From Thermoplasmata archaeon (lineage in GTDB: Archaea; Thermoplasmatota; Thermoplasmata; Thermoplasmatales; Thermoplasmataceae), in the NCBI GenBank assembly GCA_021846395.1, contig JAJZXB010000014.1, positions 1 to 35,303 on the forward strand: a DNA stretch of 35,303 nucleotides. Direction: 5' to 3'. The translations under genes and the position numbers were made by a program. The notes beneath the pieces were generated by a model that had not been told where the DNA came from, did not search any database, and saw nothing but the letters and a program-made list of their open reading frames with translations. Positions 1-35,303 of this stretch are shown one piece after another. How positions within the stretch are numbered: position 1 is the first letter of the stretch; each line of letters opens with the position of its first letter.

Positions 1-672
<672 letters not shown>

Positions 673-675
673 CGA

Positions 676-710
676 AAGGCAGCTTTGCCTTATTTTTTAT
701 TTTTATTTTA
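676..710 (+). terminator. Hairpin plus T-tract behind 16S rRNA
   Basis: A 6-bp stem (AAGGCA at 676-681 with TGCCTT at 686-691, loop GCTT) is followed directly by a T-rich run to about 710. It sits 4 nt behind the 16S 3' end. It could terminate rRNA transcription or act as part of a processing stem. U-tracts are the main archaeal termination signal, so the hairpin itself may be secondary. Confidence 0.6.
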
Positions 711-764
711 ACACCAGTGTTTTATTTAGAAAAGATTTTATTTTATGTTTGTCTTAACTATATA

Positions 765-983
765 ATGGATAAAGGTGTTCAGGGTAAACTGATTGAACAA
801 CAGGAAAAAATCGAAAGAAAATTTCAGGGTATTGGCAAAGGAAAATATGCTAGAATACTTAAAATGGCAAAGAAACCAGATGGCAATGAATATACAAAGG
901 TCGTCATGATTGCCGGCGTGGGTATAATTTTACTTGGAATGTTGGGTTTCGCAATATATTACATAATGACGATTGTATTTTAG
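765..983 (+). CDS. secE: Preprotein translocase subunit SecE/Sec61gamma
   Basis: A 72-residue protein that stabilises the SecY channel in the membrane. It has a charged amphipathic N-terminal half and a single C-terminal membrane span (about residues 47-69), the standard layout for archaeal SecE. It lies 10 nt before spt5, and the secE-spt5 pairing is a widespread archaeal and bacterial arrangement. I chose the ATG at 765; the frame is open to an ATG at 717, but that start would add an unusual hydrophobic stretch overlapping the promoter region. A T/A-rich stretch about 25 nt upstream of 765 (ATTTTATTTTA) fits a leaderless start. Confidence 0.88.
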   Translation: MDKGVQGKLIEQQEKIERKFQGIGKGKYARILKMAKKPDGNEYTKVVMIAGVGIILLGMLGFAIYYIMTIVF

Positions 984-993
984 GTGAATTAAA

Positions 994-1893
994 ATGATGG
1001 AGAATTATGATTGGATAACTTCGAATTTAACTGATGAGATAGAGGCAGGATGCAATAAAAAAATTAAAAAAAGAGAAGAGAAGGATATAGACACAAATAT
1101 AATACCGTTGAATATATCTGTAAAAAATATTCAAAATTCAAAAAGAAAGTTCAATGTAAGCTTGAAATTTAGTTTTGAACAGAAAGACGATTTTATAGAG
1201 TGGAAAATTAAATTAAAAAACTCCTATAATGTATCTCCAAATGATAATAAAACAATAAATGAGGATTTTGAACTTGATGGAGAGAAATCAAGAGACCTCA
1301 ATTTAGAAATTGATACCCCTATGGGCGGATACATGAACGATCAATTAAATGTTTATTTGAACATTAATTCAGAGGATGGGATACATAATTTGGTGAAAAA
1401 ATTTTCAGTAAGGCTCATACCGGTAATAGTTATAGCTAAATGCACAATAGGAAAGGAACTCGATATTGCAATAGATATATCAAACCATGGAGAGAAAAAC
1501 AGGGAGGAGAGAAAGGATATAAATAAGTTCGCTGAAAACGAGGTTATGGCAGTAATGTCACCATATGAAATAAAGGGTTATTTCTTTATTGAAACAATGC
1601 ATGTTGATAGGATAGAGGTACTTGCCAGAGAGGTAAGGGGATTTAAAGGCCTTGTGACTGGAAATATAAATATTTCTGAAATTGAAAAATATCTCACTCC
1701 AAAACCAGCTGTGTCAGGTCTTGAAATGGGTGCACTTGTGGAAATAGTTGAGGGGCCATTCAAGGGCGAGAGAGCTAAAATTACATCCATCGATGCAACC
1801 AGGGAAGAGGTTACTGTTCAGTTAATTGAATCAATGGTTCCCATACCAGTAACAGTAAAGGCAGAATCCATTAGAAATCTGGATAAAGCATGA
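994..1893 (+). CDS. spt5: Transcription elongation factor Spt5 (NusG-like) with long N-terminal extension
   Basis: Spt5 binds the RNA polymerase clamp and keeps elongation processive, normally together with Spt4. The NGN domain is at about residues 144-235 (VMAVMSPYEIKGYFFIET core) and the KOW domain at about 240-299 (VEGPFKGERAKI). Most archaeal Spt5 proteins are about 150 residues; this one is 299. The extra 140 N-terminal residues are charged and look beta-rich, with alternating hydrophobic residues, and I do not recognise the fold. A GGTG ribosome site precedes the ATG at 994; a second ATG follows at 997. The stop overlaps the next start (ATGA), so translational coupling is likely. Confidence 0.93.
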   Translation: MMENYDWITSNLTDEIEAGCNKKIKKREEKDIDTNIIPLNISVKNIQNSKRKFNVSLKFSFEQKDDFIEWKIKLKNSYNVSPNDNKTINEDFELDGEKSRDLNLEIDTPMGGYMNDQLNVYLNINSEDGIHNLVKKFSVRLIPVIVIAKCTIGKELDIAIDISNHGEKNREERKDINKFAENEVMAVMSPYEIKGYFFIETMHVDRIEVLAREVRGFKGLVTGNINISEIEKYLTPKPAVSGLEMGALVEIVEGPFKGERAKITSIDATREEVTVQLIESMVPIPVTVKAESIRNLDKA

Positions 1894-3266
1894 AAATTAA
1901 GACAAATTCCAGGGAAAACGAAAAAATTTTTATTGCAAATGTCAGAGAATTTTTTGAAAATCCCAATGTTATATTGCCTGAATGTACTGGTAGTTGCTTT
2001 TTGTGCCCCATAAAATCATACAGAAAGAAAATTGAAGGCATGGCCCAGAAGAATAATTATGACAAATATTACAATTCAGCTGATCAGCTTTTAAGTTCAA
2101 TTTCGGAAACGTATAAAATTTTGAATAATGAAAAGGCACCCATTCTGGGAGTGATAAAAACCAATTACGGAAGCGTAACTTTCTGTAAAAGAGGCAAAAC
2201 AGATGAATCAATAATAGCAGGCGTTCAGAATTATAAAAATGATGTTTATCGTTTGCTGGCCTTTACAAATGTGGTAAAAAATAAAAAAATAAATATTTTT
2301 TCATCTAAGAATTATTTCACAGCAACATGCAAAAATAATATCAATATGGAATTTCTTAAGGATGTATTTGATGAGGAAAATATCGCGTACAACGCTGATA
2401 GTTCAAAAATAGTGTTTGGTAAATCGGGAAATAAGATGACATTTGATTTATACAATATAACCTTCGAAATATATGAGGATTATGAGCCAAATATAATATT
2501 CACTCTTTACAAGCATATATTGATTCCTTTAATTGATATAAACATAACAACTGATTTTATGGCATTTATCCACGATGATAAAACCATGGTGAAGGCATAC
2601 ATGGCAAACGGAATCAATACAAAGGAATTTCTCAGTAAAATGAGGAAATATAAAATTTCATATGCCATAAAAAATAAATATTACATAATTGAAAATATGA
2701 ATTACAGCATCGATGATTTTCTTGACAAGCTTGAATTTGATAATTCCATTAAACCATTCATCAAGGAGAAGCTTCTGGAGGAAAGCAGGGGAATTTATCT
2801 TGAAACATCAAGCCAGAGAAAGATATATGAACAATTGTTTCCTAAATACAAGCATGATATAATTAAAATTTTGTTTAATCTGGATGATGCAGAGATCAAG
2901 TCGCTTAAGGGCAACCCAATAGAAATAATAAATGCCGCAGGTGATTTAAAAAGCAAGAATAAAATTAAGGAAAAGATCATTGAGCCCTGGTCGGTAAATT
3001 CAAAATATTTAATTAATTTGCTGGTGGATTATTTTAATTATGACAAAACCGAAGCAATAAAAAATGGAAGAAAAAATCTCAAAAATAACATATATGAAAA
3101 AGCTATATATTACTCGTTTTTAAAGGTGCTGAATGAAAATGAGGAATGGCTTTTCTCAGAAAATGAGAAACTACTTGGCAACAAGATTTACCCATACATG
3201 AAAAATATAATAGATGGCCATGATGTTAACGAAGAGTTAAATAAAATTAAAATGATTATTGGTTAA
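1890..3266 (+). CDS. Unrecognised protein with N-terminal CxxxCxxC motif
   Basis: A 458-residue soluble protein that I cannot assign. Near the N terminus there is a C-x3-C-x2-C cluster (Cys32, Cys36, Cys39), which could bind a metal or an iron-sulfur cluster. The same spacing is used by radical SAM enzymes, but no other radical SAM feature is obvious. The rest is rich in Lys, Asn and Ile, without membrane spans or nucleotide-binding loops. It overlaps spt5 by 4 nt and ends 2 nt before a PUA-domain gene, so it sits in a secE-spt5-X-PUA operon. A role in transcription, translation or RNA work is suggested only by this context. Confidence 0.8.
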   Translation: MKIKTNSRENEKIFIANVREFFENPNVILPECTGSCFLCPIKSYRKKIEGMAQKNNYDKYYNSADQLLSSISETYKILNNEKAPILGVIKTNYGSVTFCKRGKTDESIIAGVQNYKNDVYRLLAFTNVVKNKKINIFSSKNYFTATCKNNINMEFLKDVFDEENIAYNADSSKIVFGKSGNKMTFDLYNITFEIYEDYEPNIIFTLYKHILIPLIDINITTDFMAFIHDDKTMVKAYMANGINTKEFLSKMRKYKISYAIKNKYYIIENMNYSIDDFLDKLEFDNSIKPFIKEKLLEESRGIYLETSSQRKIYEQLFPKYKHDIIKILFNLDDAEIKSLKGNPIEIINAAGDLKSKNKIKEKIIEPWSVNSKYLINLLVDYFNYDKTEAIKNGRKNLKNNIYEKAIYYSFLKVLNENEEWLFSENEKLLGNKIYPYMKNIIDGHDVNEELNKIKMIIG

Positions 3267-3268
3267 TT

Positions 3269-3718
3269 ATGTCAAAACATGTATTATCAAAAAAGGATTT
3301 AAAAATATTGACTGAAAAAATGAGTAATATAGGCATTGATATATCTTCATTGAATCCTGTGGAAATTGAGGAGAAAAAGAAGGACAAAATATATTATTAT
3401 TCTGGCAAACCTATCATATTCAATAATATTCCAACAATTTACCTTCTTAATTACCTGAAACTCAAGGATAGAACCATAACTGTGGATGATGGTGCTGTTC
3501 CCCATATCAACAATGGGTCCTCACTTTTTGCCCCTGGAATAATAGGCATGGACATAAATATAAGAAAGGATGATACCGTATATATTAAAAATAAAGAGGG
3601 TTATTTTATTGCTGTAGGAATATCAACACGTGATGGAGTTGATATAATGTCGGATAAAAAGGGCGAGGCAGCAAAGGTAATACATTACATGAATGACAGA
3701 ATTATGAATGATTTTTAA
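3269..3718 (+). CDS. PUA-domain RNA-binding protein (MCT-1/Tma20-like)
   Basis: A 149-residue protein. The C-terminal half (about 65-145) matches the PUA fold pattern: a Thr-Val-Asp-Asp-Gly-Ala segment, then LFAPGI followed by GMDINIRKDD and a final beta strand with VGIS. The N-terminal half resembles the pre-PUA domain seen in archaeal relatives of MCT-1/Tma20, which bind the small ribosomal subunit. It follows the preceding gene by 2 nt, so it is very likely cotranscribed with secE and spt5. A translation-related role is inferred from the family. No catalytic motif is visible. Confidence 0.85.
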   Translation: MSKHVLSKKDLKILTEKMSNIGIDISSLNPVEIEEKKKDKIYYYSGKPIIFNNIPTIYLLNYLKLKDRTITVDDGAVPHINNGSSLFAPGIIGMDINIRKDDTVYIKNKEGYFIAVGISTRDGVDIMSDKKGEAAKVIHYMNDRIMNDF

Positions 3719-3764
3719 CTTTTGAAATACAAAAGAATTAATTATTCAAACATTATATATATTT

Positions 3765-4217
3765 ATGGAACTACTGAAGGTTGGAGATAATGCTCCTGAT
3801 TTTGAAACTGTTGATCAGGATGGTAAAAAAATCAAGCTTAGCGATTATAAAGAAGAGGCAATTGTACTGTATTTTTATCCAAAGGACAATACTCCGGGGT
3901 GCACAGTAGAGGCAAAAAATTTCAGAGACAATATAGACATATTCAAGAAAAATGGGATAAATGTATTTGGAATGAGTGTTGATTCACATGAATCCCATAA
4001 AAAATTTCAGGGAAAATTTGACCTTAATTTTACCCTTCTCTCTGACAGGGAGAAAAAAATCACAAGAGATTACGGAGTGCTTGGTCTGTCTGTTGCAAAA
4101 AGAGTGACTTATATAATCAAAAATGGAAAAATAGTATATGTTTTTGAAAAAGTAACTCCAAAAGACCATGCAAAAGAGGTTTTTGAAAAAATAAAGGAAT
4201 TAAATCTGATTAATTAA
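3765..4217 (+). CDS. bcp: Peroxiredoxin, Bcp/PrxQ type, single cysteine
   Basis: A 150-residue thiol peroxidase that reduces hydrogen peroxide and organic hydroperoxides. The peroxidatic Cys46 lies in the DNTPGCTVEA motif, after the usual VLYFYPKD strand. Many Bcp proteins carry a resolving Cys five residues later; here that position is Lys/Asn and Cys46 is the only cysteine in the protein. It must therefore work as a 1-Cys enzyme, resolved by an external thiol. It starts 46 nt behind the PUA gene with an AT-rich, promoter-like region before the ATG, so it may have its own promoter. Its 3' end overlaps an antisense small gene by 8 nt. Confidence 0.95.
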   Translation: MELLKVGDNAPDFETVDQDGKKIKLSDYKEEAIVLYFYPKDNTPGCTVEAKNFRDNIDIFKKNGINVFGMSVDSHESHKKFQGKFDLNFTLLSDREKKITRDYGVLGLSVAKRVTYIIKNGKIVYVFEKVTPKDHAKEVFEKIKELNLIN

Positions 4218-4380
4218 CCAATTTAATATCCGCATTTAAAACGGTAACTGCAAGTGATGCCAATATCCATATCAGTGAAATCATTATCAATAATGGATTG
4301 AAACGTATTACTGAATAGATAAAAACCGCACCTGGAAAAAGATATTCTATTATTAACCAAAAATATTTATTAAAATTCAT
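4210..4380 (-). CDS. Putative 56-residue two-span membrane protein
   Basis: An intact frame from ATG (complement of 4378-4380) to TAA (complement of 4210-4212). The protein is strongly hydrophobic: an aromatic first segment (NKYFWLIIEYLF, then PGAVFIYSVI), the short turn RFNP, a second span (LLIMISLIWILASLAVTVL) and a polar tail. It begins 19 nt behind the L12 stop codon on the same strand, so it could be the last gene of the L11-L1-L10-L12 operon. Its end overlaps the peroxiredoxin stop. I see no ribosome binding site. The continuous hydrophobicity in one frame across a region that would otherwise be empty supports a real gene, but this is not proven. Confidence 0.5.
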   Translation of the reverse strand: MNFNKYFWLIIEYLFPGAVFIYSVIRFNPLLIMISLIWILASLAVTVLNADIKLVN

Positions 4381-4399
4381 AAAATTTCAAAAATTATAA

Positions 4400-4705
4400 T
4401 TATCCAAATAATGAGCTAAGTCCAGCCATTGCGTCGGAATCGTTTTCTTCTTTCTTTTCTTCCTTCTTTTTCTCCTCCTTCTTCTCTTCTTTCTTTTCTT
4501 CCTTCGCTGGTGCTGCTGCAACTGGAGCTGCGGAAGCATTCTTTAAGACTTCATCTATGTTGACATTTTTCATGCTTTCTAACAAAGATTTTAATCTTGC
4601 TTCATCAGCTTCTATTCCTGCACCGTTTAGCACTTTCTTCAAATTTCCTTCGTCTATTTCTTTACCTGTTGTGTGAAGCAACAGTGCTCCATATATATAT
4701 TCCAT
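4400..4705 (-). CDS. rpl12: Ribosomal stalk protein P1 (archaeal L12)
   Basis: A 101-residue acidic stalk protein that recruits translational GTPases such as the EF-1alpha and EF-2 encoded later in this window. The N-terminal dimerisation domain ([17 protein letters not shown]) is followed by an Ala/Pro hinge, a Lys/Glu-rich linker and the conserved C-terminal tail ending GLSSLFG, which contacts elongation factors. A strong GGAGGT site lies upstream of the ATG. It is the fourth gene of the L11-L1-L10-L12 operon, 13 nt behind L10. Confidence 0.97.
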
Positions 4706-4718
4706 TTATATTACCTCC

Positions 4719-5669
4719 TTATCCAAACAGAGATCCAAGACCCGAAGCAGCATCATCCTCAGAGCTCTCCTCTTTTTTATCTTCTTTCTTCTCTTCTGGT
4801 TTATCCTCTATAGTTTCATTATTTAAATCTTTATTTGTTATAGCGTTTAATGTACTTGCATTTACAGCAGCTTTTCTTAAATACAGATCAAGGTATTTCT
4901 CATCAACAAAGTTTGCATCAAGAGATAATGCCTGTGCCTGAATGAACGCTTTTTGCATCAGTTCCGGAACTATTTCCGGCACCAAATATGTTATGTCAAG
5001 TGCAAGATGCTTTGCCTTGAAAAAGGCGTTGCTAAGATCATTTATCAGGCTATTAAGAGTTATTGATAAAACATCCCTGTTGAATACAATACCATCCTGA
5101 TATGCTGATATTAAATCAAGGCCTACTGTAACAGGCAGGATTTCAAGTTTTTCAAGTACCTGAGCCTTATCCTTCCTAATAACTTCACCCTTCTTTACAA
5201 GCGTAACCTCGTTCTTTATAACTATTTTTCCCTTTTCTATTCCTGCTGATATGCCGACTTTCTGAAATACAGTTATCATTGGGCCGGGTGGGAAATTTGT
5301 TTCCTTTGGCTCAATGACTATATCCTCCTCTGCAATCTCGCCACCTCTGGCAGCGGCCTTTGTCCTTCCCGACTCCAGTTTATCGTATACGCTTTTTGGG
5401 CTCTCCTTAGTGGTTAATAATGCAATCTGTCCAGACGTTAAATCTATCAGTTTGCCTATGTTTGTTTTATTGCTATTGGCTATGGCTCTTTTCAAAAGTC
5501 TTGTCCTCAATACCTGTATTTTTACATCAGATCTTAGATCATTTCTTATTTTCTGAAATTCCTTGTTTCGAAGTCCGCTAATACTCACTATTGCTGCCAC
5601 TTCACTGTTGTTTATTTCGTTTGTAAGTTCATTTACAAGTTCTATCTTCCATTTTGCGGGTTCGCTCAT
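4719..5669 (-). CDS. rpl10: Ribosomal protein uL10 (P0)
   Basis: A 316-residue stalk base protein that anchors L12 dimers to 23S rRNA together with L11. The N-terminal rRNA-binding domain ([13 protein letters not shown], then [19 protein letters not shown]), the archaeal/eukaryal insertion domain in the middle, the helical spine that binds L12 dimers, and an acidic C-terminal tail ending GLGSLFG are all present. The tail mimics that of L12, as in other archaeal P0 proteins. Its ATG overlaps the L1 stop (ATGA), with GGTGAT upstream. Confidence 0.97.
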
Positions 5670-6310
5670 TCAATATCACCCAGATTAACATTTACGGCCT
5701 TTCCCATTGTCGATTTTATGTATAATGATGTTATGTTCCCCTTGCCCTTTTCCATGTGGGAAACGATCCTTTTGATAACAGCATTGAAGTTCTGCAGTAA
5801 AGTCTGATCATCCATTGTCTTTACGCCAATCGGAACGTGGAATGTTTTTTTGTCTCTGCTTCTGGCCCTGACGCTTTTTTTCAGATTATCTATCATGGCT
5901 GTGGGATCCTGTCCAGCTGGAACGGGTTTGGGCATTTTACCTCTGGGGCCAAGTATTATACCGAGATTTTTTCCAATGTTGCCCATCATTGTTGCTTCAG
6001 CTACAAAAAAATCTATATTGTTTACCAGTTTTTTAAATGCCTTTTTATCATCAATAAAATTATTAAGATCCTCCAGACTGTAAAGATAATCGGCATTTTT
6101 CACCTTCTGTTTCATTTCATCACTTGAAAAAAGTGCAACCTTTATTTCCTTACCTCTGCCATTTGGAAGAACTATCTCCTCATTGATCCTGTTTTTTGGA
6201 TCAGCCATATCTATATCCTTAAGATTGAAAGCCACTTCCAGACTTTCATTGAATTTTCTTTCCTTACCTTTCTTTGCTTCCTGAATACTTTCTATCAATT
6301 TACTGGCCAT
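5666..6310 (-). CDS. rpl1: Ribosomal protein uL1
   Basis: A protein of about 214 residues that forms the L1 stalk and assists E-site tRNA release. The hallmark segment [13 protein letters not shown] and the C-terminal MGKAVNVNL are visible. Two close in-frame ATGs exist, at 6316 and 6310. The GGTGA site is only about 2 nt from the first but about 8 nt from the second, so I favour the Met-Ala-Ser-Lys start at 6310. L1 proteins of other organisms repress their own mRNA; no mimic of the rRNA site was identified here. Confidence 0.95.
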
Positions 6311-6312
6311 TC

Positions 6313-6786
6313 TCATTCACCTATTTCTATTTCGCCATTCTTGATTTTGTTCTGGACAACCCTCGCATTTTCACCATCTACGGTTATTCCGAGTGAAAGT
6401 GCAGTTCCCAAAACCTCAAGTACAGCTCCTTTCATATTATATGAAAGTAATGAAGGTTTTTTTGTTTCAGCAACCCTTTTAACCTGTTCCATTGTTGCAT
6501 TTCCCACAATATTCTCCTTATTGTTTCCGGATCCCTTTTCAACCCCAACTTCCTTTTTTAATAGAGCCGAGGTTGGCGGTACACCAATAATTATCTCATA
6601 TTTTTTAGTAGATGGATCTGTAACGTTTACTGTTACCGGAACCTGCATGCCAACAAAGGATTTGGTCTTCTCATTTATGTCCTTAATTACCTGACCAAGA
6701 TTTAAACCCAATGGGCCAAGAGCTGGACCCAATGGTGGCCCTGTTGTTGCCTTTCCGCCTTCTACCATAGTTTTAACTGCAACCAT
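6313..6786 (-). CDS. rpl11: Ribosomal protein uL11
   Basis: A 157-residue protein that binds the GTPase-associated centre of 23S rRNA with L10. The N-terminal signature VEGGKATTGPPLGPALGPLG and the C-terminal rRNA-binding domain (VAETKKPSLLSYNMKGAVLE) are clear. It is the first gene of the four-gene stalk operon on the minus strand. An AGGTG site precedes the ATG at 6786, and its stop lies in the start region of L1. The intergenic region to the divergent ComB gene holds the operon promoter. Confidence 0.97.
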   Translation of the reverse strand: MVAVKTMVEGGKATTGPPLGPALGPLGLNLGQVIKDINEKTKSFVGMQVPVTVNVTDPSTKKYEIIIGVPPTSALLKKEVGVEKGSGNNKENIVGNATMEQVKRVAETKKPSLLSYNMKGAVLEVLGTALSLGITVDGENARVVQNKIKNGEIEIGE

Positions 6787-6866
6787 TTATCATACACCTT
6801 TTAATTATACCATATTATAATCTTATTTTTAATATTTTTCATTTTTAAATGGCAAAATAAAAAATA

Positions 6867-6881
6867 ACTTATATATATAAG
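6867..6881 (+). promoter_or_regulatory. TATA box of the ComB-family gene
   Basis: The run CTTATATATATAA ends about 15-20 nt before the ATG at 6895. This is close to the expected TATA-to-start distance for a leaderless archaeal transcript. No ribosome site lies between. Confidence 0.5.
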
Positions 6882-6894
6882 ATATTATAGAAGA

Positions 6895-7548
6895 ATGAAT
6901 GTAAAAATAATTGATGGTAGAAAAGAGAAAAACTTTGATGGATCAACAAAGATTCTTATAGATATTTTCAGATCAACGAGCACCATACCGTTGATTTTGT
7001 ATAAGGAAGCAAAATATGTTATTCCTGTCAGAACAGTTACCGAAACGAGAAGGTTGAAAAATAAAAATCCAGAATACCTTACAAGTGGGGAACGGTTTGG
7101 AATAAGAATACCAGGATTCAATTATGAGAATTCGCCATATTCAATTATGAACTCAAATTTGAAGGATAAAATATTGCTGTTTACTTCAACAAATGGCATC
7201 AAGGTCCTGTTCAAGATAAGAGAATATCCTGGAGATATCTATATATCTTCCTTTATCAACTTTACTGCAACTTATGAAGCCGTGAAAAATCTAGATAATG
7301 TTTCACTTATAGTATCCAATAGGCCTGATGGAAAATCTGATGAGGATTATATTTTTGCAGATATGTTTAAGGAAAAACTTGAAGGGAGGGATGTCAACAT
7401 AGAGGAATATATGGATAGAATAAGGGAAAGCCACGGAGCAAAGAGATTGAAAATTATGGGGGCTTCACACGATATTGAATCCTCACTTACACTTGATATT
7501 TACAATCACAGGGTCATGTATAAGGATGAAAAAATAATAACAGTTTAA
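6895..7548 (+). CDS. ComB-family protein (2-phosphosulfolactate phosphatase fold)
   Basis: A 217-residue member of the ComB family. Family hallmarks are present: DIFRSTSTI near the N terminus (the family's DVLRATST-type Mg/substrate loop), SGERFGIRIPGFNYENSP (GE..G..I.GF..GNSP type) and FTSTNGIKVL (TTNGT type). ComB hydrolyses 2-phosphosulfolactate in coenzyme M synthesis in methanogens. Thermoplasmatales are not known to make coenzyme M, so the substrate here is unknown. It stands alone, divergent from the L11 operon and convergent with mptE. Confidence 0.85.
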   Translation: MNVKIIDGRKEKNFDGSTKILIDIFRSTSTIPLILYKEAKYVIPVRTVTETRRLKNKNPEYLTSGERFGIRIPGFNYENSPYSIMNSNLKDKILLFTSTNGIKVLFKIREYPGDIYISSFINFTATYEAVKNLDNVSLIVSNRPDGKSDEDYIFADMFKEKLEGRDVNIEEYMDRIRESHGAKRLKIMGASHDIESSLTLDIYNHRVMYKDEKIITV

Positions 7549-7607
7549 AATAAACGAGTTGTAAATTTCTATACAGGCAGGATAATGTTTGACTGTGGAT
7601 ATCATGG

Positions 7608-8288
7608 TCATATTTCAATTATTCCCCCCTCCTTAAAATTTTTCCCCCTTTCATTTCCCAGAATTGTTAGAAGTTTTTTTGCCCAAATGAGCTTTTTTTT
7701 CTTAAATAATATTGAATTTTCATCATAATAATTTTTTAAAGATATATTATTAAAATCAAAGCCTATAAGGGAGATTGATGCTGCATTTAAATAATTTGCC
7801 AGATAAGCCGATCTATCGCCATCAGTGAATCCAAAAAAATTATATATATTTTTTATCGGTATATTCTGTGTTGTTCCTATTGCGCTGTTCTTAAAATAAT
7901 CGGCATATTTAATAATTTTATCAATGTTATCGCCGTGTGAGTGAATGATGAGCTTTGTGCCAATATCATACTGATATTTCAAAAGGTCTATGCTGCCATC
8001 AAGGTCAGAAACGATTATATCTGGATTTCTATTAAAATTTTCCAGAAATATTGATAATGCGGAATCTGCAACTATAATAACTCCTCTAGATATGGATGGC
8101 AAATATTCCTTCAAGTTTATGCCGTTGCCTATTACATAGAAATTTTTATTACTGTAAGTTTTTATTATATCATCTTTATTGTTAATATACTGTGATAATA
8201 TGAAAGAAGAATACAAATCAATATTTCTATCTATATTTAGTGAATCTGTTATTTTAATGTAGATATTTATCCATTCAGACAGTTTCAT
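7608..8288 (-). CDS. mptE: 6-hydroxymethyl-7,8-dihydropterin pyrophosphokinase, MptE-like (DUF115)
   Basis: A 226-residue protein of the archaeal MptE/DUF115 family, which diphosphorylates hydroxymethyldihydropterin during folate or pterin synthesis. Visible features are the FYVIGNGINLKE loop, the ADSALSIFLE segment, PDIIVSDLDG (probable metal/ATP site), HSHGDNIDKI, and FGFTDGDRSAYLA near the C terminus, all in family order. Its ATG overlaps the stop of the DUF373 gene by 4 nt, so the two are translationally coupled. The pterin product would fit the molybdopterin or folate needs of the cell, but the path is not shown here. Confidence 0.85.
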   Translation of the reverse strand: MKLSEWINIYIKITDSLNIDRNIDLYSSFILSQYINNKDDIIKTYSNKNFYVIGNGINLKEYLPSISRGVIIVADSALSIFLENFNRNPDIIVSDLDGSIDLLKYQYDIGTKLIIHSHGDNIDKIIKYADYFKNSAIGTTQNIPIKNIYNFFGFTDGDRSAYLANYLNAASISLIGFDFNNISLKNYYDENSILFKKKKLIWAKKLLTILGNERGKNFKEGGIIEI

Positions 8289-9415
8289 TTTACACCAAAT
8301 AAATTTTTGCCTTTTGATTTGAGAGTTGATCTGTATTTGTGCAGTACTGCACTTAATAAAGCCATGATTATGCCTGCAATTAAAAGTATGCTGTAAATGA
8401 ATACTGCGGAAAATGGAATAAAGCCTATTATGAATCTAATATAATTTATCATACCGTACGAAATGAGTATCAGTGCGAGAGAGAATGAAATACCGTACCA
8501 TATCTTGGATATGCTGTGATTTTTAAATATGAAAAATTCTTCGAAGGCATCGAATAATGCTTTTGATAAATATGATGCATAGACAAACCAGACAAAAATT
8601 GTCAGAAATACGAGAATTTTATTTAAAATAGGGGATGTTTTAATGGTTATTTCGTAAGTATATGTAATTCCTATTACAATAATAAAAAAGGAAACAACGT
8701 AGGAAAGAAGTGATATTTTTGTTTCCTGTGAATACTCCTTTAAACCAACAAGCAGGGTAACAGTTTTATTTTTAATATCTGAACCCTTGCCGATAAAATA
8801 TGTTCCTATGACAATTGTAACAAGCATTATGGCACCAGAAGATGGAATAATTGCATACGATCGTGAAATTACTATGGAATACACCGTGAAAATCAGCAAT
8901 GACATTCCATAACTGAGGAGAAGAAGTCCAACAGGAATGGTAAACTTTCGTGCAATTTTTTTATCCTGGAATGCCTTGACAATGTAGTAATACATCGACT
9001 CTATGTTTTCATTATGCCTTACAAGTATGTGCTTGATATACCTTATTTTTATTCTTGAGGCAATTATGGGCGTAATATAATCATCTTCTGCACCGTCAGA
9101 TATGAGAATTAAATTATCATAATGATCCATAGATAATATTTCATCAAGCTGCAGGCTCAATTTTTCGTCAGATTTTTCACCGACATTATCATCTCCCGTT
9201 ATCAGGGCAATTTCAACATTTTCGTTTTTTTTCTTCAATTCATTATAGTGTTTTAAAGCACCAAATAAAGCGTTGGAATCAGAATCCTCTGGATCACTCG
9301 CTATTAATTTGCTTGCAGTGTTATAACACTGAGTGTATCCTATAACCGGTCCGGTAATCCCGACCTTAATACCGAAGTCGTTATCCCTGTCTATATTTAA
9401 AATCAAGGTTTTCAT
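8285..9415 (-). CDS. DUF373-family membrane protein
   Basis: A 376-residue protein of the archaeal DUF373 family. The soluble N-terminal domain (about 1-150) starts with LILNIDRDNDFG and continues with NALFGALKHYNEL, VEIALITGDDNVGEKSDEKL and ILISDGAEDDYI; these acidic loops look like a nucleotide- or metal-binding fold. The rest holds about six to eight membrane spans and ends in a basic tail. The biochemical role of the family is not established. It is the first gene of a two-gene unit with mptE, overlapping it by 4 nt. Confidence 0.85.
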   Translation of the reverse strand: MKTLILNIDRDNDFGIKVGITGPVIGYTQCYNTASKLIASDPEDSDSNALFGALKHYNELKKKNENVEIALITGDDNVGEKSDEKLSLQLDEILSMDHYDNLILISDGAEDDYITPIIASRIKIRYIKHILVRHNENIESMYYYIVKAFQDKKIARKFTIPVGLLLLSYGMSLLIFTVYSIVISRSYAIIPSSGAIMLVTIVIGTYFIGKGSDIKNKTVTLLVGLKEYSQETKISLLSYVVSFFIIVIGITYTYEITIKTSPILNKILVFLTIFVWFVYASYLSKALFDAFEEFFIFKNHSISKIWYGISFSLALILISYGMINYIRFIIGFIPFSAVFIYSILLIAGIIMALLSAVLHKYRSTLKSKGKNLFGVK

Positions 9416-9475
9416 GTTATAATATAATAAATATATGAGAGTATTTAAATATTTATTTGTGAAGAAACATAGAAA

Positions 9476-9691
9476 TTATTTAAAAATGTAATATCCCGCA
9501 CTCTTTTGTCTTGCAACTCTCTTAACATATTTTTTATCCATCAACTCCTGAAGAGCTGCATTGATCATGGATTTTCCAAGGCCTGCTGCCTTCATAATAT
9601 CGTCTGACGTTTTAAGTTTATTATCCGAAATAGCACCCAGTTTTTTCATTGCCTCGTATACTTTCTGAGCGTTGTTAGATAAATTGTCCAT
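9476..9691 (-). CDS. Small winged-helix DNA-binding protein
   Basis: A 71-residue protein with a compact winged-helix pattern: helix 1 (NNAQKVYEAMKKLG), a helix-turn-helix (TSDDIMKAAGLGKSMINAALQELMDK) and a wing (VKRVARQKSAGYYIF). No other domain is present. It probably binds DNA as a small regulator or chromatin-associated factor, but the target is unknown. A T/A-rich, TATA-like stretch (TATATAAATA) lies about 30 nt upstream. Confidence 0.8.
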   Translation of the reverse strand: MDNLSNNAQKVYEAMKKLGAISDNKLKTSDDIMKAAGLGKSMINAALQELMDKKYVKRVARQKSAGYYIFK

Positions 9692-10076
9692 AGCTACCTG
9701 ACAGATATATTTATGATAAATATATAAATATTTTTATATAGATTATTTATATCTGCAAATTATTTTAATATATGGGAAAAAATTCTTTTCTGAAAGGTAG
9801 AGTATGAAAGCCAAAATTTACGGTCATTAAAAAATAATAGTTTGCCAATCAACAGCGGGAATGGAAGATGGATAGCAACATTCTGGCTCAATGCGTGCTG
9901 GTGCCTGTAAAGTCAAGGGGTTGAACGGGGAAGGCAAAGTAACCCCACCCGAGAAGAATTCATACCTGTTGTGGGTTTTGATAGTAACCTTAGAAGCAGG
10001 AATCCAGATGGAGAAGGAAGTCATAGCTGTGCCTTATTTAATAAAGCATTTATAACATCACATAATATTAGGTAAT
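9692..10076 (+). other. Decayed intergenic stretch with a 54-codon frame, possibly a TnpB tail
   Basis: This 385-bp gap is richer in G+C between about 9850 and 10030 than neighbouring spacers, as if it came from a gene. A plus-strand frame of 54 codons (9891-10055) reads GACKVKGLNGEGKVTPPEKN and later TLEAGIQ. The spacing of these segments faintly resembles the C-terminal tail of IS200/IS605 OrfB (TnpB) proteins. A stop codon 18 nt before its first ATG cuts it from anything upstream. No catalytic domain, zinc ribbon or intact start is present. An unrecognised noncoding RNA is an alternative. Confidence 0.25.
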
Positions 10077-10823
10077 ATGCTTAATTTCTATATGCTTATA
10101 TCTGGAAGCAAGGGCAATTCAACCATTATATGGGATGAAAATGATATCATAATGATTGATGCAGGGATAAGTGTCAGAAGATTTCAAGAAAAGACTGAAA
10201 AATTTGATTTTAATGGCAGGGAAAAATCATTATTTATCAGCCATGAACATTCAGACCACTCTTCAGGAGCAAAGTCAATCCAAAAAAAATTAAAGATGGA
10301 TGTTTATTCCAGAAAAAATACGCTTGAAAAACTCAATTTAGAGGGGTATTCCGTAAATGACAGTGTAGCTATTGGAAATTTTGAAATAGTTCCTGTGAGC
10401 GTAAGCCATGATGCTGTTGATCCGGTTGCATACGTGATTAAAAATCGAGGGATAAAAATATCCGTGGTTTCCGATCTTGGAATTGTTTCGGATGATTTGC
10501 TATATTATATAAAAAACTCAGATATACTTGCACTTGAATCGAATTATGATGGTGAAATGCTCACTCATGGAAAATATCCTGAGCATTTAAAAAAGAGAAT
10601 ATTAAGCGAGTATGGGCATCTATCAAATGATCAGACATCGGAAGTCCTATCAGAAACAATAAATGAAAGTACAAATATTATATTAACGCATTTAAGCGAA
10701 AATAACAATACGCCTGATATAGCTTTTAATCATGTAAAATCCCATCTTGACAATAGAAACAGAAAATACAAGTCTATAGAATGTGCATCACAATATTATG
10801 GCAGTTCCACATACGAGTTTTAG
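10077..10823 (+). CDS. Metallo-beta-lactamase-fold hydrolase (YycJ/WalJ-like)
   Basis: A 248-residue hydrolase of the metallo-beta-lactamase superfamily. The metal-binding motif appears as FISHEHSDHSSG (HxHxDH type), with a further His in SVSHDA, an Asp in VVSDLG and a late His in ILTHLSENN. The start MLNFYMLISGSKGNST matches the YycJ-like group, whose members are predicted nucleases or phosphodiesterases. The substrate cannot be read from sequence. An AGGT site lies just before the ATG, and the FAD reductase gene follows 42 nt later. Confidence 0.88.
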   Translation: MLNFYMLISGSKGNSTIIWDENDIIMIDAGISVRRFQEKTEKFDFNGREKSLFISHEHSDHSSGAKSIQKKLKMDVYSRKNTLEKLNLEGYSVNDSVAIGNFEIVPVSVSHDAVDPVAYVIKNRGIKISVVSDLGIVSDDLLYYIKNSDILALESNYDGEMLTHGKYPEHLKKRILSEYGHLSNDQTSEVLSETINESTNIILTHLSENNNTPDIAFNHVKSHLDNRNRKYKSIECASQYYGSSTYEF

Positions 10824-10865
10824 TTTTAATACCAATATTTTTGTAGTTAGTATTTATTAACCGAT

Positions 10866-11861
10866 ATGGAAGAGTACGAAGTGATTATTATAGGAGCAGG
10901 CCCAACAGGGCTATTCGCAACATTTTTAGCAGGTTTAAGAGATATAAAAAGCCTGACACTTGAGGCTTTAGATTTCAGCGGAGGGCAAATCCCTGAATTA
11001 TATCCGGAAAAAACTGTATATGATGTACAGGGTATACCAAAAATAAATGCTATAGAATTAAGGGACAGAATGGAGGAACAGGCAAGAACCTTTGGCAATG
11101 AAATCCTATTCAGCTCGAAGGTAACCGATATTATTAGAAATGGTGAAGAGATTATTGTTGAGGTAAATGAATCAACGAGATATTCTACAAAGACCGTTCT
11201 TATATGCACGGGAATAGGCGATTTTACACCCAGAAAGATAGGATGCCCAGGCGAAAAGGAATATGTAGATAAGGGATTAAGCTACTCCGTGAAGGATATT
11301 GATAAATTCAGTGGGAAAATTGTTGCCATTGTTGGAGGCGGTGACACTGCAATAGACTATGCCAATGAACTTGCGGCAACTGCTGAAAAGGTATATGTTA
11401 TTCATCATAGTGCATCATTCAAGGCAGCGGAAAAAACACTGGCAAATGCGAGAAACAACAATAAGATAGAATTCTTAATGAATACATCCGTTTCAAAGGT
11501 TTCAGGAGATTTACAGGTTAAAAATATTAATTTATTAAATGTGCAGACAAATAAGGAAACAACATTAAAAATTGATAATATTGTTGTTGCAATAGGCCAT
11601 GTGGGCAAGGCAAACTTATTTAAATCGGTAAATATAGAAACATCTCCGAATGGCAGGAATATAATGGTAAATAATAATTTTGAAACCAATGTTCCAGGCA
11701 TATACGCAGTTGGAGATATTGCAGCAATAGCAGGAGAGCCCGCACATCCATTAATAGCTGTGGCTGGGGGAGATGCTTACAGGGCCATTAATATAATAAA
11801 AAAATATGTTGCCCCAACAGCTTCCTTATTTGGTGGGCATAGTTCCAACCTTAAAATATAA
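10866..11861 (+). CDS. Ferredoxin-NADP+ reductase, TrxR-like type
   Basis: A 331-residue flavoprotein of the thioredoxin-reductase fold. It has the FAD loop IIIGAGPTGL (residues 7-16), the FSGGQIPELYPEK segment, the pyridine-nucleotide loop VGGGDTAIDYANEL and the C-terminal FAD motif IYAVGDIA. The redox-active CxxC of true thioredoxin reductases is missing, which places it with ferredoxin-NADP reductases of the YumC kind. The basic HRR motif that binds the 2'-phosphate of NADPH is HHSASFKA here, so cofactor preference for NADPH is uncertain. Confidence 0.88.
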   Translation: MEEYEVIIIGAGPTGLFATFLAGLRDIKSLTLEALDFSGGQIPELYPEKTVYDVQGIPKINAIELRDRMEEQARTFGNEILFSSKVTDIIRNGEEIIVEVNESTRYSTKTVLICTGIGDFTPRKIGCPGEKEYVDKGLSYSVKDIDKFSGKIVAIVGGGDTAIDYANELAATAEKVYVIHHSASFKAAEKTLANARNNNKIEFLMNTSVSKVSGDLQVKNINLLNVQTNKETTLKIDNIVVAIGHVGKANLFKSVNIETSPNGRNIMVNNNFETNVPGIYAVGDIAAIAGEPAHPLIAVAGGDAYRAINIIKKYVAPTASLFGGHSSNLKI

Positions 11862-12307
11862 ATTTTATATTTTTATTCATACTGCTTGAGCTGCATAATA
11901 AGAGAAGTTTCCATATTGTATCCGGAATGGACAACACTTTAGGATCGAAATATATTTCCATTGCAAAAATTTACGGATTTATCAAAATAGCCACGCAAAT
12001 ATAAGATGAACCATTATGGCCCATCGGATTTTCATGTGGGTAAAATGCAATAGACGCCAAGGGAAAGATTGAATATTTCTCAATACAGATACTCATTCCC
12101 TGTAAAGTTTCCTTAAAGATGGTGCTATTTCACCCTGATAGTTTCATTGAAAGGGTTTCCATAATAATTTGAATTTAGGTACCCACACAAAAGGATGAAG
12201 AACCATAAATAATAAAATGATATATGGTACTGAGGAATGCAAAATTCTTAATGAAGCAAAATAATAACTCCTAATGTTAACAGCGGGAGTCCAGAAAAGG
12301 CGAGAAA
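11862..12307. other. 446-bp intergenic region, no intact gene
   Basis: No frame here has a recognisable product. One plus-strand frame reads short open blocks broken by stops (for example LLELHNKRSFHIVSGMDNTL at about 11882 and TAGVQKRRENG just before the dph2 start), which looks like a decayed gene rather than a regulator. Base composition is mixed and less AT-extreme than ordinary spacers nearby. No repeat, tRNA or hairpin was noted. The dph2 promoter must lie in the last 60 bp. Confidence 0.4.
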
Positions 12308-13309
12308 ATGGATAAGGAAGAAGTGTTAATTGAGTTAAAAAAAATAAATGCAAAAAAGATTTTACTGCAAATACCGGATGGTCTAAAGCCCGATGCATTT
12401 GACCTGTTCAATTATTTTTCTGGCCTATACAGTGTTATTATAAGTTCCACATCTTTTTATGGTGCCTGTGATATTGGGAATCAGGAAGTTTACGGGAAGG
12501 TTGATGCAATAGTGCAATTCGGGCATTCTGAAATACCAAATATAAAATATCCTATACCTGTATTTTTTATAGAATACTTTTATAAAAATATTGATCTGGA
12601 CGATTCCATTTTTGATATTCTTAAAAATGATAAAATAAAAAACGTGGGATTGCTGTCATCCGTGCAGTATTATAATGAGATGAACTATGTCAAAACAAAA
12701 CTTGAAAAGCTTGGTTTTAATGTTATTATTGGGAAAAATGATAAAAGATTGAAATATCCCGGCCAGGTGTTGGGCTGCAATTTCAGTTCCGCTCATTCAA
12801 TATCACTGTTTGTGGATGCATATTTACTTGTAAGCACAGGAATGTTCCACGGAATTGGGGCTCAGCTTTCATCAGATAAAAGTGTGTACATTCTTGACCT
12901 TAATGAGAAATCAGTCAATAACATCAAGGACAATACTGATAAATTCCTGAGGAAAAGATACGCAAAGATTGAAAGGGCCATGGATGCAAAAAAATTCTGC
13001 GTTGTAATGGATACAAAAATTGGGCAATACAGGAAAAAACTGGCTGAAAATATACATTCAAAAATTATTTCCATGGGAAAAGATGCAATACTGGTTACTA
13101 CTGATAACGCAAACCCGCTGGATTTTGAAAATTTTATGTGCGATGCTGTTGTTTTTACTGGATGCCCGAGGGTCTCCATAGATGATGAGGACAAATTCAA
13201 AATGCCGGTGCTCACTCCTGTGGAATTCAATATGCTTTTTGGCTTTAATAGAAATAAAAAATATGTGATGGATGAAATTGTTTCAGTGGATTATTCCCCG
13301 ATTAAATAA
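12308..13309 (+). CDS. dph2: Diphthamide synthase Dph2 (4Fe-4S radical enzyme)
   Basis: A 333-residue enzyme that transfers the 3-amino-3-carboxypropyl group of S-adenosylmethionine to a histidine of EF-2, the first step of diphthamide synthesis. Three widely spaced cysteines that hold the 4Fe-4S cluster in this family are visible: YGACDIG (Cys54), LGCNFSS (about 157) and FTGCPRVS (about 285). Its substrate, EF-2 with the modifiable His, is encoded at 21369-23567 in this window. The 3' end overlaps the converging methylthiotransferase gene by 19 nt. Confidence 0.95.
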   Translation: MDKEEVLIELKKINAKKILLQIPDGLKPDAFDLFNYFSGLYSVIISSTSFYGACDIGNQEVYGKVDAIVQFGHSEIPNIKYPIPVFFIEYFYKNIDLDDSIFDILKNDKIKNVGLLSSVQYYNEMNYVKTKLEKLGFNVIIGKNDKRLKYPGQVLGCNFSSAHSISLFVDAYLLVSTGMFHGIGAQLSSDKSVYILDLNEKSVNNIKDNTDKFLRKRYAKIERAMDAKKFCVVMDTKIGQYRKKLAENIHSKIISMGKDAILVTTDNANPLDFENFMCDAVVFTGCPRVSIDDEDKFKMPVLTPVEFNMLFGFNRNKKYVMDEIVSVDYSPIK

Positions 13310-14493
13310 TTATTCCCATGTGATGTTATCAGGCAGTTTACATTTTCATATATATCGTATTTGCCCTTCAATACCACTGGCCTATAATTATCATCCCTGC
13401 CAACACATGTACCATTTTTTCCTGTTTCGGTAATCATTACATCCTCAATTTTCCCAATGTATCCATCCAGTTTTTTATTCATGATGTCATTGTGCAATTC
13501 TATGAGAGAATTTGACCAGTTCTTCAATAGGTTTGAATTCAGGGGCTTTTTATTGAAATCCTTAGTATAGGGCCTTGGTGAGAATCTCGTTATATTTACT
13601 ATATCAGGTTTTAATTCTTCTATGAATTTATGTGTTTTTTCAAAACCTTCCGAACTATCGTTGTAATATCCAAGTATAATGTCTGTTGCAATTGACATGC
13701 CCATAAAATTATCCTTAAAGGCATTTAAAACGTTCATCGCTTCCCCGTATGTGTACTCTCTGTTCATGGCATCCAGAACGGCATTATCTGCACTCTGAAC
13801 TGGAAGATGAAGAAATTTATAGACCTTATTATTTTTATAAGAATTCAACAACTCTGAAAGGATATCATACGCATTCCTTGGTTCCATCATTCCAACCCGC
13901 AACCTGAATTCACTATCTATTGATGTTATTTTACTGATTAAATTGGCAAGGTCAGTCTGTATATCCTTTCCATAGGCGGCCGTATCCAGAGATGAAATCC
14001 TTATCTCTTTTATACTGTGGTCAAGTTGCATTTTTACTTGATTTACTATTTTCTCTACTGGCCTTGACAGAAGCCGACCCCGTGCTATATGGGAAATGCA
14101 GAAATTGCAGCTTCCAGTACAGCCCTGATTGATCGGTATGCCATCATGTATATCTGATTTTATCTCGATATCATCAAGATCGCCTGTATAGAAATTCCTA
14201 AATTCCTTTGGTTTTAAAACCTCTATATTTTCAGATTCAAGAGTGTTGCCATTGACTGTACTTAGGCAACCAAGTACCCTGACCTTATCTGATTTATTTG
14301 ACAGTTCTGAGATTCTTCTTACCATTTTATCTTCTGTATGTTTTATAACTACACAGGTACCTATAACGCTCAAATCTGCTTCTTCTGGTGTTTTCACCAG
14401 TACATTATTTTTATCCCTTAACATTTTATTTAAATAAAGTGAAGATTCTGATTTTTCTAATGTGCATCCATAGGATTCAAAATATATCTTCAT
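13291..14493 (-). CDS. tRNA t6A methylthiotransferase, MtaB/CDKAL1 type (radical SAM)
   Basis: A 400-residue enzyme of the MiaB/RimO/MtaB family, which adds a methylthio group to threonylcarbamoyladenosine-37 of tRNA. The N-terminal UPF0004 domain has cluster cysteines at 10, 47 and 76 (YFESYGC, IGTCVV, VLGCLS). The radical SAM motif is GCTGSCNFC (C-x3-C-x2-C at about 125-132). A C-terminal TRAM-like segment (about 340-400, beginning GYIGKIEDVMITE) binds tRNA. The archaeal/eukaryal MtaB subgroup is the best fit, though the exact substrate is assigned by family. Confidence 0.92.
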   Translation of the reverse strand: MKIYFESYGCTLEKSESSLYLNKMLRDKNNVLVKTPEEADLSVIGTCVVIKHTEDKMVRRISELSNKSDKVRVLGCLSTVNGNTLESENIEVLKPKEFRNFYTGDLDDIEIKSDIHDGIPINQGCTGSCNFCISHIARGRLLSRPVEKIVNQVKMQLDHSIKEIRISSLDTAAYGKDIQTDLANLISKITSIDSEFRLRVGMMEPRNAYDILSELLNSYKNNKVYKFLHLPVQSADNAVLDAMNREYTYGEAMNVLNAFKDNFMGMSIATDIILGYYNDSSEGFEKTHKFIEELKPDIVNITRFSPRPYTKDFNKKPLNSNLLKNWSNSLIELHNDIMNKKLDGYIGKIEDVMITETGKNGTCVGRDDNYRPVVLKGKYDIYENVNCLITSHGNNYLIGE

Positions 14494-14631
14494 ATTTTGT
14501 ATATTGCATATTAATTAATAATTATTATCCTGAAATGATGAATGTTATATTTTTACCGGAATTAGGTACTTTCCAATAATATTTTAAAATATTCTAAACT
14601 TTTTCATATGAAAATTATTCTGAAAAATTAT

Positions 14632-14645
14632 TAAATATTTTATAG
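14632..14645 (+). promoter_or_regulatory. TATA-like box before the molybdoenzyme gene
   Basis: The run AAATATTTTATA lies about 20-25 nt before the ATG at 14659, with no ribosome site between. This fits a leaderless transcript. The rest of the 165-bp spacer behind the divergent methylthiotransferase gene is AT-rich and holds nothing else I can name. Confidence 0.4.
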
Positions 14646-14658
14646 GCATAATAAAATA

Positions 14659-15270
14659 ATGGATAAAATACAGATAAAAAACCCAGGCCAGAGATATGTT
14701 GATAATTTTATTATATACGATGCCCTCGGTGGTCCATTAATAGATGAAAAGAAATGGCATTTAAGCATAACAGGGATGGTAAAAAACCCGAAAACATACA
14801 CATATAAAGAATTGGAGGACATGAAAAACATTGAATATATCTCAGATTTCAACTGTGTCACAAAATGGAGCATAAAGGATGCTATCTGGAAGGGGCCATC
14901 ATTAAAAAATCTGATTATGGACTCAGATCCAGATGAGAGTGCAGAATGGGTAATGTTCATATGTGCAGATAATTATGATACCCCTGTACAGATGGAAAAT
15001 GCACTTGAAGATAAAAGCATTCTTGCGCTGACAATAAATGGGGAAAAACTGAACCAAAAACAGGGATTTCCCGCAAGGCCATTCATACCAGAATTATATG
15101 GCTGGAAAAGTGCCAAATGGATAATGGAAATTAAATTGATGAAAGGCTACGTGGATGGATTCTGGGAGGCTTATGGTTATCACCAAAGAGGTTATGTTGA
15201 GGAGGAGGAAAGATTCAAGGGATCCTCATGGAAACATGTAAAGAGGAAATCTGAGATTTTAAAAAAATAA
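14659..15270 (+). CDS. Sulfite-oxidase-fold molybdopterin enzyme (YedY/MsrP-like)
   Basis: A 203-residue cytoplasmic protein with the sulfite oxidase/YedY molybdopterin-binding fold. The likely Mo ligand is the Cys in SDFNCVTKWS (about residue 73), and the family segments ITGMVKNPKTYTYKEL, LTINGEKLNQKQGFPARPF and ELYGWKSAKW follow in order. No Tat or Sec signal, heme domain or dimerisation domain is present, unlike exported MsrP or sulfite oxidase. The electron donor or acceptor and substrate are unknown. It ends 1 nt before the converging exonuclease gene. Confidence 0.9.
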   Translation: MDKIQIKNPGQRYVDNFIIYDALGGPLIDEKKWHLSITGMVKNPKTYTYKELEDMKNIEYISDFNCVTKWSIKDAIWKGPSLKNLIMDSDPDESAEWVMFICADNYDTPVQMENALEDKSILALTINGEKLNQKQGFPARPFIPELYGWKSAKWIMEIKLMKGYVDGFWEAYGYHQRGYVEEEERFKGSSWKHVKRKSEILKK

Positions 15271-15271
15271 A

Positions 15272-16027
15272 TTATTTCATAATCAATTCAAGGGGTGCAT
15301 GGTCTGAACCCTTTATATTTTCAAATATAATGGAATCCTCTATATTTTTTATTAATTTTTCTGAGGCAACAAAATAGTCTATTCTCCATCCTATATTCTT
15401 TTCTCTTGCATTGAATCTATATGACCACCATGAATAATGCCCTGGATCGCTATGGAAATATCTGTACGTATCAATATACCCATTATTCAGGAACTTTGTC
15501 ATGAAGTTTCTTTCCTCCCTGGTAAATCCTGCATTTTTTTCATTATCTTTAGGCCTTGCTATGTCAATTTCCTCATGTGCTACGTTGAAGTCCCCTGTTA
15601 TGATTATATTCTTTTTTTCATTGAGTTTATTTAAATATCTCAGCAATTCATCGTCAAATTTCAATTTATAATCCAGTCTTGTCAAACCATGCTGTGAATT
15701 TGGGAAATATGAATTAATTAAATAGAAATCATCGTATTCCAACGTTTGAATTCTTCCCTCAGAATCAAATTCCATATTTCCTATTCCTGTGGTATATTCC
15801 AATGGATCGCTTTTCACCATTGCCATTGTACCACTGTATCCCTTTTTTTCTGCGCTGTTAATAAATAATTTATAATTTAAATGATGAAATTCCTCTGGTA
15901 TACTGTTTTTATCAGCCTTTATTTCCTGAAATAGAAGCATATCAGGAGATTCTTTATTAATAAAATCAAGTATTCCGTTTTTTAAGGCAGCCCTTAAACC
16001 ATTGACATTCCACGATACTATTTTCAT
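15272..16027 (-). CDS. xth: Exodeoxyribonuclease III / AP endonuclease
   Basis: A 251-residue base-excision-repair nuclease of the ExoIII/APE1 family. Catalytic landmarks are in order: SWNVNGLRA (Asn), LLFQEIKADK (metal-binding Glu), NSYFPNSQHG (Tyr/Asn), ITGDFNVAHEEIDIARP (Asp-Asn) and KGSDHAPL (Asp-His). Length is normal for the family. It stands between the molybdoenzyme gene, which converges on it, and the accessory scar at 16.0-18.4 kb. The 190 bp upstream (16028-16219) hold its promoter and no recognisable gene. Confidence 0.97.
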   Translation of the reverse strand: MKIVSWNVNGLRAALKNGILDFINKESPDMLLFQEIKADKNSIPEEFHHLNYKLFINSAEKKGYSGTMAMVKSDPLEYTTGIGNMEFDSEGRIQTLEYDDFYLINSYFPNSQHGLTRLDYKLKFDDELLRYLNKLNEKKNIIITGDFNVAHEEIDIARPKDNEKNAGFTREERNFMTKFLNNGYIDTYRYFHSDPGHYSWWSYRFNAREKNIGWRIDYFVASEKLIKNIEDSIIFENIKGSDHAPLELIMK

Positions 16028-16219
16028 GGATGTTAAATAGATTTCTATATAAAAGATTATTTATAGCAAAACTGAAAATTATATCAGCAACTGAAAGAAC
16101 TGTCACATCGCTGAGACATAAATACGGTTTCTACTGTAACGAGAAAATCAACGCTCATTTAGAATGTCCACGCATCCTTTTCTGTTATTCTATTACGGGT
16201 ACCTTATTAATAGATTGCC

Positions 16220-16391
16220 AGGGCAATTTTTGATCTATATTTTAAAATTTACAATTTCAAATAAAAATAAAATATTTTATAAAATTATAATGAAGCGTAG
16301 TATTCTTCATTATATGGTTCAGGTTTAAGCCCTTTCCTTTCCCTTATCTTCGCAACCACGTTTGTCTGAAGTTCGTAAGGTACTCTCTGAT
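16220..16391 (-). repeat. 172-bp partial duplicate of the EF-2 gene 3' end
   Basis: Positions 16220-16391 align without gaps to 21304-21475, the last 35 codons of the EF-2 gene plus 65 bp of its downstream flank. I count three mismatches, all in codons and all synonymous (in codons for Asn, Ala and Val). The flank is identical. The copy has the same orientation as its source 5 kb away. Its upstream end is joined directly to a nucleotidyltransferase fragment, so it cannot give a working protein. Confidence 0.93.
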
Positions 16392-16612
16392 TCCGGCTTT
16401 TCCTTGAAATTTATGGCCGCATCACTGGAAAATTCAACAATTCCATATGGGCTTTTCATTTTTGTAATGAACATTGTCATTCCAAAACCCTTTCTTTTTG
16501 AGTATTCAATAAAATCCTTCATGTCTATATCAGATACTGTATCCCCATTTCTAAGGACTATGTCATCGTCTATATGGGAGGTATAATCCCTGATAAAGTT
16601 AATATTGTAAGC
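16392..16612 (-). pseudogene. Fragment of a sugar-phosphate nucleotidyltransferase gene
   Basis: On the minus strand one frame reads about 70 codons of the middle of a sugar nucleotidyltransferase (GT-A fold, glucose-1-phosphate thymidylyltransferase or mannose-1-phosphate guanylyltransferase type). The landmarks are ID-DDIVLRNGDTVSDID (the LVLNGD-type metal loop), MTMFITKMKSPYGIVEF and the terminal INFKEKP. The start of the gene and all of its C-terminal part are missing. The frame stops at a TGA before about 16612 and breaks at the EF-2 copy at 16391. It is a dead fragment. Confidence 0.8.
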
Positions 16613-16621
16613 TCAGTGGTT

Positions 16622-17182
16622 TTAGCGCCCCAAACCATTTGTAAAAAATTTTTTTGAATACTCTTTAAGTTTTAATTCATCAATTTTATCTTTAAGCAAC
16701 GACATTGTATCATCATCTATTTTTATTTTATAATAACTAAGATCAAGATATGTCTTTTCCGGATCAGAAACCGGGACGAATATGCCACCGTAATTCACAA
16801 AATCAAAACCAAAAAATCCCTTATCATTTATTCTTCGGACAAGTATGCGGGTATTCATACTATTTCTAAAACCAGTATTTGCTTTTGTTTTTGTTATTAT
16901 TATTGGAATGGATTGCTGTGTCCATATTTTTCTGATGGTCAGCGCATACTGTAGACCATAATAGAAGGGCCTAAAAGCAAATCCTATCACCGCCTCATTT
17001 TTATTGAATGTATATGTTCCATTTCCAACTCTGTATATTTTCTTTGATACAACCATATTATGAAGCATTACCCTTACGTAAGGTTCATTTGCACCGAGTT
17101 TTAAAAGAAATCTTCTGGCATCTGATATTTCAAAAATAAATTGTTTTGAAAAAAACTCTGTAAAGACTTTTTCATACTTCAT
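16622..17182 (-). CDS. AbiEi-type antitoxin / regulator of a type IV toxin-antitoxin pair
   Basis: A 186-residue protein with the AbiEi layout: an N-terminal winged-helix domain (FEISDARRFLLKLG, then VRVMLHNMVVSKKIYRVGNGTYTF) and a C-terminal domain (IGFAFRPFYYGLQYALTIRKIW and DPEKTYLDLSYY) that in the family counteracts the toxin and binds the promoter. Its start overlaps the toxin gene end by 11 nt. In classical abiE operons the antitoxin gene comes first; here it is second. It ends only about 10 nt before the dead nucleotidyltransferase fragment. Confidence 0.82.
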   Translation of the reverse strand: MKYEKVFTEFFSKQFIFEISDARRFLLKLGANEPYVRVMLHNMVVSKKIYRVGNGTYTFNKNEAVIGFAFRPFYYGLQYALTIRKIWTQQSIPIIITKTKANTGFRNSMNTRILVRRINDKGFFGFDFVNYGGIFVPVSDPEKTYLDLSYYKIKIDDDTMSLLKDKIDELKLKEYSKKFFTNGLGR

Positions 17183-17813
17183 TGAGCCACCTTTTTATAT
17201 ACTCTATCATGCTGGCAAAGTTTATATTTTTATTTCCAGAGTATAGCAATGAACCAAGAACATTTTCATCCAACGGTTTAGAAATATCCCAAAGAAATTT
17301 AGAAATACTTGTTTTCACAAGATAATCCAATTTATCCAACCATTTTGTAAGAATAAAAATATCATAAATATCCCTTATATATTTTCTTCCATGATATGCT
17401 TCTATCTTCCTCACAAGTAATTCCGTCGGGCTGAATACACTGATTGTTTTCATGGTGCCATCTGTTCTGAAATATGTTCTGATTTCATTTTCAGCAAATC
17501 CTGGTTTTGATTCCAAAAGTATTTCGGTTTCATTTCTTGCTATTCGTATCCTGTATCGATATTCTGGATCCTGCCAGACAAGTTTGAGCCCGTATTTTGC
17601 CAATGCATTAAGGAGTTTAACAAAAGACACATCATTCATATAAATATCAATATCTTCGGAAAATCTCATACCTCCAAAGCATCTCCATATGGCTGTGTCA
17701 CCATATAAAAGTGCGTCTGGCTGTATTCTATCATATATTATATCAATTAAATAATCTTGAAGTTCTGCTATTTTCAATTTTTGACCACTTATGAATGATT
17801 GAATTGGTTCCAT
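17172..17813 (-). CDS. AbiEii-type nucleotidyltransferase toxin
   Basis: A 213-residue member of the AbiEii/MenT nucleotidyltransferase family. The active-site block YGDTAIWRCFGGMRFSEDID carries the Gly-x-Thr and Asp-x-Asp residues that bind metal and NTP. The later SPTELLVRKIEAYHGRKYIRD-type segment holds the Lys and Arg-Asp pair typical of AbiEii. Members of this family transfer nucleotides to tRNA or other targets and halt growth. It is the promoter-proximal gene of the pair. The tRNA-like gene lies 71 nt upstream on the same strand. Confidence 0.85.
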   Translation of the reverse strand: MEPIQSFISGQKLKIAELQDYLIDIIYDRIQPDALLYGDTAIWRCFGGMRFSEDIDIYMNDVSFVKLLNALAKYGLKLVWQDPEYRYRIRIARNETEILLESKPGFAENEIRTYFRTDGTMKTISVFSPTELLVRKIEAYHGRKYIRDIYDIFILTKWLDKLDYLVKTSISKFLWDISKPLDENVLGSLLYSGNKNINFASMIEYIKRWLNEV

Positions 17814-17884
17814 TGAATAAGTAATTGTTATATTATATTATAACTTTTACTTATTCACTCTTTTTTAAAAGGGTTTTATAAATA

Positions 17885-17958
17885 CGCTCGCGCCAGGATT
17901 TGAATCCGAATATAAGGCTCCGCAGGCCTTTAGGATATCCAAATTACCCCAAATGGGC
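17885..17958 (-). tRNA. tRNA-Arg(GCG)-like gene, probably hybrid or decayed
   Basis: A 74-nt cloverleaf-like sequence on the minus strand. The anticodon arm is perfect (AAGGC / loop CTGCGGA / GCCTT, anticodon GCG, Arg). The D arm (GGGT/ATCC) and its GG are acceptable, with one extra nucleotide near position 26. The T arm keeps TTCAAAT but has an A-C mismatch and two wobbles. The acceptor strands GCCCATT and CGCGAGC pair at only three Watson-Crick positions and one wobble. The 3' strand would pair perfectly with GCTCGCG. It may be a pseudogene or a junction of two tRNA genes at an integration site. Confidence 0.5.
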
Positions 17959-18025
17959 TATAATATATGGCTTAACTGTATTTTAACTTTATAACCTTAA
18001 CTTTGTGTCTGTTCAGTTATAAACC

Positions 18026-18381
18026 TTAACTTCTCAATTTTTTAGGGAATATATTCGTTCCAGGCAACTCATTAAGTTTCTCTGTTGTTGCAGGTATCTC
18101 TGATATGATCTCTTTTTGTTTTTTATGATGAATGCCCTTGAGAATTTCAACGGTGTATCCTTCACCTATACCTTGCTTGTTAAATTTGCTGAGCTCAACA
18201 ATACAAAAATATTGTAATTAAGGTAAAGCGATATAAAAGATATGGAGAAACACTCACTTATAGAATCGTCATTGCCTAAATATGATCTGTTATTCTTAGG
18301 TTTATTCTTCATTGCATCAAATGCATGTTCTATCTCTTCCCTCTATTTGTACATTAAATATATCTCCTTAGGGTTATCCAT
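18026..18381 (-). pseudogene. C-terminal remnant of an IS4/IS1634-type transposase
   Basis: The minus strand reads the end of a DDE transposase. The IS4 YREK signature (Y-x2-R-x3-E-x6-K) is preserved around EEIEHAFDAMK, followed by SYLGNDDSIS and ISFISLYLNY. After a frameshift it continues with the typical tail (TVEILKGIHHKKQKEIISEI, ending in a basic run before TAA at 18026). An in-frame TAG lies inside the YREK motif, and the N-terminal two thirds, with the DDE aspartates, are gone. No terminal repeats were seen. The 17960-18025 spacer has no other feature. Confidence 0.75.
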
Positions 18382-18457
18382 TCCCAAATCATAATTACAT
18401 ATCTGATTAAAAATAATATGCTGATTTGTAATTAATGGAAAAATTGAATGAACAACC

Positions 18458-19681
18458 CTATTTTAGTCCATGGCACATTTTCTTTGATTCACTCATAAAA
18501 CGCAACCTCATCATGGAAATTATTCCCACCGCAGGCCCTATGGCAAGAAAAGAAAAGGCCCAATGCCAACCTATAACATTTTTTAATTCGTTGATCATGA
18601 ATATAGAGCCTACTGTAATGAGAAAACCAATGGCCATCTGAAAAGTTAATGCACTACCCCTTATTTTTTCGTCGCTTAATTCAGTAACTGCAGTGGAAAA
18701 TTGGGCGGAATCGGCTATTACGGTTATCCCCCAAATAATTGCTACCATAATTACAATATAGGGTAAATACCCATATACAAAACCTATTAAAATGGCACAA
18801 CTTCCACTGATTCCCATATATATAGATGTTGAAAATGTTCTCCCAATCCTATCAGATATTATTCCTCCAGCAATTGAACCAATTAATCCCGAAACACCTA
18901 TAACCACAAATGAAATAATGCCTGTAATTATAAGAAGATGATTTCCTGAATAATAAAAGGAAAAGCTTGAAAACAAAAATAACGGTATCCATGTCCACAT
19001 AGCATAAAGTTCCCACATATGCCCAAAATATCCAAAGTTTGCAAGCATTACCGATCTTTTTTTAATTATTCTTCCTATCATATCCCATTTAAATCTGTTG
19101 GATTGTACCATATTCTTATCATTATGCAGGAATATGTATACGAATAAACCGCCCAAAAATGATAACAATGAAGAGAATTCCATTAGTGATTGCCATATTC
19201 TAATAAATGGTAAATCCAGTATTATATGTGGCAATGACGACCCAAGTGTCAAACCAGCAATAACTATACCGAGTGCCAAACCCCTTCTGGAAGGGAACCA
19301 TGATGAAACTATCATCACAGATACAGGATAAACACCTGCCATCATGATTCCTGTAAGGAACATTAAAATAAATTCAACCATAAAATGTTGATACATTAAC
19401 ACAAAAAGAAGGTTGAATGCCCCACTGGAAAATGCCGATATTGTAAATAAAAATCTTGGATTAATCCGATCTGCAAGGCCAATGGATGCGCTTATCAATG
19501 ACCCCACAACAAAACCAAACTGTACCATCATCGTTATTATAAGTGTGCCAAGACCATGTATTCCCCATAACGGTGCAAGATTCGAAGCCACAACTGAAGC
19601 ACTAAACCATAGGCTCATAACCATTAACTCTGATACACTCATCACAGTCAGGACGATCCATTTATACTCTATTTTTGACAT
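18458..19681 (-). CDS. Major facilitator superfamily transporter
   Basis: A 407-residue protein with twelve predicted membrane spans and MFS signature segments: SASIGLADRINPRF between spans 2 and 3 (cf. G..aDr.GrR), SSWFPSRRGLALGIVIAGL at spans 4-5 and GGIISDRIGRTFST in the second half. This resembles oxalate/formate or nitrate/nitrite type carriers, but the substrate cannot be told. It lies 10 nt behind the TSUP gene, so both form one operon. A joint role in anion transport is possible but is only inferred. Confidence 0.88.
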   Translation of the reverse strand: MSKIEYKWIVLTVMSVSELMVMSLWFSASVVASNLAPLWGIHGLGTLIITMMVQFGFVVGSLISASIGLADRINPRFLFTISAFSSGAFNLLFVLMYQHFMVEFILMFLTGIMMAGVYPVSVMIVSSWFPSRRGLALGIVIAGLTLGSSLPHIILDLPFIRIWQSLMEFSSLLSFLGGLFVYIFLHNDKNMVQSNRFKWDMIGRIIKKRSVMLANFGYFGHMWELYAMWTWIPLFLFSSFSFYYSGNHLLIITGIISFVVIGVSGLIGSIAGGIISDRIGRTFSTSIYMGISGSCAILIGFVYGYLPYIVIMVAIIWGITVIADSAQFSTAVTELSDEKIRGSALTFQMAIGFLITVGSIFMINELKNVIGWHWAFSFLAIGPAVGIISMMRLRFMSESKKMCHGLK

Positions 19682-19691
19682 TTTTATACCC

Positions 19692-20441
19692 CTATAAAAC
19701 GATCTGTGCTATACCGATTAATATAAATACCGTACCAAGCACATTATACGTTGTTTTCGGTTTCATTTTATTTCCCATTTTTGAAAAGAGGAAACCTGAA
19801 AAAATGGAAATCCCACCTATGATTATTGCAGCAATGAGAATTATATGGCCGGCAACTAAATAACCAATTGAACCGGATAATGCGGAAATAATCATTGCGA
19901 AAGTTGCCGTTCCAACGGCTGTTTTAATATCAAGTTTCAAAATTAAAATCGATATCATAAGGAACATAATGCCTCCACTAGCACCAAGAACACCGGTTGC
20001 CAATCCAATTGGTATGGTAATTAAAATTATTTCAATCGTTGACAATTTTATATTGATATTTTTTTCACCCATATTGTACCTATTGCGCATAAGGGAATAA
20101 ATACCCATGGCAATTATAAAAATTGCAAATCCAATTTTTATATATTCTGATGGAATCATGAATGCGATCCTCACTCCTATTTGAGAACCAATAATTGCAC
20201 CTATTATCATTGGAAAACCCTTTTTCAGGTTAACTCTCTTATTTATAAAATAAACATAGGCCACCACAATAGAGGTTATTACGTCAATCAAAAGACTGGT
20301 GCCTATGGCATCCTGGGGAAGAACTGAATTTATAATTATAAGTGATGGGACAACAGCAACAACACCGCTGGACCCCATAATACCTGTTAATGCACCCACA
20401 ATAATTCCCAGAATTATAAACTCAATATAGATGAAAAACAT
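19692..20441 (-). CDS. TSUP family anion exporter (TauE/SafE-like)
   Basis: A 249-residue protein with about eight membrane spans in two repeated halves. The family's small-residue loop GALTGIMGSSGVVAVVPSLI in the first half is mirrored by ATGVLGASGGIMFLMIS in the second. TauE/SafE proteins move sulfite, sulfoacetate or other sulfur-containing organic anions. It is the first gene of a two-gene unit with the MFS transporter. A sulfur-linked substrate is plausible for an acidophile on sulfide ores, but is not shown by the sequence. Confidence 0.88.
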   Translation of the reverse strand: MFFIYIEFIILGIIVGALTGIMGSSGVVAVVPSLIIINSVLPQDAIGTSLLIDVITSIVVAYVYFINKRVNLKKGFPMIIGAIIGSQIGVRIAFMIPSEYIKIGFAIFIIAMGIYSLMRNRYNMGEKNINIKLSTIEIILITIPIGLATGVLGASGGIMFLMISILILKLDIKTAVGTATFAMIISALSGSIGYLVAGHIILIAAIIIGGISIFSGFLFSKMGNKMKPKTTYNVLGTVFILIGIAQIVL

Positions 20442-20553
20442 AATAATGTTATATTATTTAAATATATAATATTTTTTAAGATTTAATTTAAATGTTAATC
20501 TCATTTAAGATTATAAGATTGTAGAAAAGAATTCCATTTTTAATATAGTTTTT

Positions 20554-21189
20554 TTAAAATAATGTGCCAGCCCTTATTTTCTCAATGAGTTTTATGATGT
20601 TATCAAGATATTTAGCCTCAATAAATAATTCAAAACCATCGATGGATATCATAAATTGTGATATTTTAATATAATTGAATGCAACAGTTCTTAAAAATGA
20701 TTGTATGGTATCGTCATTAACCTCTTCCTTACCCAACCTTATATTGATTTCTATATAATCCCCATATTTTTTAATATTATTCTCATTCTGAATTCGATCA
20801 GTTGAGGAAAGTATGATCCACATGGTATCATCTTCCGGCATTATTCTTATGGCTCTTGCATTATTTATATATTCTTGAATGTATCTGTCATTAAAATTGC
20901 ATGATATGAGAAATAGACCCGTGATTATATCTATTTTTAAATTTTTAAATGGATTTTCAGAATTTTTTTGATTATTCCTGTATATTTTTCTCAGAATGCT
21001 TGATATTGTATTTATTTTGGGTGAATAATTGTAGTTGTTTTTTATATATTCCTGTATTTTTCTGGAAATGGAATTGTAATTTGCCATACCAGATTTTAAC
21101 ACCCAGAAAATATCATTATGTTCATTCAAAACATCCAAAACATTGTCTTTAATATCGCCCTTTTTTCTATTTTCATTATAAGAACTCAT
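20554..21189 (-). CDS. Unrecognised 211-residue protein with possible N-terminal helix-turn-helix
   Basis: I do not recognise this protein. Residues about 10-70 look like a helical DNA-binding domain (VLKSGMANYNSISRKIQEYI and PKINTISSILRKIYRN). The C-terminal part (about 85-211) alternates beta strands and helices (IDIITGLFLISC, MWIILSSTD, YIEINIRLG, FMISIDGFELFIEAK), a ferredoxin-like or ACT-like pattern that could bind a small ligand. A ligand-sensing regulator is thus possible. No membrane span or catalytic motif is visible. It has its own AT-rich upstream region and stands between the transporter operon and the EF-2 operon. Confidence 0.7.
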   Translation of the reverse strand: MSSYNENRKKGDIKDNVLDVLNEHNDIFWVLKSGMANYNSISRKIQEYIKNNYNYSPKINTISSILRKIYRNNQKNSENPFKNLKIDIITGLFLISCNFNDRYIQEYINNARAIRIMPEDDTMWIILSSTDRIQNENNIKKYGDYIEINIRLGKEEVNDDTIQSFLRTVAFNYIKISQFMISIDGFELFIEAKYLDNIIKLIEKIRAGTLF

Positions 21190-21303
21190 TTTATAAATAT
21201 AAAAAAAATATATAATAATTTTTGGTATTTCTGATTTATTACATCATATAAATTAATTAATGGCTCACTCCATTGACTAAAAATTATAAAATTTATAATG
21301 GCA

Positions 21304-21475
21304 AGGGCAATTTTTGATCTATATTTTAAAATTTACAATTTCAAATAAAAATAAAATATTTTATAAAATTATAATGAAGCGTAGTATTCTTCATTATATG
21401 GTTCAGGTTTAAGCCCTTTCCTTTCCCTTATCTTTGCAACCACATTTGTCTGAAGTTCGTAAGGCACTCTCTGAT
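21304..21475 (-). repeat. Source segment of the EF-2 3'-end duplication
   Basis: This is the intact counterpart of 16220-16391. It covers 65 bp of downstream flank (21304-21368) and the last 35 codons of the EF-2 gene. The right boundary in both copies is the sequence CTCTCTGAT. The left boundary is blurred by a short similar run (GGCAAGGGC here, TGCCAGGGC in the copy). Confidence 0.92.
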
Positions 21476-23567
21476 AGCCAGAATTCTCTGAACTCCATAT
21501 TGCTTTTCCACCGGTTGCGCTTCTTATGGCTGATGCAAAACCTATCATTCCAGAAACTGGAACCTTGGCAATAACAGTTATTTCATCACCATTCTGCTGC
21601 ATATCCTCAACAACACCACGCCTCTGTTGCATTTCACTGGTGACAGGCCCCATGAGTTCCTGTGGAACACTGATATACACCTTCTGAATTGGCTCCAGAA
21701 GTACTCTGCCAGCCTCACACATTGCTCCGTAAATTGAATTTCTTCCTGCAGGAATAACCTGTGCTGGTCCCCTGTGAATGCTATCCTCATGCAATTTTGC
21801 ATCCATTAAACTGACCTTAAGGCCGTATACTTTCTCATTTGCCAGTGGACCCTTATCAAGTGATTCATTAAATGATTCAATTAATAATTCCATGGTTTCA
21901 TCAAGATACTGTATTCCCTTGGTCATATCAAGCAACAAATTTGCCCCATGAATTGAAACAAGGCCACGTGCCTCATCATGTGCTAAACCACCCTCTTCAA
22001 GTGTCGCCATGATTGTTTTTTTGTCCTTTAACTTTGAGCCTTCTGGTACCTTTCCATCAAGTATGACCTGAACCACGCCTTCAGGCAATGATTCAACTTT
22101 GAAATAGAATCTGTTATGTTTGTTTGGTGATTTTCCCTCAAAAGGCCCTCCTTTTTTGTCAACGGTTTCCCTGTAAACAACCAGAGGCTCTGATGTTACT
22201 ACATCAACATGATAATCATTTTTAATTCTGTACATTGTAATTTCCAGATGCAGTTCACCCATACCTGATATTAAATGCTCTCCTGTTTCCTGATTAATAT
22301 CAACCTGTATCGATGGATCAGCCTTTGATACTGATCTCAAAACGTCTATGAGTTTTGGCAAATCCGCTGTATGTTTTGCTTCTATGGCCAGAGTAACCAC
22401 TGGATCCGAATAATGTGACATTGGCTCAAAATCCTCCATTTCTGAGCTGGATGAAATTGTAGAACCTGCTATTGCACCCTTTAATCCTATAACGGCGGCT
22501 ATGTTTCCAGCAGCTATTTCGTCAACAGTAATTCTATCCGGTCCAACCATCATTGAAAGCATTTGAACCTTTGATTTTCCTGCACCGGTAACATACAATT
22601 CAACCCCTTTTCGTATAATTCCACTGAAAACTCTTCCCACTGCTATTTCGCCTGCGTGTGGATCAATCAAAATTTTTGTGATCATCATAGTTATAGGCCC
22701 ATGGTCATCGCATTCCATCATTGCCTTTCCAAGGGGAGATTGCGGCTCTCCATGCCATATCTGCGGTATTCTGTATTTCTGAGCCACCTCAGGATTCGGT
22801 AAATTTTTAATAACCATATCTAGAACAACCTTGTGCAGTGGTGCCTTTTTGGCAAGTTCCCTCTGTTTTCCAGCACTTACAAGGTCCACTATTTCCTTAA
22901 AGGATACCTTAAAAACACCCATGGCCGGTACGGATAGTGCCCAGTTATTATATGCCGATCCAAAGGCAACTGTGCCTGCCTGGACATTAACCTGCCACAA
23001 TCCTCTAAACTCATCAGCTGAATATTTAGATATCAGGTTGTTAACATCCCCTATAACCTTTATAAAACGCTTTTGCATTTCCTCTCCATTTAACTTCAAT
23101 TCATTGATTAAACGATCTACCTTATTTATGAATAAAACTGGCTTAACTCTTTCCCTTAGGGCCTGCCTGACGACGGTTTCGGTTTGTGGCATAACGCCTT
23201 CTACAGAATCAACAACTATAACCGTGCCATCCACTGCCCTCATTGCCCTTGTTACATCTCCACCAAAATCAACGTGGCCAGGGGTATCAATTAAATTGAT
23301 AAGATATTCCTTACCATCAACTTCATGAACCATTGAGGCATTTGCTGCATTTATTGTAATGCCTCTTGCCTGTTCCTGCTCATCATAATCCAGCAATAAC
23401 TGCTTCCCAGCGAGCTCCTCACTCATCATGCCAGCTCCTGCAATTAGATTATCACTCAATGTGGTTTTGCCATGATCTATATGAGCTGCTATATCAATAT
23501 TTCTGATTCTATCGGGAATTTCAATTAATTTCATTGCTTTTGCAATATTGTCTTCTTTTCGCCCCAT
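21369..23567 (-). CDS. fusA: Elongation factor EF-2
   Basis: A 732-residue ribosomal translocase GTPase. G1 is AHIDHGKTTL, the switch region carries RGITINAANAS, G3 is DTPGHVDFGG and G4 is INKVDR; the G' domain and domains II-V follow. The diphthamide His598 is present in the loop SIHRGPAQVIPAG, and the enzyme that starts its modification (Dph2) is encoded at 12308-13309. It is the third gene of the tuf-rps10-fusA unit, 77 nt behind rps10. The last 35 codons are duplicated 5 kb away (16220-16391). Confidence 0.98.
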   Translation of the reverse strand: MGRKEDNIAKAMKLIEIPDRIRNIDIAAHIDHGKTTLSDNLIAGAGMMSEELAGKQLLLDYDEQEQARGITINAANASMVHEVDGKEYLINLIDTPGHVDFGGDVTRAMRAVDGTVIVVDSVEGVMPQTETVVRQALRERVKPVLFINKVDRLINELKLNGEEMQKRFIKVIGDVNNLISKYSADEFRGLWQVNVQAGTVAFGSAYNNWALSVPAMGVFKVSFKEIVDLVSAGKQRELAKKAPLHKVVLDMVIKNLPNPEVAQKYRIPQIWHGEPQSPLGKAMMECDDHGPITMMITKILIDPHAGEIAVGRVFSGIIRKGVELYVTGAGKSKVQMLSMMVGPDRITVDEIAAGNIAAVIGLKGAIAGSTISSSSEMEDFEPMSHYSDPVVTLAIEAKHTADLPKLIDVLRSVSKADPSIQVDINQETGEHLISGMGELHLEITMYRIKNDYHVDVVTSEPLVVYRETVDKKGGPFEGKSPNKHNRFYFKVESLPEGVVQVILDGKVPEGSKLKDKKTIMATLEEGGLAHDEARGLVSIHGANLLLDMTKGIQYLDETMELLIESFNESLDKGPLANEKVYGLKVSLMDAKLHEDSIHRGPAQVIPAGRNSIYGAMCEAGRVLLEPIQKVYISVPQELMGPVTSEMQQRRGVVEDMQQNGDEITVIAKVPVSGMIGFASAIRSATGGKAIWSSENSGYQRVPYELQTNVVAKIRERKGLKPEPYNEEYYASL

Positions 23568-23644
23568 AATAACACCTTATAAAAAACTATATTGTACATT
23601 ATTATTTAATTATTATTTTATTTAATTAAAATTAAAAAAAATTA

Positions 23645-23956
23645 TTAACTTTTTATCTGTATTTCTATTCTGACTCCATCTGGAATTGAAATTCTCATCA
23701 ATTGCCTCAATGTTCTTTCGTCTGCATCAACATCTATGAGTCTTTTATGAACTCTCATTTCCCATCGATCCCATGTTGGTGATCCCTCACCATCTGGGCT
23801 TTTCCTTACAGGAACTGAAAGTTTTTTTGTGGGCAGTGGTATGGGACCGTGAACTTCCACTCCCGTTCTTTTTGCTATTGTTTTTATTTCATTACAGACA
23901 ATGTCAACTACCTGATTTTCGGTTCCACTCAATGAAATGCGTGCTTTATATGCCAT
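23645..23956 (-). CDS. rps10: Ribosomal protein uS10
   Basis: A 103-residue small-subunit protein. The family segments are present: [20 protein letters not shown] at the start, [15 protein letters not shown], then [20 protein letters not shown] and the C-terminal [16 protein letters not shown]. It begins 6 nt behind the EF-1alpha gene, the standard archaeal tuf-rps10 pair, with tight translational coupling. Confidence 0.98.
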
Positions 23957-23962
23957 ATGTAA

Positions 23963-25243
23963 TCACGCTGTTGCTTTTTCAAGATCTGTGCACTGGCCTG
24001 CCGCTACCGTCATACCCATATCTCGTATAGCAAACCTGCCCAACTGTGCAAATTCTGAAACCTTTTCCAGCACAAGAGGACGATCTGGTACAACCTTTAC
24101 CACTGCTATATCTCCTGCTTTGATGAAATCCGGCTTGTCCTTAAGTGTTGTTCCATCCTTTGGATTTATGGTTTTTATTATTTCTTCTATTCTGCATGCA
24201 ACCTGTGCGGTATGTACATGGAAAACAGGCTTATATCCTGCAGCTATAACACTTGGATGCTGTAAAACAACTATCTGAGCCGTGAAAGATTTCACAACTG
24301 TTGGGGGATTTGTCTGTGGGCCACATACATCTCCTCTTTTTAAATCATTTTTCGCTATGCCTCTTACATTGAACCCTATATTATCACCAGGTTCAGCTTT
24401 TGGCATGGTTGTATGATGCATCTCTATTGACTTTACCTCTCCTGCCTTGTTTGCTGGCATGAAAATAACCTTGTCGTTTATCTTAATAACACCAGTTTCA
24501 ACCCTGCCAACAGGAACTGTTCCTATACCAGTAATTGAATATACATCTTCAACTGGTATTCTAAGAGGTTTGTCCGTTGGTTTCTGCGGTACTTTCAGTG
24601 CATTCAATGATTCCATAAGAGTTGGGCCTTTCCACCATGTTAAATTTGAACCTGTTTTTAATATATTGTCTCCCTTATATCCACTGATTGGTATTATTGG
24701 TACATCTTTAAAGCCTATTGGGGTCAAAAGTTTTGTAACCTGTCCCTTTACTTCGTTGAATCTTGCTTCATTATATGGGGGCTGTGTTGCATCCATTTTG
24801 TTAACAACTACAATTAACTGCGGAACTCCAAGTGTTCTTGCCAGGAATGCGTGCTCTTTTGTCTGAGCCATAACACCCTCTCCCTCTCTTGCTGATACTA
24901 CTAAAACTGCTGCATCGGCCTGGCTTGTGCCGGTAATCATATTTTTAACAAAGTCCCTGTGCCCTGGAGCATCAATGATTGTGAAGTAATACTTGTCTGT
25001 TTCAAATTTTCTATGTGTTAAATCTATTGTAACTCCTCTTTCTCTTTCTTCTTTGAATCTATCCATAACCCATGCAAATTCAAACGTAGCCTTTCCCTTC
25101 TCTTCTGATTCCTTCTTGTATTCATCTATAATATGCTGTGGAATCTCTCCATGCTCGAATAGCAATCTCCCTACAAGAGTTGATTTTCCGTGATCGACAT
25201 GCCCTATTACAACTAAATTCATATGTGGTAATTCTTGTGCCAT
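23963..25243 (-). CDS. tuf: Elongation factor EF-1alpha
   Basis: A GTPase of 426 residues that delivers aminoacyl-tRNA to the ribosome. G1 is [17 protein letters not shown], switch I has [11 protein letters not shown]3 is [13 protein letters not shown] and G4 is VVNKMDA; beta-barrel domains II and III follow ([40 protein letters not shown]). I place the start at the ATG at 25243 (Met-Ala-Gln-Glu-Leu-Pro), because an AAAGGTG site lies about 6 nt upstream and families begin there. The frame is open to an ATG at 25282, which would add 13 residues. Confidence 0.97.
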
Positions 25244-25282
25244 TTTTTCACCTTTAATGGAATAACTTCCTTTCTTTACCAT

Positions 25283-25488
25283 ATAATACTTTAATATTTA
25301 AATATCTTTTTTTTTTAATGTGTCTTATATAAATAAAACACGATTATCAATTGTATAATTAAATTTAATTGAGGATGCACGAAAAATGCGATCATAGCTT
25401 TTATTTAAAAAATTGTTATGCTCACATATGATGTACAATATACATGCAATGTGGATAATTAATATATACTGATTTATAATATAGATTT
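25283..25488. promoter_or_regulatory. Divergent promoter region between tuf and rpoL
   Basis: This 206-bp region separates two divergent operons and must hold both promoters. It is very AT-rich, with several TATA-like runs, for example ATATTTAAATATC near 25291 on the tuf side and TTAATATATACTGATTTATA near 25459 on the rpoL side, the latter about 20-30 nt before the rpoL ATG. I see no hairpin or small gene. Confidence 0.45.
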
Positions 25489-25806
25489 ATGGATACAAAA
25501 ATTAATGTTATAACACGAGAAAAAGACTTCATAACTCTTGAAATGTTAAATTATGACAATACTTTATTAAGGCCGTTGATTGAGGAAATATCAAAGGATG
25601 AGAAGGTTGAAGACATTCATTATTACATAAAGCATCCAGAAATAGATAACCCCCAAATATATTTGAAGGTTAATTCAGGTAAACCACAGTCTGCTATTAA
25701 AAGAACAATCAGAAAAATAAATAAAACATATGAAAATATATTTGCGGACTTGCAGAAGGAGACAGAAAAATTGGGCAAAAATACTGAAAAAGATGGATCA
25801 AAATAG
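25489..25806 (+). CDS. rpoL: RNA polymerase subunit Rpo11 (RpoL)
   Basis: A 105-residue subunit that pairs with Rpo3 to start polymerase assembly (the alpha-like dimer). The Rpb11/AC19 pattern is visible: NVITREKDFITLEML, then NTLLRPLIEEI, the beta segment VEDIHYYIKHPEIDNPQIYL and a long C-terminal helix with AIKRTIRKINKTYENIFADL. A leaderless start fits the TATA-like run upstream. The 3' end overlaps the methyltransferase start by 14 nt in another frame. Confidence 0.95.
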   Translation: MDTKINVITREKDFITLEMLNYDNTLLRPLIEEISKDEKVEDIHYYIKHPEIDNPQIYLKVNSGKPQSAIKRTIRKINKTYENIFADLQKETEKLGKNTEKDGSK

Positions 25807-26764
25807 ATATATAATAGAAACGTCTGCAGAAAATCCCGATTTAAGCAGAAATGAAATTGTATCAATAAAAGATACGTATAACAATTTTGATATAATATAC
25901 AATAATGAAAAATTTTTTCTCGTCAGGGGAGATATGGACAACCTGAAAGACGGGGCATTTGTTAATTACATATCCAGGATACTTGACAAAAAGGATAATT
26001 TTGAACGTCTTAAAGCAGACATTCCGGATGGAAAATTTTTTGTGAGGGCATCCGGATGTGGGAAGAATGAGAGTGAGTTTATAGAGTCAAGCATTGGAAA
26101 AATTCTCAATGGCAAAGGAAGAATTTCATTCACAAGCCCGAATTTTAAAATAAGGGTCATTAAGGTAAATGAGTGGTATTTGTGCATTCAAACCTATGAA
26201 AAAAACAAAAAAGACCTCGAATCACGAAGGGCTCCATTAAGGCCTTTCTTTTCTCCAGTATCACTTCACCCTAAATATGCAAGGTACATTGTCAATACAT
26301 CTTATACAAAAAAAGATGATACGCTGCTTGACCCTTTTTGTGGCACTGGTGGCATTTTAATAGAAGCAGCTCTAACCGGCAGAAAAATAATAGGCAATGA
26401 TGCTTCCCTGAATATGGTAATGGGGGCAAAATTGAACCTCAAATATTTTGATATAAAGAATGCGGTTATGTACAATCAGGATATAAATAATTTAAAACTT
26501 GACAAAAATGTTGATGCCATTGTTACTGATATGCCCTATGGCAGGAGTTCAACATTGAATAAAAATGATATACAGAATCTCTATAAAAACTCATTCGAAA
26601 AATTTAATGAATTTTTAAAGCCGCATGGCCATTGCTCAATAATAATAAACAATCTTGATTTTCTAGAGTATTCAAAAAAATATTTTAAAATAAATAAAAC
26701 AATACCTGTCTATCAGCACAAATCCCTAACAAGGTTTTTTATTGCAATGGAAAAAATCAATTGA
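25793..26764 (+). CDS. tRNA guanine-10 N2-methyltransferase, Trm-G10/Trm11-like
   Basis: A 323-residue enzyme with an N-terminal THUMP-like RNA-binding domain (about 1-150) and a Rossmann methyltransferase domain. Motif I is LLDPFCGTGGILIEA and the catalytic motif IV is IVTDMPYGRSST (D-M-P-Y-G, normally N/D-P-P-Y/F). The archaeal enzyme makes m2G/m22G at position 10 of tRNA. I start it at the ATG at 25793, which gives the usual length; the frame is open to 25730, but that extension lies wholly inside rpoL. The tail overlaps the converging ileS by 8 nt. Confidence 0.92.
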   Translation: MDQNRYIIETSAENPDLSRNEIVSIKDTYNNFDIIYNNEKFFLVRGDMDNLKDGAFVNYISRILDKKDNFERLKADIPDGKFFVRASGCGKNESEFIESSIGKILNGKGRISFTSPNFKIRVIKVNEWYLCIQTYEKNKKDLESRRAPLRPFFSPVSLHPKYARYIVNTSYTKKDDTLLDPFCGTGGILIEAALTGRKIIGNDASLNMVMGAKLNLKYFDIKNAVMYNQDINNLKLDKNVDAIVTDMPYGRSSTLNKNDIQNLYKNSFEKFNEFLKPHGHCSIIINNLDFLEYSKKYFKINKTIPVYQHKSLTRFFIAMEKIN

Positions 26765-29700
26765 CTTTTTCTATTTTTATGCCTATTTTTTCACTGTCAA
26801 TGTCCCACATCTTTAGATCCTCATCCACCGTAAATATAATATCTCTGGTTAATGTTTCATTCCTGATCATTTCGTCATATTTTTTCACTGATTCCATTAT
26901 CTGGTTATTACAGTTTAAATATGTGGCAATATACTGGGAGTATTCAAGATTCAGATCCTTTCTCATTATCTGTATTCTCCTTATTATTTCCCTCGCGTAA
27001 CCGATTAACTTAAGATTTTCGTCAATATTTTTATTTATGAATACAGCTATGCCAAGTTTTGCGTCTGATGTAAACGAATAATCCGGTTCAGGTATCTCCT
27101 CAATATTCAGCATATCTCCTGTAAATTTATTATTCTGATAGCTTATATTTCCATTATGTATCAATTCCTCATAAAGCCTTTTTGAATTTTGCAATGCATA
27201 ATCGGCGAATTCTGCAGTATGCGACTTTAATACCGGGGCTATTTTTGAATAGTTTGGCTTAATTATTATATTCAGGGGCTTCTCATTTACCTTTATCAAT
27301 TTTATTTTTTCAGAATTCAACTCTGGAGATATTATGTCCAGAATTTCACTGGTCATGCTTACATCGCTGTAAATAAGTATTTCACTTACTGGTTGCCTTC
27401 CCTTTATGCCTGTATCCTGCCTGGCCCTTCTTGCCAGTTCCAGTATATTCATTGCATATTTGAACTGGTTTTCGAGATCAGCATTCACAAAACCCGCATC
27501 CATGTTTGGAAATGATTCTTCGTGTACACTTTTTTCCTCACCAGAAAGCAACAGGTAGATATATTCGGAATAAAATGGGGTGAATGGTGCCAGCATTTTA
27601 ACCACGGTCAAAATAGAATGATACAGCACTTCATATGACAGTTTCTTTTGCCTGTTTAATTCACCTTCCCAGAATCTTTTCCTTGAAAGCCTCAAATAGA
27701 AGTTGGAAAAATCATCAATAAAATCAACCAGATTTTTTAATGCTATATGCATATTATAGTTGTCCATATTATTTCTGACATTTTTTATTGTTGAATTTAA
27801 CCTTGATAAAAGCCATTTATCAATCAGGTTATCTGGTTTTTCAAGTTTTTCAAACACAAAGTTATCAAGGTTTGCATTGGAGGAAAAAAATGAATATATG
27901 TTCCCAAGTGTGCCAAGGGTCTTTCTTGACAGGTCTCCTATTAACTTTTTATCTATGGACTTCGAATTCCAGGGCGCGCCTGAAAAGAAGAATAACCTTG
28001 CAGCATCTGCTCCGTACGTCTCTATGAATTCCCTCGCCGTGACAAAATTACCCTTGCTCTTGCTCATCTTCTGGCCATGTTCATCAAGAATAAACGCAAT
28101 TGAAAGAACGTTTTTATATGCATTTGTTCCGAATAAAAGCGAGGATATAACGTGCTGAGTGTAAAACCATCCCCTTGTTTGGTCTATGGCTTCAGTGATA
28201 AAATCAACAGGTATGTTGTTTATGGGCTTAAAATCTTTATTGGCCGGATAATGCATTGCGGCATAATTTGCACTTCCCGAATCAAACCATGTATCTATAA
28301 CATAGGGCTCTCTTTCCATTGTTTCAGAGCAATATGGGCATTTTAGCTTAACATTATCGATAAATGGCCTGTGCAGGTCTTCAGGTATTGTACCTCCAAA
28401 TTTTTTTATGTCTTCCCTGCCACCTATTGCAATATAGTGGTTGCTTTTGCATTTCCATATTGGCAATGGAGTTCCCCAGTAACGATCCCTGCTTAAAGCC
28501 CAGTCCTTTGCTTCTGACAGAAAATTGCCGAATCTCCCCTCCTTTATATAATCAGGATACCAGTTTATTTTTTCATTATTATCCACAAGAAGGTTTCTTA
28601 TTTCCGAAACCTTTATGAACCATGCATCCAGGGGATAATACAGCAATCTGGTACTGCAGCGGTAACAGAATGGATATGTATGCTTTATTTTCTGGCTCTT
28701 GAAAAGTACTTTATTTTTCTTTAAATAATCTATTATTGGTATGTTGGCATCTGAAACAAAGGTATTTTTCCAGGGTACCAGATCGTTGAATTTTCCATCA
28801 AGCAAAACAGGATTGACTATGCCTGCTTTTTCCTTTTTGGCAATTTCAAAATCATCCATACCGAATGCGGGTGCTGCATGAACTATGCCGGTACCATCTT
28901 CTGATGTTACAAAATCGCCAGAAACGATCTTGAGGGTATTTTCTGGTAATTTAATAAATGGCATCAGTTGATAATATTCTAGGTTCACAAGGTCTTTGCC
29001 CTTGAATGTTGATATTAATTTATAATCCTTGAACAACTGGTCAACAATGGATGATAAAAGATAGTACTCATTTCCCTCACTTGATATTAACGAATATTCA
29101 AATACAGGATTAACAACCAAAAATTCATTGGATGGCAATGTCCATGGGGTTGTTGTCCATGCTATGAAATAACGGTTATTATAATTCTTCTCCCTGAATT
29201 TAACATATACTGACGGGTCGTCAACATTTTTATATCCCTGTGCAATCTCATGTGAACTAAGTGAAGTTCCACATCTCGGACAATATGGCACAATTTTATA
29301 ATCCTTTGTTAACATCTTTTTATCGAACAATGTTTTTAATGCCCACCATTCGCTTTCCATATAATCATTTTTTAAGGTTATATATGAATTCTTTCTATCA
29401 ATCCAGAAACCAATTAAATTGTCAACTTCGTCCCATTCGTCTATATACCTGAATATGCTTTCTTTACAGTATTCATTGAATTTTTCAATGCCAAAACTCT
29501 CTATTTCTGTTTTACTGTTAAAACCAAAATGTTTTTCGGCTTCAAGTTCTACTGGAAGACCATGGCAATCCCAGCCCCCTGTTCTTCTGAATATATCATA
29601 ACCGTCCATGAATTTATATCTCATGACAGTATCCTTCATTGTTCTTGTCATTAAGTGCCCAACATGAGGTTTCCCATTTGCTGTGGGAGGGCCTTCAAGA

Positions 29701-29840
29701 AATATGAATTTTTTCATATCTCTTTTTTTATGAATGATTTTATCTATGATGTCGTTTTTTTTCCAGTAATCCAGAATTTCATTATCTATATCGTATATCG
29801 ATTTATTTGTATCAATGCTATTGTATACCTTATCTGTCAT
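26757..29840 (-). CDS. ileS: Isoleucyl-tRNA synthetase
   Basis: A 1027-residue class I synthetase. The HIGH motif appears as GPPTANGKPHVGH (residues 50-62) and the KMSKS loop is intact as EHGQKMSKSKGN. The editing (CP1) domain has TTPWTLPSN, and the aminoacylation domain has GWDCHGLPVE. Zinc-type cysteine pairs (CPRCGTS, CYRCSTR, CPYCSE) are visible. The C-terminal anticodon-binding and zinc-less tail is typical of archaeal/eukaryal-type IleRS. Its start region has AT-rich promoter sequence, about 100 bp behind the MFS gene end. Confidence 0.98.
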   Translation of the reverse strand: MTDKVYNSIDTNKSIYDIDNEILDYWKKNDIIDKIIHKKRDMKKFIFLEGPPTANGKPHVGHLMTRTMKDTVMRYKFMDGYDIFRRTGGWDCHGLPVELEAEKHFGFNSKTEIESFGIEKFNEYCKESIFRYIDEWDEVDNLIGFWIDRKNSYITLKNDYMESEWWALKTLFDKKMLTKDYKIVPYCPRCGTSLSSHEIAQGYKNVDDPSVYVKFREKNYNNRYFIAWTTTPWTLPSNEFLVVNPVFEYSLISSEGNEYYLLSSIVDQLFKDYKLISTFKGKDLVNLEYYQLMPFIKLPENTLKIVSGDFVTSEDGTGIVHAAPAFGMDDFEIAKKEKAGIVNPVLLDGKFNDLVPWKNTFVSDANIPIIDYLKKNKVLFKSQKIKHTYPFCYRCSTRLLYYPLDAWFIKVSEIRNLLVDNNEKINWYPDYIKEGRFGNFLSEAKDWALSRDRYWGTPLPIWKCKSNHYIAIGGREDIKKFGGTIPEDLHRPFIDNVKLKCPYCSETMEREPYVIDTWFDSGSANYAAMHYPANKDFKPINNIPVDFITEAIDQTRGWFYTQHVISSLLFGTNAYKNVLSIAFILDEHGQKMSKSKGNFVTAREFIETYGADAARLFFFSGAPWNSKSIDKKLIGDLSRKTLGTLGNIYSFFSSNANLDNFVFEKLEKPDNLIDKWLLSRLNSTIKNVRNNMDNYNMHIALKNLVDFIDDFSNFYLRLSRKRFWEGELNRQKKLSYEVLYHSILTVVKMLAPFTPFYSEYIYLLLSGEEKSVHEESFPNMDAGFVNADLENQFKYAMNILELARRARQDTGIKGRQPVSEILIYSDVSMTSEILDIISPELNSEKIKLIKVNEKPLNIIIKPNYSKIAPVLKSHTAEFADYALQNSKRLYEELIHNGNISYQNNKFTGDMLNIEEIPEPDYSFTSDAKLGIAVFINKNIDENLKLIGYAREIIRRIQIMRKDLNLEYSQYIATYLNCNNQIMESVKKYDEMIRNETLTRDIIFTVDEDLKMWDIDSEKIGIKIEKVN

Positions 29841-29944
29841 TTACCACTTTAGTAATAAAATGTATATATTATTTTTTATATGCCTGTTATTATACAATAT
29901 GGGCTCAATTGAGTTTTTCTAAAAACCAACAATTCTTGAAATTA

Positions 29945-31165
29945 TCAATTATTTATTGTAATATTTGTATTTGGCACCTCATTTTTAGACCTAAGATTAA
30001 AGATAACAGAGATAATCATCAACAATGTCATGGGTACTGCAGTAATATAAATAGCAAATCTTATTGTGTAATATTGAGATATTAAACCGAACAAAAATGG
30101 TATCAGGAAAAATATTATGTTCAAAATGAATGTAAACACTGAATAAACTATGTTTAGATATTCAATATCTATGCTTGCTACTACATAGAAGCTTGAAATT
30201 GGATATATTGTTCCGTGTGGTATACCCAGAATTAATAAGGCTATCAGGAATATTATATAATTATTGCTTAATCCAAGCATAATATATCCAATTACGCTGA
30301 ATATGAATGCTGCATACATTAAACTATCTCTGTTCTTAACATTCTTCACTGATAAAATTAGCCTTGAGATAAAGGATACCGAGTAAAATGCCGCCAGAAG
30401 ATAAAAAAATATATCGGGATTTATTCCGTTATATCCCGTTCCAATAATGCTGCCATATGTTACTAAAAGTATAAATGGAAATGCATATGCTATATTGCCT
30501 AACATTGCAAATAATACCTTTCCCTGTTTAAGTGAAGAGGATGCTTTTGCCAGAATCTCTGAAAATTTAAGATTCTTCTTTCCCTCTGGCAATTTTATTC
30601 TTATTGAAAGAGAATACATTAAAATGGATGAAATCAGGGATATAAAAAAGAATATAATAAAGGCATATCTTACACTTATAAAAGAAACAATATAACCCTG
30701 CAATAAAACACCAAAGATTAAGCTCAGTGACAGGGATGCTGTATACGCGGCAATGTAATTTGCCCTTTTATCTGGAGGAGAGATCAAGTTTGTAACAGTC
30801 ATCAATAGGGGCTGCACGATACCCATTGCGGACCCGCTTATCAGTGATAATAAAAAAACTTCGTATATATTGGTAGTAAACATATATAAGAAAATTACTA
30901 TTGTCATGATAAAAAGAAATATTGTGATAACTTTAGGTGTTTTGCTGATGTTTACCTTACCATTTATAAGCACGTTTGAAATAAGTGCCCCGATGCCATA
31001 TAAAGTTGCGGTTAACCCTACATAAAACACGTTGGCAAAAAGAATGTATCTTGAAAAAACAGGAACAACTGTCATGAGCATATTGGTAGATGCACGCATT
31101 GTGAATGTAACAGATAATAATATAATTATATTTATTAAAAATAATTTAGTGTTGGTATTATTCAT
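29945..31165 (-). CDS. Major facilitator superfamily transporter
   Basis: A 406-residue membrane protein with about twelve spans. MFS features include RASTNMLMTVVPVFSRYI in span 1, GSAMGIVQPLLMTVTNLIS near spans 4-5 with PPDKRANYIAAYTAS after it, and LLILGIPHGTIYPISSFYV near span 10. This pattern resembles drug-efflux-like MFS carriers, but the substrate cannot be assigned. It stands alone on the minus strand. Export of the array peptides at 32-35 kb by this carrier is conceivable but unsupported. Confidence 0.85.
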   Translation of the reverse strand: MNNTNTKLFLINIIILLSVTFTMRASTNMLMTVVPVFSRYILFANVFYVGLTATLYGIGALISNVLINGKVNISKTPKVITIFLFIMTIVIFLYMFTTNIYEVFLLSLISGSAMGIVQPLLMTVTNLISPPDKRANYIAAYTASLSLSLIFGVLLQGYIVSFISVRYAFIIFFFISLISSILMYSLSIRIKLPEGKKNLKFSEILAKASSSLKQGKVLFAMLGNIAYAFPFILLVTYGSIIGTGYNGINPDIFFYLLAAFYSVSFISRLILSVKNVKNRDSLMYAAFIFSVIGYIMLGLSNNYIIFLIALLILGIPHGTIYPISSFYVVASIDIEYLNIVYSVFTFILNIIFFLIPFLFGLISQYYTIRFAIYITAVPMTLLMIISVIFNLRSKNEVPNTNITINN

Positions 31166-31222
31166 TTATAAAGTATTACATATTGGTATATATTTATTTT
31201 TGAACAGGTTCAAGATTGTCCA

Positions 31223-31965
31223 TTATTTTTTTTTCAACAATAAAATTATTGGCAGCATTAAAGTTATTATCAGTATAATAAACACTATATTTGTTATCAG
31301 GCCAAAGACAATCACGGTTGAAAAACCGGCAAATGCAATGATCGCAATAAGAAGATAATAATATCTTAGATAGGGGCTTCTATTTGACTTATGAATATAT
31401 AAATAAATACCGGTAAAAGAATCGATGGCAAATTCAAACATTAAAAATATACCGGATATGGATAATAATTCAGCAAATAAACTTTCAAGCGATGGCAAAA
31501 ATAATATTAAGGAATTTATTGCTTCAGCAGAAATGGTTATTAGGATTAAATATGACCGTGGCGTTCCGTTTTTTTGTGCGTATATCCAAATAAATTGAGA
31601 AATAATTTATCTCTTGACATTGCATACCATGCCCTGCTTAGAATATATGTTGTTAGCCATAAGGAACTCGCAGTTGATGAAATAACTGCAATATCCATTA
31701 TAAGAGAATATCTTGGTGTTATATATTGAGACCATGTGACCAAAGGGTCAATGCTGTTTGATAACAATTCCATTGGTGTTTCTGCATCCATCAATGTCAT
31801 TGTGACAATATAAATTATAAAAACGGAAATAAAACCTATTATTCCTGTTGTACCAGGCCATTTTTTTATTAAATGATTCCTCTGAAGCATATGAATCCAT
31901 TTCCCAGCCATCCATTATTGTTGCTATTACCGGAAATGCAAGCATAAAACTGTACGGTCTTATTG
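31223..31965 (-). pseudogene. Broken APC-superfamily amino-acid permease
   Basis: The minus strand encodes the C-terminal half of an APC-type amino-acid permease in at least three pieces. The first (31748-31965) holds PVIATIMDGWEMDSYASEES, the family's helix with a conserved Gly-Trp-Glu and Glu-Glu. A frameshift near 31880 leads to the second (31546-31911; WPGTTGIIGFISVFIIYIVT, STASSLWLTTYILSRAWYAM). Another shift near 31570 leads to the last (31223-31498; three spans, basic end). The N-terminal six or so spans are absent. It borders the peptide array and separates it from the MFS gene. Confidence 0.85.
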
Positions 31966-32116
31966 ATCTGTTAATTTATGACTGGAAAGTCACTGAGCCT
32001 GCGATGTGTATGAAATACGAATGTTTGTATTGCTATATTGCATATTTTTGATAGATATTCATCTACGGTTGCATTTATAAGAGATTTTCAATTTACTGTT
32101 TTCTGTTATTATTTCA

Positions 32117-32566
32117 TCATTTCCTATACATGTATTTATTAAAGATTGCCCTAATATGTTCACTGTAAATAACCGTGAATATTATCAATATCACAACTGG
32201 TATAAATGCATAAATGTATAATTTATAAATAAGTAAGGGTATTATTATTAAAATAGATATAAGGTATGTTGTGGATATTATTCCTACTTTTATGTTTTCC
32301 TTCCTTATATTATTGTATTTTTTAAGATCTAAATCTTTATAATAATTTTCTTTATTCCTTTTTATTAATTTATTATATCCATATATGTGCAATGCTAAAA
32401 GAGCCGCTATGGAAAAAGCCAATAGAATAAATATTATCGTATTCATTACATTAGGCGATTTTACAAATATTAATGATATTATTATCATGGCCAAAAATAT
32501 TGAAAGAAATGCTATTCTTATTTTAGACCATTTTAATTCTCTTACAATTATTTTATTGCTTTCCAT
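32117..32566 (-). CDS. 149-residue membrane protein paired with array protein A (candidate immunity protein)
   Basis: The start is the ATG at 32566, which is 1 nt behind the stop of array protein A. A longer in-frame reading (to 32647) would overlap A entirely and is unlikely. The protein has four hydrophobic segments in two pairs (about 20-33 and 38-60, then 85-105 and 110-130), separated by a basic linker with YYKDLDLKKYNN. I recognise no family. Its position directly behind an array peptide and its lack of resemblance to the other partners fit a cognate immunity or accessory protein. The role is inferred. Confidence 0.65.
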   Translation of the reverse strand: MESNKIIVRELKWSKIRIAFLSIFLAMIIISLIFVKSPNVMNTIIFILLAFSIAALLALHIYGYNKLIKRNKENYYKDLDLKKYNNIRKENIKVGIISTTYLISILIIIPLLIYKLYIYAFIPVVILIIFTVIYSEHIRAIFNKYMYRK

Positions 32567-32567
32567 A

Positions 32568-32939
32568 TTAAAAGACCCCGAAACAAGCATCAAACATTCC
32601 AAGTTCACCCACTGCACCCACAAAATCAGTAAGTGCCATATACCCATAGAAAGCGGTCATTGTATCAAAGGTTACATTTACCCCCGGTATACCTTGAATT
32701 AAAACAAACGCTGCGATAACAGCGATTATTGATATTATGCACCACCAATTATAATCTACCACCATTGCATTCGTTTCACTTATATTCATGGACTTTACAG
32801 TATTATTTGTTTTACTTAACATTGAATTCATTGCCATTGAGATGTAATTATTTTCTATACCGAATTTATGCATTGTAATATTGTTTGAATTCATATAATA
32901 CATTGATAATAAATAAATGGAATTTATTAAAGTTTTCAT
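32568..32939 (-). CDS. Array protein A: conserved leader with variable hydrophobic core (candidate archaeocin precursor)
   Basis: A 123-residue protein. Residues 1-60 form the conserved N-terminal half shared with B, C and D (MKTLINSIYL at the start, TMHKFGIENNY in the middle, MNISETNAMV at the end). After it come Trp65-Trp66-Cys67 and a hydrophobic, Gly/Ala-rich segment of two membrane-length helices, then Cys119 in the ending MFDACFGVF. Core residues share little with the other three copies. It begins 4 nt behind the 80-residue membrane protein, with CTGGTTACC conserved just upstream of the start codon, as in copy C. No modification enzyme lies within the window. Confidence 0.8.
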   Translation of the reverse strand: MKTLINSIYLLSMYYMNSNNITMHKFGIENNYISMAMNSMLSKTNNTVKSMNISETNAMVVDYNWWCIISIIAVIAAFVLIQGIPGVNVTFDTMTAFYGYMALTDFVGAVGELGMFDACFGVF

Positions 32940-32943
32940 CTGG

Positions 32944-33186
32944 TTACCATAAAATATTATTTATGTTGGCAAATTGTTTTCTTTTATGTATGTATAGATA
33001 CAAATTAGATCCCAATAATATTAAAAATGCAATATATAGAATCAATATTGTAAACATGTTTTTATATGCATTTTTTAAATCAATAAATATTGCCAGAGTT
33101 AGGAAAATTAAAAATAGGGAATACACTACAATTCCAATTTTCAATTTTTTCAATAGTGCAAATTCATTATCCCCATTATCTTTCAT
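32944..33186 (-). CDS. 80-residue two-to-three-span membrane protein (paralog of the 34717-34962 gene)
   Basis: A small basic membrane protein with hydrophobic segments at about 13-35 and 45-65, and a cationic tail ending NINNILW. It is clearly related to the 81-residue protein at 34717: LKIGIVVYSLF vs LKIAIAVMALY, then LYLYIHK vs IYLYIHN, and the same terminal NILW. Both copies stand immediately before an array protein. A ribosome site AAGGTG precedes the ATG. Unlike the other partners it has no intact array protein upstream; only a short remnant precedes it (33187-33270). A candidate immunity gene that lost its peptide. Confidence 0.72.
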   Translation of the reverse strand: MKDNGDNEFALLKKLKIGIVVYSLFLIFLTLAIFIDLKNAYKNMFTILILYIAFLILLGSNLYLYIHKRKQFANINNILW

Positions 33187-33270
33187 GTTAACACCTTAAC
33201 CAAATATGGAAGAGCCTATTAAATTTACAGCAATTATGTTACACAATAGAAAAACCCATTATTCAAATTA
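33187..33270 (-). other. Short remnant between two membrane-protein genes, possible end of a lost array peptide
   Basis: The 84-bp gap reads, on the minus strand, an open stretch WVFLLCNIIAVNLIGSSIFG that ends at a stop followed directly by the AAGGTG site of the 80-residue gene. The placement (short hydrophobic end, stop, ribosome site, membrane protein) matches the ends of array proteins D and B. No ATG or leader remains. It may be the stump of a deleted peptide gene. Confidence 0.3.
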
Positions 33271-33678
33271 TTATTCGTCGTTTTTTAATTTCCTTTTAGT
33301 AATTGAGTAAAAATATGATAATATTATAACTAAAAATATAATAGCTGATAATCCAGATATTATTATATTCATTGTTAACAATGTTATACTTATTAACATA
33401 ATTCCAAATATTATTGATATTACAAAAAATAATTTTTTGTCTTCGGTTCTAATAATTATTTTCTCCTTGTTGTTAATGATTTTATTTTTTTCATAGTAAT
33501 ATGTGAAAATTATCGTAATCATAAGTAATGAAAAGAAGATGATAGCACTTTCAGTTATTATTTTTCCATTATCATATAAAAAGATGAAAATTTCTATTAA
33601 TAATTCTATTAAAATAGCTATTAATAAAAGAACTATAAAAACACGTAATTTGTATAATTTATTTATATTATTTTTCAT
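33271..33678 (-). CDS. 135-residue membrane protein paired with array protein B (candidate immunity protein)
   Basis: Four hydrophobic segments in two hairpins (about 11-33 and 41-60, then 78-98 and 102-122) and a charged Lys-rich linker and tail. The arrangement recalls the 149-residue partner of copy A, but I see no clear sequence match. It starts 6 nt behind the stop of array protein B, and the B stop codon (TGA) lies inside its GGTGA ribosome site. This indicates tight coupling of the two products. The family is unknown to me, and immunity is inferred from position. Confidence 0.65.
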   Translation of the reverse strand: MKNNINKLYKLRVFIVLLLIAILIELLIEIFIFLYDNGKIITESAIIFFSLLMITIIFTYYYEKNKIINNKEKIIIRTEDKKLFFVISIIFGIMLISITLLTMNIIISGLSAIIFLVIILSYFYSITKRKLKNDE

Positions 33679-33684
33679 ATTAAA

Positions 33685-34056
33685 TCACCAATTACATGCA
33701 TGACCCACGGAAAGTATTCCGAAAATCGTAGTGCCAAAATATCCTACTAACCAAATCATGGCAGGAGCACCTATTCCATCTGTTCCAACTGTAACAAATG
33801 CGGCACTGGCAATGACAATACTCATAGCAAATATAAAGGCAATTATCGATATTATGCACCATAACTCTGAATCAATTACCATGGCATTCGTTTCACTTAT
33901 ATTCATAGATTTTGCAGTATTATTTGTCTTGCCCAACATTGAATTCATTGCCATTGAGATGTAATTATTTTCTATACCGAATTTATGCATTGTAATATTG
34001 TTTGAATTCATATAATACATTAATATTAAGTCAATTGAATATATTAAGGTTTTCAT
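33685..34056 (-). CDS. Array protein B (candidate archaeocin precursor)
   Basis: A 123-residue protein of the same layout: leader 1-60 almost identical to A, C and D (28-residue block encoded by invariant DNA), Trp66-Cys67, a hydrophobic core with AFIFAMSIVIASAAFVTVG and a Gly-rich part with GYFGTTIFGILSVG, and Cys121 in the ending HACNW. Its upstream region lacks the CTGGTTACC element found before copies A and C. The stop overlaps the ribosome site of the 135-residue gene. Confidence 0.8.
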   Translation of the reverse strand: MKTLIYSIDLILMYYMNSNNITMHKFGIENNYISMAMNSMLGKTNNTAKSMNISETNAMVIDSELWCIISIIAFIFAMSIVIASAAFVTVGTDGIGAPAMIWLVGYFGTTIFGILSVGHACNW

Positions 34057-34084
34057 GCAATTAATATGGAATATAGAAAATATA

Positions 34085-34297
34085 TTATTTTCTAAATAAT
34101 TGCTCGGGCTTCTTATTTTTAATTAAAATTGCCATAACTATTCCAAGTATAAGTCCCATTAAATAAATAATAAACGTAATTTTGCTTTTTGATAATATTG
34201 CAATAATAATTTCTAAAGTGGAAAAGGAAATTAGATAGTAAGTTGTTATCATTACCAATAATTTTTTCCTTTTTTTATCCATATTTTTAATATACAT
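34085..34297 (-). CDS. 70-residue two-span membrane protein paired with array protein C
   Basis: I start this protein at the ATG at 34297. A GTG at 34306 is in frame but lies inside the AGGTGA ribosome site itself and cannot be the start. The protein has a basic N terminus (NMDKKRKK), two hydrophobic segments (about 11-34 and 39-58) and a Lys-rich tail ending LFRK. It begins about 16 nt behind the stop of array protein C. It is unlike the other partners in sequence. Candidate immunity protein by position only. Confidence 0.62.
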   Translation of the reverse strand: MYIKNMDKKRKKLLVMITTYYLISFSTLEIIIAILSKSKITFIIYLMGLILGIVMAILIKNKKPEQLFRK

Positions 34298-34313
34298 TTT
34301 ATTCACCTATTAA

Positions 34314-34712
34314 TTACGGCATTCCCGCTTCCCCATATGGCCAAGGACAAGTATGTGTCATACTAAACACATTTTTAACAACACTAAATGCTCCAAATCC
34401 AAAGGTAGCTATTGCAACTAATAATGCCCAACCAACAGGGTTTGTTAATAATACGGCTGCAGCTGCTATTACAGCTATCCAACCACCTATTTCCGATAAA
34501 ACGGATAATATACATCCCCAATTGTTATCAATTACCATTGCATTTGTACTATTTATCTTCACATTCTTTACAGTATTATTTGTTTTACCCAACATGGAAT
34601 TCATTGCCATTGAGATGTAATTATTTTCTATACCGAATTTATGCATTGTAATATTGTTTGAATTCATATAATACAGTGATGATAAATAAATGGAATTTAT
34701 TAAAGCTTTCAT
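34314..34712 (-). CDS. Array protein C (candidate archaeocin precursor)
   Basis: A 132-residue protein. The leader matches the others (MKALINSIYL; then the invariant part with MHKFGIENNY), but its end differs slightly (KNVKINSTNAMVID). Cys67 follows Trp65-Gly66. The core is very rich in Ala, Gly and Val (IAVIAAAAVLLTNPVGWALL, then FGFGAFSVV), and Cys122 lies in THTCPWPYG, with a longer tail than in the other copies. It begins 4 nt behind the 81-residue membrane protein, and CTGGTTACC is conserved before its start as in copy A. Confidence 0.8.
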   Translation of the reverse strand: MKALINSIYLSSLYYMNSNNITMHKFGIENNYISMAMNSMLGKTNNTVKNVKINSTNAMVIDNNWGCILSVLSEIGGWIAVIAAAAVLLTNPVGWALLVAIATFGFGAFSVVKNVFSMTHTCPWPYGEAGMP

Positions 34713-34716
34713 CTGG

Positions 34717-34962
34717 TTACCATAATATATTTTTTATATGGTTAAGTTTTTTTTTATTATGTATATATAAATATATATATATTAATAAAGACGGTAAAGT
34801 CATTAAATAGAGATAAAAAAAATTCACTCTATTTTCATATGCCCATTTTAAATTAAACATTGCAACTATTGTTATACTAATAGAATATAATGCCATTACT
34901 GCTATTGCAATTTTTAATCCTTTCAACCCTTTTAACATTGGTTCTTCTTTATCGTTTTTCAT
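34717..34962 (-). CDS. 81-residue membrane protein paired with array protein D
   Basis: A small protein with a charged N terminus (KNDKEEP), three hydrophobic stretches (about 16-33, then a middle segment ending LKWAYEN, then FFYLYLMTLPSLLIYIYLYI) and a basic tail ending in NILW. It is a paralog of the 80-residue protein at 32944. An AAGGTGAT ribosome site, overlapping the end of array protein D, precedes the ATG. Since the same two paralogs also stand just before copies A and C, it may instead belong with the downstream peptide. Confidence 0.72.
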   Translation of the reverse strand: MKNDKEEPMLKGLKGLKIAIAVMALYSISITIVAMFNLKWAYENRVNFFYLYLMTLPSLLIYIYLYIHNKKKLNHIKNILW

Positions 34963-34971
34963 ATTATCACC

Positions 34972-35303
34972 TTAACTCCAATGTGTACCAAAACAGGTAT
35001 GAGTGACCCCCATTACTGACAGCCCACCGGCGGAAGATATGAGAAAATCAGCTGTATAAATTGTTGCAATAGTAGCATCAGCTGCAATATCTACAACCGG
35101 TATAAACTGTAAAGCAATAAAAATAGCTATGGCCAGTATAGCAGTTATACACCAAAAAGTACTGTCTATAACCATTGCATTCGTTTCACTTATATTCATG
35201 GATTTTACAGTATTATTTGTTTTACCCAACATGGAATTCATTGCCATTGAGATGTAATTATTTTCTATACCGAATTTATGCATTGTAATATTGTTTGAAT
35301 TCA
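34972..35303 (-). CDS. Array protein D, 5' end outside window (candidate archaeocin precursor)
   Basis: The reading frame runs to the right edge; the true start lies beyond it, since the visible end reads NSNNITMHKF, which is residue 17 onward of the family. By alignment the full protein is about 125 residues. Cys67 follows Phe-Trp, the hydrophobic core includes AIAIFIALQFIPVVDIAADA, and Cys119 lies in THTCFGTHWS, similar to the THTC of copy C. The leader is of the common type. The array clearly continues beyond the window. Confidence 0.8.
   Translation of the reverse strand, partial: NSNNITMHKFGIENNYISMAMNSMLGKTNNTVKSMNISETNAMVIDSTFWCITAILAIAIFIALQFIPVVDIAADATIATIYTADFLISSAGGLSVMGVTHTCFGTHWS

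What the first reader, a model, noticed from the sequence alone, without database searches (positions are those of the whole stretch)
32117..35303. Array of four constant-leader/variable-core peptides, each with a small membrane partner: candidate archaeocin locus
Four consecutive genes share residues 1-60 almost exactly and then diverge completely into hydrophobic, Gly/Ala-rich cores. Every copy is followed within about 1-16 nt by a different small multi-pass membrane protein. Such an architecture (common leader, diverse pore-like core, dedicated partner) is known from bacteriocin-immunity gene sets, and archaeal peptides such as halocin C8 and the sulfolobicins show that archaea make antimicrobial peptides. 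I recognise no known family. No protease, transporter or maturation enzyme is in the window, but the array runs off the right edge.
Basis: partly seen in the sequence, partly recalled or inferred. Interest (0 to 1): 0.92.

Follow-up and report, generated by a model that had tools for sequence, protein, structure and literature searches.

The report
Swappable secreted peptide toxins in archaea
Acid-loving archaea related to Ferroplasma carry arrays of interchangeable genes that most likely encode small membrane-active killer peptides, each with its own protective membrane protein, built like the swappable toxin arrays of bacteria but made from a peptide family not in the current protein-family libraries.

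Summary
The array is real. On the minus strand, four genes share one constant stretch, then diverge into unrelated hydrophobic cores, each followed at once by its own small membrane protein. A fifth membrane protein (32944-33186) has lost its core. The 'leader' is not a bacteriocin leader: it is the C-terminal third of a longer constant region. Full-length relatives (about 305 aa; intact in Ferroplasma-clade genomes) have a signal peptide, a beta-rich pro-domain, a helical constant region and a core of about 62 aa. The window genes are truncated cassettes, laid out like orphan CdiA-CT/CdiI modules. Core type and partner type covary strongly (Mantel r = 0.74, 0 of 20,000 permutations), also after controlling for the constant region. 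Cores are nearly free of Lys/Arg, have two hydrophobic segments, and 39 of 43 carry a Cys near each end. Partners outlive lost cores under purifying selection. Best reading: a polymorphic secreted peptide-toxin system with cognate membrane immunity; cores are swapped by recombination through the constant region. There was no match in Pfam, NCBIfam or PDB, nor by fold search. Toxicity and immunity are inferred, not shown. A conserved out-of-phase A-tract in the genus's signal-bearing head genes is unexplained.

The parts
34972..35301 (-). Cassette 1: constant region (5' end cut by the contig edge) plus core of 64 aa (about 34972-35166), Cys at core positions 6 and 58
   Evidence: same core type as L027 head and L033 second cassette
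34717..34962 (-). Partner 1, 81 aa, two hydrophobic segments, predicted immunity protein
   Evidence: closest partner is the one behind the same core type in L027 (score 0.80); dN/dS 0.21
34314..34712 (-). Cassette 2: constant region (no signal peptide) plus core of 71 aa (about 34314-34529)
34085..34306 (-). Partner 2, 73 aa (GTG start; internal ATG possible), two hydrophobic segments
33685..34056 (-). Cassette 3: constant region plus core of 62 aa (about 33685-33873), related core in G141
33271..33678 (-). Partner 3, 135 aa, four hydrophobic segments
33187..33206 (-). Remnant of the 3' end of a lost core gene (TTTGGTTAAGGTGTTAACATG context)
   Evidence: matches the core end/partner start of L032 (ACATTGGAGTTAAGGTGTTAACATG)
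32944..33186 (-). Orphan partner, 80 aa: predicted immunity protein whose core has been deleted
   Evidence: related to the partner behind the L032 head core, dN/dS 0.43
32568..32939 (-). Cassette 4: constant region plus core of 62 aa (about 32568-32756)
32117..32569 (-). Partner 4, 150 aa, four hydrophobic segments; start overlaps the core's stop codon

Best explanation
A polymorphic secreted peptide-toxin system of Thermoplasmatales. SHOWN by sequence: a head gene encodes signal peptide, pro-domain (beta-rich in the model), helical constant region and a variable core of 47-76 aa, directly followed by a small membrane protein matched to that core type; further cassettes downstream carry only the 3' part of the constant region, a different core and its own partner. 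INFERRED: the precursor is exported and the core is cut off near the invariant Asp. Its end cysteines may join, giving a disulfide-closed helical hairpin. The hairpin has almost no Lys/Arg, so in strong acid it would be close to uncharged and could insert into the membrane of related archaea, probably as a pore or channel. The partner sits in the producer's membrane and blocks its cognate core. The cassettes without signal peptide are a reserve: recombination through the near-identical constant region, which concerted evolution keeps alike within a genome, can put a new core behind the secreted pro-domain, while retained partners protect against siblings' variants.
For: Full-length precursors open through in Ferroplasma-clade genomes, with signal-peptide-like N-termini. 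Alignment A2 shows an invariant Asp just before the core and an invariant C-terminal Cys. Core-partner Mantel r = 0.74, 0 of 20,000 permutations; partial Mantel controlling for the constant region 0.70, 0 of 20,000; cross-genus r = 0.18, 47 of 20,000, and the best cross-genus core pair has the best partner pair of 384. All but one of the full-length cores collected have a partner at once downstream. Cores: GRAVY 1.3, mostly zero K/R, Cys near both ends in 39 of 43. Toxin loss with partner kept: window 32944, a nonsense codon in the C22 core, and a C55 orphan; C22/C55 partners have dN/dS 0.09. Constant region homogenised: G154 copies 99% identical at DNA level with unrelated cores. Some cassettes lack a start codon, as reported for orphan cdiA-CT modules (PMC3150448). 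Predicted model: N-terminal helix, beta domain 52-167, helices 171-221, core helical hairpin 239-302.
Against: No toxicity or immunity data exist here. The structural model has low confidence (mean pLDDT 54) and no fold match. In the window's own genus no intact secreted head was found: the signal-bearing heads are out of phase at an A-tract or otherwise damaged, so the system may be switched off or decaying there. One core comparison gives dN/dS above 1, on few changes. No maturation protease or dedicated exporter was identified. Core-partner covariation could also arise from an obligate two-subunit membrane complex.
Confidence: 0.72

Rival explanations
1. Self/non-self recognition or surface-variation system: the variable core is displayed, anchored in the membrane, and each partner is an assembly factor or receptor for its core. 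Recombination diversifies a surface tag rather than a toxin, as proposed among other options for VARTIG in Thermococcales.
For: Long head gene plus array of genes homologous to its C-terminus plus matched membrane proteins is also the VARTIG layout (PMC8416519). Hydrophobic cores could anchor the protein.
Against: The variable part is a K/R-poor hydrophobic hairpin, hardly a displayed epitope. Partners persist where the core is gone, which is expected for immunity and not for an assembly factor.
Confidence: 0.12
2. Chromosomal two-component membrane unit unrelated to conflict: core and partner are subunits of small membrane complexes (for example signalling, transport or respiratory accessory) that were duplicated and diverged.
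For: Strict adjacency and covariation; distant single-copy versions with a strongly conserved core (dN/dS 0.02-0.05) and partner in other genera.
Against: Patchy distribution (16 of 77 family genomes), extreme core diversity within one genome, frequent decay, insertion sequences in Fer1, loss of core with partner kept.
Confidence: 0.1
3. Decaying relic in this genus: an originally functional Ferroplasma-type toxin system whose heads are pseudogenes, so the window array is at most an immunity reservoir. (This can be true of the window together with the best explanation for the family.)
For: All signal-bearing heads seen in G000 and G001 are out of phase at the A-tract or truncated; the heads for three array ends are missing at contig breaks.
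Against: Both halves on either side of the frame break show purifying selection (pro-domain dN/dS 0.08-0.18, signal part about 0.2-0.5), and cores stay open in most cassettes.
Confidence: 0.25

Closest known systems
Orphan cdiA-CT/cdiI and rhs modules (polymorphic toxin systems; PMC3150448)
   Same: Long secreted protein with variable C-terminus, cognate downstream partner, downstream array of truncated C-terminal modules with their own partners, some without start codon, orphan immunity genes, insertion sequences in some loci.
   Different: The presumed toxin is a hydrophobic peptide of about 62 aa, not a nuclease or other enzyme; precursor of about 305 aa with only a signal peptide, no two-partner, type VI or Rhs shell; archaeal.
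Halocin C8 (HalC8/HalI precursor) and HalH4
   Same: Secreted archaeal precursor whose C-terminal fragment is the active part (HalC8, HalH4 as summarised in PMC12893001).
   Different: Two Cys rather than the cysteine-rich HalC8 peptide (own knowledge), no twin-arginine signal visible, separate membrane partner rather than immunity only in the pro-domain, and arrays of swappable cores.
VARTIG modules of Thermococcales (PMC8416519)
   Same: Archaeal; long head gene, downstream array related to its C-terminus, matched membrane proteins, recombination in the C-terminus.
   Different: VARTIG is built of Ig domains and large proteins, its function is open, and it is reported as restricted to Thermococcales; no sequence link found here.
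Fusellovirus SSV9 B310 / C108 secreted toxin
   Same: Secreted archaeal toxin of about 310 aa followed by a small multi-pass membrane protein (PMC8628083).
   Different: No sequence relation (hhalign probability 0.1%), no hydrophobic C-terminal core, viral single copy.

Membership tests
Polymorphic toxin system (CDI/Rhs type) | Secreted long protein with constant N-part and variable C-terminal toxin | tested here: inconclusive
   Layout met: signal-peptide-like N-terminus, constant region, variable core. That the core is toxic was not tested.
Polymorphic toxin system (CDI/Rhs type) | Cognate immunity gene directly downstream, specific to the toxin type | tested here: inconclusive
   Adjacency and covariation met; protection itself not testable here.
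Polymorphic toxin system (CDI/Rhs type) | Downstream orphan toxin/immunity modules homologous to the C-terminus | tested here: met
   truncated cassettes behind heads; orphan partner at 32944.
Polymorphic toxin system (CDI/Rhs type) | Known toxin domains and known trafficking modules (two-partner secretion, type VI, type VII, Rhs shell) | tested here: not met
   No Pfam or NCBIfam match for heads, cores or partners. Hence not filed as a member, only as working like one.
Halocin C8 | Sequence similarity or cysteine-rich mature peptide with twin-arginine signal | tested here: not met
   Cores have two Cys (36 of 43); N-termini show no twin arginine; no library match. No HalC8 sequence was compared directly.
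Halocin C8 / HalH4 | Proteolytic release of an active C-terminal peptide | not testable with these tools
   Architecture is compatible; processing needs peptide mass data.
Class II bacteriocins with double-glycine leader | Short leader ending in Gly-Gly plus peptidase-containing ABC exporter | tested here: not met
   No Gly-Gly before the core; the shared stretch is part of a constant region of about 230 aa. An exporter was not searched for systematically.
VARTIG | Ig domains in head and downstream genes, Thermococcales | tested here: not met
   No Ig match; relatives found here lie in Thermoplasmata.
Fusellovirus B310 toxin | Sequence homology to B310 | tested here: not met
   hhalign probability 0.1%; no tblastn match in phage records.
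Sulfolobicins | Homology to SulA/SulB | not tested
   Sequences not fetched; no family model matched.

The most novel reading that the evidence does not exclude
An archaeal peptide-toxin system that swaps its killing peptide by recombination within a tandem cassette array, and that in this genus also gates production of the secreted precursor by a conserved +1 frame break at an A6-A8 tract (programmed frameshift, transcript slippage or phase variation).
Probability: 0.25. Interest if true: 0.9.

Novelty: new variant of a known kind. Interest (0 to 1): 0.78.

Why it matters
Very few archaeal peptide toxins are known, and immunity to them is barely understood. This gives a family with more than 40 core/partner pairs, present in the Ferroplasma clade (G011 is a complete one-contig genome with an intact head, 100% identical in the shared part to F. 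acidarmanus Fer1), so killing, immunity specificity and switching become directly testable in culturable organisms. It would show that the polymorphic-toxin layout of bacteria (variable end, cognate immunity, orphan reserve) has an archaeal version built on small membrane peptides in extreme acidophiles.

Tried and rejected
Library searches with cores, partners and full precursors gave only chance-level hits. Fold searches against PDB and BFVD found nothing usable. Viral contigs and phage records hold no relative, so a viral origin is not supported. SSV9 B310, with a similar layout, was compared and is unrelated. The bacteriocin-leader idea was dropped once full-length precursors appeared. Makarova et al. 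2019 (mBio 10:e00715-19), the main survey of archaeal toxins, is not in the library, so I could not check whether it already lists this family; that is the main risk to the novelty claim. A first frame assignment of the pro-domain was wrong and was redone. The most diverse alignment (A2) could not be used to scan genome contigs.
Full report
WHAT IS THERE. The window is one whole contig (C24) of a 1.66-Mb genome (G000) of the Thermoplasmatales family that includes Ferroplasma. At its right end, on the minus strand, four genes share a constant stretch and then diverge. Order of transcription: core 1 (34972-35301, cut by the contig edge), partner 1, core 2, partner 2, core 3, partner 3, an extra partner without core (32944-33186), core 4, partner 4. 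Window core DNA is about as alike as shuffled sequence, while the constant DNA averages 91.5% identity in G000.

THE 'LEADER' IS THE TAIL OF A PRECURSOR. The same stretch occurs at 12 places in G000 and 9 in the congener G001. In several arrays the first copy is much longer. Searching the class with the G011 protein (303 aa) found intact full-length copies in G011, G141, G166 (five) and G198, and remote relatives at 20-24% identity in other genera and another family. A full-length protein has a signal-peptide-like N-terminus, a constant region of roughly 210-230 aa and a hydrophobic core that begins at an invariant Asp. AlphaFold2 (mean pLDDT 54, so only a guide) gives an N-terminal helix, a beta domain (52-167), two constant helices (171-221), a linker and a core helical hairpin (239-302). 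Nothing similar was found in Pfam, NCBIfam, PDB sequences, PDB folds or viral folds. Named relatives include Ferroplasma acidarmanus Fer1 and several Thermoplasmata MAGs.

CASSETTES. The short genes start at or near 'MKTLINS' inside the constant region and lack the signal peptide. Some have no start codon there (G154, G141, one in G001). In the window the DNA ATTTTATGGTAACCAGATG at the end of one partner (coding ...ILW-stop) is nearly the same as the constant region coding '...FYGNQM' in another frame: partner and next cassette are joined within the repeat itself. Constant DNA is homogenised within a genome: in G154 three copies are 99% identical with unrelated cores, and G000 copies average 0.915 among themselves versus about 0.65 to Ferroplasma-clade copies. 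Between the two congeners G000 and G001 the gap is small (0.915 and 0.929 within, 0.896 between). I read this as concerted evolution by recombination.

CORE AND PARTNER BELONG TOGETHER. All but one of the full-length cores collected have a hydrophobic partner at -23 to +24 nt. Over 43 distinct pairs the core and partner similarity matrices correlate with r = 0.74 (0 of 20,000 permutations reach it); with the constant region partialled out and the three remote genomes left out, r = 0.70 (0 of 20,000); between genera only, r = 0.18 (47 of 20,000), and the best core pair across genera has the best partner pair of 384. Cores are 47-76 aa (median 62), GRAVY 1.3, net acidic, mostly without a single Lys or Arg, with Cys near both ends in 39 of 43; partners are basic and mostly have two or four hydrophobic segments.

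PARTNERS OUTLIVE CORES. Upstream of 32944-33186 lies TTTGGTTAAGGTGTTAACATG, matching the core end and partner start of L032 (ACATTGGAGTTAAGGTGTTAACATG): the core was deleted and the partner kept. In C22 a core has a TAG nonsense codon and its partner is intact; the same partner type stands without core in G001 C55, and the two are under strong purifying selection (dN/dS 0.09). In Fer1 two transposase genes split the precursor while the partner remains. This is what an immunity gene predicts.

MECHANISM. Shown: the anatomy, the covariation, the homogenised constant region, the loss pattern. Inferred: export by the signal peptide, cleavage before the core, disulfide between the end cysteines, insertion of the nearly uncharged hairpin into the membrane of competitors, neutralisation by the partner, and switching by recombination through the constant region. 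The closest functional parallels are orphan cdiA-CT/cdiI modules, which also often lack start signals and may serve as a toxin reserve and immunity repertoire (PMC3150448), the HalC8 and HalH4 precursors, which release active C-terminal fragments (PMC12893001), and VARTIG in Thermococcales (PMC8416519). It works like a polymorphic toxin system, but known toxin and trafficking domains are absent, so I do not file it as a member.

DISTRIBUTION. 16 of 77 genomes of the family match; arrays were seen only in G000/G001 and the Ferroplasma clade, with single-copy relatives in other genera and in a second family. Those checked (G015, G030, G262, G284, G090) end in Cys and are followed by a membrane protein. 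The precursor-partner pair therefore looks older than the arrays. No relative was found in viral contigs or phage records.

OPEN PROBLEM. In G000 and G001 the heads that keep a signal peptide are out of phase at the same A-tract (GTAAAAAATAGGA and variants, where GTAAAAATAGGA would be in frame; contigs C23 and C20 of G000, C34 and C55 of G001), whereas Ferroplasma-clade heads are mostly open. Other heads in this genus are damaged in other ways: G001 C40 has lost its signal peptide, G001 C25 has it replaced, and G000 C12 is decayed. Yet both sides of the break show purifying selection (pro-domain dN/dS 0.08-0.18; signal part 0.22-0.53). Recoding, phase variation and spread of an inactive allele by gene conversion all remain possible. 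The window's own head is not assembled: three array ends (C24, C7, C6) and three head ends (C20, C23 end, C11 end) face contig breaks.

VERDICT. Most likely a new archaeal variant of the polymorphic-toxin theme, based on a secreted membrane-active peptide with cognate membrane immunity. No activity has been measured, and one key survey (Makarova et al. 2019) could not be read.

Noticed in passing
L027:7277-7435, L035 about 7440-7640, L034 about 8300-8460, L107:1-342 (minus): Signal-bearing head genes in the window's genus share a +1 out-of-phase A-tract (A6 or A8) while both sides stay under purifying selection.
   Followed up: partly
L074:5157-8795 (F. acidarmanus Fer1, NC_021592): The precursor gene is split by two transposase-like ORFs (families judged by eye); the partner behind it is intact and identical to that of G011.
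   Followed up: partly
L028:7192-7398 and downstream partner: Core with a TAG nonsense codon after a few residues, partner intact; same partner type stands without core in L035.
   Followed up: yes
window 35303, L025:1, L026:14000: Three contigs end inside the repeated constant region: arrays are under-assembled in short-read genomes and may be missed or fragmented in surveys.
   Followed up: yes
L110, L111, L114 (G015, G030, G262): Single-copy relatives with four Cys in a strongly conserved core (dN/dS 0.02-0.05) and a faster-diverging partner of 130-138 aa; the opposite pattern to the arrays.
   Followed up: partly
L113/L049 (G284): Relative whose precursor carries extra PKD/Ig-like stretches before the pro-domain (by eye, not tested), ends in Cys, followed by a multi-pass protein of up to 138 aa.
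   Followed up: no
L033:8360-8732, L098 (minus-strand offset 9417-9771), L091:5430-5745: Cassettes without an ATG at the usual start position, suggesting they are silent reserves rather than independent genes.
   Followed up: partly
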